Notes under the pieces: generated by a model
What the model was told of the DNA's origin: nothing
Database searches by the model: none
The model's input: the letters and a program-made list of their open reading frames with translations, nothing else
Assembly: GCA_030549795.1 (NCBI GenBank)
Contig: JAUQQO010000010.1
Coordinates: forward strand, 372,001-436,000
From: Pseudomonadota bacterium
Lineage (GTDB): Bacteria; Pseudomonadota; Alphaproteobacteria; Geminicoccales; Geminicoccaceae
Length of the DNA stretch: 64,000 nucleotides
Reading direction: 5' to 3'
Program-made: the position numbers and the translations under genes
In this document: one piece after another, positions 1 through 64,000 of the stretch
How the letters are laid out: each line of letters begins with the position of its first letter
Numbering within the stretch: the first letter of the stretch is position 1

Positions 1-2936
1 AGAAAACGCGGCAGGCCGAGCTCGGCGACCACCGGGGGACGAAGCAGGACCGTCGTTTGAGCCGCTCCCACCCGCAAAGGTGTCCAGGCCACCGCCATCA
101 GGCGCACGCGGCCGGCAAAGTCGGGCAGAGGAAAGCGCGCCCGCACGACACCTTCGGCATCCGGTGCGAGCGGTGCGGTCATAAGGGCGAAGCTCTTCCG
201 CTCTTTGAGCGTGGCATCGAGGTGCGCGCGCGCGATGCCGCGGTCACCTCCGCTTTGAACGCGGCCGATCTCGCCCTCTGGGTCGATGAGCCGGCCATAA
301 AGGTCGCGCAGCTCGACCCCGAGCGCCCGTTTGCCGAGATAGTGCGCGACCGGGTCGGGTGCGGTGTAGCGGGTAAGCGCAAGGATCGCATCGTCCACGA
401 GCGCTAGGACGACCCGGCTCGGCTCATCGCGATCCCCGGGCAGTCGCACCACGACCTCGAGCGTGGTGGATGGGGCGACCACCGAGGCTGTCTCGAGCAC
501 AAGATCCAAGCGCCGCTCGGCGAGCGCACCCGGCAGCCACGCGACACCGACGGCGCGGACCGGAAGGCGCGGCAGCACGGCACCGCTCGCGCTCACCGCA
601 ACGGCGAGCAGATGCGCACCACCGGGCCCGATCGGCCCCACCTCGAGCCGCATCTCGCCGCCGCCTTTGGGGACTTCGAGTTCATGTACCGCGCGCACGG
701 CGTGGTCGACGAGGAAAAGAGCGACGCGGGCAGCGAACGCGGGTTCGATGCGCACCCAAAATTGGCCCGGGCGCTCGGCAGGACGGACCTCGAGGGGAAG
801 CCGATCGGGCCGCTGGGACGCTTGCGCCTCGATATGCCAGCCGACGAAAAAGCGCAGGCTCGAAGCGGCCTCGCCGTTGGGATCGAAGACCTCGATCCGA
901 TAGCGGCCGAAGGCAAGGGTGGGCAATTCCAGACGACCGCGCCCGTCGGCTGCGATCGCGACCGTGCCGGAGCCGATCACTCGATCGTGGACGACCTCCT
1001 CCCATTCCCAGCGGCCGCCGCGCTGGAACCAGACATAGTCCCACTCTTCGGCGAAGAGGTCGAACGCGAGCGTGGCAGGTCCTTGTGGGCGGCCGTCGCT
1101 ATCGAGGAGGAGGAGCTCGAAGAGCGGGGCGGAACCTTCCGCGAGCGCGCCCGCAAAGGCGGCACGAAGCCCGATCCAACGCGCGCCCGTGCGCATCGGC
1201 ACGACCGTTTCCGCTACCACGGGGCGCCCGTCGAGGTCGAACAGACGCGCGCGCAAAAGGGCCTCGAGGGGGCGTGTGGTCTTGGGAATGTCATCGAACG
1301 TGAGGGCGAGTTCGGCGCGCCCTTCGGCATCGGTGGTGAAAGCCGAGATCGGAAGGGCCTGCGGCAGCGGCTCGTCGCCGACGAGGCCGAAACCGAAACC
1401 AGGGCTATCGGGGAAGGGCACCTGCGCCGGGCGGATGAGAACCTCGAGCTCACCCGCGAGTTCTGCTGCCGGAGCACCGAAAAGATAGCGACCTTCGAGG
1501 CGAACCGTGGTCGCGAAAGCGGGATCGATACGGGTCTCGGTCGTTTCGAGCGCGAGCTCGAGCCGGGGCGGTACAAAGTCCTCGACCACGAACTGGGTCA
1601 CCCCGATCGCCGGAGCGTCCACCCCGGCGTGCGCGCTGAGCGTCCACACCCCGCTTACCGCTTCGCTTCCGAGCGGGAAGCTCAGCACCCCTCCTCCACT
1701 GGGATCGGCAGGGAGGAGAAAGCGGTTCGCTTCGAGGCCGTCGGGGCGGTGCAGTCGGATCGTAAGGGGCAGATCGGGAACCGCCCGCGCCTCGCGATCG
1801 CGCACGAGCACCCCGAGGTACACGGTCTCGCCGGCGCGGTAGACACCGCGTTCGGTCCACAAAAAGGCATCGAGCGGGCCGGGCGGGGTGCGTCCTTCGA
1901 CCCCGAGCTCGACCAGATCGAGCGGGGGTTCATCGAGGCGCAAGAGCGCGAGATCCCCCTCCCCGCGCTGCGCGAGGATGAGGAGGGGGGCAAGGCCGCC
2001 CGACCCGCGCAGCCGGCTCGCCGGGATGCGCGCAAGGCCGCGCGCGTCGGTGGTAGCCACCGCGAGGACCTCGTTGTTGCGCGCCAAGAGCTCGATGCGA
2101 ACGTCCGCAAGCGGGCGCGCATCCTCGAGCGAGCGGGCGAGGATGGTGAGGCCGTCGGAGCCGCGCAGGGCCGCAAGGGCGAGGTCGGAGAGCGTGAACC
2201 ACTGGGTAGCACGGCTCTCCCAGGGCTTGAGCGCGGCTCCCTCCGGCTCCGCTAAGGCGACGTAGACACCCGGTTGCGGCTGCGGCACGAGCTGCTCGAG
2301 CGGCACGAGCGTGGTCACGGTCTCATTGCGGCGCACCGGCAAGGCCACCCGGACTCGGGCGATGCGTTCGCCCAAGGCGTCGACGAGGCGCTCCTCGCTC
2401 CAAGCCTCGAGCGCGCTGCCGAACAGGCCTTCGGCGAGCAACACGGGCAGATTGCGCGGATTGACGCGGTAGAGCGTGAGCTGTGCGGCGGGCAGGTTGA
2501 CGCTTTTAAGCGGCAGGCCGGTGCCGGGGCGCAACGGCAAGAGCGTGCCGCGGCTTTTGAAGGCGACGGAGGGAGTACGGTCCGGAACCGTAACGGCGAG
2601 CTCGATCAAGCGCTCGAGGCGCGCACCGTCCGCCGCGGGCAGACCGGGAAGAACGCTCAGGCGGTAGCGCCCGCCGTGGACGAGGCCGCTCGCGCACAGC
2701 CGCTCGCCGCGCGCGACAAGCGCAAGATCAGCATGCGGTTCGACGCGTACGAAAGGCGCAAGTTCAGCCTGCCGCAAGCGCACAAGCGCGCGGTCGAAGA
2801 CCAGGCAGATGGCGGGGTTGGGCTGTTCGGCTGCGAGCTCGTAGTTGATGAACTCGAGCGCGCGCGAAAGAGAAGCGAAAGTAAAGACGAAGCTCAGCGC
2901 GAGGATCGCGCGGGTGAGTGCGGAAGTGCGCTCCAT
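1..2936 (-). CDS. Alpha-2-macroglobulin family protein, C-terminus off the left edge
   Basis: The minus-strand frame from the ATG at 2936 stays open to base 1, giving 978 visible residues, so the gene is truncated at its 3' end. The N-terminus is a signal peptide with probable cleavage after SRA; there is no lipobox, unlike enterobacterial YfhM. Family signatures are [12 protein letters not shown] in the MG domain part and a YfhM-like [16 protein letters not shown] stretch further on. Bacterial members run about 1500-1900 residues and act as periplasmic protease traps, often paired with penicillin-binding protein 1C. The bait and thioester region would lie outside the window. The start overlaps the end of rnhB by 43 bases, suggesting one transcript with rnhB and the asparaginase gene. 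Confidence 0.88.
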
Positions 2937-3556
2937 GGCGCGCGCTCTCTTTGGCCAGCGGGGGCGTGGTCGGGTCGTCGCAGACCGCGCACCGCCAAGG
3001 CTTGGCGCACGGGTGCGAAGTCGCGCCGATGGTGCGGGCTCACTCCGAATTCGAGCAATGCCCGGCGGTGCGCCGCGGTTCCATAGCCGGCATTGGCGGC
3101 AAAGCCATAGCCCGGCCAGCGCCGGTCGAGCCGGGCCATCAGCCGGTCGCGGACGACTTTGGCGACGATCGAGGCGGCGGCGATCTCGGGGATCTGCGCG
3201 TCGCCCTTGATGATGCAGCGGGTGGGCAGAGGAAGACCCGGATCCTGGTTGCCGTCGACGAGCACGAGCGCGGGACGAAGGGGAAGCCGCGCCACCGCTC
3301 GGCGCATGGCGAGGAGACTGGCGCGCAAAATGTCGAGGCGTTCGATCTCGCGCACCGATGCCGCTCCGAGCCCGATCCAGGCGGAATGCGCGAGCTCGCG
3401 CGCGAGTTGCTCGCGCGCACGCGGCGAAAGCGTCTTGGAATCGGCGAGGCCGGCCACCGGGCGGCGGAGGATGACGGCGGCAGCAACGACGGGGCCAGCA
3501 AGCGGCCCGCGGCCGACCTCGTCGACCCCGGCGATCGGGCCATCGTGAGCGCTCAT
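2894..3556 (-). CDS. rnhB: Ribonuclease HII
   Basis: A 220-residue protein of the usual length for RNase HII, which cleaves the RNA strand of RNA-DNA hybrids and single ribonucleotides in DNA. The N-terminal [15 protein letters not shown] motif carries the catalytic Asp12-Glu13 pair. VLVDGNQ and the later [14 protein letters not shown] block supply the other conserved acidic and basic residues, followed by the [11 protein letters not shown] segment. Its start overlaps the stop of the upstream asparaginase gene by 4 bases (ATGA), and its 3' end overlaps the alpha-2-macroglobulin start, so the three genes are probably co-transcribed. Confidence 0.95.
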
Positions 3557-4563
3557 AGGGCGAACTCCCGAGGCCAGCCGGGCACGGGGGCGATGCGGCC
3601 GACCACCGTCCCGGCGTGGTTGCGCAAAAGTGGCCGGGCGAAGGGAGCGAGCGCCTCGCGCGCCGCAGCGCTGAGCCAGCCGAGTGCCTCGAGTGCAGCG
3701 AGGAGCGCCACTTCGGCGGCGCGTGCGGCTCCGTCTTCGACCTTGAGCGCAAGACCGAGACCAGAGCCCAAACGCGCGGCAGCATAGACCCCTTCGGCGC
3801 CGGTCTTGGCGATCAGGCCCTCACCGCGGGCGAGCAGAAGAGTGCCCAGCCGACCCTGGCCCGCGACCATAAGCGGCTCCTCGCGCATGGCGCGGGCGAT
3901 CGCGGTGCAGGCGGCGGCACGCCTCGGCGAGAGGCGATCGGGGCTTGCGAAGCGGGCGAAGGCGGTGGCGAGGGCGCGCAGCGGCATCGCCCAGGTCGGC
4001 ACGCCGCAGCCGTCGATGGCGGGAGGCTCGACGAGCTGCCCGTCGGTGAAGTCCGCGAGGACGGCGCGGATGGCGCGTTGGACCGGATGATCGGGTGCTT
4101 CGTAGCCGGCGAGCGGAGCGCCGAGGTGGCGAGCGAGCGTGAGCATGCCCGCGTGCTTACCCGAACAGTTGTTGTGCAAACGGCTCGCAGGCGCACCGGC
4201 GCGGATCAGCGCTTCCGCAGAAGGCACATGTAGTGGCGGATGCGGCCCGCAGGCGAGTGCCCGCGCATCACAGCCGAGGCGGGCGAGCCAGGCCGCGACC
4301 CGCTCGATGTGGACCGGCTCGCCCGCATGCGAGGCGCAGGCGAGCGCGAGCTCCGCGGCATTCACGCCGAAGGCGGCGGCGGCACCCGATTCGACCAGCG
4401 CGACCGCCTGCAGAGGCTTGACCGCCGAGCGCGGGTAGATCGCCCGCTCGGGCTCGCCCACCGCCAGAACCAGACGGCCATCGCGGTCGGCCACCGCGAG
4501 GCTCACCCGGTGGCGGCTCTCGACTAGCTCGGCGCGCCAGATTTCGACTGCGACCGGGACCAG
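3553..4563 (-). CDS. Asparaginase II (rhizobial AnsA type) family protein
   Basis: The product (about 336 residues) matches the thermolabile/rhizobial L-asparaginase II family, not the E. coli AnsB fold. Visible signatures are the N-terminal [46 protein letters not shown] and [11 protein letters not shown] blocks. It would hydrolyse asparagine to aspartate and ammonia. The start is uncertain. In-frame ATG (4671) and GTG (4743) codons exist, but both lie inside the divergent DUF423 gene or its upstream DNA and have poor ribosome binding sites. A CTG at 4563 directly follows AAGGGGAAGGG and fits the family N-terminus, so I chose it. Co-transcription with rnhB is likely. Confidence 0.85.
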
Positions 4564-4642
4564 TTGCCCTTCCCCTTTTCGCGCGCGTGACAGCCCGCTT
4601 GCACCAGGATAGAGGGGCGAGCCGGAACAGACGAGGGTGCGG

Positions 4643-5041
4643 GTGAACGCTTCTGCCGGCCATCGCCTCATCTTGGTCGTTGCCGCGGTGCTGGCGGCGC
4701 TCGCGGTGGCGATGGGGGCGTTCGCCGCCCACGGCCTGCGCACGATCGTCGATGCGCGCGCGGTGGAACTCGTGGAGACCGCGAGCCGCTATCAACTCGC
4801 CCACGCGATCGCGGTCTTGGCTGCGAGTGCGCTCGCTCCCCAGCGCTATCTCGGACGCCTGTTGCTGCTCGCGGGCGCCGTTCTCTTTCCCGGCTCGCTT
4901 TACGCGCTCGCGTTCGGGGCGCCGCGCTGGATCGCGACCATCGCCCCCTTTGGCGGGGCGCTGTTCGTTATCGGCTGGCTCGCGCTCGGCTATGCCTTTG
5001 TGCGCAGTGACGGCGCCCGCAAGGGAAGCGGGCGGCGCTAA
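4643..5041 (+). CDS. DUF423 family small membrane protein
   Basis: A 132-residue, very hydrophobic protein with about four membrane segments. The signature of the DUF423 (YgdD-like) family is visible: AVAMGAFAAHGLR near the N-terminus and the YQLAHAIAVL segment. Members are inner-membrane proteins without an established function. I prefer the GTG at 4643 over the GTG at 4637 because GAGG at 4633-4636 is then six bases upstream. It is divergent from the asparaginase gene, whose possible upstream starts overlap it. Its 3' end overlaps by four bases the convergent gene ending at 5038. Confidence 0.85.
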   Translation: MNASAGHRLILVVAAVLAALAVAMGAFAAHGLRTIVDARAVELVETASRYQLAHAIAVLAASALAPQRYLGRLLLLAGAVLFPGSLYALAFGAPRWIATIAPFGGALFVIGWLALGYAFVRSDGARKGSGRR

Positions 5042-6510
5042 TCGAGCGGACCTCGGGCGAGCCGGAGCAGCGGCACGAGATGGGCGGCAGGAAGGATGCG
5101 CCCGCTTCGGGGTTCGAGGCTCACCGCCGCGACTCGGCCGTCGATCAGCACCGGCGCCCCTGCCGGCGGCAAGGGCGGGCGCACTGAAGGCTCGCTCGTG
5201 GCAAGCGGCAAAGGTGGCCCTGCGCGCGGGACGTGCAGGAGCACGAGTTCGGGATGCGTCGGGGTGTCCTCGATCGGCACCCCCCAGGTGACGAACTGAT
5301 CGGGCGTGATCACGCGCGCAAGGAGCGAATCGCCGAGCACGCGGCGCAGGGTCAAAACCGCATGGCGTCCCAAGTAGAAACCGAAAGCGCTGCCGCCTTG
5401 CCCTTCAACGCGCACGAGTGCGGCGGCATCGGCAGCCCTCGGTTGAAGGCGCGGCGCGGCCGGCGCAGGCTCGAGCGAGCCGACCTGTGGGGTGGGGTCA
5501 AGGGCCGGCTCGACCCAGAGCTTTGCGAGCTCGTCCACACCCCCGCGCGTACCCGCTTCGCGCGCGGCGGCCGTAGCGAGCGGTGCGAGAAAAGCCGAGA
5601 GCCGGATCTCGAGCGGCGCGCGGGCACGCTCTTCAAAGTGCGCGCGGGTGAGAAAAGGCGCATCCCCGGCCGAGACGCGCTTGTCTTTGGGATGGACGCT
5701 CTCAGCAACGCTAAAAACTTTGCGTATCTCGAGCGGCTCGGCGATGGACCAAAAACGTCCGTCCTGTGTGTCGACGAGCGCGAGCTTGAGGGTCGAGTGG
5801 TGTAGAAGCTCGATGTCTACGACCGGGACTTCGTAAGATTCGATCTCTTCCTCCTCGACCCAGCGGGGAACAGCAGCGAGTTCGCTTCGCGCCTGTTGCA
5901 GCTCCTCTTCGCGGGCAAGGGCTCCGAGCCCGCCGAGAACGAGCCCACCTAAGACGCTTGCGAGCGAGACCAGGGGGTCGTCACTTGCCCCCAGCCGGCG
6001 CAGCTCGCGCGTATGCGCGCGCTCTTCGCGCTCGTGGCGTTCTTGGAGGCGGGCGAGTGCCCGCCGACCGGCTTCATAGTCGGGGTTGAGCCGGCGGTGG
6101 ACGGCACGCACGCGCTGCGACCAAAGCGTGCGGCGGCCGAGCTCGCGTTGGCTCACCACCACCTGCGGCGGTGCGAGGACGAGAAGACAACGCGCGGGAG
6201 ATGCGTTTTCCGCGCTCGCCTGCGGCAAAGGGAGATCGAGCACCCAGCGCCCGCCTTGCGCCGCACCCGGCTGTTCGAGAAGCGCGATGGGTGCCTGCTC
6301 AGAGCTCAAGGGGGCGGTTCCCTCCTCGAGCTGGCGCGCAAGCCAAGCCAATAGGAACGGGCAATCCCCCTGTTCGGGCCAGCGCGCGAGCGCGGCAGCG
6401 GCCGGCTGTTCGTTGGTGGTCGGGGAGGGTGGCGAGGGAGCGGTGCAGGCGGCCGGGCCGAGCGAGAGGCAGCCGAGAAGGAGGGCAGCGCGGGAGGGAA
6501 GGCGGGCCAT
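5038..6510 (-). CDS. Secreted protein with a degenerate trypsin-like C-terminal domain
   Basis: A 490-residue protein whose function I do not recognise. The start is set at the second ATG (6510), five bases after GGAGG at 6516-6520. The N-terminus is a signal sequence ending in GPAAC; the Cys could be lipidated but the -3 residue is Pro, so lipoprotein status is doubtful. The middle has a charged helical stretch and a Gly-rich hydrophobic segment (VLGGLVLGGLGAL). The last 130 residues follow the layout of a chymotrypsin-like serine protease, from GFYLGRHAVLTLRRVLG to a closing AAHLVPLLR. The catalytic His position looks like Arg, and no Asp or nucleophilic Ser motif is visible. It therefore looks like a pseudoprotease, possibly a binding module. 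Confidence 0.75.
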   Translation of the reverse strand: MARLPSRAALLLGCLSLGPAACTAPSPPSPTTNEQPAAAALARWPEQGDCPFLLAWLARQLEEGTAPLSSEQAPIALLEQPGAAQGGRWVLDLPLPQASAENASPARCLLVLAPPQVVVSQRELGRRTLWSQRVRAVHRRLNPDYEAGRRALARLQERHEREERAHTRELRRLGASDDPLVSLASVLGGLVLGGLGALAREEELQQARSELAAVPRWVEEEEIESYEVPVVDIELLHHSTLKLALVDTQDGRFWSIAEPLEIRKVFSVAESVHPKDKRVSAGDAPFLTRAHFEERARAPLEIRLSAFLAPLATAAAREAGTRGGVDELAKLWVEPALDPTPQVGSLEPAPAAPRLQPRAADAAALVRVEGQGGSAFGFYLGRHAVLTLRRVLGDSLLARVITPDQFVTWGVPIEDTPTHPELVLLHVPRAGPPLPLATSEPSVRPPLPPAGAPVLIDGRVAAVSLEPRSGRILPAAHLVPLLRLARGPLD

Positions 6511-6563
6511 CGCAACCTCCATGCAAAGGGAGGGTAGCGTGGCTCGCCTTTTAGTTGAAGAGC

Positions 6564-7913
6564 TCAGGCGCGGGCGCGGCGTTCGATCGCTTCGGTCACA
6601 TTCGCGAGCACCGAGTGCAAGAGCGCTTCGTCCTCCGCCTCGACCATGACCCGGATGACGGGTTCGGTACCCGAGGGGCGCACGAGCAGACGGCCGTGGC
6701 CGTCGAGCCGTTGCCGTTCGCGCTCCAAGAAGGCGGCGAGTGCGGGATCGTTGAGGTCGACCGGGCGCGTCGTGCGGACGTTGCGCAGCTGCTGCGGTAC
6801 GGGGGTGAAAACACGGCCGATCTCGCTCAGTGGTTTGCCCGCGCGGGCCATCACCGCGAGCACTTGCAGGCCGGCGAGCAGACCGTCGCCGGTGGTGGCG
6901 TAGTCGGCGAGCACGATGTGGCCCGATTGCTCGCCGCCCAAATTGTACCCGCCGGCGCGCATGGCCTCGACCACATAGCGGTCACCTACGCGCGTACGTT
7001 CGAGCGAAAGGCCGAGGCTCGCGAGGAAGCGCTCGAGCCCGAGATTGGACATGACAGTCGCGACCACCCCGGGGCGCGCAAGGCGCCCCTCGCGCTGCCA
7101 TTCGCGCGCGATCATGGCGAGGATCTGATCGCCGTCGACGAGTTCGCCCCGCTCGTCCATGAGCACGATGCGGTCGGCATCGCCGTCGAGCGCGATCCCG
7201 AGATGGGCCTTATGCTCGCGCACCGCCGCGCGCAGCGTTTCGGGATGGGTGGAGCCGCAGCCCTCGTTGATGTTGAAGCCGTTGGGCTGGCAGCCGATGC
7301 GCACCACTTCGGCGCCGAGTTCCCAAAAGAGGTCGCCCGCGAGGTGGTAGGCGGCGCCGTGCGCACAATCCACCACGAGCTTGATCCCCTGCAGGGTCAA
7401 ACCCTTGGGAAAGCTGCTCTTGAGGTTCTCGAGATAGCGGCCGCGCGCGTCCTCGATGCGCTGGGCGCGGCCGAGTTCGGCGGCCGACACCCGCCCGGCC
7501 GCTCCGTTCTCGGCCATAAGCGCCTCGATCTCGAGTTCGACCTCATCGGAGAGCTTGTAGCCGTCGGGGCCGAAGAGCTTGATGCCGTTGTCGGCAAAGG
7601 GGTTGTGGGACGCCGAGATCATCACCCCGAGATCGGCGCGCAGCGAGCGGGTCAAGAAGGCCACGGCCGGTGTCGGGATGGGGCCCGTGAGGATGACGTC
7701 CATGCCGGCTGAAATGAACCCGGCGGTCAAGGCCGGCTCCAGCATATAGCCCGAAAGCCGCGTGTCCTTGCCGATCACCACCCGATGGCGGTGCTCGCCG
7801 CGGCGAAACCGCCGTCCTGCTGCAAGGCCCAACCGTAGCGCCGTCTCGGCAGTCATCGGCTCGACGTTGGCCGTGCCGCGGATGCCATCGGTTCCGAAGA
7901 GTCTGCGAACCAT
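6564..7913 (-). CDS. glmM: Phosphoglucosamine mutase
   Basis: A 449-residue protein converting glucosamine-6-phosphate to glucosamine-1-phosphate for UDP-GlcNAc, and so for peptidoglycan and LPS. The N-terminal [12 protein letters not shown], the phosphoserine loop [14 protein letters not shown] (Ser102, as in E. coli GlmM), the metal-binding DGDADR loop and the C-terminal [12 protein letters not shown] phosphate-binding loop are all present. Length is normal. The next gene on the same strand, encoding the secreted pseudoprotease-like protein, starts 54 bases downstream. In many proteobacteria glmM follows folP or ftsH; neither is here. Confidence 0.97.
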
Positions 7914-8238
7914 GCGGGATCGGACCTGTCCGTTCGATCACACCATGCTTTACGGGCGAGCCACACGGGGATGCGGCAGCCGCACGGTTCCCCCGGCCTC
8001 GCACCCGATCCATGCGGCATGTCTGGTAAAGGAAGGTTTAGCAACGACGCAACCGACCGAAGCGTCCCTTTGGGGAGCGCGAGCCATGGACGAGCGTGCA
8101 CGCCTGCCCGTTCCCGCATCGCCGGAACCGGCGCCCGCTTCGCGAACCGGCGATCACGCCCGCGCCTTGGCCGGGCTTTGCGCGCAAGCGCACCGTCCGC
8201 CCCCGCCGCACCCGTGCGAGCGACGGCGGCGCGCGCGG
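7914..8238. other. 325-base stretch without a convincing gene
   Basis: This interval between the nitrilase stop and the glmM start should hold the glmM promoter. A 66-codon plus-strand frame (8086-8286) starts with an ATG after GGGGAGCGCG and overlaps the nitrilase 3' end. Its composition (Arg- and Pro-rich, no recognisable motif) looks like a GC-driven chance frame. I see no strong hairpin or terminator with a T tract. Confidence 0.4.
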
Positions 8239-9186
8239 CTAGCCGATCGTCTCCTGCGCGGGCTGGTGTGCGACCGGCTGGTTTGAGCCGGAGAGCGTTC
8301 GCAGAGCCGGCCGTTGGCGAAGGGAGCGCCGAAAGCCGGGCCAGACTTCAGCCGCACCCGCACGCAGGCGGCGCAGCTCGCCAAGCGGCACATCGCGCGC
8401 GAACAAGAGGGGCCCAGGTCCATAGCTGTGCGCGAGCGGGCCGGTCTCCGCCCACACACCGCTCGACCCCAACATCGTCTCGCAGGGCACGAACAGGGCC
8501 GCTCCCGATACGTTCGGGCGATCGGGCGGCACCGGCACGGTTCCGACACCACCGGCGACACCGACTGCGCACAAGAGTTCGACCGCGCGCGCCCGCGCGC
8601 AGGCCATCACCCGATGGTAGCCGGAAAGCCGCGCCGTATCGGTGGGCACGAGCACAAGATCGGGCGGATCGCTCACGAGCTGCGCGGCGAGATCGGGCTG
8701 CTCGACGTCCAAACAGATCAGCACCGCGATGCGCACCCCGTTCCAGCTCACGAGCCCGAGCTCGTCACCGGGCTCGAACATCCAAGCCGACGGATCGCGT
8801 TCGTCGGGGGTCAAGGTGAGCTTGTCTTGCGTGAAGGTGCGTCCATCGGGAAGGCGCAAGATCGCGCGATTGCGGTAGCCTTCGCCCGAGCGCACCGGAT
8901 AGGTGCCGGCAAGACAGGCAAGGCCGATGCGTTGCGCGGCATCGAGAAGCGGCGGCAAGACTACTTCCGCCTCGCGCGCGATCCACGCGACCTCCTCGGT
9001 TTCGGGCAACCCCGGGGGAGCCCACTGCAGCCACAACTCGCCCAAATGCTCGGGCATAAGGAGAAGGTCGGCGCCTTGCGCGCGCGCCCGCTCCATCTGC
9101 GTGCGGACCAAGGCCAGAAAAGCGTCTCGACCGGCGAGCGGAACCGCCATATTGACGGCCCAAAGCGCGAGCGTGATCCGATCCAT
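8239..9186 (-). CDS. Carbon-nitrogen hydrolase (nitrilase superfamily)
   Basis: A 315-residue protein with the complete nitrilase-superfamily triad: Glu46 in LLMPEH, Lys122 in TQDKLTLTP and Cys158 in VLICLD. Such enzymes hydrolyse amides or nitriles; the substrate cannot be told from the sequence. The ATG at 9186 was chosen because AGAAGAGGG lies just upstream and MDRITLALW matches the usual first beta strand; an upstream in-frame extension to 9723 is not family-like. The gene is divergent from the small plus-strand gene at 9310 and has no obvious partner. Confidence 0.88.
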   Translation of the reverse strand: MDRITLALWAVNMAVPLAGRDAFLALVRTQMERARAQGADLLLMPEHLGELWLQWAPPGLPETEEVAWIAREAEVVLPPLLDAAQRIGLACLAGTYPVRSGEGYRNRAILRLPDGRTFTQDKLTLTPDERDPSAWMFEPGDELGLVSWNGVRIAVLICLDVEQPDLAAQLVSDPPDLVLVPTDTARLSGYHRVMACARARAVELLCAVGVAGGVGTVPVPPDRPNVSGAALFVPCETMLGSSGVWAETGPLAHSYGPGPLLFARDVPLGELRRLRAGAAEVWPGFRRSLRQRPALRTLSGSNQPVAHQPAQETIG

Positions 9187-9309
9187 TCCCTCTTCTCCGC
9201 TGGCGGAGCGCGGTCTCGCGCAACCCAAAGCGGTTGTCGAGGTGTACGTGGGTGGGAGGTTCCGCGCGCGAGCCCCGATGTCGTTGATCATCAAATCATC
9301 ACAGCCTCC

Positions 9310-9543
9310 ATGCTCGTGAGCTTGCCCAACGGTGAGGCCGTTCGAGGCGAAGAGGTGCGCCGCATCCTCATCGAGCCGACAGTGGCGCCGCCGCGGCTCG
9401 AAGGCCAACGCTTCGCGGTCGTGCTCGAGTTCGCAGACGGCGAGAAGCGCGTGCTGGCAACCGGCCTGACGCGGATGGATGCGCTCGACTTCGCCCGCCG
9501 CTGCGCGCGCGCGCTGCACGAATCGGCGGGGCAAGGCGGATGA
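9310..9543 (+). CDS. Small protein of unknown function (77 aa)
   Basis: A short frame (MLVSLPNGEAV...) whose stop overlaps the start of the next gene by four bases (ATGA at 9540), typical of translationally coupled genes. It is predicted soluble, rich in alternating hydrophobic strands (FAVVLEFADGEKRVLA), with an acidic and Arg-rich helical end. The start rests on the only nearby in-frame ATG; no good ribosome binding site is visible. I do not recognise the family. The overlap with a gene that has its own non-random composition is the main reason to believe it is real. Confidence 0.55.
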   Translation: MLVSLPNGEAVRGEEVRRILIEPTVAPPRLEGQRFAVVLEFADGEKRVLATGLTRMDALDFARRCARALHESAGQGG

Positions 9544-9965
9544 AGAGGATCGCGGCCTGGCTCGCGCGCCGGCACAAGGAGAAAGCACCCGCTCTTCCGG
9601 CCACGGCACCGCCGTCGAAACCGGCGACGCCGCAGGGCGGGGTGGTGGTGGTGACCGTGCTCGGCCTCGGCGGGGAAGCGCTCGAGCAGGTGCTCGACCT
9701 GGTGCAGCGGGAATGTCGAGCACTCGGGCGTAAGCCCGTGTTCGTGACCGACGGTTGTGACTTCGCCCCCTTTCGTCGGCGCAAATTGATCGTCGAGCAG
9801 GTTCCAGATGGGGGCTGGATGACAGCGCGCGCCCCCGATCTTCCGGTTTGGCTCTACGAAGAGCGGCTCTTCGGCCTCATCGGCAGGCGCTGGCGGCCGA
9901 GCGCCGTCGTCCACTTCGGTCGGCGTCCGCGCGAGGCTTGTGTTGTGGCGCTCTGCGCGCGCTAG
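9540..9965 (+). CDS. Conserved-looking hypothetical next to glycosyltransferases (141 aa)
   Basis: After a basic N-terminus (MKRIAAWLARRHKEK) comes a Rossmann-like strand-helix pattern: VVVVTVLGLGGEALEQVLDLV, then PVFVTDGCDFAPFRRRKL. From memory, short proteins with a similar VTD-x-FRPFR pattern occur beside glycosyltransferase genes in Rhodospirillales, but I cannot name a family. It is coupled to the preceding small gene by an ATGA overlap and convergent, with a 4-base overlap, to the two-domain glycosyltransferase. A role linked to surface sugar synthesis is only an inference from position. Confidence 0.7.
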   Translation: MKRIAAWLARRHKEKAPALPATAPPSKPATPQGGVVVVTVLGLGGEALEQVLDLVQRECRALGRKPVFVTDGCDFAPFRRRKLIVEQVPDGGWMTARAPDLPVWLYEERLFGLIGRRWRPSAVVHFGRRPREACVVALCAR

Positions 9966-12160
9966 CCCGGCGGATCGCGGGCCAGCGCGGGAGCGAGCCG
10001 ATCGGGTTTGCGATCGCGCGGCCAGCTGCGCGCCACCATTGCCACAAGGCGCGCGGCTTCGCGCGCCCCCAAGGGATAGGGCAGCTGCTCGAGCCGCGCA
10101 CGAAGAACAGCACGCAAAGAGGGGTCGAGGAGGCGCTCGACGGCCCAGGCGATGCGGTAGGGATCTCCGATCCGCCCGAGGAGGGCCAAACCCTCATGCT
10201 CGGCCCACAGCGCCCGGCGCTCTTGCTCGTCCATGGTGGGGTTCTCGTTGGGCACGAACAGCGTGGGTATTCCACTCGCGAGCAATTCGTGAAAACTGTT
10301 GTAGCCGCAGGCGGCAATCGCGAAGTCGAAGGCCGTGAAATAGCGCGCGATCGGAAAGCGCACGAGCCGGCGCACGCCTCGCGGCAAGCTCGGTTCGGCT
10401 TCGCTGATCGGCCAATCCAGGACGATGACTTCGACCTCGGGCCGTACGACCAGCATTTGCGCTACGATGTGGTCGACGATCTGATAGTTGAAGTTGTTGC
10501 GGGATCCCAAGAGCAAGAGGACGGCCGTCCTGCCCTCATCGATGCCGAGTTCGGCCCGTGCTTCGCTTCGCGGGAGGATTTCGTCGCGATCGAGGAGTAC
10601 GATCGGTGGGACGCGTACCACTTCGGCTATGCGCGCCACCGTGATGCCACGATCGTACTCGGCTGCGAAATCTCCCGGCTCGATCACGAGATCGAAATGG
10701 CGAGCGCGATCGACGGTGTCGCGTCCGCTCTCTGGGCGCCAGAAGCCGCGGCGGATCCACACAAAGGGCCGATCGGCAAAGGCGAGCCGGCAGTCGACGA
10801 GCGGCTGATAGGGAACGTTGCCGTCGAACACGACACAGGCCGGATCCCAAAAACCGATCGCTTCGCTCAGCCGCGCTTGAAAGCCTTCGGCCCAACCTTC
10901 CTGGGTCTCGCGGCTCGCCGCCTGGGCGGGCGTGTACTCGGCCACAAAGCCGAGCGCGCGCAAGAGCCCCACCGCCTGCGACAGCACGAGGAAGATCGGC
11001 TCGAGCCCGGCCGGCAGACGGCGGGCGATCGCCGCGAGCCGCACGAGATGGCCGATGCCGATGCCGTTTGGGCTTATAAAGAGGATGCGGCGCGCGCGTT
11101 CGTGATCGCGCTTAAGCCACGGCCGAGGGGCTTGGGCGCGGGGCGGCCCGAGCTCGGCGGCAAGGCGTGCGCGCACCGCATCGGGCGCGAAGCGGGCGCT
11201 CAGCCAAGAGCGCGCGGCGCGCGCAAGCTCCCACAAACGCTGCGGATTGAGTTCGCGCAACGTCCGGCCCGTGGCTGAGGCGGGGACCGCGAGCGCCGCC
11301 TCGCCCGTCAAGCCGGCGAGCTCGCTCGGGACAAGACAGGGAAGGCCGGCTGCGAGCGCTTCGAGAAGCGCTGGTGGCAGCCACGGGTCCCATCCTTGCG
11401 GAGCAACCAGCACCCAAGCGTCGAGCTCGCTAAGAAAACCGTCGAGATCGGGCAGATCGCCGGGCAACAGGGTGAGCGCGGGCGGGGTCTTAGATGCGAG
11501 CAACGCCCGCTCGGCCGCCTCCTCGGCGAGAACGAGCGCGAGCTCGGCGGAAACCTCTCCCAAGGGCGCCTCGGGAAGCAAAGGCCCTTCCCCGTGGCGG
11601 CCGACGCGGCGAACCGGGCGGGGTTCGCGCGCGCGCTTAAAGTGCTGGACGAGATAGGGCCAAGGCTCTTCCGTGCGCGGCAGCTGTGACCAGCGCGGAT
11701 CGCGCGCGAGCGCGTCACCGATTAAGGGATCGGCGGGGACGAGGCGCACCGGCCCCCCCAAGACGCGTGTTGCGCTCGAGAGGAGGGCTCGAGGATCTGG
11801 GACGAGGACCGACCAGGCCGAAGGAGGTGCCTCGAGCCTGAGCAGCGCGCGCTCGGCGACGACGCGGGCAGGCCGAACGGCAAGTCCGAGCAAGGGGAGT
11901 GTCTCGAAGGCCAGCGCGAGCCGACAGCTCGCCGGACGCTCGGGATCGAGCAAGAAGACCGCGCGCGATTGAAGAAGATCGGAGAGTTGCGGCTGCACGG
12001 GTCGGGCCGGCAGCACGGGAGGCGAGGCGAGCGGAAGGAAGCCGCAGCGCCACCCCCAAGCCTGCGCCGCGGCGAGCAGACCAGCGAGCTGGCGGCCGAC
12101 CGCACCACCGCGAAAGGGATCGGCGGCGATGACGAGATCGAAGTCGAGCCCTTGGAGCAC
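9962..12160 (-). CDS. Two-domain glycosyltransferase (GT-B + MurG-like halves)
   Basis: A 732-residue protein, about twice the size of one GT-B enzyme. Residues about 1-345 resemble a GT4-type fold with an LLEALAAGLPCLVPSELAG sugar-nucleotide-binding stretch. Residues about 355-715 resemble MurG/GT28: a glycine-rich start (ISPNGIGIGHLVRLAAIA) and a C-terminal donor site, ACGYNSFHELLASGIPTLFV, then NENPTMDEQERR. It probably transfers one or two sugars during surface polysaccharide or glycolipid assembly; acceptor and donor are unknown. No signal peptide or membrane segment is evident, so it is cytosolic or peripheral. It is divergent from a second glycosyltransferase gene 80 bases away. Confidence 0.85.
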   Translation of the reverse strand: MLQGLDFDLVIAADPFRGGAVGRQLAGLLAAAQAWGWRCGFLPLASPPVLPARPVQPQLSDLLQSRAVFLLDPERPASCRLALAFETLPLLGLAVRPARVVAERALLRLEAPPSAWSVLVPDPRALLSSATRVLGGPVRLVPADPLIGDALARDPRWSQLPRTEEPWPYLVQHFKRAREPRPVRRVGRHGEGPLLPEAPLGEVSAELALVLAEEAAERALLASKTPPALTLLPGDLPDLDGFLSELDAWVLVAPQGWDPWLPPALLEALAAGLPCLVPSELAGLTGEAALAVPASATGRTLRELNPQRLWELARAARSWLSARFAPDAVRARLAAELGPPRAQAPRPWLKRDHERARRILFISPNGIGIGHLVRLAAIARRLPAGLEPIFLVLSQAVGLLRALGFVAEYTPAQAASRETQEGWAEGFQARLSEAIGFWDPACVVFDGNVPYQPLVDCRLAFADRPFVWIRRGFWRPESGRDTVDRARHFDLVIEPGDFAAEYDRGITVARIAEVVRVPPIVLLDRDEILPRSEARAELGIDEGRTAVLLLLGSRNNFNYQIVDHIVAQMLVVRPEVEVIVLDWPISEAEPSLPRGVRRLVRFPIARYFTAFDFAIAACGYNSFHELLASGIPTLFVPNENPTMDEQERRALWAEHEGLALLGRIGDPYRIAWAVERLLDPSLRAVLRARLEQLPYPLGAREAARLVAMVARSWPRDRKPDRLAPALARDPPG

Positions 12161-12240
12161 GGCTGAGGCTATTGCCCACTCTTAAAGGGTCTTTTAGGAG
12201 CGGCGGGGCGGCCGCGAAGGCGTCTTTTCAGGTCCGCACG

Positions 12241-13335
12241 ATGGCGCATCGTCTCGTCTTCTTTCCCGATTATCGCGCCGCCAATCCCTATCAGAGCCTT
12301 CTTTATGCGCACAGCGCCGCCGAGCTCCATCCCGAGCCGGCTTCGATCGCCGAAGCCCTCGCCTTGCGTAAACGGCAAGGTCCCGAGGACGGGTTGATCT
12401 TCCACCTGCACTGGGAAGATGCGGTCTACCGCAACGAACCGGACGAGACGGCGGCGCGCGCCGCAGCGCAGCGCTTCGCCCTCGAGCTCGAGCGTTTCGT
12501 CGACAGCGGAGGCATGGTCCTGTGGACGCTGCACAACGAGGTGCCGCACGACGATCGCTTCTCCGCGGTGCGCGTGGAGCTGCGCGCCGTCCTGCACCGT
12601 CTTGTCGACCTCGTGCACGTGCACAACCTCGCGGGGGCGCGGTTTGCGCGCGCGGAGCTGGGCTTTCCCCCCGAGCGGCTGGTCGTGGTGCCGCACGGGA
12701 ACTATCGGCCGCACGTGGCTCCGCTGCGCGGCTCGCGCTCAGCGAGCAGGGCCGCTTTAGAGCTGCCCGAAGAGGCGCGCGTGCTGCTCTTTTTCGGCAG
12801 GCTCGATGCCTACAAGGGCGGCTTCGAGCTGCTCGAGGCGATTGGTCGGCTCGCGCACGATGCCCTGTGGCTCGTGATCGCCGGTCAGCAGGTCGCACCG
12901 CTCGATCGGGCCTTAGCGGCACTGCCGGAGCCAGTGCGGGCGCGGATCCGCATCGAGCCGGGCCGCATTGCGCGGGAGCGGATCCCGCTTCTCTTCCATG
13001 CCGCCGACGCGCTCGTCGCTCCTTATCGGCGGGTGCTCACCTCAGGTGCGGCAATGCTCGCGCTCACCCTTGCGCGGCCGGTGATCGCACCCGCGCATCC
13101 CGGGCTTGCCGAACTCGTCCGCGACGGTGTCGAGGGGATCCTCTACGACCCGCGCGACGCTCGCGGTCTTGTGACGGCCATCGCCCGCTTTCTCGCGCTC
13201 GCGGATGAAGAGCGGCAGGCTCTGGAAGCGGCGGCCGAGCAACGCGCGGAGCTGTTCGACTGGCGCATGCTCGGCAATCTCTACCGCGGCGTCTTCGAGC
13301 TCCTCATCGCTCGGCGGCGGCCGATGCGTCGCTAG
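12241..13335 (+). CDS. GT4-family glycosyltransferase
   Basis: A 364-residue protein with GT-B architecture. The N-terminal acceptor half includes the FHLHWEDAVYRN and LWTLHNEVPHDDRF segments. The C-terminal donor half starts with LLFFGRLDAYKGGFELLEA, and its donor-binding region reads VAPYRRVLTSGAAMLALTLARPVIA, with Gly-Leu-Ala-Glu-Leu-Val following. The GRLDAYKG and acceptor His motifs are typical of retaining GT4 enzymes. I start at the ATG (12241) giving MAHRLVFFPDYR, which matches a first GT-B strand, and not at the TTG at 12172. It is divergent from the two-domain glycosyltransferase, and its 3' end overlaps the convergent lipoprotein gene by 32 bases. Confidence 0.87.
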   Translation: MAHRLVFFPDYRAANPYQSLLYAHSAAELHPEPASIAEALALRKRQGPEDGLIFHLHWEDAVYRNEPDETAARAAAQRFALELERFVDSGGMVLWTLHNEVPHDDRFSAVRVELRAVLHRLVDLVHVHNLAGARFARAELGFPPERLVVVPHGNYRPHVAPLRGSRSASRAALELPEEARVLLFFGRLDAYKGGFELLEAIGRLAHDALWLVIAGQQVAPLDRALAALPEPVRARIRIEPGRIARERIPLLFHAADALVAPYRRVLTSGAAMLALTLARPVIAPAHPGLAELVRDGVEGILYDPRDARGLVTAIARFLALADEERQALEAAAEQRAELFDWRMLGNLYRGVFELLIARRRPMRR

Positions 13336-14017
13336 GCGTGAACAACCGTTCGGCTGCGCGCAGGAGCGCCTCTTCGAGCCGGCCCGTGGGTTGGCACACG
13401 AGACCCTGGGCGAAACGGCCGACGCTCCCGGTGTCGAAGGCGATGGTCTCGCGCCGCGTCTCGAGCACGCGTCCGTCGAGGGCGACGCGATCGACGGTGC
13501 GCGTCAAAACATAGGTGGCGCGGAACTCGAGCCGGCTTCCCTCTGGAATGGGATGAGCGATGGCCAGCAGACGGCCGTCGAGCCTGAGCTGGCGCAAGAG
13601 CACTTCACGTCGCTCCGGCGGCAGGAGCGGGATCCGCAGGTTGAGGCGTGCTGCGGCTATGCGCTCGGGCGGTGTGCCCGGCTGGTGAAGCTCGAAGCTG
13701 CCGCAATCCACGAAAGGTTCGGGATCGCCTGAGCTCGTGAGTTCAAGAAAGGCGGTTCCGTCTTCCCGCGTACCGCGCCGCGCGCGGTTCGTCTCCGCGC
13801 CCAGGGCTTCCGCGAGCTGGGCGATCGCGGTCTGCGGCGGCATCGAGGTCACAACGCTCGGCGGCCGCGGCGGCGGCTCGGTCGGCGGAAGGTAGTTGCG
13901 CTCCACCGGATCGCGGCCGAAGCTGCGCGGTGGCGCGGCGGGGGGCGTGGACGCGCACGCCACGAGTTGGCTCGCGAGCAAAAGGGCGAGGAGGTTGGGA
14001 AGCGACCGGCGGTTCAA
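13304..14017 (-). CDS. Putative lipoprotein of unknown function
   Basis: A 237-residue protein with a clear lipoprotein signal (hydrophobic helix then LVAC at the cleavage site). A Pro-rich linker of about 40 residues precedes a compact domain containing LELTSSGDPEPFVDCGSF. The last part carries a repeated strand pattern with DRVALDGRVLETRRETIAF. I do not recognise the domain. Its start overlaps the stop of the upstream small exported protein by four bases, so the two are translationally coupled. A role at the outer membrane or periplasm is inferred from the signal only. Confidence 0.75.
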   Translation of the reverse strand: MNRRSLPNLLALLLASQLVACASTPPAAPPRSFGRDPVERNYLPPTEPPPRPPSVVTSMPPQTAIAQLAEALGAETNRARRGTREDGTAFLELTSSGDPEPFVDCGSFELHQPGTPPERIAAARLNLRIPLLPPERREVLLRQLRLDGRLLAIAHPIPEGSRLEFRATYVLTRTVDRVALDGRVLETRRETIAFDTGSVGRFAQGLVCQPTGRLEEALLRAAERLFTPSDASAAAER

Positions 14018-14301
14018 TAGAGGTCCGGCGTACGGTTGGCTCCAGCCCGGGGACCGGCCGCCGGTTCGACGCCCAGGGAGCGGCTGATGAGCTCGCGAAA
14101 AGCTTCGCTCGCGTGGCGACCGAGAGGGTAGTCGTCGAGATAGCGCTGGAACGCCTCAGGCGTGCCCTCGCGGACCGCGCGGTCCCAGGATTCTTGTTCC
14201 GGATCGGGGGCTTGCGCGCGCGCGTAAGGGCTCGCGCCCTGGACCAGGGTGAGCGTGAGCAGGGCGCGCAGCGCCGCATAGAGCGTCTTGACCCGTTCCA
14301 T
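14014..14301 (-). CDS. Small exported protein with a caspase-associated-type helical repeat
   Basis: A 95-residue protein with an N-terminal signal peptide (cleavage probably after ARA) and a single repeat unit, WDRAVREGTPEAFQRYL then DDYPLGRHASEAFRELI. Such repeats are common at the ends of proteobacterial caspase-like and trypsin-like proteins, where they resemble TPR-like helices. Here the repeat stands alone. The overlapping lipoprotein gene downstream suggests the two products work together. Function is unknown. Confidence 0.72.
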   Translation of the reverse strand: MERVKTLYAALRALLTLTLVQGASPYARAQAPDPEQESWDRAVREGTPEAFQRYLDDYPLGRHASEAFRELISRSLGVEPAAGPRAGANRTPDLY

Positions 14302-14328
14302 CCCCCCGACCTGAGGCGTTGGGCGGCG

Positions 14329-15468
14329 CTAGCCGCCACCCTCGGTGCCGTTGTTCTTACCGCGAGTTGGTCCTGTCGAGCAGGGGTCGCGTTCGGCCTC
14401 GCAGTCGCCTTTGCGTACCCGGGGTCGCATCTCTCTGCCCGCATAGGCGAAGCTCAGGTTCGCGAGAAGCTGGCTCACCGCCGCCGGGGCGACCAAACGA
14501 CCTTCGGCCACTGCCGTTTCGAGGGCGGGAAGCAGCTCGTCGAAGCGCCGATCGCGCCGCAACAGCGCCATAAGACGCTCTTCGAGCAGGTCGTGGAACC
14601 AGCGCACTTCTTGCGCGCGCCGCCGCGCGGCGCGCTCACCGCTCGCTTCGAGCAGGCGCCGGTGGCGCTCGATCAGCTCCCAAACTTCTGCGATGCCGCG
14701 GCCTTCGCGGGCGCTCACAGTCAGCACCGGAGGACGCCAAAGCGGACTTGTCGGCTCGAGCATGCGCAGCGCGGAACGGTAATGCTGCGCTGTATGTTCG
14801 GCCGCAGCGCGCAGCGCGCCATCGGCCTTGTTGACGATGATGAGATCGGCGAGCTCGATCAGGCCTTTTTTGATCCCCTGCAGTTCATCGCCGGCGCCGG
14901 GTAACAGTAGAGCGACGAAAATGTCGACCATATCGGCGACCACGGTCTCCGATTGGCCGACACCGACGGTCTCGACGATGACGATGTCATAGCCCGCGGC
15001 CTCGCACAGGAGCATGGTCTCTCGGGTGGTGCGGGCGACACCTCCGAGTGTGCCGGCGCTCGGTGAGGGGCGAATGAACGCGTTGGGATCATTGGCAAGA
15101 CGCGCCATGCGCGTCTTGTCGCCCAAGATCGAGCCGCCGGTGCGCACGCTCGACGGGTCGACCGCGAGCACCGCGACCCGATGTCCGCGGCCGGTGAGGA
15201 AGGTGCCGAAGGCGTCGACGAAGGTGCTCTTGCCGACTCCCGGTGCACCGGTGATGCCGATGCGCTGGCTCTGTCCGGTTGCCGGGAGAAGGCGGTCGAG
15301 CAGCGCTTCCGCGAGCGCCTCGTCCGCGGGATGGCGACTTTCCACGAGCGTGATGGCGCGGGCGAGCATGGTCCGGTTGCCGGCGCGCACGCCTTCGACC
15401 AGGGCATCGAGATCGAGCGCCCGCCGACCAGCTGGGCGATCCGCGAGGCTCACCGCACGAGCCGCCAT
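14329..15468 (-). CDS. meaB: MeaB/ArgK-type GTPase, methylmalonyl-CoA mutase chaperone
   Basis: A 379-residue P-loop GTPase of the G3E class. Walker A is [12 protein letters not shown] (residues about 71-82). The VDPSS switch, [11 protein letters not shown] and the [10 protein letters not shown] stretch are highly conserved in MeaB, and NKAD supplies guanine specificity. MeaB gates cobalamin loading and protects B12-dependent acyl-CoA mutases. No mutase gene is visible here, so the partner lies elsewhere. The gene starts six bases after the ccmC stop and is probably co-transcribed with it, an arrangement with no evident functional link. Confidence 0.95.
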
Positions 15469-15474
15469 CGGCCC

Positions 15475-16182
15475 TCAACCCCGCTCCACCGCGCGCAGCC
15501 GCCGTTCGGCAAGCTCGAGTCGCACACGCAAGACGAGCACGCAGATGAAATAGAGCTTGAACACGATGGCCATCGTCAAAAGTGGCCAGAGCATGCTCGG
15601 ATGAATGGTGGGTCCGTCGAGGCGAAACACACTTGCCGGTTGGTGCAGGGTGTTCCACCAATCGACTGAGAATTTGATGATGGGCAAATTCACCACGCCC
15701 ACAAGAGCCAAGATCGCCGCCGCGCGCGCGCCGCGGTCGGGATCGTCGAAGGCTTCGTGCAGCGCCATGTAGCCGAGGTAGAGGAAGAAGAGGATGAGCA
15801 CCGAGGTGAGGCGAGCGTCCCATACCCAGTAGGTGCCCCACATGGGCTTGCCCCAAAGGGAACCGGTGATAAGCGCGAGGCCGGTGAAGAGCGCGCCGAT
15901 CGGGGCAGCAGCGCGCGCGACGATCTCGGCCATGGGATGGCGCCAGATGAGGGCGGCAGCACTACCGCCGGCGACCACGAGATAGGTAAAGAGCGCCATC
16001 CAGGCGGAGGGGACATGGACGTACATGATCCGCACCGCTTCGCCCTGTTGATAGTCGGGCGGTGCGGCGATGAGTGCCATCCACAGGCCGATCGGGGTGA
16101 GGGCGAGCACTCCCGCAAGCGCCCAGGGATAGATGGCATCGAAGATGCGTGCGAGACGGTGGGGATTGGCGTAGGTGTGCAT
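15475..16182 (-). CDS. ccmC: Heme exporter/handling protein CcmC
   Basis: A 235-residue integral membrane protein with six predicted membrane segments. It carries the Trp-rich heme-handling motif WGTYWVWDARLTS in a periplasmic loop and the flanking His residues (VHVP before it, then TIHPSMLW). CcmC holds heme for transfer to CcmE during c-type cytochrome maturation. The ATG at 16182 gives MHTYANPHRLARI; longer in-frame upstream codons overlap the divergent methyltransferase gene and are rejected. ccmA and ccmB lie upstream on the same strand, but a plus-strand gene separates them. No ccmD follows; meaB does. Confidence 0.95.
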   Translation of the reverse strand: MHTYANPHRLARIFDAIYPWALAGVLALTPIGLWMALIAAPPDYQQGEAVRIMYVHVPSAWMALFTYLVVAGGSAAALIWRHPMAEIVARAAAPIGALFTGLALITGSLWGKPMWGTYWVWDARLTSVLILFFLYLGYMALHEAFDDPDRGARAAAILALVGVVNLPIIKFSVDWWNTLHQPASVFRLDGPTIHPSMLWPLLTMAIVFKLYFICVLVLRVRLELAERRLRAVERG

Positions 16183-16273
16183 GGAAAGCGGCCGATCCTT
16201 TTGCGCCAAGAGGTAGCATCGCGGATACGGGGTTGGTAGAGCAATCGCCGCGATTTGGGAGCGGGCAAGACCG

Positions 16274-16771
16274 ATGAGCCGGCTCGACTCCTTCATCCGT
16301 CGGCTTCTCGCCCAACGTGCCTGTCTTGAGGAAGCGGCCCGGTTGGTCGCCGATCTCCCCGGCCCGATCGTCGAGATCGGGCTCGGCAACGGCCGCACCT
16401 ATGATCATCTCAAGGAGCTGTTCCCCGACCGGCCGATCTACGTCTTCGAGCGCAAGCCACAGCCGCATCCCGAGTGCATGCCGCCTTCCGACAAATTGTT
16501 CGTAGGCGACATCGCGCGCACACTCCCTACCGCGCTCGCGCGTATGCAGCGACGGGCGGCGCTCGTGCACGCCGACATCGGCTGCGGTGATCCGGTTGCG
16601 ACCGCACGGAACCGGCGCAAGCTCGCGCGATATTTGCCGGCGATCGTCGCCAAAGGCACCGTCATCGTCTCCGATCAGCCGATTGAAGGGCGCTGGCTTT
16701 CACCACTGCCCTTGCCGCACGACGTCGAGGAGGGACGCTATTTTCTCTATCGGTGTGTGAGCTTCGGCTAG
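16274..16771 (+). CDS. SAM-dependent methyltransferase (Methyltransf_17-like)
   Basis: A 165-residue protein with a class I SAM-binding loop, VEIGLGNGRTYDHL, followed by an acidic strand end (YVFER) and a later ALVHADIGCGD segment. Short alphaproteobacterial proteins of this layout are grouped in the Methyltransf_17 family; the substrate is unknown. It lies between ccmB and ccmC on the opposite strand, 6 bases from the ccmB stop and 91 bases from the ccmC start, so it shares the ccmC upstream region as a divergent gene. Confidence 0.8.
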   Translation: MSRLDSFIRRLLAQRACLEEAARLVADLPGPIVEIGLGNGRTYDHLKELFPDRPIYVFERKPQPHPECMPPSDKLFVGDIARTLPTALARMQRRAALVHADIGCGDPVATARNRRKLARYLPAIVAKGTVIVSDQPIEGRWLSPLPLPHDVEEGRYFLYRCVSFG

Positions 16772-16777
16772 GACGCC

Positions 16778-17446
16778 TCACTCGAGGGCAAGGCGCAGCG
16801 CGGCGGCGACCGCAAAGGGCGCAAGCGCAAGCGAACCCAAGAAAAAGGCGCCCAAAAACAAAAGCGCCGCCCGCGCATCCAACCCCATGATCAAGGCTTC
16901 GGCGGCGTTGAGGCCGAAGATCAGGACGGGAATTTCGAGCGGCAACACGAGCAGCGCAGCGAGCACCGAACCCTTACCGGAACCGGCGAGCAAAGCCGCC
17001 CCGATCGCACCGATAAGGGTAAGGCTCGGCGTTCCAATTAAAAGCGAGAGCGGCAAAGCCCACAGGGCTTCGTTGGGCAGATGGGTGAGGATGGCAAGGA
17101 GCGGTGAAGCGAGCGCGAGCACAAGACCGGTGCCGAGCCAATGCACGAGGCAGCGCACGGCAACGAGAAGCTCAAGCGGAGCGGGCGAGAGCAAGAGCTG
17201 TTCGAGCGAGCCGTCCTCGAGGTCGGGCTGGAAGAGCCGCTCAAGGCCAAGCAACACGGCGAGCAAGGCCAACACCCAGATCACCCCGGTGCCGATGCGG
17301 GCAAGAATATCGGGCGAAGTCCCCACGCCCAAGGGAAAGAGCGTAAGCGCCAAAACGAAGAAGGCGACAACAAGTAAGCTCTCGCCTGCACGTCTTCGCG
17401 CCAGGCGCAGATCGCGCACGAAAAGGGCGATCAGGGCAGCGCGCAT
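16778..17446 (-). CDS. ccmB: Heme ABC exporter membrane subunit CcmB
   Basis: A 222-residue protein with six membrane segments. Family markers include the N-terminal FVRDLRLARRR, the LTLFPLGVG stretch and the LERLFQPDLEDGSLEQLLLSP loop, very conserved in CcmB. It forms the membrane part of the CcmAB transporter that drives release of heme-loaded CcmE. Its start overlaps the end of ccmA by 16 bases. Confidence 0.95.
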   Translation of the reverse strand: MRAALIALFVRDLRLARRRAGESLLVVAFFVLALTLFPLGVGTSPDILARIGTGVIWVLALLAVLLGLERLFQPDLEDGSLEQLLLSPAPLELLVAVRCLVHWLGTGLVLALASPLLAILTHLPNEALWALPLSLLIGTPSLTLIGAIGAALLAGSGKGSVLAALLVLPLEIPVLIFGLNAAEALIMGLDARAALLFLGAFFLGSLALAPFAVAAALRLALE

Positions 17447-18060
17447 GCGGACCTGTCGCCGAGCTCCAAGACCAAGGGGTCGCGCACCGCGACATCGCCA
17501 TGGGTCGCGATCGCCACCACGCCACCTTGCGCGCGGTGGCGCTCGATCGCCTCTTCGAGCCGGGCTCGGCCCTCGCGATCGAGGGCGACACCGGGCTCAT
17601 CGAGAAGCCAAAGCGGCCGCGGGACGGCCAACAGGCGCGCAAGCGCAAGACGGCGCCGTTGGCCTGCCGAGAGCGCGCGCGTCGGCCGCTGCGCGAGCGC
17701 ATCCAAGCCGAAATGCGCAAGGGCGGCAGGAGGGGGCGCTCGATCGCGATTGCCGAGGAGCGCAGCGAGGAAGGCGAGGTTCTCGCCGACCGTGAGCAAA
17801 GCCTTAAGGCCGTCGGCGAAGCCGAGGAAATGAGTGCGCGCGCGGTGTCCCGCGAAGTCCAAAGCGATGTCCTCGCCGTCCCAAAGGATCTGACCTGCAG
17901 CCGGCCGCCCGAAGCCGGCGAGCAGGCGCAAAAGGCTCGTCTTGCCGGTGCCGTTGGCGCCCACGACCACGAGCGCGTCGCCCGGTGCCAAGGAGAAGGC
18001 GACGTCGGCGAAGATCAACCGCCCGCCGCGCCGGCAGGCGAGGTCGCGCGCTGCGAGCAA
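17431..18060 (-). CDS. ccmA: Heme ABC exporter ATP-binding protein CcmA
   Basis: A 209-residue ABC ATPase with Walker A GANGTGKT (residues about 34-41), signature LSAGQRRRLALARL and Walker B PLWLLDEP. The GLKALLTVGENLAFLAAL segment and the short length are typical of CcmA. It powers CcmB in cytochrome c maturation. The gene ends inside the first codons of ccmB, and its start is only 7 bases after the stop of the CoA-ligase gene upstream, so the ccm genes may be read from that promoter. Confidence 0.95.
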   Translation of the reverse strand: MLAARDLACRRGGRLIFADVAFSLAPGDALVVVGANGTGKTSLLRLLAGFGRPAAGQILWDGEDIALDFAGHRARTHFLGFADGLKALLTVGENLAFLAALLGNRDRAPPPAALAHFGLDALAQRPTRALSAGQRRRLALARLLAVPRPLWLLDEPGVALDREGRARLEEAIERHRAQGGVVAIATHGDVAVRDPLVLELGDRSACALP

Positions 18061-18067
18061 GGGTGCT

Positions 18068-19318
18068 TCAGGGCGCGCTGCGGCGATCGTCGATGAGTTT
18101 GCCGTCCTGCGGCAGCGTATCGGGCGGGACGAGCTCGATCTCGGCCCGAAGCCCGGTGGCGGCGCGCACGGCCTCGGCGAGAGCCTGCTCGAGACCGCTT
18201 GGCGCTCCCGCCACCTCGCAGCGCAGCAGCATGCGGTCGCGCTCGTCTTCGCGCGTTACCTCGAGCCGGGCCCGACGGACCATGTCGAAGCGCTTTAAGG
18301 CCTCGCTGATCTGGTGGGGGTAGACGAACATCCCGCGCACCTTGACCGCCTGGTCGACGCGCCCGAGCCAGCCCTTGATGCGCATGTTGGTGCGCCCGCA
18401 GGGGCTCTCCCCCGGTAGGACGGCGGAGAGGTCGCCAGTGGCGAAGCGGATGAGCGGGTAATCGGGATTGAAGACGGTGACCACCACTTCGCCGATCTCG
18501 CCTTCCGGCACGGGATCGCCGGTCCCGGGGCGGACGATCTCGAGGATGACCGCCTCATCGACGATAAGACCTTCGCGGGCGCTGGTCTCGTAAGCGATGA
18601 GGCCGACATCGGCCGTAGCATAGCATTGATAGGCGTCGATGCCGAACTCGCGCTGCAGCCGTTCGCGCAAGGAGGCGGGAAAGGCCTCGCCCGAGACCAG
18701 CGCCTTCTTGATCGAGGCGGTCGAATAGCCGAGCTCGCGGGCTTTCTCGAGTAGGATGAGGAGGAAGGAGGGGGTGCCGACGTAGCCCGTGGGCTTGAGG
18801 TCGTGGATGATGCGGGCCTGAAGCTCGGTCTGACCAGTGCCGCCGGGGATCACGGGACATCCAAGCGCGCGCGCCCCACCTTCGACCATCGAGCCGGCGG
18901 GGGTGAGATGGTAGGAAAAAGTATTGTGGATGAGATCGCCCGAGCGGAAGCCGGCAGCGAAGAGGGCACGGGCGAAGCGCCAATAGTCGAGGCGCGGACC
19001 CTCGGGATCGTAGATCGGCCCCGGTGAAGCGAAGATGCGCACAAGGCGCGAAGGCGGCGTGGCGTTGAGGCCGCCGAACGGCAAGGCGGCCTGCTGCAGC
19101 GCGTGCAGCTGGGATTTGCGGAGTACCGGGAGCTTGGCGAGGGCGGCACGGTCGACGATCGTATCGGGGTCGATATCGCCGAGGTGACGGGCAAAGGCGG
19201 GCGCATTGTCGAGCGCGTGGCGAATGAGGCCGGGAAGGGCGTGGAAGATCGCCTGTTCGCGCTCGGCCGGTTTGCGCACCTCTTGGCGATCGTAGAACAC
19301 TGCTCCGCTTTCCGGCAT
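18068..19318 (-). CDS. Phenylacetate-CoA ligase (PaaK) family adenylate-forming enzyme
   Basis: A 416-residue protein of the PaaK family. Family features are the N-terminal LPVLRKSQLHALQ, a modified phosphate loop region around IFASPGPIYDP, YQCYATADVGLIAYE, and IRFATGDLS with the C-terminal GRVDQAVKVRGMFVYPHQ hinge. The usual SSGTTG P-loop appears as ASPGPI, so the substrate or mechanism may differ from true phenylacetate ligase. The ATG at 19318 has GGAGG eight bases upstream. It sits downstream of livF in the importer cluster, suggesting it activates the imported acid to its CoA ester. Confidence 0.87.
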   Translation of the reverse strand: MPESGAVFYDRQEVRKPAEREQAIFHALPGLIRHALDNAPAFARHLGDIDPDTIVDRAALAKLPVLRKSQLHALQQAALPFGGLNATPPSRLVRIFASPGPIYDPEGPRLDYWRFARALFAAGFRSGDLIHNTFSYHLTPAGSMVEGGARALGCPVIPGGTGQTELQARIIHDLKPTGYVGTPSFLLILLEKARELGYSTASIKKALVSGEAFPASLRERLQREFGIDAYQCYATADVGLIAYETSAREGLIVDEAVILEIVRPGTGDPVPEGEIGEVVVTVFNPDYPLIRFATGDLSAVLPGESPCGRTNMRIKGWLGRVDQAVKVRGMFVYPHQISEALKRFDMVRRARLEVTREDERDRMLLRCEVAGAPSGLEQALAEAVRAATGLRAEIELVPPDTLPQDGKLIDDRRSAP

Positions 19319-19448
19319 GACCGCTTCCTCCGTCTCGCCTTCCCGCGACGACCACGGACACCTTATAGGCACGGCAGCCCCTGCGCGTAACCGGTCGGGT
19401 GCGAAGATGCGCGAACACCCGAACAGACGGGTGTGGGGCGCGGCACGC

Positions 19449-20294
19449 TCACAGCCAGCGCTTGCGTCTTTTGTAGCTCTTGATGTCGCGGAAGCTCTTA
19501 CGCCCCGTCGCGCTCAGGCCGAGGTAGAACTCTTTCACGTCTTCATTGTCGCGCAACGCTTCCGCCGGTCCGTCGAGGACGACGCGGCCGTTCTCGAGGA
19601 TGTAGCCGTAGCGTGCGTAGCGCAGGGCGACGTTGGTGTTCTGTTCGGCGACCAGGAAGGTGACTTTCTCATTGCGATTGAGCTGATCGACGATCTCGAA
19701 AATTTCCTCGACCAGTTGTGGGGCCAGGCCCATGGAAGGCTCGTCGAGCAACACGAGCCGGGGACGAGCCATCAAGGCGCGCCCGATCGCGCACATCTGC
19801 TGCTCGCCGCCGGAAGTGTAACCAGCGAGGGAGCGGCGCCGTTCCTTAAGGCGCGGGAAATAGGAATAGACCATCTCGAGGTCGGCCTGGATCGCGGCTC
19901 TGCCGTCTTTGCGGGTGAAGGCGCCGGTGAGCAGATTTTCTTCAACCGTAAGATGGGCAAAGCAGCGCCGGCCCTCCATGACCTGGATGCAACCGCGGCG
20001 AACGAGCTCGTTCGGCGACAGGCGATGGACTTCCTCGCCGTAAAAGGTGATCGAGCCCTTGGTGACTTCGCCCCGCTCGGCGTGGAGGAGGTTCGAGATC
20101 GCTTTTAAGGTGGTGGTCTTGCCGGCCCCGTTGGCGCCCAAGAGCGTGACGATCGACCCCTCCGGGACCTCGAGGCTCACGCCTTTGAGCACGAGGACGA
20201 CATGGTCGTAGACCACTTCGATGTTGTGCACCGCAAGCGCGGTGCGCGACGCCACATCGGGCGCTAGGGAAGCGGAGGGAGCGCGTGCGTTCAT
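19449..20294 (-). CDS. livF: Branched-chain amino acid-type ABC transporter ATPase LivF
   Basis: A 281-residue ABC ATPase: Walker A GANGAGKT (about 53-60), signature SGGEQQM, Walker B RLVLLDEPSMGLAP, and the LivF-typical VAEQNTNVALRYARYGYILENGR. The C-terminus is extended and basic (SYKRRKRWL). The ATG at 20294 was chosen; the longer frame runs through a stem-loop and the binding-protein gene end. It belongs with livM, livH and livG in one importer whose substrate is probably an organic acid, given the CoA ligases at both ends. Confidence 0.93.
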   Translation of the reverse strand: MNARAPSASLAPDVASRTALAVHNIEVVYDHVVLVLKGVSLEVPEGSIVTLLGANGAGKTTTLKAISNLLHAERGEVTKGSITFYGEEVHRLSPNELVRRGCIQVMEGRRCFAHLTVEENLLTGAFTRKDGRAAIQADLEMVYSYFPRLKERRRSLAGYTSGGEQQMCAIGRALMARPRLVLLDEPSMGLAPQLVEEIFEIVDQLNRNEKVTFLVAEQNTNVALRYARYGYILENGRVVLDGPAEALRDNEDVKEFYLGLSATGRKSFRDIKSYKRRKRWL

Positions 20295-20320
20295 GGCGCC
20301 GAAGACCCTAAAGACGGGGA

Positions 20321-20346
20321 CGGCCGGGGCCAGAGCGCCCCGGCCG
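20321..20346 (-). terminator. Strong stem-loop after the binding-protein gene
   Basis: CGGCCGGGGC and GCCCCGGCCG form a perfect 10-bp stem with a 6-base loop between the binding-protein stop (20354) and the livF start (20294). On the transcribed strand it is followed by TCCCCGTCTTT, not a full T tract. It probably acts as a partial terminator or as an mRNA 3' stabiliser that raises binding-protein levels over the downstream subunits, as known for other ABC operons. Confidence 0.6.
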
Positions 20347-20353
20347 AGGAGGT

Positions 20354-21658
20354 TCAATTGCAGCTGCGCGGGGTGATCCCTTTCTCCTTGGCGTAGGCCA
20401 GAGCCGCCGCCTCGACTTTCGGCCGCAGATAGCTGGTGTCGGCCTCGATCCAGTCGGAGACGAAGACCCACTTCTGCCCGTCCCACTGGTGGATGCGGGC
20501 CTTGCGCGCGCCCTCGTGGTCGAGGCAGGAAACCTTAAGCGGCGTGATGAGGCCTTCGAAGCCGAGCTCGCGGATCCGCTCAGCGGTGAGCTCGAGCCGT
20601 TCGTAGCCCTCGCGCACCTGCTCGCCGGTTGGCACTTTGACGTTGAAGATCTTCTGGGCGTTACGGACCGCCTCGAGCTTGAGCATGGCGTCGATGACGC
20701 CGCGATTGTAGAGGACTTCGCCGACTTCTTCGCGCTTTCCGGCGCCTTTGCCGGCATCGTAGACATATTTGAGGATGTCCTTGTGAACCGGATAATCGGC
20801 GCCGGCCGGGTGCAAAGCGAGGCCCTGATAGCCCTTCGCGTCGTCACCGGCGGGGCGCACGTCGGGTTCGGCAGCCGCCCACCAGACGCCGTACATGCGC
20901 TCGCGCGGATAGCCCACCGCCACCGCTTCCTTAATCGCGGTCGAGTTCATCACACCCCAACCCCACAGGAACACGAAATCGGGGCGGGTCTGACGAATCT
21001 TGAGCCAAGCCGCTTTTTGCTCGACGCCGGGATGGGTGACGGGGATGGCCTCGAAGGTGTAGCCGTATTTTTGCGCGTGGTCCTGCAGAACCGGGATCGG
21101 CTCCTTGCCGTAAGGGCTGTCGTGGTAGACAAGGGTGATCTTTTTGCCTTTGAGGCCGCCTGAGATCTTGTTGACGTGCTGGATCAAGATGTCGGCAGCG
21201 CTCCAATAGGTGCCAAGGAGCGGGAAGTTCCACGGGAACACGCGCCCATCGGCGGATTCGGAGCGGCCGTAGCCCATGGTCTGCAAGGGGATCTTGTCGT
21301 TGGGAACTTTCTCGGTGAGCGCGAAAGTGATGCCGGTCGAAAGCGGAGAAAACGCGATCGCGCCCTTAGCCCCCTTGCTCTTCAAGCGCTCGTAGCATTC
21401 GACGCCGCGGTCGGTGGCGTAGCCAGTCTCGCACTCCTCGAATTCGATCTTCACCCCGCCTACCCCGCCGTCGCGGGCGTTGATCATCGCCACATAGTCG
21501 GCGACGCCGTTGGCGAAGGGGATCCCGTTGGGCGCATAGGCGCCGGACCGGTAGACGAGCGAGGGGTAATAGATCGTCTCAGCGGCGCTCGCGGATCCGG
21601 CGAGCGTTGCGATCAGGGCCGTGCCCAGCAAGGCCCCAAGCGATGGATGTGGCTTCAT
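20354..21658 (-). CDS. Liv-type ABC transporter substrate-binding protein
   Basis: A 434-residue periplasmic protein with a signal peptide cleaved after SASA (residue about 25). The fold is that of type I LivJ-like binding proteins: an early YRSGAYAPNGIPFANG segment, KIEFEECETGY, and a central KITLVYHDSPYGKE strand starting the second lobe. The cluster context and length (longer than LivK at about 370) fit the subfamily found with CoA ligases, whose ligands appear to be aromatic or other organic acids more often than leucine. The ligand is not known. Confidence 0.92.
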   Translation of the reverse strand: MKPHPSLGALLGTALIATLAGSASAAETIYYPSLVYRSGAYAPNGIPFANGVADYVAMINARDGGVGGVKIEFEECETGYATDRGVECYERLKSKGAKGAIAFSPLSTGITFALTEKVPNDKIPLQTMGYGRSESADGRVFPWNFPLLGTYWSAADILIQHVNKISGGLKGKKITLVYHDSPYGKEPIPVLQDHAQKYGYTFEAIPVTHPGVEQKAAWLKIRQTRPDFVFLWGWGVMNSTAIKEAVAVGYPRERMYGVWWAAAEPDVRPAGDDAKGYQGLALHPAGADYPVHKDILKYVYDAGKGAGKREEVGEVLYNRGVIDAMLKLEAVRNAQKIFNVKVPTGEQVREGYERLELTAERIRELGFEGLITPLKVSCLDHEGARKARIHQWDGQKWVFVSDWIEADTSYLRPKVEAAALAYAKEKGITPRSCN

Positions 21659-21703
21659 CGTCGCTACCTCCCGTGATTGCCTGCTTCGTAAGCCCCGGGC
21701 CGT

Positions 21704-22768
21704 TCAATAGGGGAACGGCCACAAGCGCATTTTCTCTTTCCCGATCTGCCACAACCGCGCGAGTCCATGCGGCTCCCAGATCAAGAAGAGCACGATGAGC
21801 GTGCCGAAGATCATGAACTCGAGATGCGAGACCATGGCGGTGGACAGCTGGATCCCGACCATCGCCGGCACTTGGTTCAAAAAGATGGGTAGGATGGTGA
21901 TGAACGCCGCTCCGAGGAAGCTGCCGAGGATCGAGCCCATGCCGCCGATGATCACCATGAACAAGAGGCGAAAGCTCATGTCGATGGAAAAAGCGAGGGG
22001 TTCCCACGAGCCCAGGTGAACAAAGGCCCACAACACGCCGGCAAGACCAGCGATAAAGCTGGAGACGGCAAAAGCCGAGAGTTTGGCGTGCATCGGTCGA
22101 ATACCGATGATCTCGGCGGCGATGTCCATGTCGCGGATCGCCATCCAGGAGCGGCCGATGCGCGAGCGCACGAGGTTTTTGGCGAACAAGGCGGTCGCGC
22201 AAGCGAAGGCAAGACAGAGCCAATATTTCTCCAAAGGCGTGTCGACCAGCCAGCCGAAGATGTCGAGCGGCGGCGCGGTCACCGAACCCGAGGGCGTATA
22301 GTTGGTGAACCAATGCACGCGCAGGAACGCCCAGTCGGCAAAGAACTGCAGCGCGAGCGTGGCAACAGCGAGATAAAGCCCTTTGATGCGCAAGGAGGGC
22401 AGGCCAAAGACGATGCCGATCCCGGCCGCGATCAGCCCGGCGAGCAAAAAGTCGATAAGGAGCGGAATTTCAGGCAGCCGCAAGGCGAGATTGTAGGCTG
22501 CGTAGGCGCCCACCGCCATAAAGGCGCCGGTTCCAAGAGAGATCTGCCCGCAATAACCCAACAAAAGGTTCAATCCGATAGCGGCGACGGAGAGGATGAG
22601 AAAGGGGATGAGGATGGCACGCAGAAGATATTCGTCGGCCACAAGCGGGATCCCCACCCAGGCAATGGCGAGGATGACGATGATACCAATGCGGTCCTCG
22701 CGCAGGCGGAAGATCGCCTGGTCCTCAGCGTAGCTCGTCCGGAACTGACCGGTCTCGCGGTAAATCAC
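21704..22768 (-). CDS. livM: Liv-type ABC transporter permease LivM
   Basis: A 354-residue membrane protein with about nine segments. The LivM hallmark GYCGQISLGTGAFMAVGAYAAYN follows the LSVAAIGLNLLLG helix, and the cytoplasmic coupling region shows RIGRSWMAIRDMDIAAEIIGI. The N-terminus has an extra 25-residue soluble leader (MIYRETGQFRTSYAEDQAI). It pairs with LivH to form the translocation channel. It starts 3 bases after the livH stop. Confidence 0.95.
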   Translation of the reverse strand: MIYRETGQFRTSYAEDQAIFRLREDRIGIIVILAIAWVGIPLVADEYLLRAILIPFLILSVAAIGLNLLLGYCGQISLGTGAFMAVGAYAAYNLALRLPEIPLLIDFLLAGLIAAGIGIVFGLPSLRIKGLYLAVATLALQFFADWAFLRVHWFTNYTPSGSVTAPPLDIFGWLVDTPLEKYWLCLAFACATALFAKNLVRSRIGRSWMAIRDMDIAAEIIGIRPMHAKLSAFAVSSFIAGLAGVLWAFVHLGSWEPLAFSIDMSFRLLFMVIIGGMGSILGSFLGAAFITILPIFLNQVPAMVGIQLSTAMVSHLEFMIFGTLIVLFLIWEPHGLARLWQIGKEKMRLWPFPY

Positions 22769-22771
22769 AGC

Positions 22772-23677
22772 TCAAACCCGCTCGATGATCTTTTCACCGA
22801 AGAGTCCCTGCGGCCGCACGAGCAAGACGGCAAGCGCGAGCACGTAAGCGAACCAGTACTCGATGCCGCCGCCGATCAAGGGGCCAATGTAGAACTCGGC
22901 GAGCTTTTCGCCCGCGCCGATGATGAGGCCGCCGATGATGGCGCCCGGGATCGAGGTGAGACCACCCAGGATGAGCACGGGCAAGGCCTTCAAGGCGATG
23001 AGGGAGAGCGAGAACTGCACGCCCAGTTTCGTCCCCCAGGCCATGCCGGCGACCAGCGCCACGATCCCCGCCGTCGACCACACGATGAGCCAGATCTGGT
23101 TCAAAGGGATGCCCACCGACTGCGCCGCCTGATGGTCGTCGGCGACCGCACGCAGGGCGCGCCCGATCTTCGTGCTGTGGAAGAAGATGGAGAGCGCGAC
23201 CACGAGCGTGCCGGCGATCACGGCAGCGAACACGTCGATCGGACTGACGAGGATACCGCCGGGAAAGAGGTTTTCGAAGAGAAACCAGGGCGAAGCGGGA
23301 ATGCCGAGGTCGAGCTGATAGACGTTGGAACCCCAGATCGTCTGCCCGAAGCCGTCGAGGAAGAAGGTGACGCCAATGGTCGCCATGAACAGGATGAGGC
23401 CGTGCTGGCCCACGAGCGGGCGCAGCACCAAGCGCTCGACCGCCCAGGCGAGCGCGATCATGATCGCAATCGTAAGCAGAACCGCGACGCCGAAGGGCAG
23501 CCATTCGGAGAGCCGCACGAGCGAGAGAGCGGCGAAGAGCACCATGGCGCCCTGGGCGAAGTTGAACACCCCCGAGGCTTTGAAGATCAACACGAATCCG
23601 AGCGCGACGAGCGCATAGAGCACGCCGCTCATGAGCCCGCCCAAAAATACTTCCAGAACCGGGCCCAATTCAGCCAT
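22772..23677 (-). CDS. livH: Liv-type ABC transporter permease LivH
   Basis: A 301-residue membrane protein with about eight segments. The LivH signature reads SGVLYALVALGFVLIFKASG then VFNFAQGAMVLFAA near the N-terminus; the coupling helix region contains GRALRAVADDHQAAQSVGI. The ATG at 23677 lies inside the last codons of livG (8-base overlap), a normal coupled arrangement; a GTG at 23686 is a less likely start. It forms the channel with LivM. Confidence 0.95.
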   Translation of the reverse strand: MAELGPVLEVFLGGLMSGVLYALVALGFVLIFKASGVFNFAQGAMVLFAALSLVRLSEWLPFGVAVLLTIAIMIALAWAVERLVLRPLVGQHGLILFMATIGVTFFLDGFGQTIWGSNVYQLDLGIPASPWFLFENLFPGGILVSPIDVFAAVIAGTLVVALSIFFHSTKIGRALRAVADDHQAAQSVGIPLNQIWLIVWSTAGIVALVAGMAWGTKLGVQFSLSLIALKALPVLILGGLTSIPGAIIGGLIIGAGEKLAEFYIGPLIGGGIEYWFAYVLALAVLLVRPQGLFGEKIIERV

Positions 23678-24509
23678 GGGAGACACCCAAGTATGCTTCG
23701 ATCACAGCGGGATCGTTGCGTACCTCCTCGGGTGTGCCGTCGGCGAGGAGACGACCATAGTCGAGTACGACGACGCGATCGGAAATGTCCATCACCACGC
23801 TCATGTCGTGTTCGATGAGCGCAACGGTGGTGCCGAACTCCTCGTTGACGTCGAGGATGAAGCGGCACATGTCTTCTTTTTCTTCGAGGTTCATGCCCGC
23901 CATCGGCTCGTCGAGGAGCAACAGTTCCGGCTCCATCGCAAGGGCACGCGCGAGTTCCACCCGCTTTTGCAGACCATAGGGAAGCTTGCCGACCGGAACG
24001 TGGCGGATGTGGGTGATCTCGAGGAAGTCGAGAATGCGCTCGACGAAGGCACGCTCGCGCAGCTCTTCGCTTTTGCCGCGGCCGATCCAAAGAGCCTGCT
24101 CGAAAAAGGAAGCACGCATTTTAAGGATGCGGCCGGTCATGATGTTGTCGAGGGTGCTCATCCCCTTGAAAAGCGCGATGTTCTGGAAGGTGCGCGCGAT
24201 CCCGCCCTTAGCAGCGTCATAGGGGCGCATGCGCGAAAGGGCGCGCCCCTTCCAGATGATCCGGCCTTCTTGAGGTTGGTAGAAGCCATTGATGACATTC
24301 AGCATAGAGGATTTACCGGCCCCGTTGGGACCGATGATCGCCCGGATCTCGCCGCGGCGGATATCGAAACTCACATTCGAGAGCGCGCGCACACCACCGA
24401 AGCGCAGCGAGATGTTCTCCACCGCGAGCAGCACCTCGCCGATCTGCCGCGCGCGGCGCACGCTGCGCTCAGCGGCCTCGCGCGGCGGGGTGACGGTTGC
24501 GGTGGCCAT
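23670..24509 (-). CDS. livG: Liv-type ABC transporter ATPase LivG
   Basis: A 279-residue ABC ATPase with Walker A GPNGAGKS (about 60-67), the LivG-typical GIARTFQNIALFKGMSTLDN, Walker B LLLLDEPMAGMN and a C-terminal VIEAYLGVSHG end. The signature motif reads LPYGLQKRVELARAL, with LPYG instead of LSGG, which is common in LivG-like ATPases from CoA-ligase clusters. An N-terminal extension of about 25 residues is present. It starts one base after the stop of the upstream acyl-CoA synthetase gene. Confidence 0.94.
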   Translation of the reverse strand: MATATVTPPREAAERSVRRARQIGEVLLAVENISLRFGGVRALSNVSFDIRRGEIRAIIGPNGAGKSSMLNVINGFYQPQEGRIIWKGRALSRMRPYDAAKGGIARTFQNIALFKGMSTLDNIMTGRILKMRASFFEQALWIGRGKSEELRERAFVERILDFLEITHIRHVPVGKLPYGLQKRVELARALAMEPELLLLDEPMAGMNLEEKEDMCRFILDVNEEFGTTVALIEHDMSVVMDISDRVVVLDYGRLLADGTPEEVRNDPAVIEAYLGVSHG

Positions 24510-24510
24510 C

Positions 24511-26445
24511 TTATGCCGCCCGGGCGAGGCGACGGTGCGCCGAGGTATCGCGGATCTCGAGATCGGCCTCGACGCGCGCGGTGCGCCCGTCTTCGAAGGT
24601 GACTAAAGTGTCCACATGCACGCGCGGTTTTTCCGCGTAGATCGCTTCGATGATGTCGGCATAGCGTTGGTCGATCACGCCGCGCCGGATCTTGCGCGTA
24701 CGCGTCACCTCGCCGTCGTCGGGATCGAGCTCCTTATAGAGGAGGACGAAACGGCGGATCCTTTGGCTCTCGGGAAGCGAAGCGTTCACCTTTTCCACTT
24801 CACCGGCGATGAGATCGATGACTTGCGGATTAGCGGCGAGGTTCTGGTATGAAGTGAAGCCGATCTGACGGTTCTCGGCCCATTTCGAAACCATGGAATA
24901 GCGGATGCACAGGATCGCCGCGAGCCACGGACGGCGGTTGCCGAGCACCACCGCTTCGCCGATATAGGGCGAGAACTTGAGCTTGTTCTCGATGAACTGG
25001 GGGCTGAAGCGGACACCGGAGGTGGTTCGCGCGATGTCCTTGACGCGGTCGATCACCACGAGCCGCCCCTTGGCGTCGAAATAGCCGGCATCGCCGGTGC
25101 GCATCCAACCGTCTGCGGTAAGCGCCTCGCGCGTCGCCTCTTCGTTTTTGAAATAGCCTTTGAACATGCCGGGGTGACGGGTGACGATCTCCCCTACACC
25201 ATTCTCGTCGGGATCCATGATCCGGATCTCGGTATCGGGGAACGGGACACCCGAGCTGTCGGTATCGAGCTCATCGCCGCGCTGGATGGTATAGGCCCCG
25301 GCGAGCTCGGTTTGCCCATAGAGTTGGCGCAAGGGCACGCCCATGGCGAGGAAGAACTTGAAGGTGTCGGGACCCAAAGCGGCACCGCCGGTAGCAGCCG
25401 AGCGCAGCCGCGAAAAGCCGAGCCGATCGCGCAGCGCAGAGAAGACCAACAAATCAGCGAGCCAATGCCGTCGGCCCCGTTCGACCGCGGCGGTACCGAC
25501 ACGTACCGCCCAATCGAACAATTTGCGGGTGAGCGGGCCCGCATCCATGATCCGTGCCCGCAAATCGGCCGCCGTCTGTTCCCACACCCGCGGCGCGAGC
25601 AAGAGATGGGTGGGACCGATCTCGCGCAGATCGCGCATCGCGGTTTCGGCACTTTCGGGAAAATTGACCCTGATCCGGCACAAAAGCGGCATCGCCACCG
25701 TGTAGACCTGCTCCATGATCCAGGGTAACGGCAGGATGCTCACATATTCATCGTCGGGGCCGCGCGGATCGACTTCGAGATAAGCGGCGATGTGCGAGAG
25801 AAAGGGCTTGAACTGCAACATGGCGAGCTTGGGATTGGCGGTCGTGCCCGAGGTGGTGCACAGGATCGCCACATCCTCGCCCCGCCCTTGCGCGATCTCC
25901 CGCTCGAAAAGGTCGGGCTCCTTCGCCCCCAACTCCTCACCGCGCGCGCACAACTCCTGCCACGACACCAAGCGCGGATCACGGTATTTCCGCATTCCGC
26001 GGTCGTCGTGATAGATGATCCAGCGCAAACTGCGCCCGGCTTCATCGAGCGAGAGGATCTTATCGACTTGTTCTTCGTCCTCGCACACGACTGCCCGAGC
26101 TTCCGAATAGCTCACAAGATAACCGGCTTCGTGGGCGAGTACGTCCTCGTAGATGCCGAGGGTCATGCACCCGAGGCTGTGCGCGGCGAGCTCTGACCAC
26201 ACCCAGTTCGGGCGGTTGCGGCCAAGCAGCGCCACCACCTCGCCGCGCTGCACGCCGAGGCTTTTCAGCCCGAGCGCCAGGGTCCGCACGCGGTCGCGAT
26301 AATCGCGCCAGGTGTAGACGTTCCAAATGCCATATTCTTTTTCGCGCATCGCCGGCGCATCCGGCCAGCGCTCGGCGTTGTGCAGGAGGAGTTTCGGAAA
26401 CGTATCGAGCTCACCCAAGCGGTCAACGAACCGACTCGGGCTCAT
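24511..26445 (-). CDS. Long-chain-type acyl-CoA synthetase (AMP-forming)
   Basis: A 644-residue adenylate-forming enzyme. P-loop: LCTTSGTTANPKLAML. The acyl-binding and hinge segments are LYGQTELAGAYTIQ, WMRTGDAGYFDAKGRL and DRVKDIARTTSG (the last resembling the A8 hinge). It converts a carboxylic acid to its CoA thioester using ATP. It is the first gene of the minus-strand run that continues through livGHM, the binding protein and livF, so import and activation are probably coupled. Acyl chain preference cannot be read from the sequence. The ATG at 26445 gives MSPSRFVDRLGEL; upstream codons lack support. Confidence 0.93.
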   Translation of the reverse strand: MSPSRFVDRLGELDTFPKLLLHNAERWPDAPAMREKEYGIWNVYTWRDYRDRVRTLALGLKSLGVQRGEVVALLGRNRPNWVWSELAAHSLGCMTLGIYEDVLAHEAGYLVSYSEARAVVCEDEEQVDKILSLDEAGRSLRWIIYHDDRGMRKYRDPRLVSWQELCARGEELGAKEPDLFEREIAQGRGEDVAILCTTSGTTANPKLAMLQFKPFLSHIAAYLEVDPRGPDDEYVSILPLPWIMEQVYTVAMPLLCRIRVNFPESAETAMRDLREIGPTHLLLAPRVWEQTAADLRARIMDAGPLTRKLFDWAVRVGTAAVERGRRHWLADLLVFSALRDRLGFSRLRSAATGGAALGPDTFKFFLAMGVPLRQLYGQTELAGAYTIQRGDELDTDSSGVPFPDTEIRIMDPDENGVGEIVTRHPGMFKGYFKNEEATREALTADGWMRTGDAGYFDAKGRLVVIDRVKDIARTTSGVRFSPQFIENKLKFSPYIGEAVVLGNRRPWLAAILCIRYSMVSKWAENRQIGFTSYQNLAANPQVIDLIAGEVEKVNASLPESQRIRRFVLLYKELDPDDGEVTRTRKIRRGVIDQRYADIIEAIYAEKPRVHVDTLVTFEDGRTARVEADLEIRDTSAHRRLARAA

Positions 26446-26610
26446 CTCATGATCTACGGGTCGTGCGGTCGCCGCGCGACGATCCCCTTCCGCCAGCAGA
26501 GCCACCCTGCGGACCCCCTCTCCTCGAGCGTCCCACCCCGAGCCTATAGCAGGCCCGCAAGCGAACGCATAGCAGGGTCACTGAGATCGCGGATCTCGCG
26601 CGGCTTTTGG

Positions 26611-27192
26611 TCAGCCGCTCAACCGATGATACCGCCAGATCGTGGCCGGAGGCAGATTGCGGAAGACGTAGCGCACGAGCTCGGCGCGGATCCCAAGACG
26701 CCGAGCGGGCACCGGCGGCACCGGCGCGTAGCTGTACTGGAGCATGGTTCCAGGCGTGCCGAGGGCATTCAATCCCTGCTCGACGATCGCCTTTTGAAAG
26801 GTGAAGGGCATGCGCACCATGGGCAAGCCGGAGATCACGGTCGCCACATCGCGCACACCGAGCTCGGCCAGGATCACATCCAGCTTCGTGGCATCGCCCT
26901 CGACCACGATGCAGCCCGGCAACCGGCGTCGCAAATAGGCGGCGAGCTCGCGGTCGAGCTCGATCACCACCACGCGATCGCGCGGAATACCCCGCTCCAA
27001 CAGACCCTGGGTGATGGCACCCGTTCCGCCACCGAGCTCGACGACAAAGCGACCCGGTTGCCAGATCACCGCCTCCGCGACCGCCCGCGCCAGGGCGCGC
27101 GAGGAAGGCGTGATCGAGCCGACCGAGCGGGGCGAACGCAACCACTGACGGAAGAACAGCTCATTCTCTCTGCCGAGGCCGGCTTGCTGCAT
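26611..27192 (-). CDS. Phospholipid N-methyltransferase (PmtA-like, Sinorhizobium type)
   Basis: A 193-residue class I methyltransferase. The N-terminal FFRQWLRSPRSVGSITPSSR and the SAM loop VVELGGGTGAITQGL match the rhizobial PmtA layout, which resembles rRNA adenine dimethylases. GDATKL gives the acidic adenine site, and SGLPMVRMPF takes the place of the catalytic NLPF loop. Members methylate phosphatidylethanolamine towards phosphatidylcholine, though some relatives methylate only partially. It stands alone, 157 bases downstream of the glutamate dehydrogenase gene on the same strand. Confidence 0.82.
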   Translation of the reverse strand: MQQAGLGRENELFFRQWLRSPRSVGSITPSSRALARAVAEAVIWQPGRFVVELGGGTGAITQGLLERGIPRDRVVVIELDRELAAYLRRRLPGCIVVEGDATKLDVILAELGVRDVATVISGLPMVRMPFTFQKAIVEQGLNALGTPGTMLQYSYAPVPPVPARRLGIRAELVRYVFRNLPPATIWRYHRLSG

Positions 27193-27349
27193 ATCGGTTT
27201 TCCCGGCGGGTGCCCGGGGCGTTCACGCGAGCCCGGCTTCCCCAACGAACCACCCCGAAACTCGTGCCCGCGCGGGCTGCGCTGCGCACCCGCTCGCGAG
27301 CGTCGACGCTCGATATCCAAGCGTGCGCGGCGCCGCAAGCACAGAAGTG

Positions 27350-30300
27350 TCACACTGCCGTTACGTTGCGCTCGCACTTTTGAGCGCGCGCACATGAGAT
27401 CTCGCCGAGCGCGCGCACCGCGACCACCGCCATCGCCAGCTCGAGAGCGGGTTGGGCGAGAAGCTCGGCGAGCAGAGCCCGCCAGCGCCCGAGGCCGCGA
27501 ACCTCGGCGTTGAGGAACTGCTCGACGTCGCGTTCGGCGGCAAGCGGGTCGGCGGGGCAAAGACCGATGGCAAGCGCGCAGCCCGTAAGCCGCCTCAAGT
27601 CGCGCGCGAGCTGATCCTCAAGCCCGGCCAGCGCCATCCGCTCCCAGCCTGAGCGCAAGGGTATCGAGGCCAGCCGCTCGCGAAAGGCAGCAAGGCCGAG
27701 AGCCGTTTCGAGCGCAGCGTAGACGCGCGCGGCCGCGAGCGGTGCGACATCGCCCCCTTCCGCGCGCAAGGCGGGCGCGAGTGCGACCGCGGCGGCTTCC
27801 GCTGCGAGCCCCAAGAACGGCAAGGCGGCGGCGCGCCGCGCAAGCACGGGGGAAAGACCGCTGGCGGCAAGGTGCGCCTGCTCGCGCGCGAAGACGGCCG
27901 CACGATCGGCCGGCAACAGCTCCTCGAGATGATCGACGACGGCGTGGACGAGGGGGCGATAGGCCGCGACCGTATCGCGGATCACAAGCGGTCGCGGCAG
28001 ATTGGCGAGCACCCAGCGGGTCGCCTCGACGAGTGCCTGCCGCGTCTTCGCCAAAAGGGCGATCTGCAGCTGCGCTGGCACGTCCGCCGGTAGGGCTGCG
28101 AGCTCGGCCCAGAGCGCCCCAAGACCGAAGGCGTCGTCAGCGACGACAAAGGCGAGCGCGATCTCTTCCACACTCGCCCCGGTCAAATCCTCAAGTTCGC
28201 TCACGAACACCTCAAGGCCACGGTTGACGAGGGTGTTGGCGAGATAGGTCGCGACGATCTCGCGCCGCAGCCGATGTTGCGCGATCGCCTGCGGGAACCG
28301 CTCGCGCAGCGGACGTGGGAAATAGGTGAGGAGCGCAGAAGCGAAATAAGCACGATCGGGTAAGTCGCTCGCAAGCAGCCGATCGAACAGGGTCATTTTG
28401 GCATAGGCGAGAAGCACAGCCGCCTCCGGCCGCACCAGTCCCTCATGAGCTTCCCGGCGGCGCGCGAGCTCGCGCTCGTCAGGTAACTGCTCGAGCTTGC
28501 GGTCGAGCCGGCCGGCCCGCTCGAGCTTGCGCATAAGGCGGATTTGGGCATCTAACAGCTCAGGAGCGAGCGCTTGACCCACGGAAAGCGCAAGGTTTTG
28601 AACGATATTGTCGCGTAAGACGAGGGCGGCGACTTCTTCGCTCATCTCGAGCAAGAGTTCGTCGCGCTGTCGACGCGTGATCTGACCCTCGGCCATCACC
28701 GAGCCGAGGAGGATCTTGATGTTGACTTCGTGATCCGAGCAGTCGACGCCGGCCGAATTGTCGATGAAGTCGGTATTGATCCGACCACCCCGTCGCGCGA
28801 AGGCGATGCGCGCCTTTTGCGTAAAGCCGAGATTGCCGCCCTCGATCACCACCCGACAGCGCAACGTCTCTGCATCGACGCGCACCGCATCGTTGCTGCG
28901 GTCGGCGGCATCGGCATGGCTCTCGGCGGCGGCCTTGACGAAGGTGCCGATGCCGCCGTTCCAGAGCACATCCACAGGCGCCCGCAAGATCGCCTGGATG
29001 AGCTCGTTGGGCGTGAGCCGTTCGGCATCGATGGCGAGAACCCGGCGGACTTCGGGTGAAAGCGGTACGCTTTTGGCGGTGCGCGGCCAGACGCCGCCAC
29101 CTTGCGAGATCTTGGAACGATCGTAATCGTCCCAGGACGAGCGCGGCAGAGAAAATAGACGCTTGCGCTCTTGGAAGCTCAATGCGGGGTCGGGATCGGG
29201 ATCCAAAAAGATGTGGCGATGGTCGAATGCCGCAACGAGCTTGATCTTATCAGAAAGGAGCATGCCGTTGCCGAACACGTCGCCCGACATGTCTCCGATC
29301 CCGACGCAGGTGAACGGATCCCGATCGGGGTCGAGCCCGAGCTCGCGGAAGTGGCGGCGCAGCGATTCCCACGCCCCACGCGCCGTGATGCCGAGCTTCT
29401 TGTGGTCGTAGCCGGTGGAGCCGCCGGAAGCGAAGGCGTCGTCCAACCAGAACCCATAGTCCCGGGCCAGCGCGTTGGCGACATCTGAGAAGGTCGCCGT
29501 GCCCTTGTCGGCGGCGACGACGAGATAGGGGTCGTCATCGTCGTAGCGCACGACATCGGGCGGGGCGATGACCGCCTCAGCGAGCCGATTGTCGGTCAGG
29601 TCGAGCAGCCCGCTTAAGAAGGTGCGGTAGCAGCGGATCCCCTCCTCGAGCAGAGCCTGGCGATCGCCGCTTGCCGGGGGTCTTTTGACCACGAAACCAC
29701 CCTTGGCACCCACCGGCACGATGATCGCGTTCTTGACCATCTGGGCCTTCATAAGCGCGAGGATTTCGGTGCGGAAATCCTCCCGGCGATCCGACCAGCG
29801 GATGCCACCGCGCGCCACCTTGCCGCCGCGCAAGTGCACCCCTTCTGTCCAGGGGGCGTAGACGAAGATCTCGTACGCCGGCTTTGGTTTGGGCAGACCG
29901 GAGATGCGCGACGGGTCGAACTTGAAGGAGAGGTAGGCCTTGCCCGTGCCGGTGGTGGGATCGCGCTGGAACCAATTGGTGCGCGTCGTCGCCCGCACGA
30001 GTTCGAGCAGGCCGCGCAAGATCCGGTCTTCATCGAGCGAGGCCACACGCTCGAGCGCACCGGAAAGCTCGGCTTCGATGCGGGAAAGGCGCGCTTGACG
30101 ATCCTCGATGGTGGGGTCGAAGCGGGCCCGAAACAGCGACACGAGCGCTTGCGCGATCTCGGCATTGGCGAGCAGAACGCTCTCGATGTAGCTCTGGCTG
30201 AACGGCACGCCGAGCTGCAGCCAGTAGCGGCAATAAGCGCGCAAGACCATGACCTCGCGCGCCGAGAGGCCGCGGGCGAGGACCAGGCGGTTGAAGCCAT

Positions 30301-32248
30301 CGACCTCGATCGCTCCGGTAAAGGCATCGAGGAAGGCGCTCTCGAAGACGGAACGGACCTTCTCGATGTCGATGTCGCCCGTGACGATCGCGCGCGCTCC
30401 AAAGTCGTGGATCGCGAAGCTGTGGCCCTCGCTGTCGTGAACAATAGCCGGCTCTTCCGAGACGACCTCGAGCCCGAGCGACTCGAGCACCGGCAGAACC
30501 GCCGAGAGCTCGAGCGGGCTGTCCTTACAGATCAGTTTGACGCGCAGGAGCTCGCGGTCCTCGAGCCGGCGGTAGAGGCGCACGGCGAGCGGACCGATCT
30601 CGCCGCGCGCGAGTTGGTCCATAGTGCGTATGTCGGGCACGGCTGCGCGCGCCGGGCGGCTCTCGCGATAGGCGGCCGGAAAGCCCTGACCGAAGCGGCG
30701 GAACAGGCGGTTGCCCTCCTCTTCCCCGCATTCGCGCACGAGCGCCGCCCACAGCCGTTCGCTCCAGCCCTGCGCTGCCTCGGCTACCAGCCGCTCGAGC
30801 CGCACCGGATCGAGGTCGGCGGGAAGACCCTTGGGGGTGCGAATGGTGAGCAGGATGCGCGCAAGCCGCGATTCGGAAACGAGAGCCTGATATTCACTCT
30901 CGCCGCCGCCGAGCTCGTGCTCGAGCAGACGCTGGATGCGTTCGCGCAGCGCGGTGTTGTACTGTTCGCGCGGCACGAAGAGGAGAAAGGAGACAAAGCG
31001 GCCGAAGGGATCGGGGCGTACGAGCAGGCGCACGCGCGCCCGCTCTTGGAGGTGCAAAATGGCAAGCGCACTCGCATAGAGTTGGTCGGCGTCGATCTGG
31101 AACAGCTCATCGCGCGGATAAGTCTCGAGAATGTGGGCGAGGGCTTTCGCGGCGTGGCCGCCCGCGGGTAGTTGGGCGCGGGCGAGGACCGAAGCCACCT
31201 TGCGCCGTAAAAGCGGGGTGTCGCGCGGGCTCGCAGCATAGGCCGAAGAGGTGAAGAGACCGAACAAGCGGTGTTCCCCCACCACCCGACCGGTGTCATC
31301 GTATCGCTTGACGCCAATAAAATCGAGCCAAGTCGGACGATGGACGGTCGATCGGGAATTGGCCTTGGTGATCAGGATCGGTGACTGCGGCGCCATCGCC
31401 GCTTCCCGCAGCGGCCGCGGCAGCGCAGCGAAACTGGTCGAGCGCGCAGCATCCGAGCGCTGGGCGAGGATGCCAAGCGCACTTCCCGCCTCACGCTCGA
31501 GCTCGGGACCGTCCTCACCCTCCACGAGGCGGTAGCTGGCTGCGCCCAAGAAGACGAAATGGTCGGCTGCGAGCCAGGCCAAAAAGGCGCGGATCTCGTC
31601 TACGAGTTCGGTGGGCACGACTTCGGCGGGGGGACGGCATTCCCGAGCGGCGCGCGCGGTAACCGCTTTCATGGCGGCGAAATCGCGCACCGCGGCGCGA
31701 ACATCGGCGAGCACGCGCAATAGATCGCGCTCGAGCGCAGCGAGGCGTTCGGGATCGCTCAAACGGTCGACCTCGACGTGCATGAAGCTCTCGAGCCGCG
31801 CCTTGTCCTGCGCTGGTTCGCCGACGGCGCGAAGATATCCCTGCTCGTCGCGGGCAACCGGGATCACCGGATGCACCGTGAGGTGGACGTCGAGGCCGTG
31901 ACGGTCGATCTCCATCGTCACGCTATCGACGAGGAAGGGCATATCATCGTTGACGATTTCGACGATGGTATGCCCCGATTGCCAGCCGTGGCGGTCGAGC
32001 TCGGGATTGTAAACGCGCACGAGCGCGGTGCCGGGAACGCGCTTGCGGCCGAAGGCGAGATGGGCGAGCGCCGCACCGTAGAGATCGAGGGGATCGATCC
32101 CGAGCAGGTCTTCTGGTGGGATGCCCGCGAGCCAGCGGTCGACGAAGCCGCGCACGAGCGATCGCTCGTCTTCGGGAACGCGCTCGTCGATCGTCTGGCG
32201 CACACAGGCGAGCAATTCGTTCGCATCGACCGGCCCGAGATCGGCCAT
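27350..32248 (-). CDS. NAD-specific glutamate dehydrogenase, large (about 180 kDa) type
   Basis: A 1632-residue protein, the normal size for the large NAD-GDH class, which deaminates glutamate to 2-oxoglutarate for catabolism. Residues to about 650 are the regulatory ACT-containing part, including GHTIVEIVNDDMPFLVDSVT. The catalytic part follows: RGGKVARGGIRWSDRREDFR, MVKNAIIVPVGAKGGFVVK with the catalytic Lys region, and the nucleotide-binding FIDNSAGVDCSDHEVNIKIL segment. The tail of about 400 residues is helical. The ATG at 32248 follows GGGAGCGG. Regulation in this family is allosteric, by aspartate or arginine in some species. Confidence 0.96.
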   Translation of the reverse strand: MADLGPVDANELLACVRQTIDERVPEDERSLVRGFVDRWLAGIPPEDLLGIDPLDLYGAALAHLAFGRKRVPGTALVRVYNPELDRHGWQSGHTIVEIVNDDMPFLVDSVTMEIDRHGLDVHLTVHPVIPVARDEQGYLRAVGEPAQDKARLESFMHVEVDRLSDPERLAALERDLLRVLADVRAAVRDFAAMKAVTARAARECRPPAEVVPTELVDEIRAFLAWLAADHFVFLGAASYRLVEGEDGPELEREAGSALGILAQRSDAARSTSFAALPRPLREAAMAPQSPILITKANSRSTVHRPTWLDFIGVKRYDDTGRVVGEHRLFGLFTSSAYAASPRDTPLLRRKVASVLARAQLPAGGHAAKALAHILETYPRDELFQIDADQLYASALAILHLQERARVRLLVRPDPFGRFVSFLLFVPREQYNTALRERIQRLLEHELGGGESEYQALVSESRLARILLTIRTPKGLPADLDPVRLERLVAEAAQGWSERLWAALVRECGEEEGNRLFRRFGQGFPAAYRESRPARAAVPDIRTMDQLARGEIGPLAVRLYRRLEDRELLRVKLICKDSPLELSAVLPVLESLGLEVVSEEPAIVHDSEGHSFAIHDFGARAIVTGDIDIEKVRSVFESAFLDAFTGAIEVDGFNRLVLARGLSAREVMVLRAYCRYWLQLGVPFSQSYIESVLLANAEIAQALVSLFRARFDPTIEDRQARLSRIEAELSGALERVASLDEDRILRGLLELVRATTRTNWFQRDPTTGTGKAYLSFKFDPSRISGLPKPKPAYEIFVYAPWTEGVHLRGGKVARGGIRWSDRREDFRTEILALMKAQMVKNAIIVPVGAKGGFVVKRPPASGDRQALLEEGIRCYRTFLSGLLDLTDNRLAEAVIAPPDVVRYDDDDPYLVVAADKGTATFSDVANALARDYGFWLDDAFASGGSTGYDHKKLGITARGAWESLRRHFRELGLDPDRDPFTCVGIGDMSGDVFGNGMLLSDKIKLVAAFDHRHIFLDPDPDPALSFQERKRLFSLPRSSWDDYDRSKISQGGGVWPRTAKSVPLSPEVRRVLAIDAERLTPNELIQAILRAPVDVLWNGGIGTFVKAAAESHADAADRSNDAVRVDAETLRCRVVIEGGNLGFTQKARIAFARRGGRINTDFIDNSAGVDCSDHEVNIKILLGSVMAEGQITRRQRDELLLEMSEEVAALVLRDNIVQNLALSVGQALAPELLDAQIRLMRKLERAGRLDRKLEQLPDERELARRREAHEGLVRPEAAVLLAYAKMTLFDRLLASDLPDRAYFASALLTYFPRPLRERFPQAIAQHRLRREIVATYLANTLVNRGLEVFVSELEDLTGASVEEIALAFVVADDAFGLGALWAELAALPADVPAQLQIALLAKTRQALVEATRWVLANLPRPLVIRDTVAAYRPLVHAVVDHLEELLPADRAAVFAREQAHLAASGLSPVLARRAAALPFLGLAAEAAAVALAPALRAEGGDVAPLAAARVYAALETALGLAAFRERLASIPLRSGWERMALAGLEDQLARDLRRLTGCALAIGLCPADPLAAERDVEQFLNAEVRGLGRWRALLAELLAQPALELAMAVVAVRALGEISCARAQKCERNVTAV

Positions 32249-32427
32249 GGGTTCCGCTCCCGCTGATCGGCGTCGCGTCGAGTTAGAGCATGATTTGATT
32301 AACAGAACATCACCGTCCCCCGCGCACATGGTTGCTCCCTGGCGTCGGCGCGGTTAGCATCGCCGTTCAAGAAACGCGGCCCCGAGATGGGTGGCGCAAA
32401 GGGAGGCTCGAAGAAGGGAGGCTCGAG

Positions 32428-33777
32428 ATGACGAAATGGCGATGGTCGCGTCGGACCCTCCTTGCGGGAGCCGCAACCGGAGCGCTCGCGGTGGGGCTCA
32501 AAGCGCGGACGGGCATCGCGCGTTCTGCCGCAAAGCTCTCGGTGGGCTTTTGGGACCATTGGGTCCCGGGCGCCAACGACACCCTCACGCGTCTGTGTCG
32601 CGCCTGGGCCGAAAAAGAAAAGGTCGATCTTACGATCGACTATATTCCCTCGCAGGGCAACAAGCTGTTGCTCACCATCGCCGCCGAGGCACAGGCGCGC
32701 TCCGGCCACGACATATTGGCGATGAACACCTGGCTTCCGGGCAGCTACGCGGAGCGGCTGGAGCCGGTCGATGACGTGATGAAAGAAGTCATCGCCCGCA
32801 ACGGACCGACCAATCCGGTGGTCGAATATTTGGGCAAGCCGGATGGGCACTGGCGGGCCGTGCCGGCGACACCGGGCTCGCAGATGAAGGGGCCGGCGAC
32901 GCGCTTCGACCTGCTTAAGGAACACGCGGGCATCGACATCCTCGCGATCTATCCGCCCGATCGACCGGCCGATGCGGAGAAGGCGAAGAGCTGGACCTGG
33001 GAGGCTCTGCTCGCGGCGGCCGAGAAGTGCCACAAGGCCGGCTATCCGTTTGGAATCGGGCTCGGGACGACCTCCGACAGTGTGGACACTTGGGGTTCAC
33101 TCTTCCATGCGTTCGGGGCTCGTCTCGTCGACGAGAAGGGCAATATCGTCGTGCGGTCGGACGAGACCCGCGCCGCACTCGACTTCGCGAAACGGCTGGC
33201 CGCATTCTTGCCCGCCGATGCGATCGCGTGGGACGACGGCTCGAATAATCGCTGGCTGATCGCTGGAAAGGGTGCGCTGATCTTCAATCCGCCCTCCGCT
33301 TGGGCGGTGGCCAAGCGCGACGCGCCGCAGGTAGCCGAAAAGGTTTGGCACCATCCGGCCCCGCTCGGGCCGAAAGGGCGCTTCGGCCCCTACCTTCCCT
33401 ACTATTGGGCGATTTGGAGTTTCAGCCCGAATAAGGCGGCCGCGAAGAGCTTGTTGTTGTATCTTTCCTCGCGCGAGGCTGCCGAGCAGCTGGTCGCTGC
33501 CTCACAAGGCTACGACATTCCCGGCTATTTGGCGTTCAACGACTTCAAGACTTGGCTGGAGGAGGGACCGCCTAAAGGTACGCTGCGCCATTATCCGCCC
33601 GGCCCGGATCAGATCCTTTCCATCGCCGCGGCCCCCGCCCCGCACAAGATCGCCGAGCAGATCTACAATCAAGCCACGATCACCAAGATGATCGCGCGCA
33701 TCGTTCAAGGCGGGGACACGATCGAGCGGGCGATCGCCTGGGCAGAAAACGAACTCGAGGGCTTTATGCGCGGCTGA
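32428..33777 (+). CDS. Sugar-type ABC transporter substrate-binding protein, Tat-exported
   Basis: A 449-residue family 1 extracellular binding protein. The N-terminus carries a twin-arginine signal (WSRRTLLAGAATGALAVG), so it is exported folded. The mature part has the FWDHWVPGANDTLTRLC first strand, IDYIPSQGNKLL, and later WEALLAAAEKC and NRWLIAGKGALIFN elements typical of sugar-binding proteins. The ATG at 32428 has GGGAGG seven bases upstream; an 11-base element, GGGAGGCTCGA, occurs twice (32401, 32416). It is divergent from glutamate dehydrogenase and followed by two permease genes. The substrate is unknown. Confidence 0.92.
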   Translation: MTKWRWSRRTLLAGAATGALAVGLKARTGIARSAAKLSVGFWDHWVPGANDTLTRLCRAWAEKEKVDLTIDYIPSQGNKLLLTIAAEAQARSGHDILAMNTWLPGSYAERLEPVDDVMKEVIARNGPTNPVVEYLGKPDGHWRAVPATPGSQMKGPATRFDLLKEHAGIDILAIYPPDRPADAEKAKSWTWEALLAAAEKCHKAGYPFGIGLGTTSDSVDTWGSLFHAFGARLVDEKGNIVVRSDETRAALDFAKRLAAFLPADAIAWDDGSNNRWLIAGKGALIFNPPSAWAVAKRDAPQVAEKVWHHPAPLGPKGRFGPYLPYYWAIWSFSPNKAAAKSLLLYLSSREAAEQLVAASQGYDIPGYLAFNDFKTWLEEGPPKGTLRHYPPGPDQILSIAAAPAPHKIAEQIYNQATITKMIARIVQGGDTIERAIAWAENELEGFMRG

Positions 33778-33810
33778 GCTCGGCTCCCGGCAGGCCGCGA
33801 GGAAAAGGCG

Positions 33811-34755
33811 ATGGCTCAGGCGAGCGTCGTCGAAGCACAGGTCAAAGAGGCGGCTCAAAGGGACAGGGGTAGCGGGCTCGCCGCAAGGCGAGCCCGTATC
33901 GCCTTTCTGTTTTGTCTGCCGCTGATCCTCTTGGTGGTGGCACTCGTCATCTATCCAGCTTTCTATTCGCTTTACCTCGCGACGCTGAACAAGAGCATGA
34001 CCCGCTTTGTCGGATTGGGGAATTTTGCGTTCTTGTTCCGGCGCGAGACGTTTTGGATGGTGGTCGAGCAGTCGATCATCTTTGCGGTGAGTGCCGTCAT
34101 CTTCAAGGCGCTGATCGGCTTCGTGCTCGCCCATCTGCTCCACGCCTTGCCGCCGCGCGGGCAGCGCGCTTGGCGGGGGCTGCTCCTCGTGCCTTGGGTG
34201 ATCCCACCCGCGATGAGCACGCTCGTGTGGTGGTGGATGTACGAGCCGTCCTACAGCGCGCTCAACTGGCTCTTAATGGGTATCGGCTTCGCTCCCGTGC
34301 CGTGGTTGGGCGATCCGTACTGGGCGCGCTTTTCGGTCATCCTCGTCAACGTGTGGTACGGTGCGCCCTTTTTCATGATCATGTACCTGGCGGCACTCAA
34401 GTCTGTTCCCGCTGAACTCTATGAATCGGCGGAAATCGACGGTGCCAACGCATGGCAGAAGCTCGTCTATGTGACGCTGCCCATGTTGCGGAATATCATC
34501 GCGATCACGGTGCTCTTTTCACTCATCGTGACGTTTGCGAATTTCGATATCGTGCGGATCCTGACCGCCGGCGGACCGCGTGACATGACGCACGTCTTCG
34601 CCACTTATGCCTTCAAGCTCGGTATCGAATCAAACGATATTCCGCTTGGGGCCTGTGTCTCGCTCTTCATGTTCCCCATCCTCGCCGTGGCTGCGGTGTT
34701 CATCTTGCGCGATGTGCATCGCCGTTCGCGGGAGATCGCCGGTGTCTCGGGCTGA
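33811..34755 (+). CDS. Sugar-type ABC transporter permease (MalF/UgpA-like)
   Basis: A 314-residue protein with six membrane segments. The N-terminus is cytosolic, followed by FLFCLPLILLVVALVIYPAFYS, the usual first segment. The EAA loop that contacts the ATPase reads ELYESAEIDGANAWQKLVYVTLP. It should pair with the next gene to form the channel for the preceding Tat-exported binding protein. The binding-protein stop is 33 bases upstream, and GAGGAAAAGG lies before the start. Confidence 0.94.
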   Translation: MAQASVVEAQVKEAAQRDRGSGLAARRARIAFLFCLPLILLVVALVIYPAFYSLYLATLNKSMTRFVGLGNFAFLFRRETFWMVVEQSIIFAVSAVIFKALIGFVLAHLLHALPPRGQRAWRGLLLVPWVIPPAMSTLVWWWMYEPSYSALNWLLMGIGFAPVPWLGDPYWARFSVILVNVWYGAPFFMIMYLAALKSVPAELYESAEIDGANAWQKLVYVTLPMLRNIIAITVLFSLIVTFANFDIVRILTAGGPRDMTHVFATYAFKLGIESNDIPLGACVSLFMFPILAVAAVFILRDVHRRSREIAGVSG

Positions 34756-35635
34756 CGCGGCAGCAGCGCCGTACCGCGTTGGCCGGCCTCGGCGTTGGGC
34801 GCTGTGGGCGGCCTATGGTTGCCTAGCCCTATTCTGTGTGTTCTTCTTGGCCCCTCCCCTTTATGCGCTCGTCACCTCGCTCAAGACGAGCCAAGAGATC
34901 GCAGCACTCGAAGGCAACCCCTGGTTCGTACGCGAACCGACTTTGGCGAATTACGCGGCGCTGCTGGGCTCTCCTGTGTTCTTGCAGTTCTTCTGGAACT
35001 CGACGCGCGTGGCGGTGATCGTGGTGAGCGTGACGATGATCATCAGCACGCTCGCCGCTTTTTCGCTCGCGCGCATGCGATTCTTCGGTTCAACCGCGCT
35101 GGCTACGGGTGTGTTCTTGACCTATTTGATTCCCGAGACGCTGCTGTTCATCCCGAAGTTCCAGATTTTTACGTGGCTTAGAGACCTCACCGGCATCGAG
35201 TTCATCAATCGGTGGTGGTTGCTCTGCATCGTCTACCCGACGCTGACGGTTCCGTTCTGTACCTGGATCTTGATCGGTTATTTTTCGTCGATACCCAAAG
35301 AGCTCGACGAGGCCGCGATCGTCGACGGCGCCTCCTATTTGCAAATCCTGTTCAAAGTCTTTCTCCCGGTCGCTCTTCCGGGGCTGATCGCTGCCACCAT
35401 CTTCGCCTTCACGGTCTGTTGGGCGCAGTTTCTCTACCCGCTCGCATTCACGACATCACTCGATCAACTGGTGCTGCCGGTCGGCATCGTCACCAACCTG
35501 ATCAAGGGTGATGTGTTCAACTGGGGGCAGATCATGGCGGGGGCGCTTCTTACCGCAGCGCCCCCTGTCCTCCTCTATGCGTTTTTAATGGACTATTATA
35601 TCGCCGGGCTTACGGCCGGGGCGACCAAGGGCTAG
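34742..35635 (+). CDS. Sugar-type ABC transporter permease (MalG/UgpE-like)
   Basis: A 297-residue protein with six membrane segments and the EAA loop ELDEAAIVDGASYLQILFKVFLP. I start at the GTG at 34742, which has GGGAG eight bases upstream and overlaps the previous permease by 14 bases; family proteins start close to the first membrane segment (here ALWAAYGCLALFCVFFLAPP). No MalK-like ATPase gene follows: the next gene is argG on the other strand. The ATPase must be elsewhere, perhaps a shared MsiK-like subunit. Confidence 0.93.
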   Translation: MSRADAAAAPYRVGRPRRWALWAAYGCLALFCVFFLAPPLYALVTSLKTSQEIAALEGNPWFVREPTLANYAALLGSPVFLQFFWNSTRVAVIVVSVTMIISTLAAFSLARMRFFGSTALATGVFLTYLIPETLLFIPKFQIFTWLRDLTGIEFINRWWLLCIVYPTLTVPFCTWILIGYFSSIPKELDEAAIVDGASYLQILFKVFLPVALPGLIAATIFAFTVCWAQFLYPLAFTTSLDQLVLPVGIVTNLIKGDVFNWGQIMAGALLTAAPPVLLYAFLMDYYIAGLTAGATKG

Positions 35636-35649
35636 AGCGCAGCGCGCGA

Positions 35650-36861
35650 TCAGGCACGGCCGCGCAGGCCCAAGATGCGCAGGCGCAGGGCGTTGAGCTT
35701 GATGAAGCCGGCGGCATCGCGCTGGTCGTAGACCGTGTCTTCCTCGAAGGTGGCGAACTCCTGCCGGTAAAGGCTCACCGGGCTCTTGCGGCCGACCACG
35801 CTTGCATGGCCCTTGAAGAGCTTGAGCCGCACGGTTCCGGTGACGTGTTCCTGGCTCTTGTCGATGAGAGCCTGAAGCATTTCGCGCTCGGGGCTGAACC
35901 AATAGCCGTTGTAGATGAGCTCGGCGTAACGCGGCATGAGCTCGTCTTTGAGATGAGCGGCACCGCGATCGAGGGTGATGCTCTCGATCGCCCGATGGGC
36001 GAGGTGCAAGACCGTACCGCCCGGAGTCTCGTAGACACCGCGCGATTTCATCCCGACGTAGCGGTTCTCGACCAGATCGACGCGGCCGATCCCATTCGCC
36101 CCGGCGATGTCATTGAGACGACGGAGCAGGTTGGCAGGCGAGAGGCGCTCACCGTCGACCGAGACCGGGTCACCGCGCTCGAAGCCGATTTCGATGTAGG
36201 TCGGCTTGTCGGGGGCGAGCTCCGGGTTGATGGTGCGGGTGAACATCTCCTCATCCGGTTCCACCCACGGGTCTTCGAGCGCCCGCCCCTCGTAGGAGAT
36301 GTGGAGCAGATTGGCATCCGTGCTGTACGGCGGCTCGCCGCGTTTGCCGCGCGGGATCGGGATCTGGTGGCGCTCGGCGTATTCGATGAGCCGTTCGCGG
36401 GAGGTCAGATCCCACTCGCGCCAGGGGGCGATCACTTTGATGTGCGGGTTCAAGGCGTAGCAGGTGAGCTCGAAGCGCACCTGATCGTTGCCCTTGCCGG
36501 TGGCTCCATGGGCTACGGCGTCAGCACCGACTTCCGCAGCGATCTCGACCAGCCGCTTGGCGATCAGCGGCCGCGCGATTGCGGTTCCGAGAAGGTAAGC
36601 CCCCTCGTAGAGGGCGTTGGCTCGGAACATCGGAAAGACGAAGTCGCGGACGAACTCTTCTTGCAAGTCTTCGACGTAGACTTTCTCCGCGCCCATCATC
36701 TCCGCTTTGGCGCGCGCGCTTTCGAGCTCCTCGCCCTGGCCGAGATCGGCGGTAAAGGTGACGACTTTGCAGCCGTAGGTTTCCTGCAGCCAGCGGAGGA
36801 TCACAGAGGTGTCGAGCCCGCCCGAATAGGCGAGCACCACGCGCTCGACTTTACCCTTCAT
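35650..36861 (-). CDS. argG: Argininosuccinate synthase
   Basis: A 403-residue enzyme joining citrulline and aspartate with ATP in arginine synthesis. The N-type pyrophosphatase loop [10 protein letters not shown] (residues about 11-20), [28 protein letters not shown] and the citrulline-binding [10 protein letters not shown] region are all intact, and length matches the usual type. It is convergent with the sugar permease gene, 14 bases apart. No other arg genes are nearby. Confidence 0.97.
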
Positions 36862-36909
36862 CCTTGCGCTCCGCTCGGATCCGCTTCGCCCGCGCGCCGC
36901 GGGGACCGC

Positions 36910-37533
36910 TCAAATGTGGGTGTCGACGCTCGCTCCGCCCGCGGTCGGCTCACCACTTTCGGCGGGCGGAGGCTTGGCCACGCCGACGAGCGCCGGGCGG
37001 AGCAGGCGGTCGGCGAGCACATAACCGGCCTGGAGGACCTCGGCAACCGAACCCGCGGGCAGGGTGGCAGACGGCACCTCGAACATCGCCTGATGGAAGT
37101 TGGGATCGAAGCGCTCGCCGGGTTTGGGCTCGATCTTGCGGATCTGATGACGCTCGAAGAGCGACAGCAGGCTCTTCTCCGTCATCTCGACGCCGATGAT
37201 GAGCGTTTGCAGGAGTTGATCGCGCACCTCGCTCGAAGGCGGCACTGCGGCGAGTGCGCGGCGCAGATTGTCGGCTACCTCGAGAAGACCGCGCGCGAAG
37301 TTGGCGATCGCATATTTGCGCGCTTCCTCGATTTCGCGGTCTTTCTGCCGACGCAGGTTCTCAAGATCGGCAAGCGCCCGCAACAGTCGATCGTTGAGCG
37401 CGGCGATCTCGGCTTCCAGGCTCTCGACCGTGCGCTCGACGCGCGGCGCTTCTGCTTCCGGCTCGGACTTGAGCTGAGCCTCGCTCGCGGTCGCTTCGGC
37501 AGGTTGCAGGGCCTTTTCGTTGGGTTCGTTCAT
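36910..37533 (-). CDS. grpE: Nucleotide exchange factor GrpE
   Basis: A 207-residue DnaK co-chaperone. An acidic disordered N-terminus is followed by a long coiled coil (VESLEAEIAALNDRLLRALADLENLRRQ) and the C-terminal beta wing with GERFDPNFHQAMFEV and VLQAGYVLADRLLRPALVGVA, the GrpE signature. The ATG at 37533 overlaps the hrcA stop (TGATG), so translation is coupled and both respond to the same heat-shock control. dnaK and dnaJ are not in the window. Confidence 0.96.
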   Translation of the reverse strand: MNEPNEKALQPAEATASEAQLKSEPEAEAPRVERTVESLEAEIAALNDRLLRALADLENLRRQKDREIEEARKYAIANFARGLLEVADNLRRALAAVPPSSEVRDQLLQTLIIGVEMTEKSLLSLFERHQIRKIEPKPGERFDPNFHQAMFEVPSATLPAGSVAEVLQAGYVLADRLLRPALVGVAKPPPAESGEPTAGGASVDTHI

Positions 37534-38603
37534 CACTCGAGCTCGTTCTCTGGTGTTCCAAGCAGACGACTGACCACCCGGGCGGTGTAATCCACGACCG
37601 GGATGACCCGGGCATAGTCCAAACGGGTGGGGCCGATCACGCCGATCGCACCCACCACCGAACTACGCCGTCCGTCGCCGGCACGATAGGGGGCGACGAT
37701 CGTCGAGCAACCGGAAAGACCGAAGAGCTCGTTCTCCCGTCCGATGAAGATCTGCACGCCCTTGGCCTTCTGAGTCGCCTCGACGAGCTTGAGGATGTTC
37801 TTCTTGGCCTCGATCGATTCGAAGAGGGTGCGGATGCGCTCGAGCTCGACGAGGTTGGTGACGTCTTCGAGCAGATGCGCCGTTCCGCGCACGAGCAGGA
37901 TACCGCCCTCGCGCTGGATGTCTTCGGCCCAAGTGGCGAGACCCTGCGCCACCAGTTTCTGCGCGAGCTCGTCGAGTTGGGTGCGACGCTCTTCGATCTC
38001 CTGACGGATCAACCGGCAGGCTTCTTCGAAACTGCGTCCGGCGAGGCGCGTGGTGAGGTAGTTGCCTGCTTCGACGAGAAGCGAAGGCGACAGCCCAACC
38101 GGGATATCGATCACCCGGTTCTCCACCAGGCCATTGTCGTTGACGAGCACGACAAGGGCTCGGCCCGGCGACAGCGGCACGAACTCGACATGGCGGAAGG
38201 GGCGATCGGCGGTGGGGGCGGCGACCAGCCCGGCGCAGCGGGCAAGGCCGGAGAGGAGATCCGAGGCCTCCCGCAACACGGCTTCGAGACTGCGCGCCGT
38301 GCCGGCGAGCCGACTCTCGATCTTGCGCCGCTCCTCCTCGGGCAAGGGGGCGTATTCGAGAAGACCGTCGACGTAGAGGCGAAGTCCGGCCTCGGTCGGC
38401 AGCCGCCCGGCGGAGGTGTGGGGTGCGTAGAGAAGACCAGCCTCTTCGAGATCGGCCATGACGTTGCGGATGGTCGCCGGGCTCAGCTGCTCGTCGAGGC
38501 GACGCGAGATGGTGCGCGAGCCCACGGGCTCGCCCGTCTCGACGTAGGTGTCGACGATCTTGCGGAAGATTTCTCGCGACCGGGCGTTGAGTTCGACGAT
38601 CAT
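37533..38603 (-). CDS. hrcA: Heat-inducible transcription repressor HrcA
   Basis: A 356-residue repressor with a winged-helix N-terminal domain: LNARSREIFRKIVDTYVETG then GSRTISRRL, and the LSPATIRNVMADLEEAGLL recognition helix. GAF-like and dimerisation parts follow, including VEFVPLSPGRALVVLV and a C-terminal GVIGPTRLDYARVIPVVDYTA. HrcA represses genes carrying CIRCE elements, typically groESL. I see no CIRCE element upstream of this operon, so autoregulation through CIRCE is not supported. grpE follows with overlapping codons. Confidence 0.96.
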   Translation of the reverse strand: MIVELNARSREIFRKIVDTYVETGEPVGSRTISRRLDEQLSPATIRNVMADLEEAGLLYAPHTSAGRLPTEAGLRLYVDGLLEYAPLPEEERRKIESRLAGTARSLEAVLREASDLLSGLARCAGLVAAPTADRPFRHVEFVPLSPGRALVVLVNDNGLVENRVIDIPVGLSPSLLVEAGNYLTTRLAGRSFEEACRLIRQEIEERRTQLDELAQKLVAQGLATWAEDIQREGGILLVRGTAHLLEDVTNLVELERIRTLFESIEAKKNILKLVEATQKAKGVQIFIGRENELFGLSGCSTIVAPYRAGDGRRSSVVGAIGVIGPTRLDYARVIPVVDYTARVVSRLLGTPENELE

Positions 38604-38633
38604 GGTCTCCCAAGAACAGGGTTCGGCGGCCGA

Positions 38634-38663
38634 GATTTGGGGGGTGAGGGGAGGGACTTCAAC
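38634..38663 (-). promoter_or_regulatory. Possible sigma-32-type promoter of hrcA-grpE
   Basis: On the transcribed strand GTTGAAG is followed about 13 bases later by CCCCCCAAATC, resembling the sigma-32 pattern CTTGAA - CCCCATnT. It lies 30-60 bases upstream of the hrcA ATG, a sensible position for a heat-shock operon. The -35 element has a G for the leading C, and the -10 is imperfect. Confidence 0.4.
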
Positions 38664-38731
38664 CGAGTTGCGCGCGCAGCCGCCGAAGGCGAACCCGAGC
38701 GCCCGCAGGGAAGCGCGGCGGAGGCGCGAAG

Positions 38732-38848
38732 CTAGCCCTGAACCAGTTCCGTCGTGAAGGCGAGGGTTTCGCGCGCGCAGCGCTCCCAGCTGAACTGGCG
38801 GGCACGGAGGAGGCCGCGGGCGATAAAGCCCAAGCTAAGCTCGGGGCC
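38732..38848 (-). pseudogene. Remnant of a glycosyltransferase C-terminus
   Basis: The frame ending at 38732 codes for LSLGFIARGLLRARQFSWERCARETLA and a few more residues, the familiar last helix of GT4 glycosyltransferases (R-x-x-R-x-FSWERxAxETL). Only about 38 residues are recognisable. Upstream of that the frame runs antisense-like through the flippase 3' end with unrelated Ser- and Phe-rich sequence. I read it as the tail of a glycosyltransferase gene lost by deletion that brought it against the flippase gene. Confidence 0.6.
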
Positions 38849-40307
38849 GACGCACGAGCTGTCGGGAAATGCCAGCGGCGGCGAAGTCCGCGAAGCGGAG
38901 TTCTTGAAGGAAAAAGAGGGCGAGGAGATAAACGGCGAAAGCGAAGGCGAGCGTGACGACGACCCAAATCCCTGAAGAGGGCATAAGAAAACAGACGAGA
39001 GCGGCAAGAAGCGTGCTCGAAGCGACGCGCCCGAGACTTGCCCAGGGGAGAAAGGGGCGAAAGCGCCGAAGCGCGAAGAGGAGAACGAGGCCGAGCCCGA
39101 AGGTCATCGAGAGCGCGTGTGCAACGCCGGCGCCGACCGCAGCGGAGCTTAGGATGAGCAGGAGGGAGAGAGCCGCAGCCGGGAGCAGAAGACCCGCGAG
39201 GCTCAAAGCGGGGGCGACCGTCATACCGGCCGCGGCGAGTCCGTTGACGATCACATCGAGCAGCGCGAACAGGGAAAAGGCCAGCATCTGCCAGGGAAGG
39301 ATCGTCGCTGCCTCGCCATAGGCTGAGCCGAAGAGGAGCAGGACCAACGGTTCCGCTTCGATCGAGACGAGTGCGACCGCGGGCAGAAGGAGGAGAAGAG
39401 CGAGGCGGAGCGCTAAGGCGAGTTGCTCGCGGGCGCGCGCTTCGTCGCTCATAGCGATCGCGCGGCTGATCGCGCTGAACGCCACTGCGGAAAGCGCGGC
39501 GGGAACGAGGGTCAGAGTCCGGCTCACGTTGAGCGCGGCGACATAGAAGCCAGTCGCCGGGGAGGCTGTCATGACCGCCGCCAACAGCCAAAGCGGCAGA
39601 TTGAGGTGCAACTGGGCGACGCCGATGTAGAGGGCAAGCGGTATCGCCCGCCGCAGAAGAGCCCTCGCGAGGTCGGTTGAAGGCCAAACGGCGCGCGGCG
39701 GTTGCGCAGCCATAAGGAGAACAATGACGATCAGGCTCGAGGCGACATGGACGAGAAAGGCGGCCTCGACCGAAAGGGCATGGATGAGCGCGAGGGCGGC
39801 GATCCCGGTTGCTTTGAGGACCCCGTGCGCGGCGATGGTGAGCGCGAGCAAGCCGTAGCGACCAGCCGCGTAGAGCGTGCCCTGCCAGGCTCCAACGAGG
39901 GCCATAAGCGGTACGTCGAGGAAGGCGATGCGGAGAGCTGGAGCAGCCGAAGGCGCGCCGAAAAAACGCGTGAGGGGCGCGCTCGCGGCATAGCCGAGGG
40001 CGAAGAGGATCGCTCCCAGCACCGTGAGGACGGCGAGCACGGTTTGCTCAACCGCATGACGGCGATCCGCATGTTCGGTGAGCACTTTGGTTGTGGCGCC
40101 GGCGAGCCCACCGGTGAGCATCACCTGAAGCCAAGTGACCAACGTAAAGACAAGCCCATAGATGCCGAAGTCGACCGGCCCTAAAAACCGAGAGACAACG
40201 ATTGCGGTTAAAAGCCCACAAAGAAAGAACGTCGCGCGGGCGATAAGCAGCAACAGACTGCCGCGCGCGATGTCGGCGAAGGTATCGAGATCGGTTCGGG
40301 CGCTCAT
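38835..40307 (-). CDS. Polysaccharide flippase (Wzx-like, MATE/MOP superfamily)
   Basis: A 490-residue protein with about 12-14 membrane segments. The N-terminus FADIARGSLLLLIARATFFL then VVSRFLGPVDFGIYGLVFT is characteristic of O-antigen and exopolysaccharide exporters, which move undecaprenyl-linked repeat units across the inner membrane. The segment around LRIAFLDVPLMALVGAWQGTLYA also fits. The last 25 residues (ELRFADFAAAG onward, then RQLVRRPRA) look non-membrane and may have been altered by the deletion that left a glycosyltransferase tail just downstream. No other polysaccharide genes adjoin it. Confidence 0.9.
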   Translation of the reverse strand: MSARTDLDTFADIARGSLLLLIARATFFLCGLLTAIVVSRFLGPVDFGIYGLVFTLVTWLQVMLTGGLAGATTKVLTEHADRRHAVEQTVLAVLTVLGAILFALGYAASAPLTRFFGAPSAAPALRIAFLDVPLMALVGAWQGTLYAAGRYGLLALTIAAHGVLKATGIAALALIHALSVEAAFLVHVASSLIVIVLLMAAQPPRAVWPSTDLARALLRRAIPLALYIGVAQLHLNLPLWLLAAVMTASPATGFYVAALNVSRTLTLVPAALSAVAFSAISRAIAMSDEARAREQLALALRLALLLLLPAVALVSIEAEPLVLLLFGSAYGEAATILPWQMLAFSLFALLDVIVNGLAAAGMTVAPALSLAGLLLPAAALSLLLILSSAAVGAGVAHALSMTFGLGLVLLFALRRFRPFLPWASLGRVASSTLLAALVCFLMPSSGIWVVVTLAFAFAVYLLALFFLQELRFADFAAAGISRQLVRRPRA

Positions 40308-41026
40308 GCCTCTTCGCCTTCACGCCGGTTTAGAGACTGAGCAGCGCTGACGGTGGGTCGAAGGGCGCAGGGCCCGGAACACTGCAGCACGGCTCGCGCA
40401 CGGGCCGAGCGGCGGCGATGACTGAAGACGGATGCGAGGCGACACAAACGGCGTGGAAGCCCGTGAACGGTGGCAGCAACTGCCGGGACGAGGCGTCGCC
40501 TGATCGCGCTCTTCGGGCCCGCAGCACCCGCCAAGCGCGGTGCGGGGCGCGGGCAAGAGGCGGCGGTGCGCGCTCGCTCGCCCCGCTCGAAGCTCTTCGC
40601 GTGCGCGCACAACACACGCTTTACCCCCGCCCCACAAGGGGAGCGCGGCATCACCAAAAGCCCCCGCTCACCCTTCGAAGCAGAATGGCGCGCGCACAGT
40701 TCGAAGCCACACTCCGAAAAGCGAGCCCGGCGCTGCACAACGGCCAGTGACGATGAAAGGCACGACCGACCATCCTCGTGCGATCCTGATGCCGTGGGGT
40801 GAGAGCACGTAAAAGCGAGGCGCGGAAGGGGCTCTGGGGCATCGAGACTGGAGAGAAATGCAGCGCGCTTGCAAACAAGCGCGCGGAACTTATCACCGTG
40901 CGGCGGTCACAACACTGGCGCTTGCCGGCTAAACGAACGGGGAAACGCGGGCAAGGCTAGAGGCTTTAGACGCATACCGGTGGATGGTGCGCGATACCCT
41001 ACCTATCCGGCTCGCTGCGGGCGTGA
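40308..41026. other. 720-base stretch without a convincing gene
   Basis: Several overlapping frames of 60-144 codons on both strands occur here. All are Arg-, Ala- and Pro-rich, lack ribosome binding sites and family motifs, and compete with each other, as expected by chance in GC-rich DNA. The stretch should contain the flippase promoter near 40310-40400. I see no tRNA, riboswitch or repeat. Confidence 0.5.
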
Positions 41027-41072
41027 AAAGAAAACGGCCGGTGCCGTCATGTCTCGAGACGCCACCGGCCGC
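41027..41072 (-). terminator. Rho-independent terminator of the RRM protein gene
   Basis: On the minus strand CGGCCGGTG (41071-41063) pairs perfectly with CACCGGCCG (41043-41035) around a 19-base loop, followed directly by TTTTCTTTT (41034-41027). It lies 25 bases past the stop of the RNA-binding protein gene and is the clearest terminator in the window. Confidence 0.85.
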
Positions 41073-41096
41073 TTCTCCGCGAGCGTGCGCGGGCTG

Positions 41097-41516
41097 TTAA
41101 TAGTCGCCGCCGCGGGGCCCGCCGTAGCCCCCGTGGCGCGGTCCGCGCGGGCCGCGCGGACCACCGAACCCGCCCGGACCGCGACGCTCGCCGAAGCCGG
41201 CTCGCGGGCCACCGTACCCGCCTTCGTGCGAACGCGCACCCCGCGCACCGCGCGGCGCACCGCCGGGCCCGCGCTCCTCGGCCAGGCGGACGGCGATCGT
41301 GCGCCCGTTCATTTGATAGCCGTCGAGTTCACGGATGGCCGCCTCGGCCTGCTCGGGCGAGCCCATCTCGATGAAGCCGAAGCCGCGCGAGCGACCCGTG
41401 TCGCGATCGGTCGCGATTTTGGCGTAGACGACTTCGCCATGGGCGCTGAACAGGTCAGTCAGCTGCTCGACGGTAGTGGTGAAGGGGAAGTTGGCAACGA
41501 AAAGCTTACGGGACAT
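41097..41516 (-). CDS. RRM-type RNA-binding protein with Gly/Arg-rich tail
   Basis: A 139-residue protein. One RNA recognition motif covers residues 1-82 with RNP2 LFVANF and RNP1 RGFGFIEM, aromatic residues intact. The remaining 55 residues are a low-complexity RGG-like tail (repeats of GGYGGPRG and RGPGGFGG), resembling eukaryotic glycine-rich RNA-binding proteins and cyanobacterial Rbp proteins. Such proteins are often cold-induced RNA chaperones. The gene has its own terminator and a probable promoter far upstream, giving a leader of about 220 bases. Confidence 0.94.
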   Translation of the reverse strand: MSRKLFVANFPFTTTVEQLTDLFSAHGEVVYAKIATDRDTGRSRGFGFIEMGSPEQAEAAIRELDGYQMNGRTIAVRLAEERGPGGAPRGARGARSHEGGYGGPRAGFGERRGPGGFGGPRGPRGPRHGGYGGPRGGDY

Positions 41517-41742
41517 CGATCCGGTCCAGGGTACGTTGACGACGAAGCGGGATCAGCCCGAGACGAACCGATCCGGCCACGTTCCAACGAGACCCTGAAC
41601 GCCGAGATGACGACGTACCACGAGGATTAGTGAGGCAAAGCACCCACGTACCCGATCACCACAGCGCTCGACGCCGACATTCGAAACAGGGAAGCGATGG
41701 AAAGGGACGTCTCGACTCTCTGCTACGCTGACCACCAAACAA

Positions 41743-41748
41743 ATTATA
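41743..41748 (-). promoter_or_regulatory. -10 element TATAAT upstream of the RRM gene
   Basis: A perfect TATAAT on the minus strand in otherwise GC-rich DNA, 227-232 bases upstream of the RRM gene ATG. There is no good TTGACA at the usual spacing (the hexamer 17 bases upstream is TCGCCT). If used, transcription starts near 41736 and the mRNA has a leader of about 220 bases, a layout seen in cold-shock genes. Confidence 0.45.
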
Positions 41749-41796
41749 GGCGCAACCGCACTCTCAGGCGAGAGAAAAACGACACGCGCTAGGCTC

Positions 41797-42609
41797 TCAG
41801 CGCCGCGCGCGGGCCCGGGCGCGCGCAGCAGCGCCGAAAGCGGCGAACAGCCGACGCGACACCGGATCCTCCAGAACACCCCATTCGGGGTGCCACTGCA
41901 CGCCTAAAGCAAAGCTCGACGCAGTCGGGACGCTCACCGCCTCGATCGTGCCGTCTTCGGCGAGGGCTTCCACGCGCAGCCCCGGAGCCAGCCGATCGAT
42001 GCCCTGCGCATGCAGGGAGTTGACCACGATCGTCTCGACGCCATCCAGCAACGACCACAGCTGCCCGCCGGGCACAAGGCGTACCGGATGTCGGGGCGCA
42101 TAGCGCGCCGCATAGGGCAAGCTTTTATCCGAGCGATGGTCCATCCGTCCGGGCAACTCGTGAAGGCGCGGGTGCAGGGTGCCGCCGAGCGCCACGTTCA
42201 ACTCCTGCAGGCCACGGCAAATCGCGAAAAGGGGAACGCCGCGGGCGATGGCGCGTCGGATGAGCGGCAAAGTGGTCGCGTCCCGCCGCGGGTCGGCGAG
42301 ATCATCGGGTTGCGGTTTGCCGCCGTAATGGCTCGGACAAACGTTGGAGGGACTGCCCGTTAAAAGAACGCCGTCGAGCCGGTCGAGCAAAGCGTCGAGA
42401 TCGAGAAGCGGTCCGAGCGCCGGCACGATGATCGGCACGCCCCCCGTACCCCGCACCACGGCCTCGACATAGCGGTCGACAACCGAGTGGTAGGGGGCAT
42501 GCTCCCCCTGCTTAAGACAGGCGGATACCCCGATGAGCGGCCCAAGCGCGCGGCTTTCGCACGAAGCGACCGATTCCGAGCCCAAGCCGCGCTCCAACGT
42601 CCAATCCAT
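41797..42609 (-). CDS. Class I glutamine amidotransferase (PuuD-like, peptidase C26)
   Basis: A 270-residue protein with the nucleophile elbow LFAICRGLQELNVALGG (Cys131) and the His-Glu pair in QWHPEW. The GSPSNVCPSHYGG and LPGRMDHRS segments match gamma-glutamyl-gamma-aminobutyrate hydrolases, which split glutamyl amides in polyamine breakdown. No other putrescine pathway gene is nearby, so the substrate is open. The first 20 residues (up to ESRALG) are unlike the family, so the start may be further in. It lies 5 bases downstream of hsp20. Confidence 0.88.
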   Translation of the reverse strand: MDWTLERGLGSESVASCESRALGPLIGVSACLKQGEHAPYHSVVDRYVEAVVRGTGGVPIIVPALGPLLDLDALLDRLDGVLLTGSPSNVCPSHYGGKPQPDDLADPRRDATTLPLIRRAIARGVPLFAICRGLQELNVALGGTLHPRLHELPGRMDHRSDKSLPYAARYAPRHPVRLVPGGQLWSLLDGVETIVVNSLHAQGIDRLAPGLRVEALAEDGTIEAVSVPTASSFALGVQWHPEWGVLEDPVSRRLFAAFGAAARARARARR

Positions 42610-42614
42610 GGCGC

Positions 42615-43064
42615 TTAAGAAGAGCTCGCCTCGCCGTCGCCCGGGCGGTTGATGGGAATCTTGCGCGGCCGCATCGCCTCCGGGACGATCCGCTCCAGCC
42701 GAATGTCGAGCAGCCCTTTGTTGAGCGTGGCGCCGATGACGCGGACGTGATCGGCGAGCTGAAAGCGGTGCTCGAAGGCGCGCTGCGCGATGCCGCGGTG
42801 CAGATATTCGACGTCTTTTTCGGGCTCGCGGATCTGCCCCCTCACCGTCAGCACATTGTCTTGCACAGTGATCTCAAGATCTTCTTCACCGAAGCCGGCA
42901 ACCGCCATGGTGATGCGGTAGCGGTCGGCGCCCTGTTTGACGATGTTGTAGGGCGGATAGGAGGTGTCGCGCTGGGCTTCGCGCAGTGCCGCCTCGAACA
43001 GCTTGTCGAGACGCTCGAAGCCGATCGTCGAGCGGAAGAGAGGCGTGAGATCCAGACTACGCAT
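42615..43064 (-). CDS. Small heat-shock protein Hsp20 (IbpA type)
   Basis: A 149-residue alpha-crystallin-domain chaperone. The N-terminus MRSLDLTPLFRSTIGFERLDKLF and the sequence YPPYNIVKQGADRYRITMAVAGFGEEDLEI are typical of class A proteobacterial sHsps (IbpA, HspH). The domain ends with GLLDIRLERIVPE, and the C-terminal anchoring motif is KIPI. The ATG at 43064 has GAGGA eight bases upstream. That ribosome binding site is masked in a ROSE-like hairpin, so translation is probably heat-induced. Confidence 0.94.
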   Translation of the reverse strand: MRSLDLTPLFRSTIGFERLDKLFEAALREAQRDTSYPPYNIVKQGADRYRITMAVAGFGEEDLEITVQDNVLTVRGQIREPEKDVEYLHRGIAQRAFEHRFQLADHVRVIGATLNKGLLDIRLERIVPEAMRPRKIPINRPGDGEASSS

Positions 43065-43126
43065 CGTTCTCGTCCTCATGCGAGCGACAGGCCCGCCGCG
43101 TGTGTCATTGCGACCACACCCGCGGG
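43065..43126 (-). promoter_or_regulatory. ROSE-like RNA thermometer in the hsp20 leader
   Basis: Just before the hsp20 start the mRNA reads GUCGCUCGCAUGAGGAC (43088-43072). UCGCU matches the ROSE anti-Shine-Dalgarno motif U(U/C)GCU and pairs with AGGA with one unpaired G, the arrangement known from rhizobial ROSE elements. A second, stronger hairpin (43126-43092) has stems CCCGC/GCGGG and GUGUG/CACAC. The inference is that the hairpin melts on heating and frees the ribosome binding site. Confidence 0.7.
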
Positions 43127-43554
43127 CCACGGTAGCGGGCGGACCCCGAAGGCATCCGCCGCCCGAGGATGTGGGCGAGGCATGCGGCGCTTCAAGGCCG
43201 AACGGCCCGGGTAACGCGTGCGCTCGTGCCTCTCGAGGCATCCCAACGTCCACCAGCTCGTCCCAACACCCGGCAGCTCGGCGGGACGCTCGGGCCGCGG
43301 AGGGCGCTCGGTGGCACCCGGCAGCGGCGCGGGGCTCGCGCATCCGGCACGCTCGAACGATCGCCTGCCATCCCGGCTCCAATACGCGGCGCACGAGCGA
43401 GCGGGCACGCGGCTTGGGGCTCTGCTGCGACGGTTGCTCATCGCCGAAGAGCCTGGCACGAAATCGTAAAAGGAAAGTTTGCGGTCGAGCGGGCGATCCG
43501 TCCCGATCGCTTCCCTACGCTTCCCGAGGGCAGCCGACGCAAAGGGTCCCAGCC
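43127..43554. other. 430-base divergent upstream region
   Basis: This lies between hsp20 and the permease gene starting at 43555 and should hold both promoters. Frames of 80-150 codons cross it on both strands without motifs or ribosome binding sites. TGGCACGAAATCG near 43452 resembles half of a sigma-54 promoter, but the TTGC half is missing. I see no binding-protein gene for the permeases. Confidence 0.45.
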
Positions 43555-44553
43555 GTGCTGCGCTATCTGCTCTACCGTCTGCTCGTCATGGTGCCGACGC
43601 TCCTGGCGATAAGTCTTTTGACGTTCGTCATCATCCAATTGCCCCCGGGTGATTTTCTCTCAGCGCATATCGCCGAACTCCAAGCCCAAGGCGAAGCGGC
43701 ACAGCAAGAGAAAATCGAATATCTTCGACAATTGTATGGGCTCGATCAGCCAATGTGGCAACAATATCTCTTGTGGCTATGGGGGCTCCTGCACGGTGAT
43801 CTCGGCTGGTCCTTCGAGTACGACAAGCCGGTCGCCGAGGTGATCGGAGACCGTATCTTCCTGACCTTTATCGTCTCGTTCGCGACCGTGCTGTTCACCT
43901 GGTTGTTGGCGTTTCCGATCGGGGTGTACAGCGCTACGCACCAATACAGCTGGGGCGATCACGGTCTGACGTTTTTAGGTTTTCTCGGTCTTGCGACGCC
44001 GAATTTCCTGCTCGCGCTCATCATGCTCTACTTCGCCAACGTGTGGTTCGGAACATCGATCGGAGGGCTCGTCGATCCCGAGTACATCGATCAGCCGATG
44101 AGCTGGGCCAAGTTCCTTTCGGTGCTCGAACATCTGTGGATCCCGGTGGTCATCATCGGCACCTCGGGGACCGCAGCGATGATTCGCCGTTTGCGCGCCA
44201 ACCTCCTGGACGAATTGCAAAAACCCTACGTGATCACGGCCTATGCCAAGGGCCTCTCGCCCCGCCGGGCGCTCGTTAAATACCCTCTGCGCATGGCTCT
44301 CAATCCATTCATCGCCGATATCGGGAACCTACTGCCCGAATTCATCTCCGGTTCTGCGTTGGTATCGGTCGTGCTTTCACTACCTACCACCGGACCTTTG
44401 CTGGTACGTGCCTTGCAGACCCAAGACATGTACTTAGCAGGGTCCTTCTTGATGCTCGAATCCTTCTTGGTGGTCTTGGGCGTGTTGATCTCGGATCTGG
44501 CGCTCGCCTGGCTCGATCCGCGGATCCGCTTCGGCCGGGGCATGGCGCGATGA
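43555..44553 (+). CDS. Peptide/nickel-type ABC transporter permease (DppB-like)
   Basis: A 332-residue protein with six membrane segments. The N-terminal LRYLLYRLLVMVPTLLAISLLTFVIIQLPPGD is the DppB hallmark, and the coupling loop reads YVITAYAKGLSPRRALVKYPLRMALNPF. The start is a GTG (43555) with AAAGGG eight bases upstream; longer upstream frames lack support. It ends in a 4-base overlap (ATGA) with the partner permease. No binding-protein or ATPase gene is adjacent. Confidence 0.93.
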   Translation: MLRYLLYRLLVMVPTLLAISLLTFVIIQLPPGDFLSAHIAELQAQGEAAQQEKIEYLRQLYGLDQPMWQQYLLWLWGLLHGDLGWSFEYDKPVAEVIGDRIFLTFIVSFATVLFTWLLAFPIGVYSATHQYSWGDHGLTFLGFLGLATPNFLLALIMLYFANVWFGTSIGGLVDPEYIDQPMSWAKFLSVLEHLWIPVVIIGTSGTAAMIRRLRANLLDELQKPYVITAYAKGLSPRRALVKYPLRMALNPFIADIGNLLPEFISGSALVSVVLSLPTTGPLLVRALQTQDMYLAGSFLMLESFLVVLGVLISDLALAWLDPRIRFGRGMAR

Positions 44554-45740
44554 ACGCCGTTCGCGACGACAGACTAGGTCTGCTCGCCGAGCACTGGGTC
44601 GATCCCGAACCCTTCGACCCGCAGAAAGGCGAAGAGCCGATCACAGCCGAACAGGCGCGCTTGGCGACCGCCTCGCAATGGCGCTTGATGTGGTGGCGGT
44701 TCCGCCGCCATCGCCTGGCAGTAGTTTCGCTCGTGGTGCTCGCCTTGTTCTATGCGAGCACGCTCATTACAGAATTCCTTGCACCCTATGATCCACACGC
44801 GCGCCATCCGCAATTCATCAATGCGCCACCACAGCGCGTGCACGTCTTCCACGAGGGGCGCTTCGTCGGCCCCTTCGTCTATGGCTATTCGGTGCGTTTA
44901 GACCGCGCGACCATGCGACGGGAGTATGTACCCGACCCGAACAAAGTCCAGCCGCTGCGGTTTTTCTGTCGAGGTGAGCCCTATCGGCTATTGGGGCTCG
45001 TCGAAACCGAGCGCAAGCTCGTTTGTCCGGCCCCCGGAGGCACCGTGTTTCTGTTGGGAACGGATCGGCTCGGGCGCGATTTGTTCTCGCGCATCCTGCA
45101 CGGGGCGCGCGTCTCGCTCACCGTGGGACTGGTGGGGATCGCGGTGAGCTTTGTGCTCGGCATCGTGCTCGGAGGGATCTCGGGATACTACGGCGGCTGG
45201 GTGGACAACCTGGTGCAGCGGACGATCGAAGTCGTGCGCTGCTTTCCGACCATTCCGCTGTGGCTGTCGCTGTCGGCTGCCATGCCGGTCACGTGGGATC
45301 CGCTTTGGGTGTATTTTGGGATCACGATTATTCTGGGCCTGATCGACTGGACGGGCCTTGGACGGGCCGTGCGCTCGAAGATCTTGGCTTTGCGCGAGGA
45401 GGAGTTCGCGCAAGCGGCACGGCTCATGGGCGCGCGGCCGGCGCGCATCCTCGCGCGGCATCTCTTGCCCTCCTTCGCGAGCCATCTCATCGCTTCAGCG
45501 ACGCTCTCGATCCCCGGCATGATCTTGGGCGAAACGGCGCTCTCCTTCTTGGGGCTTGGGGTCCGCGCGCCGATGGTGAGCTGGGGGGTGCTCCTCAACG
45601 ACGCCCAAAACGTCAATGCCGTCGCTCTCTATCCCTGGTTGCTTTTTCCCGTCGTGCCCGTGGTGGTGGTGGTGCTGGCCTTCAATTTCCTCGGTGATGG
45701 GCTCCGCGACGCCGCGGATCCCTATGGGGGGCGCACCTAA
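44550..45740 (+). CDS. Peptide/nickel-type ABC transporter permease (DppC-like) with a periplasmic insert
   Basis: A 396-residue protein, about 100 longer than typical DppC. After a soluble N-terminus and the first membrane segment (HRLAVVSLVVLALFYASTL) there is a periplasmic insert of about 90 residues (from APYDPHARHPQF to CPAPGG) before LGTDRLGRDLFSRILHGARVSL, the usual DppC core start. The coupling loop reads EEFAQAARLMGARPARILARHLLP. This longer form occurs with oversized peptide-type binding proteins, but none is present here. It is translationally coupled to the DppB-like gene. Confidence 0.92.
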   Translation: MNAVRDDRLGLLAEHWVDPEPFDPQKGEEPITAEQARLATASQWRLMWWRFRRHRLAVVSLVVLALFYASTLITEFLAPYDPHARHPQFINAPPQRVHVFHEGRFVGPFVYGYSVRLDRATMRREYVPDPNKVQPLRFFCRGEPYRLLGLVETERKLVCPAPGGTVFLLGTDRLGRDLFSRILHGARVSLTVGLVGIAVSFVLGIVLGGISGYYGGWVDNLVQRTIEVVRCFPTIPLWLSLSAAMPVTWDPLWVYFGITIILGLIDWTGLGRAVRSKILALREEEFAQAARLMGARPARILARHLLPSFASHLIASATLSIPGMILGETALSFLGLGVRAPMVSWGVLLNDAQNVNAVALYPWLLFPVVPVVVVVLAFNFLGDGLRDAADPYGGRT

Positions 45741-45772
45741 CGAGGCGTAAAACGCGGGCGCGCAGGCGAGGA

Positions 45773-46648
45773 TCAGTCGGGGGCGAGGCGGCGGATGAGG
45801 GCATCGAGCTGGTCGAGGCTCGAATAGCGAATGGTAAGGCTGCCGCCTTTGGCGCGCGGGCGAATGGCAATGGGCAGACCGAGGCGGGCGGCCAAGCGCT
45901 GTTCGAGGGCGACGAGATCGGGATCGCGCCGTCGACCCCGGGCGGCACGGCCGGGGCGCGCGCGGGCGCGCACAAGGGCTTCCGTCTCGCGCACGGAGAG
46001 CTCGCGGCGAACCACCTCGCGCGCCAGCGACACCGGGTCTTCGGCGGCGAGGAGGGCGCGGGCATGCCCGGCAGTCAGCCGGCCCTCTTCGAGCAGGTGC
46101 GCGACCTCTTCGGGAAGGGCGAGCAAGCGCAGCGTGTTGGCGACATGGCTGCGGCTGCGACCGACGATGCGCGCCACCTCCTCTTGCGGGTGACCGAACT
46201 CCTCGATCAGCCGCTGAAAGGCGCGCGCCTCTTCGAGTGGGGTGAGATCGGCGCGCTGGAGATTCTCGACGAGCGCGAGCTCGAGCACCTCGCGGTCGCT
46301 GAGCTCGCGCACGACCACCGGCAGTTCGTGTACCCCCGCGCGTTGCGCGGCACGCCAGCGGCGTTCACCGGCCACGATCTCATAACCCGGCGCGCCCGCC
46401 GGGGCGGGGCGCACGAGCAGGGGCTGGAGCACTCCCTTCTCGCGGATCGAATGAGCGAGCTCCTCGAGTTCGGCTTCGGGAAACTGCCGGCGGGGCTGAA
46501 GCGGCGAGGGGCGGAGGAACTCGATCGGGACCATCTGGGCGGTCCTGCCGCCTGTGCCGGTGTCCAAAAGAGCGGGGTCGCCGCCGAGCAGGGCCGCAAG
46601 ACCCATGCCGAGGCTGCGGCGACGGGGAGCACGATCCTCTTCCCTCAT
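45773..46648 (-). CDS. parB: Chromosome partitioning protein ParB
   Basis: A 291-residue ParB/Noc-type CTPase clamp. The N-terminal domain has the CTP-binding motifs GERRWRAAQRAG and ENLQRADLTPLEEARAF. A helix-turn-helix (VARIVGRSRSHVANTLRLL) reads parS, and a C-terminal dimerisation domain follows. It should load at the parS sites at 48061 and 52633. It follows parA by 42 bases on the same strand. Confidence 0.97.
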   Translation of the reverse strand: MREEDRAPRRRSLGMGLAALLGGDPALLDTGTGGRTAQMVPIEFLRPSPLQPRRQFPEAELEELAHSIREKGVLQPLLVRPAPAGAPGYEIVAGERRWRAAQRAGVHELPVVVRELSDREVLELALVENLQRADLTPLEEARAFQRLIEEFGHPQEEVARIVGRSRSHVANTLRLLALPEEVAHLLEEGRLTAGHARALLAAEDPVSLAREVVRRELSVRETEALVRARARPGRAARGRRRDPDLVALEQRLAARLGLPIAIRPRAKGGSLTIRYSSLDQLDALIRRLAPD

Positions 46649-46690
46649 GGGCGAGCGGCCTCGATTGGGATGGCGCGGGTGGGTTTGGCT

Positions 46691-47479
46691 TCAGGCAGCG
46701 GGGGCGAGCTCCGGATTGCGCCGCAGCATCTCGCCGGCGAGCTTGGCATAGGCTTTGGCCCCGGGACAGCGGAGATCGTAGAGCAGCACCGGAAGGCCGT
46801 GCGAGGGGGCCTCAGAGACGCGCACATTACGCGGGATCACGGTCTCGAAGACGCGATCGCCCAGAAAGCTGCGCACGTCGACCTCGACCTGTTCGGAGAG
46901 ATTGTTGCGGCGGTCGAACATGGTGAGCAGGACCCCCTCGATGCGCAGCATCGGGTTGTAGGCGCGGCGGACCCGCTCGACCGTGCGCAGCAACAGGCTC
47001 AGGCCCTCGAGGGCGAAGAACTCGCACTGAAGGGGCACGAGAACCGCATGGGCGGCGACCAAGGCGTTGACGGTGAGAAGGCCGAGCGAGGGCGGACAGT
47101 CGATGAGCACGAAGTCGAAGCCGCCGCGAAAGTCGGCGAGGCGATCCTTGAGACGATAGACCCGTCGGGGATCGGCCACGAGCTCCACTTCCGCCGCCGA
47201 GAGGTCGACGGTGGCAGGCAGGATCGAGAGCCCGGGGACCTTGGTTGGAAGAATCGCTTCGGAAAGCGCACAGCGGCCGAGCAGCACGTCGTAGCTCGTG
47301 AGCCGACGCGCGGCGCGGTCAATACCGAGGCCGGTGGAGGCGTTGCCCTGCGGGTCGAAGTCGAAGACGAGCGTGGGGCGACCCGTGGCGGCAAGCGCAG
47401 TGCCGAGGTTGATGGCGGTCGTGGTCTTGCCGACGCCGCCTTTCTGGTTGGCGATGGCAAGGATGCGCTCACGGGTCAT
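46691..47479 (-). CDS. parA: Chromosome partitioning ATPase ParA
   Basis: A 262-residue deviant-Walker ATPase: ANQKGGVGKTTTAINL carries the signature Lys and the P-loop, with DFDPQGNASTGLGI and DFVLIDCPPSLGLLTVNAL. The EGVLLTMFDRRNNLSEQV stretch is typical of chromosomal ParA (Soj type). It moves ParB-bound origins to opposite cell poles. The start overlaps the end of rsmG by 11 bases, giving the classical mnmG-rsmG-parA-parB order. Confidence 0.97.
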   Translation of the reverse strand: MTRERILAIANQKGGVGKTTTAINLGTALAATGRPTLVFDFDPQGNASTGLGIDRAARRLTSYDVLLGRCALSEAILPTKVPGLSILPATVDLSAAEVELVADPRRVYRLKDRLADFRGGFDFVLIDCPPSLGLLTVNALVAAHAVLVPLQCEFFALEGLSLLLRTVERVRRAYNPMLRIEGVLLTMFDRRNNLSEQVEVDVRSFLGDRVFETVIPRNVRVSEAPSHGLPVLLYDLRCPGAKAYAKLAGEMLRRNPELAPAA

Positions 47480-48122
47480 CGTCGACGTCCCGGCGGGGCT
47501 CGCGTGGCGCCAAGCCCTCGATTTCGAGGATGCGTCCCTCAGAAGAGCTCAAGCTCGGATGGATCCGTGCCGTCATTGTCCAACCGGAGCGCGCCGCGGT
47601 CAATTCGTCGCCGACCTCGCGCCCCTTGAGGAAGAGGAAGCGTGTGTGGGCGTCGGCGAAGCGCGCGGCGAGCGGCAACAGACGGGGAAGCGGGGCGAGA
47701 GCGCGGGCGGTCACGACATCGGCGACGAAAGGGGCCAAGGTCTCGGCACGGCAGGGATGCACAACCACACCCGCAAGTCCGAGGCGTCCCTTGCATTCGA
47801 GGAGAAAGGCCGCCTTGCGGCGATCGCTCTCGATGAGATGGACCTCTGGTACGCCTAAGATGGCGAGGATGAGCCCGGGAAGGCCGGCACCGCTGCCGAG
47901 ATCGACGAGGCGGTGCGTGCCGGCCGGCAGAAAGCGCAAGAGCTGAGCGCTGTCGAGAATGTGACGGCGCCAGGGATCGGCGAGGGTAGAAGCGCCGACC
48001 AGGTTGATGCGGCGCTGCCAGGTGCGCAAGAGATCGAGCCAGAGGGCAAGACGCGCAAGCGTTTCACGTGAAACAGGAACGAGCGCCGCAAAGCCCTCGG
48101 GATCGAGCGGGGGCTGGTTCAC
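47469..48122 (-). CDS. rsmG: 16S rRNA (guanine527-N7)-methyltransferase RsmG
   Basis: A 217-residue SAM methyltransferase. [21 protein letters not shown] and the SAM loop [16 protein letters not shown] are diagnostic. It methylates G527 of 16S rRNA. I use the GTG at 48122, which overlaps the mnmG stop (GTGA) and gives the normal length; longer frames run into mnmG. The first codons contain a parS site, and the corresponding peptide is VSRET. Confidence 0.94.
48061..48074. other. parS centromere site 1 (inside rsmG)
   Basis: GTTTCACGTGAAAC is the perfect 14-base palindromic core of the bacterial parS consensus TGTTTCACGTGAAACA; with flanks the match is 15 of 16. It lies within the 5' part of rsmG, about 1.4 kb from parB. 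Confidence 0.95.
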
Positions 48123-49969
48123 GCTGCCCGCCGCGCGTAGCGCCAGAGCAGGGCGAGCGCAGCCGGCGTCATGCCGGGGATGCGGCTCGCCGCGCCCAAA
48201 GTGGCGGGGCGGGTTCGCTCGAGCTTCTCGCGCAGTTCGGCGCTCAACCCCGACAGACGCGCGTAATCGAGATCGCGCGGCAGGCACAGCTGTTCCTCGC
48301 GCCGGAAGGCCTCGATCTCGACTTCCTGACGGCGGAGATAGGGCGCATAGCGCGCTTCGATCTCGACCTGCTCGGCGACCTCGGGCTCGACCGCAGCGAG
48401 CTCGGGCCAGATCGCAGCGAGGCGGCGCAGATCGACCCCGGGCAAGGCGAGCAGCTCGCGCGCGCTGCGCAGCCGGCCGTCGGGCGTGACCGCAATGCCA
48501 TGGGCGAGTGCCGCGGTGGGCGACAAGCGGAGCTCCTCGAGCCGCGCCTCGAGGGCCCGGATCGCCGCCTCCTTGCGCGCGAGCCGCCGCGCGCGCTCGC
48601 CACCGACGCAGCCAATGGCGACACCTTTGGGGGTGAGCCGACGATCGGCATTGTCGGCGCGCAGCGACAGGCGGTACTCGGAGCGAGAGGTGAAGATGCG
48701 GTAGGGCTCGCTCACCCCGCGGGTTACGAGATCATCGATGAGCACGCCGATCATCGCCTCCGCGCGGTCGAGGACGAAGCGGCGCTCTCCACCTCCGGCC
48801 CGCAGAGCCGCATTGATCCCGGCTATGATGCCCTGCGCCGCCGCCTCCTCATAGCCCGTCGTGCCGTTGATCTGCCCGGCGAGGAAGAGACCGGGCAGCC
48901 GCCGCAGTTCGAGGGTGGGCTCGAGTTCGCGTGGATCGACGTAATCATATTCGATGGCGTAGCCGGGCCGCACCATCCGCACCCGCTCGAGCCCGGGGAT
49001 GGTGACCAACAGCGCTTGCTGCACCTCTTCTGGCAGCGCGGTCGAGATGCCGTTCGGGTAGATGAGCGGATCCTCGTAGCCCTCGGGTTCGAGGTAGATG
49101 CGGTGGCTGGCGCGATCCGGAAAGCGCACCACCTTGTCCTCGAGCGAGGGACAATAGCGCACGCCGGTGGCGGTGATTTGGCCGTTGTAGACCGGTGCCC
49201 GGTCGAGGTGCCGCCGCACGAGCTCGTGTGTCCGCTCGGTAGTCCCGGTGATCCAGCAGTCGAGCTGCGGCTGCGTGATCCGCTCGGTAAGAAAGGAAAA
49301 AGGCTTGGGCGGATCGTCGCCCGGCTGGCGGGTCAGGCTCGCGAAATCGATCGTCTCGCGGGCAAGGCGCGGCGGCGTTCCGGTCTTAAGACGGCCGAGG
49401 GAAAGACCGTGCCGCAACAGGCTGTGCGAGAGGCGCTGGGCGGCGGGATCGCCCATCCGCCCCGCCGGCCAGCGCTTGGCGCCCAAATGGATCTCGCCGC
49501 GCAAGAAGGTCCCGGTCGCCAGAACGACCGCACCCGCGCGCACGCGTTCCCCGTCGAGAGTCTCGATCCCCACACACCGTCCGTCTGCGAGGAGGAGCTC
49601 GGCCGCCTCGCCCTCGGCGATGGTCAGATCGGCCTGCGCGGCCAAAAGCGACTGCACGGCGCGCGCATAGAGCCGCCGATCGGCCTGTGCCCGCGGCCCG
49701 CGCACCGCATAACCCTTTCCCGTGCCGAGCACGCGGAACTGCGTGCCACCCGCGTCGATCGCCCGCCCCATGATGCCGTCGAGGGCGTCGATCTCGCGCA
49801 CGAGCTGTCCGCGCCCGAGCCCGCCGATGGCCGGGTTGCAGGACATCGCCCCGATCGACGCGCGCGAATGGGTGAGAAGGAGCACGCGCGCTCCCATCCG
49901 CGCCGCCGCGGCCGCCGCCTCGGTGCCGGCGTGGCCGCCACCGACCACGATCACGTCGTAGACTCGCAT
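48119..49969 (-). CDS. mnmG: tRNA U34 carboxymethylaminomethyl modification enzyme MnmG
   Basis: A 616-residue FAD protein. The FAD-binding [39 protein letters not shown], the [11 protein letters not shown] stretch and [16 protein letters not shown] are all conserved, and the C-terminal helical domain that contacts MnmE is complete. With MnmE it installs the cmnm5 group at U34 of several tRNAs. It begins the rsmG-parA-parB run; mnmE lies 2.7 kb away on the same strand, separated by an opposite-strand antiporter gene. Confidence 0.97.
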
Positions 49970-50082
49970 AGCTGCTTGTGTTCCCGTTCGATGCCGACGA
50001 CGTCAAGCGGGTTTGGCAGCCGCACGGCCGGCCGCACGACGGTCGCAGCGGGAAGGCTCGAGCAGACGGAGCAGGCGCGCGG

Positions 50083-52617
50083 ATGGGGCATCTCGCACAG
50101 CTCGTGTTCGAAGTCGGGGGCTTGCTCGCGCTGATCGCGCTCTTGCCGCGCGCGGCACAGGCCCTGCGCTTGCCGGCCCCGGTCCTGCTCGCCGCCCTCG
50201 GCGTCGCCCTTGCGCTCATCGCATCACTCGATCTTGGGGGGATCGGCGGATTTTTCGAGCCCCTGTTCGATTTCGTGGGTGGCTTTCGCGCCCTGCCGGT
50301 AACCGCCGACCTCTTCTTGTGGGTCTTCCTCCCACTTCTCTTGTTCGAGACGGCGATCGCGCTCGACGGCCGAGCACTCATCGAAGAATTGGGGCCGGTG
50401 CTCATCCTCGCGGTGGTCGCGGTGGTGGTGAGCACCCTCCTCGCCGGGTTTGCGGTCTATGCCGCGTCCGGGCACGGCCTCGTGGTCTGTCTTCTGCTCG
50501 CCGCGATCGTCGCCACCACCGATCCGAGTGCTGTGGTCGCGATCTTTCGCGAGGTCGGAGCGCCGCAGCGGCTCTCGCTTTTGGTCGAGGGCGAGAGCCT
50601 GCTCAACGATGCCGCTGCGATCGCCCTCTTCACGCTCTTCTTGGGTGCCCTCCTCGCCCCGGGCAATCTCGCCCTGTCCTCGGCGACGCTGGAGTTCTCC
50701 ACCGCCTTCGTGGTCGGAGGTGCGCTCGGCGCTGCGCTGGGGCGGCTTGCGAGCCTTTGCCTGGGTCGGCTGGACCGTGGTGGGCCAGCGGAAGTGACGA
50801 TGAGCGTAGCCCTCGCTTACCTCGCCTATGCGCTGAGCTACGCCTATTTCGGCGCCTCCGGCGTGGTGGCGACGGTCACCGCCGGGCTTGTCTTCGGTAG
50901 TGCGGCGCGCAGCCGTCTGACCGGCGAGGAATGGCAGGCGCTGCGGGCGATCTGGGGGCAGGTCGGCTTTTGGGCGAGCTCGCTCGTCTTCGTACTCGCC
51001 GCCGCCCTCATCCCAAAGAGCCTCGCCAATCTCCAGGGAAGCGACCTGCTGGCGCTCTCGGCACTGCTCACGGGAAGCTTTGTTGCGCGCGCTCTGGTCG
51101 TCTTCGCGGTGATGCCGATGGTCGCTCAGGCGAGCGGCCGGCCGCCGCTCGATCGCGCTTATCGGCTCGTGATCCTCTGGGGCGGTCTGCGGGGCGCAGT
51201 GACCCTTGCGCTTGCCCTTTCGATCGTCGAGAACCCGCGCGTTCCCGCCGAAGTGCAGCACTTCGTCTCCGCCCTCGCCACGGGCTTCGTGCTGTTCACC
51301 TTGCTCGTGCAGGGGCCGAGCCTGCGGCCGCTCATCCATCGGCTCGGGCTGGATCGCCTGGGGCCCGTAGAGCAGCTGTTGCACGCCCGTGCGCTCGAGA
51401 TCGCGCGCGCCGAGCTGCGCGATCGCCTGTCGCTCGCGGCCATTCGCCACGGCCTCGAGCTCGGCCGCCTCGAAGCGATCGCCGAAGTGCTGCCGCCCGC
51501 CGAGCCGGCACCGGAAGCGGGCGCGGTCGGGGCGGGCCGCCGCGACGAGCTGATCGCCGCGCTCGCAACTGTGACCAGCCGCGAGATCGAGCTCTATCTC
51601 GCCGAACTCGCCGAGGGTACGGTGGCGCGGGCGAGCGGCACGACGCTCGTGCGCCGCAGCGGAGAGCTCCTCGATGCGCTGCGGCTGCAAGGCGTGCACG
51701 GCTACCGCCACGTCGCGCGCCGCCAGGACGAACCCGACACCGCGACGCGGATGGCGGCGTGGCTGCACCTGCGGCTCGGTGTCGCGCAGCCGCTCGCCCG
51801 CCGCCTGCAAGCGCGCCTCGAGATTCTGCTCGCGCGGCGCCGGGTGCTCGAAGACCTGCTCGGCTTCACCAAAAACCGCGTGCGCCGTCTGTTCGGCGAG
51901 CGGATCGCCGCCGTCGTGGCGCAGGTGCTCGAAGAGCGGCTCGAGGGCACCGAACGCCAGTTGGACGCCCTGCGCCTGCAGTTCCCGGATCACTATGAGC
52001 GCGCCGCCGGCCGCTATCTGGCGCGCCTCGCGCTTCAACTGGAAGCCCGCGACTATGAGCGGTTGCTCGCCGAACGCCTGCTCTCGGCTGAGGTCTTCCG
52101 CCTGTTGCGCGCCGATCTCGAGCGCCGGCAGCGGCTCATCGAGCGCACGCCGCCGCTCGATCTCGGCCTCGATCCGGACCGGCTGATGGCCCGTGTTCCG
52201 CTGCTCGCGGCATTGCCGCCCGAGCGGCGGGCCGAGCTGCGCCGCGCGCTGCGGCCGCGCCTTGCGCTACCCGGCGAGCGTATCGTGCGCCGCGGCGAGC
52301 GCGGCGACGCGGTCTATTTCATCGCCTCGGGAGCGGTGGAGGTGCAGCTCGAAGGAACCACCGTGCGACTCGGCACGGGCGACGTCTTCGGCGAGATGGC
52401 GCTGTTGCTCCATCAGCCGCGGCGCGCCGATGTGGTGGCGATCGGCTATTGTCGGTTGCTCGTTTTGGGGCGGGACGCTTTCCGGCGTTTCCTGCGACGG
52501 CATCCGGAACTGTGGGAAAGTCTGCGGCAGATCGCCCGCAAACGGCTCCACAGCCGCGGCGAACTCGAAAGCGATTCGAAAGGCGAGGGCGAAGCCCACA
52601 GGCGGGCCGCTTCATGA
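50083..52617 (+). CDS. Na+/H+ antiporter (CPA1) with C-terminal cyclic-nucleotide-binding-type domain
   Basis: An 844-residue protein. Residues about 1-415 are the CPA1 antiporter, with VFLPLLLFETAIALDGRAL, the ion-site region TTDPSAVVAIFREVG, EGESLLNDAAAIALF and WGGLRGAVTLALAL. A helical, Arg-rich cytosolic region of about 280 residues follows, then a cNMP-binding fold near residues 710-825 (GDAVYFIASGAVEVQL and the cassette GDVFGEMALLLHQPRRADV). The architecture resembles plant SOS1. It probably exports Na+ with pH or ligand gating. The ATG at 50083 was chosen because it precedes the first membrane helix. It interrupts the mnmE-mnmG order. Confidence 0.9.
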   Translation: MGHLAQLVFEVGGLLALIALLPRAAQALRLPAPVLLAALGVALALIASLDLGGIGGFFEPLFDFVGGFRALPVTADLFLWVFLPLLLFETAIALDGRALIEELGPVLILAVVAVVVSTLLAGFAVYAASGHGLVVCLLLAAIVATTDPSAVVAIFREVGAPQRLSLLVEGESLLNDAAAIALFTLFLGALLAPGNLALSSATLEFSTAFVVGGALGAALGRLASLCLGRLDRGGPAEVTMSVALAYLAYALSYAYFGASGVVATVTAGLVFGSAARSRLTGEEWQALRAIWGQVGFWASSLVFVLAAALIPKSLANLQGSDLLALSALLTGSFVARALVVFAVMPMVAQASGRPPLDRAYRLVILWGGLRGAVTLALALSIVENPRVPAEVQHFVSALATGFVLFTLLVQGPSLRPLIHRLGLDRLGPVEQLLHARALEIARAELRDRLSLAAIRHGLELGRLEAIAEVLPPAEPAPEAGAVGAGRRDELIAALATVTSREIELYLAELAEGTVARASGTTLVRRSGELLDALRLQGVHGYRHVARRQDEPDTATRMAAWLHLRLGVAQPLARRLQARLEILLARRRVLEDLLGFTKNRVRRLFGERIAAVVAQVLEERLEGTERQLDALRLQFPDHYERAAGRYLARLALQLEARDYERLLAERLLSAEVFRLLRADLERRQRLIERTPPLDLGLDPDRLMARVPLLAALPPERRAELRRALRPRLALPGERIVRRGERGDAVYFIASGAVEVQLEGTTVRLGTGDVFGEMALLLHQPRRADVVAIGYCRLLVLGRDAFRRFLRRHPELWESLRQIARKRLHSRGELESDSKGEGEAHRRAAS

Positions 52618-52632
52618 TGGCGGGCGGCTGCG

Positions 52633-52646
52633 GTTTCACGTGAAAC
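52633..52646. other. parS centromere site 2 (antiporter-mnmE intergenic)
   Basis: A second perfect GTTTCACGTGAAAC core, again 15 of 16 to the consensus with flanks. It sits in the short convergent gap between the antiporter stop (52617) and the mnmE stop (52697), 4.6 kb from the first site. Confidence 0.95.
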
Positions 52647-52696
52647 ACGGCCCCCGTTGAACACCGAATCTCGCAGGCGGGCGGTGCGCTCGCGGC

Positions 52697-54061
52697 TCAC
52701 TTGCCGATGCAAAAGCGCGCGAAGATCTCATCCAAGAGCTCGTCCACGTCGACGCGCCCGCTCACCCGGCCGATCGCCCACGCAGCCGTGCGCAGCTCCT
52801 CGGCCAACAGCACCGGCTCGATATGGGCGGGTGCGGAAAGGAGGCGTGCGAGGGCGGCCTCGGCCTCGGCGAGCGCATCGCGATGGCGGGCGCGCGTGAC
52901 GAGCGCGCTCTCGCCTCCGGCGCAGCGCTCGGCCGCGAGCGCGGCAAGCCGCTCGATCAGGGCCTCGAGGCCGGCACCCGTGCGGCAGGAGACGGCGAGC
53001 ACGTCGCCGCACCCGGCCACCGCCGCCGGAACGGGAGCGAGATCGATCTTGTTGACCACCACCAGTCGGTCCTCCGCCGGCACCGCGAGCTCGGGGACGG
53101 CCTCGGGACGGCTGGCGTCGATAACGAGAAGGCAGAGATCGGCGACTCCCGCTCTGGCTCTGGCGCGCGCCACACCTTCGCGCTCAACCGGATCGTCGCT
53201 GTCGCGCAGGCCCGCGGTATCGACCAGCGTCACCGGCACCCCGCCGAGCTCGAGGGCCACCTCGATGGGATCGCGCGTGGTCCCGGGGATCGGGGTAACG
53301 ATCGCCACGTCCCGTCCGGCGAGTCGGTTGACGAGGCTGGACTTGCCGACGTTGGGCGCACCAACGACGGCAACGACGATACCCTCGCGCAAGCGGGCGC
53401 CGCGTTCGGCCGAGGCGAGAGCGGCGCGGATTTCCGTGTGCACCTCCGCAAGGAGCGGGCGGAGTGCTGCGAGCTGATCGTGGCCGACGTCGGCCTCTTC
53501 ATCGGCGAAATCGAGCTCCGCTTCCACCCGCGCCAAGGCTTCGAGCAGCCGGCCGCGCCAGCGCGCGCAGGCGCGCCCGAGCACGCCCTCGCTCTGCCGC
53601 AGCGCCTGGCGAAGCTGGGCGCGGGTGGTGGCGGCGACGATGTCGGCCACCGCTTCGGCGGCCGCGAGATCGAGCTTGCCGTTGAGAAAGGCGCGACGGG
53701 TGAACTCGCCCGGACCCGCGGGGCGCAATCCCGGCAGACCCGCCAAAGCGTCGGCCAAGGCGCGCGCCACCGCGGCACCGCCGTGGTGGTGCAGCTCGAC
53801 CATGTCTTCGCCGGTATAGCTGCGCGGAGCCGCAAACCAGAGCACGAGGCCTTGGTCGATCGCCTCGCCGCTGCGCGGATCGCGCAAGATCCGAAGCGTC
53901 GCCCGCCGCTCCGGCGGCGGCGCTTTACCGGTTAAGGCCTCGAGAGCGGTGCGCGCCCGCGGCCCCGAAATGCGCAACACCGCAACGGCTGCCCGTCCCG
54001 GGGCGGTCGCCCAGGCCCAGATCGTCGTCCGGGCCGCAGGCGCCCCCGCGGCTTGGTTCAG
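52697..54061 (-). CDS. mnmE: tRNA modification GTPase MnmE
   Basis: A protein of about 454 residues. The N-terminal tetrahydrofolate-binding domain starts with TIWAWATAPGRAAVAVLRISG. The G domain has GAPNVGKSS, GTTRDPIE, DTAGLRDS and NKID. The C-terminal FCIGK holds the catalytic Cys of this family. It works with MnmG at U34 of tRNAs. The start is uncertain: no ATG, GTG or TTG lies where the family N-terminus should be. A CTG at 54061, overlapping the DUF6489 stop (CTGA) and preceded by AGGGG, fits best. In-frame ATGs at 54136 and 54169 lie inside the upstream gene. Confidence 0.93.
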   Translation of the reverse strand: MNQAAGAPAARTTIWAWATAPGRAAVAVLRISGPRARTALEALTGKAPPPERRATLRILRDPRSGEAIDQGLVLWFAAPRSYTGEDMVELHHHGGAAVARALADALAGLPGLRPAGPGEFTRRAFLNGKLDLAAAEAVADIVAATTRAQLRQALRQSEGVLGRACARWRGRLLEALARVEAELDFADEEADVGHDQLAALRPLLAEVHTEIRAALASAERGARLREGIVVAVVGAPNVGKSSLVNRLAGRDVAIVTPIPGTTRDPIEVALELGGVPVTLVDTAGLRDSDDPVEREGVARARARAGVADLCLLVIDASRPEAVPELAVPAEDRLVVVNKIDLAPVPAAVAGCGDVLAVSCRTGAGLEALIERLAALAAERCAGGESALVTRARHRDALAEAEAALARLLSAPAHIEPVLLAEELRTAAWAIGRVSGRVDVDELLDEIFARFCIGK

Positions 54062-54327
54062 CTCTTCCCCTCGCGGCGCGCCTTGGAGCCGAAGCTCGCC
54101 GCCGAGGCCGCCATCTGCGCCCACAGACTCTGCCATTGTTCGAGGTTGCGTAACGAGAGCGGCAGCCACTGCTCCATGAGCGTCTTGGCGTCCATCGCCT
54201 TGATCGCCTCGAGCAGACGCTCTTCTGCCGCCTGCAGGACCGCCCGCTGCATCGGCGCGACCTCGGGCAGTCCGAGGAACGCCCGCGCTTCCTCAGGGGT
54301 ACAGTCGATTTCGATATGGAACTTCAT
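54058..54327 (-). CDS. DUF6489-type small alphaproteobacterial protein
   Basis: An 89-residue protein: MKFHIEIDCTPEEARAFLGL, then a helical region (LQAAEERLLEAIKAMDAKTLMEQWLPLSLRNLEQW) and a basic end. The N-terminus is that of a small family that, to my recollection, sits beside mnmE or poly-hydroxybutyrate genes in Alphaproteobacteria; its function is not established. The C-terminal helix with LMEQWLP resembles phasin-like proteins. The stop overlaps the proposed mnmE CTG start, implying coupling. Confidence 0.82.
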   Translation of the reverse strand: MKFHIEIDCTPEEARAFLGLPEVAPMQRAVLQAAEERLLEAIKAMDAKTLMEQWLPLSLRNLEQWQSLWAQMAASAASFGSKARREGKS

Positions 54328-54417
54328 CGCGGCCCCGCTAGCTCTTCTGCGCGCCCGGTACCACTATAGAGCAATTGGGCTCAGCCGCCAGGAGCCAATG
54401 GGCCATAGGAGCGCACG

Positions 54418-56430
54418 ATGAACGCACTCGCGCACGCCACGAGCCCCTATCTCTTGCAGCACGCCCACGACCCGGTCGACTGGCAGGAGTGGAGCGAAGA
54501 AACCCTTGCGCGCGCGCGCGCGAGCGACCGCCCGATCCTGCTCTCCATCGGCTACGCCTCCTGCCACTGGTGCCACGTGATGGCGCGCGAGAGCTTCTCG
54601 GATCCCGAAATCGCCGCGCTCATGAACCGTTTCTTCGTCAACATCAAGGTCGACCGCGAGGAGCGGCCGGACCTCGACGCGATCTATCAGCATGCGCTCG
54701 CTCTGATGGGTCAGCAGGGCGGCTGGCCGCTCACCATGTTCTTGACCCCCGATGGCATGCCGTTTTGGGGCGGCACCTATTTCCCGCCCGAGCCGCGCTG
54801 GGGTCGGCCCTCCTTCCGGCAAGTCCTCGAGCGCATCGCCGAGCTGTGGCGGAACGAGCGGCACACGATCGAGGCCAGCCGCGCCTCCCTTGCCCGCGCG
54901 CTCGCCGAGCTCGCCCGCCCGCACGCGGGCGACGCCATCGATACCGCTTATGTGCTCGAGGCGGCCCGCGCTATCGGTGAGGAGCTCGATCCCGTCCACG
55001 GCGGTTTTTCCGGTGCGCCCAAATTCCCTCAAATGCCGGCCATGACGTTACTCTGGCAGGCCGCGCTCATGCTAAAAGATCAACGTTTGCTCGCTCGCAT
55101 CGTTCACAGCATGGCGCGTATCTGCCAAGGAGGTATCTTCGATCATGTGGGAGGCGGGTTCGCACGCTATAGCGTCGATGCATTCTGGCTCGTGCCACAT
55201 TTCGAAAAAATGCTCTACGACAACGCGCAGATCATCGAATTCTTGGGAGAGGTTTGGGCCGCCACCGACAATCCCCTGTTCGCAGCGCGGGTGCGCGAGA
55301 CGATCGAATGGCTGGTGCGCGAGATGCGGGTGGACGGCGCCTTCGCCGCCGCGCTCGACGCCGACAGCGAAGGCGAAGAGGGGCGGTATTATGTGTGGAC
55401 GCGCGAGGAGCTCCGGGCGGTGCTGGGTGCGGACGCCGAGCGCTTCGAGCTCGCCTATGGGGTCACCCGGGCTGGCAACTTCGAAGGCCGCAACGTGCTC
55501 AACCGCCTGCACGAACCCGGCCTCGCCGATCCGCAAACCGAGGCGTTCCTTGCCGATTGTCGCGCCCGCTTGTTGGCGGCGCGCAGCAATCGCCCGCCGC
55601 CTGCGCGCGACGACAAGATCCTCGCCGACTGGAACGGCCTTGCGATTGCTGCGCTTGCACGCTGCGGGTTTCGCTTTGAGGAGCCGAGCTGGATCGCGCT
55701 TGCCCGCGCGACCTTCGAAGCGGTGCGCGCGCACCTCGGTGCGGGAGATCGGCTCGTGCACTCCGCGCGCGCCGGCCGTCGCCTCGATCGCGCGTTCCTC
55801 GACGACTACGCGCAGATGATCCGCGCCGCCTTGAGCCTGTTCGAGGTCACGGGCGAAGGCGCTTACCTCGAGCAGGCGCTCACCTGGATGGCGCGCGCCG
55901 AAGCGGAATTCCGCGCCTTAAATGGCGGCTGGTCGTTCGCGCCGGCGCGCGCCGACCTTCCCCTTCGGCCGATGACCGCGCATGACGGCCCGACACCCTC
56001 GGCCGTCGGCACGATCGCCCTCGAATCAGCGCGACTGTGGGCGCTTACCGGCGATGGCGCGCATCGCACCCGGGCGGAAGCGATCATCGCCGCGGTGGCA
56101 GCCGACATCCGCCGTAACCCCTTCGCGCACGCCACCCTCATGGCAGCGCAACTGATGCTCGAACGGCCGCTGCGGATTCTCCTCCTCGGGGGTAGGGAGG
56201 ATGGGCGGGTGCGCGCGTTGCAGCGGGTGGTGGCGCGAACCGCGGTGCCGAACCGCGTTCTCCTCTGCCTCGATCGACCGATCAACGTGGCGGGCATCAA
56301 TTTCCCTGCCGAAGGAAGCGCAGATCCGCCGTTGGCGGAGGTGTGCCTCGGTACGAGCTGCCTTGCGCCGGCCTCCACGCCGGCCGATCTTGCCGCGCGT
56401 CTGTTGGAGGCCACGTCGCTTCGCTCGTGA
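54418..56430 (+). CDS. Thioredoxin-fold protein of the YyaL/DUF255 family
   Basis: A 670-residue protein. Residues 1-160 form a thioredoxin-like domain with NALAHATSPYLLQHAHDPVDW and the redox pair Cys49-Cys52 in YASCHWCHVMARESF. The rest is an (alpha/alpha)6-barrel like those of N-acylglucosamine 2-epimerases and glycosidases (KILADWNGLAIAALAR and GGFARYSVDAFWLVPHFEKMLYDNAQ are conserved). The family (SPATA20-like) is widespread and its biochemical role is unclear. There is no signal peptide, so it is cytosolic. The quinone oxidoreductase gene follows 31 bases later. Confidence 0.92.
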   Translation: MNALAHATSPYLLQHAHDPVDWQEWSEETLARARASDRPILLSIGYASCHWCHVMARESFSDPEIAALMNRFFVNIKVDREERPDLDAIYQHALALMGQQGGWPLTMFLTPDGMPFWGGTYFPPEPRWGRPSFRQVLERIAELWRNERHTIEASRASLARALAELARPHAGDAIDTAYVLEAARAIGEELDPVHGGFSGAPKFPQMPAMTLLWQAALMLKDQRLLARIVHSMARICQGGIFDHVGGGFARYSVDAFWLVPHFEKMLYDNAQIIEFLGEVWAATDNPLFAARVRETIEWLVREMRVDGAFAAALDADSEGEEGRYYVWTREELRAVLGADAERFELAYGVTRAGNFEGRNVLNRLHEPGLADPQTEAFLADCRARLLAARSNRPPPARDDKILADWNGLAIAALARCGFRFEEPSWIALARATFEAVRAHLGAGDRLVHSARAGRRLDRAFLDDYAQMIRAALSLFEVTGEGAYLEQALTWMARAEAEFRALNGGWSFAPARADLPLRPMTAHDGPTPSAVGTIALESARLWALTGDGAHRTRAEAIIAAVAADIRRNPFAHATLMAAQLMLERPLRILLLGGREDGRVRALQRVVARTAVPNRVLLCLDRPINVAGINFPAEGSADPPLAEVCLGTSCLAPASTPADLAARLLEATSLRS

Positions 56431-56461
56431 CGCGAGCGGGGTACGCGGAGAAGAGCCGGAG

Positions 56462-57448
56462 ATGAACGCCATGGGTCTGCGCATCGTCGTCCGTCGCCAC
56501 GGCGGACCAGAGGTCCTCGAAGTCGAGCAGTTCGAACCCACGTCCCCCGGCCCCGGGGAGGCACTCGTTCGGCAGACCGCGATCGGGCTCAATTACATCG
56601 ACACCTATTTCCGCACCGGCCTCTACCCTCCGCCCGCGGGGCTGCCGTTTGTCCCCGGCAACGAAGCGGCGGGGGTGGTGGAGGCGGTCGGAGAAGGGGT
56701 GAGCGAAGTTCGGGTGGGCGATCGGGTCGCCTACGCTTCGGGACCCGGCAGCTACACCACCCATCGCATCATTCCCGCCCGTCTGCTCGTGCCCCTGCCC
56801 GACAGCGTGAGCGACGAGCAGGCGGCGGCGATGATGCTCAAAGGCATGACCGCGCGCTATCTGTTGCGGCAAACCTATGTCGTCAAACCGGGCGATACGG
56901 TGTTGATCCACGCCGCCGCCGGTGGGGTCGGTCTGATCGCCTGTCAATGGGCCAAACACCTCGGCGCCACCGTGATCGGAACGGTCGGCAGCGAGAGCAA
57001 AGTGGCCCTCGCCCGCGACCACGGTTGTGACCACGTCATCGTCCTCGGGCGCGACGACCTGGTCGGGCGGGTCAAGGAAATCACCAACGGCCGCGGTGTC
57101 CCGGTGGTCTATGATGGGATCGGTAAGGACACGTTTATGAGTTCGCTCGATTGTTTGCAGCCGCGCGGGCTCATGGTGTCCTTCGGCAATGCAAGCGGCC
57201 CGGTGGAACCCTTCAACATCGGCATCCTGGCCGCCAAGGGATCGCTCTATCTCACGCGGCCGACGCTCTACACCTATACGGCGACCCGCGAGGATCTTCT
57301 TGCCTGTGCCAACGAGCTCTTCGACGTGGTCGCCAAGGGGGCTGTGCGCATCGAGATCCACCAACGCTTTCCTTTAAGAGAAGCCGCAGCTGCGCATCGT
57401 GCCCTCGAGTCGCGCGCGACCACCGGCTCTACCGTGCTTTTGCCCTAG
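56462..57448 (+). CDS. NADPH:quinone oxidoreductase (zeta-crystallin family)
   Basis: A 328-residue medium-chain reductase without structural zinc Cys residues. The early IGLNYIDTYFRTGLYP, LPFVPGNEAAGVVEAVGEGV and the NADP-binding VLIHAAAGGVGLIACQWAKHLGA with the QOR-type VIGTVGSESKVALA are clear. It reduces quinones with NADPH, probably as a detoxifying one-electron reductase. GGAG lies just before the ATG at 56462. It probably forms an operon with the thioredoxin-fold protein and converges with ctrA. Confidence 0.93.
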   Translation: MNAMGLRIVVRRHGGPEVLEVEQFEPTSPGPGEALVRQTAIGLNYIDTYFRTGLYPPPAGLPFVPGNEAAGVVEAVGEGVSEVRVGDRVAYASGPGSYTTHRIIPARLLVPLPDSVSDEQAAAMMLKGMTARYLLRQTYVVKPGDTVLIHAAAGGVGLIACQWAKHLGATVIGTVGSESKVALARDHGCDHVIVLGRDDLVGRVKEITNGRGVPVVYDGIGKDTFMSSLDCLQPRGLMVSFGNASGPVEPFNIGILAAKGSLYLTRPTLYTYTATREDLLACANELFDVVAKGAVRIEIHQRFPLREAAAAHRALESRATTGSTVLLP

Positions 57449-57464
57449 CAAAGAGGATCGGTGC

Positions 57465-57509
57465 GGCGGTCGCTTGAAAAAGCGGGCGCACGACCCTCAA
57501 GCGACCGCC
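57465..57509. terminator. Inverted repeat between the convergent qor-like gene and ctrA
   Basis: GGCGGTCGCTTG (57465-57476) and CAAGCGACCGCC (57498-57509) form a perfect 12-bp stem with a 21-base loop. The right arm contains the last codons and stop of ctrA. No T tract follows on either strand, so it may be a weak bidirectional terminator or an mRNA end protector. Confidence 0.5.
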
Positions 57510-58216
57510 CGCGCACTCTCCGATTGCGGTGCTTCTGGCTGGTCGGGTTCCTTGAGCACATAGCCGCGGCCCCACACCGTCTCGATGTAATTCTCGCCAC
57601 CCGAGAGGGCAGCGATCTTTTTCCGCAACTTGCAAATAAAGACATCGATGATCTTGAGTTCGGGCTCGTCGATGCCGCCATAGAGATGATCCAAGAACAT
57701 TTCTTTGGTGAGCGTGGTCCCCTTGCGTAGAGACAGAAGTTCGAGAATGCTGTATTCTTTTCCGGTGACGTGCAGCCTACGGCCGGCGACCTCGACCGAA
57801 CGCGTCTCGAGGTTCACGACCAATTTGCCGGTGCGGATGATCGAATCGGAATGGCCCTTGGCGCGGCGCACGATGGCCTGGATCCGAGCGATCAATTCCA
57901 ACTTGTTGAAGGGCTTGGTCAAGAAATCGTCGGCACCGCCCGTAAGTCCTTTGACCTTGTCGAGCGGATCCGAGCGCCCGGAAAGGATGAGCACGGGCGT
58001 GCGCACGCGGTTGGCGCGCAGCCGCCGAACGACCTCGTAGCCGTCGATATCGGGAAGACTGATGTCGAGAATGATGATGTCGAAATCGTAGAGCCTTGCG
58101 AGTTCGACACCCTCCTCCCCGCGCTCCGTCGGCTCGAAGACGATGTTCTCGCTTCGCAGCGCAGCTTCGATCAGTCGAGTGGAGACCGGATCGTCCTCGA
58201 TCACAAGTGCCCGCAT
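57497..58216 (-). CDS. ctrA: Cell cycle / motility response regulator CtrA
   Basis: A 239-residue OmpR-type regulator. The receiver has the phospho-acceptor Asp51 in [10 protein letters not shown] with the acidic pocket at EDD and Lys in TKPFNK. The DNA-binding domain contains [31 protein letters not shown] then [18 protein letters not shown], nearly invariant in CtrA. In Caulobacter it controls replication and division; in many other alphaproteobacteria mainly motility. A CtrA-like box lies in the shared region with fliI, suggesting self-control and control of fliIJ. Confidence 0.97.
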
Positions 58217-58270
58217 GATCGCTCCTTTCCTGCCCGCAGCGACCCGGCTGTAACCTTAAGGCCCCGACCG

Positions 58271-58285
58271 TTAAGCCTTCGTTAG
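58271..58285. promoter_or_regulatory. CtrA-like binding site between ctrA and fliI
   Basis: TTAAGCCTTCGTTAG matches the CtrA pattern TTAA-N7-TTAA in seven of eight positions (final G for A). Another TTAA half-site lies at 58256-58259. It is 55 bases upstream of ctrA and about 140 bases upstream of the chosen fliI start, so it can serve both divergent genes. Confidence 0.65.
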
Positions 58286-58424
58286 CGGGTCGATGTTTTT
58301 CTCCCCTTCGGTAGGGCGAGACGCTGAGGGCGTGCCGCCCGCCCTGAGCTCAACTCCAGGACGCGCGCTGATGCAACCGAAACACGTCAAAGAGGCGAAC
58401 GATACTCGCAAGAGTTGTAATCGC

Positions 58425-59825
58425 ATGGTCGGCCAGCCTTCCACCGCCCTGCTGCCGGACGACTCGCTTGCTGCCTTGCGCGCTGCGCTCGAACCGCTCG
58501 CGCGGCCGCGCTTTGGTGGAACGGTGGTCGGCTGTTCGCCGACCCTCGTTGAAGCGCTCGGCCTTTCCGGCCGCGTCGGCATCGGCGACCTGTGTCGGAT
58601 CGAGCGGAGCCGAGAAACGACGAGAAGAAGCACGAGCGCGCAGCGAGCCAGCGTGCTCGCCGAAGTGGTGGCCATCGATCGCGAGCGCGTTCGCTTGGTG
58701 CCCTATGACGAGCCGACCGGTATTGGCGTCGGTGCGCGGGTGGCGGTCGATGCGGACCTTCCGGTGCTCGCACCCGACCGCTCATGGCTCGGACGCGTCC
58801 TCGACGCGCTCGGACAGCCCATCGACGGCCGGGGACCTCTACCCCAGGGCCAGCGCCTCTACCCCGTGCGCGGCCGGCCTCCTGCGGCTTCCGAGCGCGC
58901 GCTTTTGGGGCCCCGTCTCGAACTCGGGGTGCGCGCACTCGATCTCTTCACTCCCTGCCGGCGTGGCCAACGCCTCGGCATCTTCGCCGGTTCCGGGGTC
59001 GGCAAATCGACGTTGCTCGCGATGATGGCGGCGCGCAGCAAGGCCGACGCTTTGGTCATTGGCCTTATCGGCGAGCGCGGGCGCGAGCTTGGCGAGTGGC
59101 TCGAGCACACCTTGGGCGAGACGGGCCGGCAACGCAGCGTCGTCGTCGTCGCCACTTCGGATGAGCCCGCCATGATGCGCAAGCGCGCCGCCCAGGTGGC
59201 GATGACGGTGGCCGAAGGGCTGCGCGATCAGGGGCTTTCTGTTCTGCTCCTGCTCGACAGCGTCACCCGCTTCGCCATGGCCTTGCGCGAGATCTATCTC
59301 GCGGCGGGGGAACCGCCGACCAGCAAGGGCTATCCGCCCGGTGTGTTCGCCGAGCTCCCTCGCCTTCTCGAACGCGCCGGGCCGGGTAGCGGCCCGGGTA
59401 GCATCACAGCACTCGTCTCCGTCTTGGTGGAGGGCGATGACACCAATGATCCGATCGCCGATGCCGTACGCGGCATCCTCGACGGCCACATCCTGCTCGA
59501 CCGCCGCATCGCCGAGGCCGGACGCTTTCCAGCGGTCGACATCCTCAAAAGCGTCTCGCGTGCCGCTTTAGGGGTCTACACGCCGGAAGAGCGCGCTCTC
59601 GTCGCCCGGGCCCGCACGCTCATGGCGCGCTGGGAAGAGATGGCTGAACTCGTCCAGCTCGGTGCCTATCGAGCCGGCTCCGATCCGCTCCTCGACGAGG
59701 CCATCAGGGTTCGTCCGGCGATCGAACAGCTGCTCACCCAAGCCCCCGACGAGCCGCCCTCAAACGAATCCCCGTTCGCGCTTCTCGCCCGTGCGCTCGG
59801 CCAAGCCTGGGCCCGCGAGGGGTGA
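58425..59825 (+). CDS. fliI: Flagellar type III export ATPase FliI
   Basis: A protein of about 466 residues of the F1-beta-like family. Walker A is GIFAGSGVGKSTLLAMM (about residues 165-180), followed by VIGLIGERGREL and the Walker B strand LSVLLLLDSVTRFAMALREI. KGYPPGVFAELPRLLERAG is conserved in FliI and its type III secretion homologues. The N-terminal domain begins near the ATG at 58425 (MVGQPSTALL), with upstream ATG 58371 as the alternative. It powers unfolding of flagellar export substrates. fliJ follows, which supports the flagellar assignment over virulence type III secretion. Confidence 0.94.
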   Translation: MVGQPSTALLPDDSLAALRAALEPLARPRFGGTVVGCSPTLVEALGLSGRVGIGDLCRIERSRETTRRSTSAQRASVLAEVVAIDRERVRLVPYDEPTGIGVGARVAVDADLPVLAPDRSWLGRVLDALGQPIDGRGPLPQGQRLYPVRGRPPAASERALLGPRLELGVRALDLFTPCRRGQRLGIFAGSGVGKSTLLAMMAARSKADALVIGLIGERGRELGEWLEHTLGETGRQRSVVVVATSDEPAMMRKRAAQVAMTVAEGLRDQGLSVLLLLDSVTRFAMALREIYLAAGEPPTSKGYPPGVFAELPRLLERAGPGSGPGSITALVSVLVEGDDTNDPIADAVRGILDGHILLDRRIAEAGRFPAVDILKSVSRAALGVYTPEERALVARARTLMARWEEMAELVQLGAYRAGSDPLLDEAIRVRPAIEQLLTQAPDEPPSNESPFALLARALGQAWAREG

Positions 59826-59831
59826 CGCGCC

Positions 59832-60278
59832 GTGCCTAGGCCACCGCATTTAAAAGCGCTTTCGCTGCTCGCGCGCCTTGCGCGTACAGAACTCGATCGC
59901 TCTTCCCAAGAGCTGCGCACGCTCACGCACGAAGCAATGCAGCGCGCAGAAGAAAAACGCGCGCTCGAGCGGGCACTACCCCGCGAGCTTGCGGCCGCTC
60001 TGTCCTTGCCGGGGGGCCCGGCGTCCTCCGGCGCGTGGTTCTCCGCTGCGCTCGAGCGCGCTTACGCGCTCGCGTGCACACTGGGTGAACTCGAGCACCG
60101 ACGGGCTGCTCTCGAGGCCGAAGTGCGCGAACACCACCTCGCGGCGCGCCGGTATGAATTGGTGATCGAACGGATGCGCGCAGACCTCGCGCGTAAATAC
60201 GCCGAAGCCGAGCGCAAGACGCTTGACGAACGCGCGACGCTGCGCGCTGCACACCTCAGAACTCGGGGGCAAGCGTGA
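59832..60278 (+). CDS. fliJ: Flagellar export protein FliJ
   Basis: A 148-residue, almost entirely helical protein with long coiled-coil stretches (ALSLLARLARTELDRSSQELRT and HHLAARRYELVIERMRADLA), the layout of FliJ, the stalk-like partner of FliI. Sequence identity in this family is low, so position right after fliI (6 bases) is the main support. The start is a GTG at 59832. The 3' end overlaps the convergent ferredoxin gene by 23 bases. No other flagellar gene follows. Confidence 0.82.
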   Translation: MPRPPHLKALSLLARLARTELDRSSQELRTLTHEAMQRAEEKRALERALPRELAAALSLPGGPASSGAWFSAALERAYALACTLGELEHRRAALEAEVREHHLAARRYELVIERMRADLARKYAEAERKTLDERATLRAAHLRTRGQA

Positions 60279-60570
60279 CCGTGAGACCATCGAGTTCGGG
60301 GGTGACTTTGATTTGGCAGGACAAGCGCGAATTGTCCTGCACTTGGAATGCTTCATCGAGCATGAGAGTCTCGTCGGCATGCGGAGGCTCGAGTTTATCG
60401 AGCCATTCTGGATCGACGTACACGTGACAGGTGGCACAAGCGCAGCAGCCGCCGCATGCCGCTTCGATGGGCAGACCAGCCTCGCGGATCACCTCCATCA
60501 CCGACCATCCGACCGGTGCGTCGAGGACGTGGAGTTTGCCTTCACGGTCAAAAACGCGAATGGTCGGCAT
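60256..60570 (-). CDS. Adrenodoxin-type [2Fe-2S] ferredoxin
   Basis: A 104-residue ferredoxin. The cluster ligands fit Cys39-x5-Cys45-x2-Cys48 and Cys85 (CGGCCACATCHVYV, then LSCQI). The LEPPHADETLMLDEA segment is typical of the adrenodoxin or ISC-type group. It carries electrons between NAD(P)H reductases and acceptors such as P450s or iron-sulfur assembly enzymes. It follows the reductase gene by one base, so the two form an electron-transfer pair. Confidence 0.92.
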   Translation of the reverse strand: MPTIRVFDREGKLHVLDAPVGWSVMEVIREAGLPIEAACGGCCACATCHVYVDPEWLDKLEPPHADETLMLDEAFQVQDNSRLSCQIKVTPELDGLTVTLAPEF

Positions 60571-60571
60571 C

Positions 60572-62708
<2,137 letters not shown>

Positions 62709-63005
62709 ATGGCGTTCGGTAAGCTGTTGCGGCGTCTGCTCTTCGGGGCGACAGAAAGCGAAGAGAAAGAGATCGATCGCTCGGCGACGATCGAATATCG
62801 AGGATATCGGATCACGCCGGTGCTTCGCCGCGAGAGTGGTCAATTTTTGACCTGTGCACTCATCGAAAAGGATTTTCCCGACGGGCCACGGCGACACGAG
62901 TTGATCCGCGCCGATACCCACATGAGCGCCGAGGACGCAAAATCCCTCGCGATCCTCAAGGCGCGCCGGCTCATCGACGAACAAGGCGACCGGCTGTTCG
63001 GATGA
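62709..63005 (+). CDS. HlyU family protein
   Basis: A 98-residue protein. IEYRGYRITPVLRRESGQFLTCALIEKDF and ELIRADTHMSAEDAKSLAILKARRLIDEQG match the HlyU family, which includes the Vibrio-type regulator of that name and many alphaproteobacterial proteins of unknown role. The ATG at 62709 gives MAFGKLLRRLLFG; a longer upstream frame is not family-like. No hemolysin or similar target is present, so a regulatory function should not be assumed. Confidence 0.85.
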   Translation: MAFGKLLRRLLFGATESEEKEIDRSATIEYRGYRITPVLRRESGQFLTCALIEKDFPDGPRRHELIRADTHMSAEDAKSLAILKARRLIDEQGDRLFG

Positions 63006-63105
63006 GCGCGCGCGGGCGACGAAGGGTGAGCGTGGCGGGCGCGCGTCGGCTCGCATGCGCCGCGGCTCAGTCTAGCTAACAGCTGGGGCAAGAGAGAACT
63101 GCGCC

Positions 63106-63609
63106 ATGACTCAAGAAGACCGCCAAGCGATTCTCGCTTTTTTCGAACGGTTGGCAGCGCTCAACAACGAGCGCGATCCCGAGGCCGAGAAGCTCATCGG
63201 CGAGCTCATGGAGCGCCATCCGCAAACGAAATATTATGTCACGCAAATGGCATATTTTCTCGAGCATGCGGTAGCCGAGGCGAATAACCGTATCCGTGAG
63301 CTCGAATACGAGCTCGAGCAGAGCCGGAAAGGTTCTGGATTCTTTGGTGGTCTTTTCGGCGGTGGGCGCACCGCTCCGCCTCCCGAGCCTGTCCACGCCC
63401 CCGGTTATCGACCCGGTCTGTTCAATCAGCCGGGGGGCTTTTTGGGTGGTGCCGCGGCGACCGTCACCGGCCTCGCTGGCGGGATGCTGCTTGGGACGCT
63501 GTTGGCGTCTCTTCTCGGCGCGCCGGCGGAGGCTGCGAGCGGGCCCGCCGAGAGCGAGCAAGAAATGGCCGAAGAGGTCGAGCTCGCCGGCGAGGAAGAG
63601 GAGTGGTAG
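63106..63609 (+). CDS. DUF2076 family protein
   Basis: A 167-residue protein. The first 75 residues (MTQEDRQAILAFFERLAALNNE, then DPEAEKLIGELMERHP) match the DUF2076 helical domain, ending in a coiled coil (ANNRIRELEYELEQSR). A Gly/Pro-rich linker (GFFGGLFGGGR) leads to a small hydrophobic glycine-zipper-like segment (GGMLLGTLLASLLGAPAEAA) and an acidic tail. There is no N-terminal signal. The hydrophobic part could insert into a membrane or assemble. Function is unknown. No good ribosome binding site stands out besides GGGGCAAGAGAG. Confidence 0.85.
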   Translation: MTQEDRQAILAFFERLAALNNERDPEAEKLIGELMERHPQTKYYVTQMAYFLEHAVAEANNRIRELEYELEQSRKGSGFFGGLFGGGRTAPPPEPVHAPGYRPGLFNQPGGFLGGAAATVTGLAGGMLLGTLLASLLGAPAEAASGPAESEQEMAEEVELAGEEEEW

Positions 63610-63631
63610 GGCACCCTTGCCGGTGGGGCCC

Positions 63632-63672
63632 TTGATCTGGATCAAAGGGTTCAACCGGGCTTCAGGTTAAAA
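63632..63672 (+). promoter_or_regulatory. FNR/ANR-type box and -10 upstream of the DUF2267 gene
   Basis: TTGATCTGGATCAA (63632-63645) is a perfect FNR box (TTGAT-N4-ATCAA). TTAAAA at 63667-63672 can act as the -10, which puts the box centre close to -41.5 of a start near 63680, the class II activation position. The DUF2267 ATG is at 63702 behind GGGGAGGA. Confidence 0.72.
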
Positions 63673-63701
63673 GGGCGCTCAGCCCAACTGGGGAGGACAA
63701 G

Positions 63702-64000
63702 ATGAGCGCGACCGGGCTCGAGGTCTTCGATACCACCGTGCAGCAGACCAACCTATGGCTGAAGGCGATCGCCGAACGGCTGGGGACCGAGGACCGCCAC
63801 TTCGCCTATCTCGCGCTGCGCGGCACCTTGCACGCGCTGCGCGATCGGCTGCCGCCCGAGCTCGCCGTGCACCTTGGCGCCCAGCTGCCGATGTTGGTGC
63901 GCGGTTTCTACTACGAAGAGTGGCATCCCGCCGGCACCCCGACCCGCGAGCGGCACGCCGAAGAGTTCCTCGAGAAAGTCAAGCGCGTGTTCGTGCGGCA
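63702..64000 (+). CDS. DUF2267 family protein, C-terminus off the right edge
   Basis: The frame is open to the window end (99 codons visible). LEVFDTTVQQTNLWLKAIAERLG and FAYLALRGTLHALRDRLP, then AVHLGAQLPMLVRGFYYEEW, are the DUF2267 pattern, a small helical protein domain of unknown function common in high-stress and soil bacteria. The ATG has GGGGAGGA seven bases upstream. The FNR box in front suggests expression at low oxygen. Confidence 0.85.
   Translation, partial: MSATGLEVFDTTVQQTNLWLKAIAERLGTEDRHFAYLALRGTLHALRDRLPPELAVHLGAQLPMLVRGFYYEEWHPAGTPTRERHAEEFLEKVKRVFVR

Follow-up and report, generated by a model that had tools for sequence, protein, structure and literature searches.

A ROSE-like RNA thermometer candidate in the hsp20 leader of a Geminicoccaceae bacterium

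Described ROSE-type elements and the hsp20 locus

That small heat-shock genes of alpha- and gammaproteobacteria carry ROSE-type RNA thermometers is established, according to the accessible text of earlier reports (PMC4166951, PMC3669281, PMC5756330), which describe more than 40 ROSE elements in diverse alpha- and gammaproteobacteria (PMC4166951) and an Rfam-predicted ROSE before an Hsp20 gene of Gluconobacter (PMC5756330). In the short ROSE-like leader of Pseudomonas ibpA, a gene that depends on sigma-32, a U(U/C)GCU motif pairs with the Shine-Dalgarno (SD) sequence in the 3' hairpin, and the element consists of two hairpins within about 62 nt, as far as the available portion of the source describes it (PMC3669281). 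U(U/C)GCU with a bulged G is also reported for ROSE-like elements before ABC transporter genes, where deletion of the bulged G lowered heat induction (the accessible part of PMC11342760). The leader examined here shares with these systems the pairing of U(U/C)GCU with the SD sequence and the bulged G. It belongs to a small heat-shock gene and lies near the start codon, and presents the sequence and structural features, including two to four hairpins, by which the accessible text of the two latter reports recognises ROSE elements, gene classes other than small heat-shock genes being reported there too. It differs from the Pseudomonas element in having three predicted hairpins in about 100 nt, and from the ABC transporter elements in gene class.

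The window, i.e. the whole 64,000 nt stretch that was analysed (JAUQQO010000010.1, positions 372,001-436,000), derives from a 3.16 Mb genome of the family Geminicoccaceae (Alphaproteobacteria). Its hsp20 gene (42615..43064, minus strand) encodes an IbpA-type small heat-shock protein of 149 aa (PF00011, E 2.7e-19), for which IbpA was the best of the NCBIfam models, scoring 157.3 bits and thereby below the 212-bit cut-off. The AUG start codon (43062..43064, minus strand) was assigned from the starts of relatives and from the match of R1, a covariance model built from the leaders of 28 relatives without the window genome, which ends there. A longer ORF with a GTG start at 43394 was ruled out as the gene start, since the start codon of most relatives coincides with 43064, preceded in some of them by an in-frame stop a few codons 5' of it. 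An additional in-frame AUG (43077-43079, minus strand), located five codons 5' of the start, overlaps the loop of the SD hairpin described below; it is absent from the genus relatives L004-L008.

An ORF for a peptidase C26/class-I glutamine amidotransferase (PF07722; 41797-42609, minus strand) is positioned a few bases past the hsp20 stop codon, and 17 of the 20 Geminicoccaceae hsp20 loci examined, the window's included, have a homologue downstream on that strand (at a distance of about 1 kb in L009 and L018). Because this arrangement is kept, hsp20 and the C26 ORF may form one heat-induced operon. A gene for an RRM-like RNA-binding protein, named from its sequence by eye, is located at 41097-41516 (minus strand), and such a gene follows hsp20 on the same strand in all six loci of the genus, again counting the window's. 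Scanning of the window with R1 returned no plus-strand match near the start of the ABC permease gene that is divergent from hsp20.

Leader anatomy and curated Rfam models

The 3'-proximal hairpin of the leader (43089-43071, minus strand) reads 5'-UGUC[G]CUC-GCAU-GAGGACG-3', within a sequence running to the start codon at 43062 as UGUCGCUCGCAUGAGGACGAGAACG-AUG. In its predicted fold UGUC pairs with GACG and CUC with GAG around a GCAU loop, leaving G43085 bulged and 6 nt between the hairpin end and the AUG. The sequence-only reading had described UCGCU facing AGGA with one bulged G, and both the minus-strand sequence and the fold confirm this for the anti-SD motif (43083..43087) and the SD (43073..43076). 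This hairpin, which the fold, RNAalifold and pair counts delimit, corresponds to the temperature-sensing hairpin of ROSE elements. The stable upstream hairpin that had likewise been proposed was located at about 43128-43090 (GGCCCGC...GCGGGCC, minus strand); it is variable within the lineage and absent from the RNAalifold consensus. A third, 5' hairpin (43138..43160, minus strand), GGCGGAU[G]CC-UUCG-GGGUCCGCC, also carries a bulged G and corresponds to ROSE helix I by the Rfam ROSE alignment and by covariation in relatives, with GCGGAUGCC-UUCG-GGGUCCGC aligning to the start of the RF00435 model, bulged G included. Of these three hairpins of the window-leader fold, the 5' and 3' ones are backed by compensatory changes, and the middle one falls outside the consensus. 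The span originally assigned to the element (43065-43126) proved too short, as the 5' hairpin (43160-43138) and an RpoH-like promoter (43196-43169) lie beyond it. Folding energy alone (z -1.95, with 9 of 200 shuffles folding at least equally well) is weak evidence for leader structure.

No Rfam family reached its gathering score anywhere within the 64-kb window. When region 42700-43700 was compared with 4227 Rfam families at E <= 10, two matches were obtained, of which RF00435 (ROSE) was the better, covering model positions 1-94 at 43159-43058; RF01832 (ROSE_2) and RF02523 (ROSE_3) gave no match in this region at that threshold. The covariance search that had been suggested as a check on the thermometer ended at 20.2 bits with RF00435, under the 45-bit cut-off. 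Across the genome (3.16 Mb, E <= 10), however weak each score is by itself (E 1.58 for the window leader and 0.061 for a further hsp20 leader, located on contig 47), RF00435 matched only these two places, and that both coincide with hsp20 starts is telling. The window leader and RF00435 have in common the gene class, a 5' hairpin with a bulged G and a UYGCU/AGGA hairpin at the start codon, and differ in that several pairs of the model are non-standard in the window leader. RF02523 and RF01832, the latter representing the E. coli ibpA leader, likewise stand for ROSE-type regulation of ibpA-class genes, as predicted for the window leader, but neither matches the window region, and R1 conversely misses the E. 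coli leader.

Control searches recovered the E. coli ibpA leader with RF01832 (100.4 bits) and a rhizobial leader (L075) with RF00435 (58.8 bits), and placed a Brucella leader (L090) just under the RF00435 cut-off (42.3 bits). R1 missed both the E. coli and the Brucella leader and scored just 14.6 bits on the rhizobial one, and is thus lineage-specific. Among 31 genomes of the family, RF00435 matched in 18 at E <= 1 and exceeded its cut-off in one, at 51.3 bits; among 142 genomes of the class it matched in six at E <= 0.01, none of them above the cut-off. The single leader above the cut-off (L120, genome G008) obtained just 15.4 bits with R1 and is therefore not of the same subtype as the R1 leaders, of which another leader of that genome (L015) scored 53.4 bits with R1 and 35.3 bits with RF00435. 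Judged by its predicted structure, the window leader is a ROSE element, though under the curated Rfam cut-offs, and its mechanism would be one already known. The initial suggestion that ROSE elements extend to this lineage holds to the extent of one more family, as the known range of ROSE already goes beyond rhizobia to diverse alpha- and gammaproteobacteria (accessible text of PMC4166951 and PMC5756330).

Conservation among relatives

The hsp20 leaders were taken from 144 loci, duplicates included, with Geminicoccaceae MAGs, Arboricoccus pini and Geminicoccus harenae as the named close relatives. A YYGCU-type motif ahead of the SD was found by pattern in 125 of the 144 loci, corresponding to 109 distinct leaders; the 19 loci that failed this first pattern, 16 of which are near-identical uncultured alphaproteobacterial contigs, were all scanned separately. 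Alignment A1 comprised 28 Geminicoccaceae leaders and left out the window genome, the short forms L019, L020, L022 and L047, and leaders L014, L024, L038, L113-L115, L135, L142 and L143. RNAalifold returned two hairpins only from A1, with one unpaired G in each. Pairing was observed in 93.8% of 390 cells, and double changes in seven of 14 pairs (44 cells), helix I being favoured in these figures because the A1 leaders were hand-picked for a recognisable 5' hairpin. The covariation score was 0.323 vs 0.147 in shuffles, none of 500 shuffles was as high on all five measures, and shifting the partner by 1-3 columns lowered pairing to 33-62%. The pair adjoining the motif was GC in 15, AU in 12 and GU in one of the 28 leaders.

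A second comparison was anchored on the anti-SD-type motif and SD only, which could be done for 108 leaders, all but one (L130) of the 109 distinct ones that passed the first pattern. Of the four outer pairs next to the motif, the first (-1/+1) was complementary in 105 of 108 leaders (AU 64, GC 25, GU 12, CG 4) and the following three in 77/94, 71/90 and 52/87, each value being reached by none of 2000 shuffles. With the partner of the first outer pair shifted by -1, +1 and +2, complementarity was 0/108, 17/94 and 49/90, respectively; these shifted-partner controls retain the relatedness of the leaders, which the shuffles ignore. Within the six genus leaders of the window paralogue, only the first outer pair was constant (6/6), the second being kept in four.

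Upstream of the leader, an RpoH (sigma-32) type promoter, CTTGAA-N15-CCCACAT (43169..43196, minus strand), was assigned from its motif in relatives and the presence of rpoH in the genome (one gene above the model cut-off and two weaker matches below it). The form CTTGA[A/C/T]-N15-CCCACAT is present in 6/6 genus leaders of the window paralogue, including the window's, and a relaxed RpoH pattern was found in 56 of 109 leaders vs 27 of 1619 background blocks of the same length (same loci, one strand). The RpoH1 promoter consensus is given as CTTGAA-N15-16-CCTATAT in the accessible part of PMC4843759. A good promoter of this type, together with a folding energy only modestly under that of shuffles (z -1.95), would be expected if heat control were transcriptional only and the leader passively structured in a GC-rich genome. 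Such passive structure would not covary, whereas compensatory changes and a preserved bulged G were observed across 28 leaders and the same kind of hairpin occurs in AT-rich relatives, so that purely transcriptional control appears very improbable.

On the window, R1 assigned 56 bits to the hsp20 leader (E 7.2e-10), the next match having an E value of 1.2. Genome-wide, two significant matches were obtained (E 1.9e-11 and 3.5e-8, followed by a match at E 2.09), each of them on the leader of an Ibp-type hsp20; the contig 47 leader scored 71.8 bits, above the window leader. The anti-SD motif is short and its Rfam match lies under the cut-off, as would suit a chance hairpin of the kind of complementarity expected in any GC-rich leader. 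Such a coincidence is, however, exceedingly improbable given the R1 score in a genome kept outside the training set and the restriction of significant matches in 3.16 Mb to two hsp20 leaders; covariation and the R1 genome scan together led to rejection of both chance and passive structure in a GC-rich genome as explanations of the hairpin. The best reading is the one initially proposed, a ROSE-like thermometer on hsp20, to which the motif with its bulged G, the gene downstream, the layout of the hairpins, covariation and conservation across the family all point.

In the family, R1 matched in 29 of 31 genomes at E <= 0.1, a count that is partly circular because the 28 training leaders come from Geminicoccaceae and the model includes the start codon; G017 and G040 gave no match. 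In the class, under stricter filters and at E <= 0.01, 24 places in 21 of 142 genomes were matched. In all 24 the match runs up to an hsp20-homologue start, two of these places (G005) being training rows.

The genome encodes four Hsp20 proteins as judged by PF00011, two of which are of Ibp type. The second Ibp-type gene (L001/L145) has a ROSE element on contig 47 (G000:C47:20632-20748, minus strand) and is followed on the same strand by an ORF that is DnaJ-like by eye. The other two Hsp20 genes, which lack a window-protein match at E <= 1e-10, gave no R1 match genome-wide at E <= 10; one of them (L203) scored 17.3 bits in a 13-kb search (E 0.015), not significant genome-wide.

The two Ibp paralogues bear on a further explanation, namely that the hairpins are mainly an operator through which an IbpA-type protein represses its own leader, with relief by titration by unfolded clients and not by melting. 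Translation of E. coli IbpA is repressed by the protein itself via R93, and both R93 and Y34 show good conservation among alphaproteobacterial IbpAs, as described in the accessible text of PMC10474464; the window protein has equivalents of both residues. The second paralogue has Q at the R93 position, likewise E. coli IbpB, but retains an SD-pairing hairpin before its gene, an argument against the operator that is itself weak since E. coli IbpA suppresses IbpB too (same text). In addition, a thermometer and self-repression are described together on one leader in the accessible part of that report, and self-repression is therefore rather an added layer than an alternative. An operator as the main function of the hairpins seems unlikely. 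As the window protein has equivalents of both R93 and Y34, self-repression may nevertheless act on top of a ROSE-type thermometer in this gene, by analogy with the E. coli protein.

The separate scan revealed a variant in which A[C/U]GCU pairs with AGGU, replacing UYGCU/AGGA, in 16 of the 144 loci (two distinct hairpins, from near-identical uncultured Alphaproteobacteria) and in L118 (swapped-pair hsp20 leaders: L084, L092, L095, L098-L101, L103, L104, L106-L112 and L118). The bulging G is present by design, as the variant scan pattern requires it, whereas the complementary flanks (three to five further pairs) are not imposed by that pattern. Across the 144 loci, the first motif pair was U-A in 107, A-U in 18, U-G in eight and other in two, and was not found in nine. 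The swap within the hallmark motif adds to the evidence for selection on pairing and not on sequence. With A[C/U]GCU and AGGU, these leaders do not conform to the definition of ROSE by U(U/C)GCU.

The R1 scan of the 31 family genomes also returned, in one genome (G011), a weak match (E 0.0086, calculated for a single genome) before hspQ (TIGR02097). By eye, this leader (L205, G011:C5:99503-99578, minus strand) contains an ACGCU/AGGU hairpin, GGAC[G]CU-ACUG-AGGUC, a further hairpin 5' of it, and a promoter resembling those of RpoH. Visual inspection of the other 29 hspQ leaders of the family did not reveal the hairpin as clearly common, L214 offering only 4 nt of leader and L212, for example, reading UCGCUCGCGAGGU without complementarity of the L205 type. 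ROSE as an hspQ feature of the family was therefore set aside, and the G011 leader is regarded as an isolated candidate.

Proposed heat response and its lineage context

The anatomy of the leader, its covarying pairing, the promoter motif and the position of such elements at the start codons of hsp20 genes, all established here, can be accommodated in a model that is, in our assessment, highly probable, in which a ROSE-type thermometer acts together with the RpoH promoter on hsp20. Transcription from the sigma-32 promoter would begin near 43160 and yield a message whose leader, of about 100 nt, acts as the thermometer. At growth temperature, UCGCU would pair with AGGA in an imperfect helix with one bulged G and, with the SD paired in the 3' hairpin, ribosomes could not load. 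Upon heating, the 3' hairpin would melt first, presumably within the relevant temperature range, the upstream hairpins would persist, and the freed SD would permit translation of the small heat-shock chaperone, with RpoH simultaneously increasing the message level. Opening by heat and translational induction are thus the predicted parts of this model.

Temperature-dependent folding in silico argues neither clearly for nor clearly against a thermometer. The SD hairpin alone is predicted to open smoothly, from 0.2% at 25 °C through 9% at 55 °C to 54% at 80 °C. When the whole leader was folded by partition function, the SD stayed 0.40-0.50 unpaired across the range of 25-80 °C, with no clean transition, because of competing folds, and this whole-leader fold is ambiguous. 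The predicted free energy of the SD hairpin at 37 °C averaged -8.2 kcal/mol over the 12 genus leaders of both paralogues vs -5.9 kcal/mol in the other 96 leaders; in a regression with locus GC, the genus term was -1.27 (t -2.04, relatedness not corrected for). In the six genus leaders of the window paralogue, the SD hairpin alone is predicted to be half open at widely scattered temperatures (62-96 °C), absolute temperatures being untrustworthy in such calculations. These values give a weak hint, suggestive only, of set-point tuning in the genus by means of a stronger SD hairpin.

The GC content of rRNA is linked with growth temperature. A 16S rRNA gene was found in six of the 31 family genomes, and its GC content was 62.3% in the window genome and 63.7% in G005 vs 58.8-58.9% in two genomes of genus g16. 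For the V4 region, the values were 61.0 (window genome), 63.0 (G005) and 63.0 (G003), with 57.9-58.6 in g16 and 62.0 in G017, which belongs to another genus. The 16S GC content fits a warmer habitat of the genus. Geminicoccaceae MAGs, possibly of other genera, are described from springs of 68-71 °C in the accessible part of PMC12126322.

A literature search on Geminicoccaceae thermometers, mostly among papers open without subscription, found no related report, and the occurrence of ROSE in this family may be unreported. The standard Rfam ROSE model exceeded its cut-off in 1/31 genomes vs matches of R1 in 29/31, a comparison in which the thresholds differ (cut-off vs E <= 0.1) and R1 was trained within the family. 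This suggests that the standard model misses nearly a whole alphaproteobacterial family, and hence that heat-shock RNA thermometers are under-annotated. A broader proposition is offered tentatively and appears doubtful at present: that the lineage possesses a ROSE subfamily outside the three Rfam models, on two Ibp paralogues with and without the self-repression arginine, in a probably thermophilic genus with a strengthened SD hairpin and an upshifted set-point, and that the class tolerates ACGCU/AGGU, such that motif surveys undercount these elements. Should the genus prove thermophilic, its leaders would constitute a natural series on how the set-point of an RNA thermometer is moved, with genera of the same family available for comparison.
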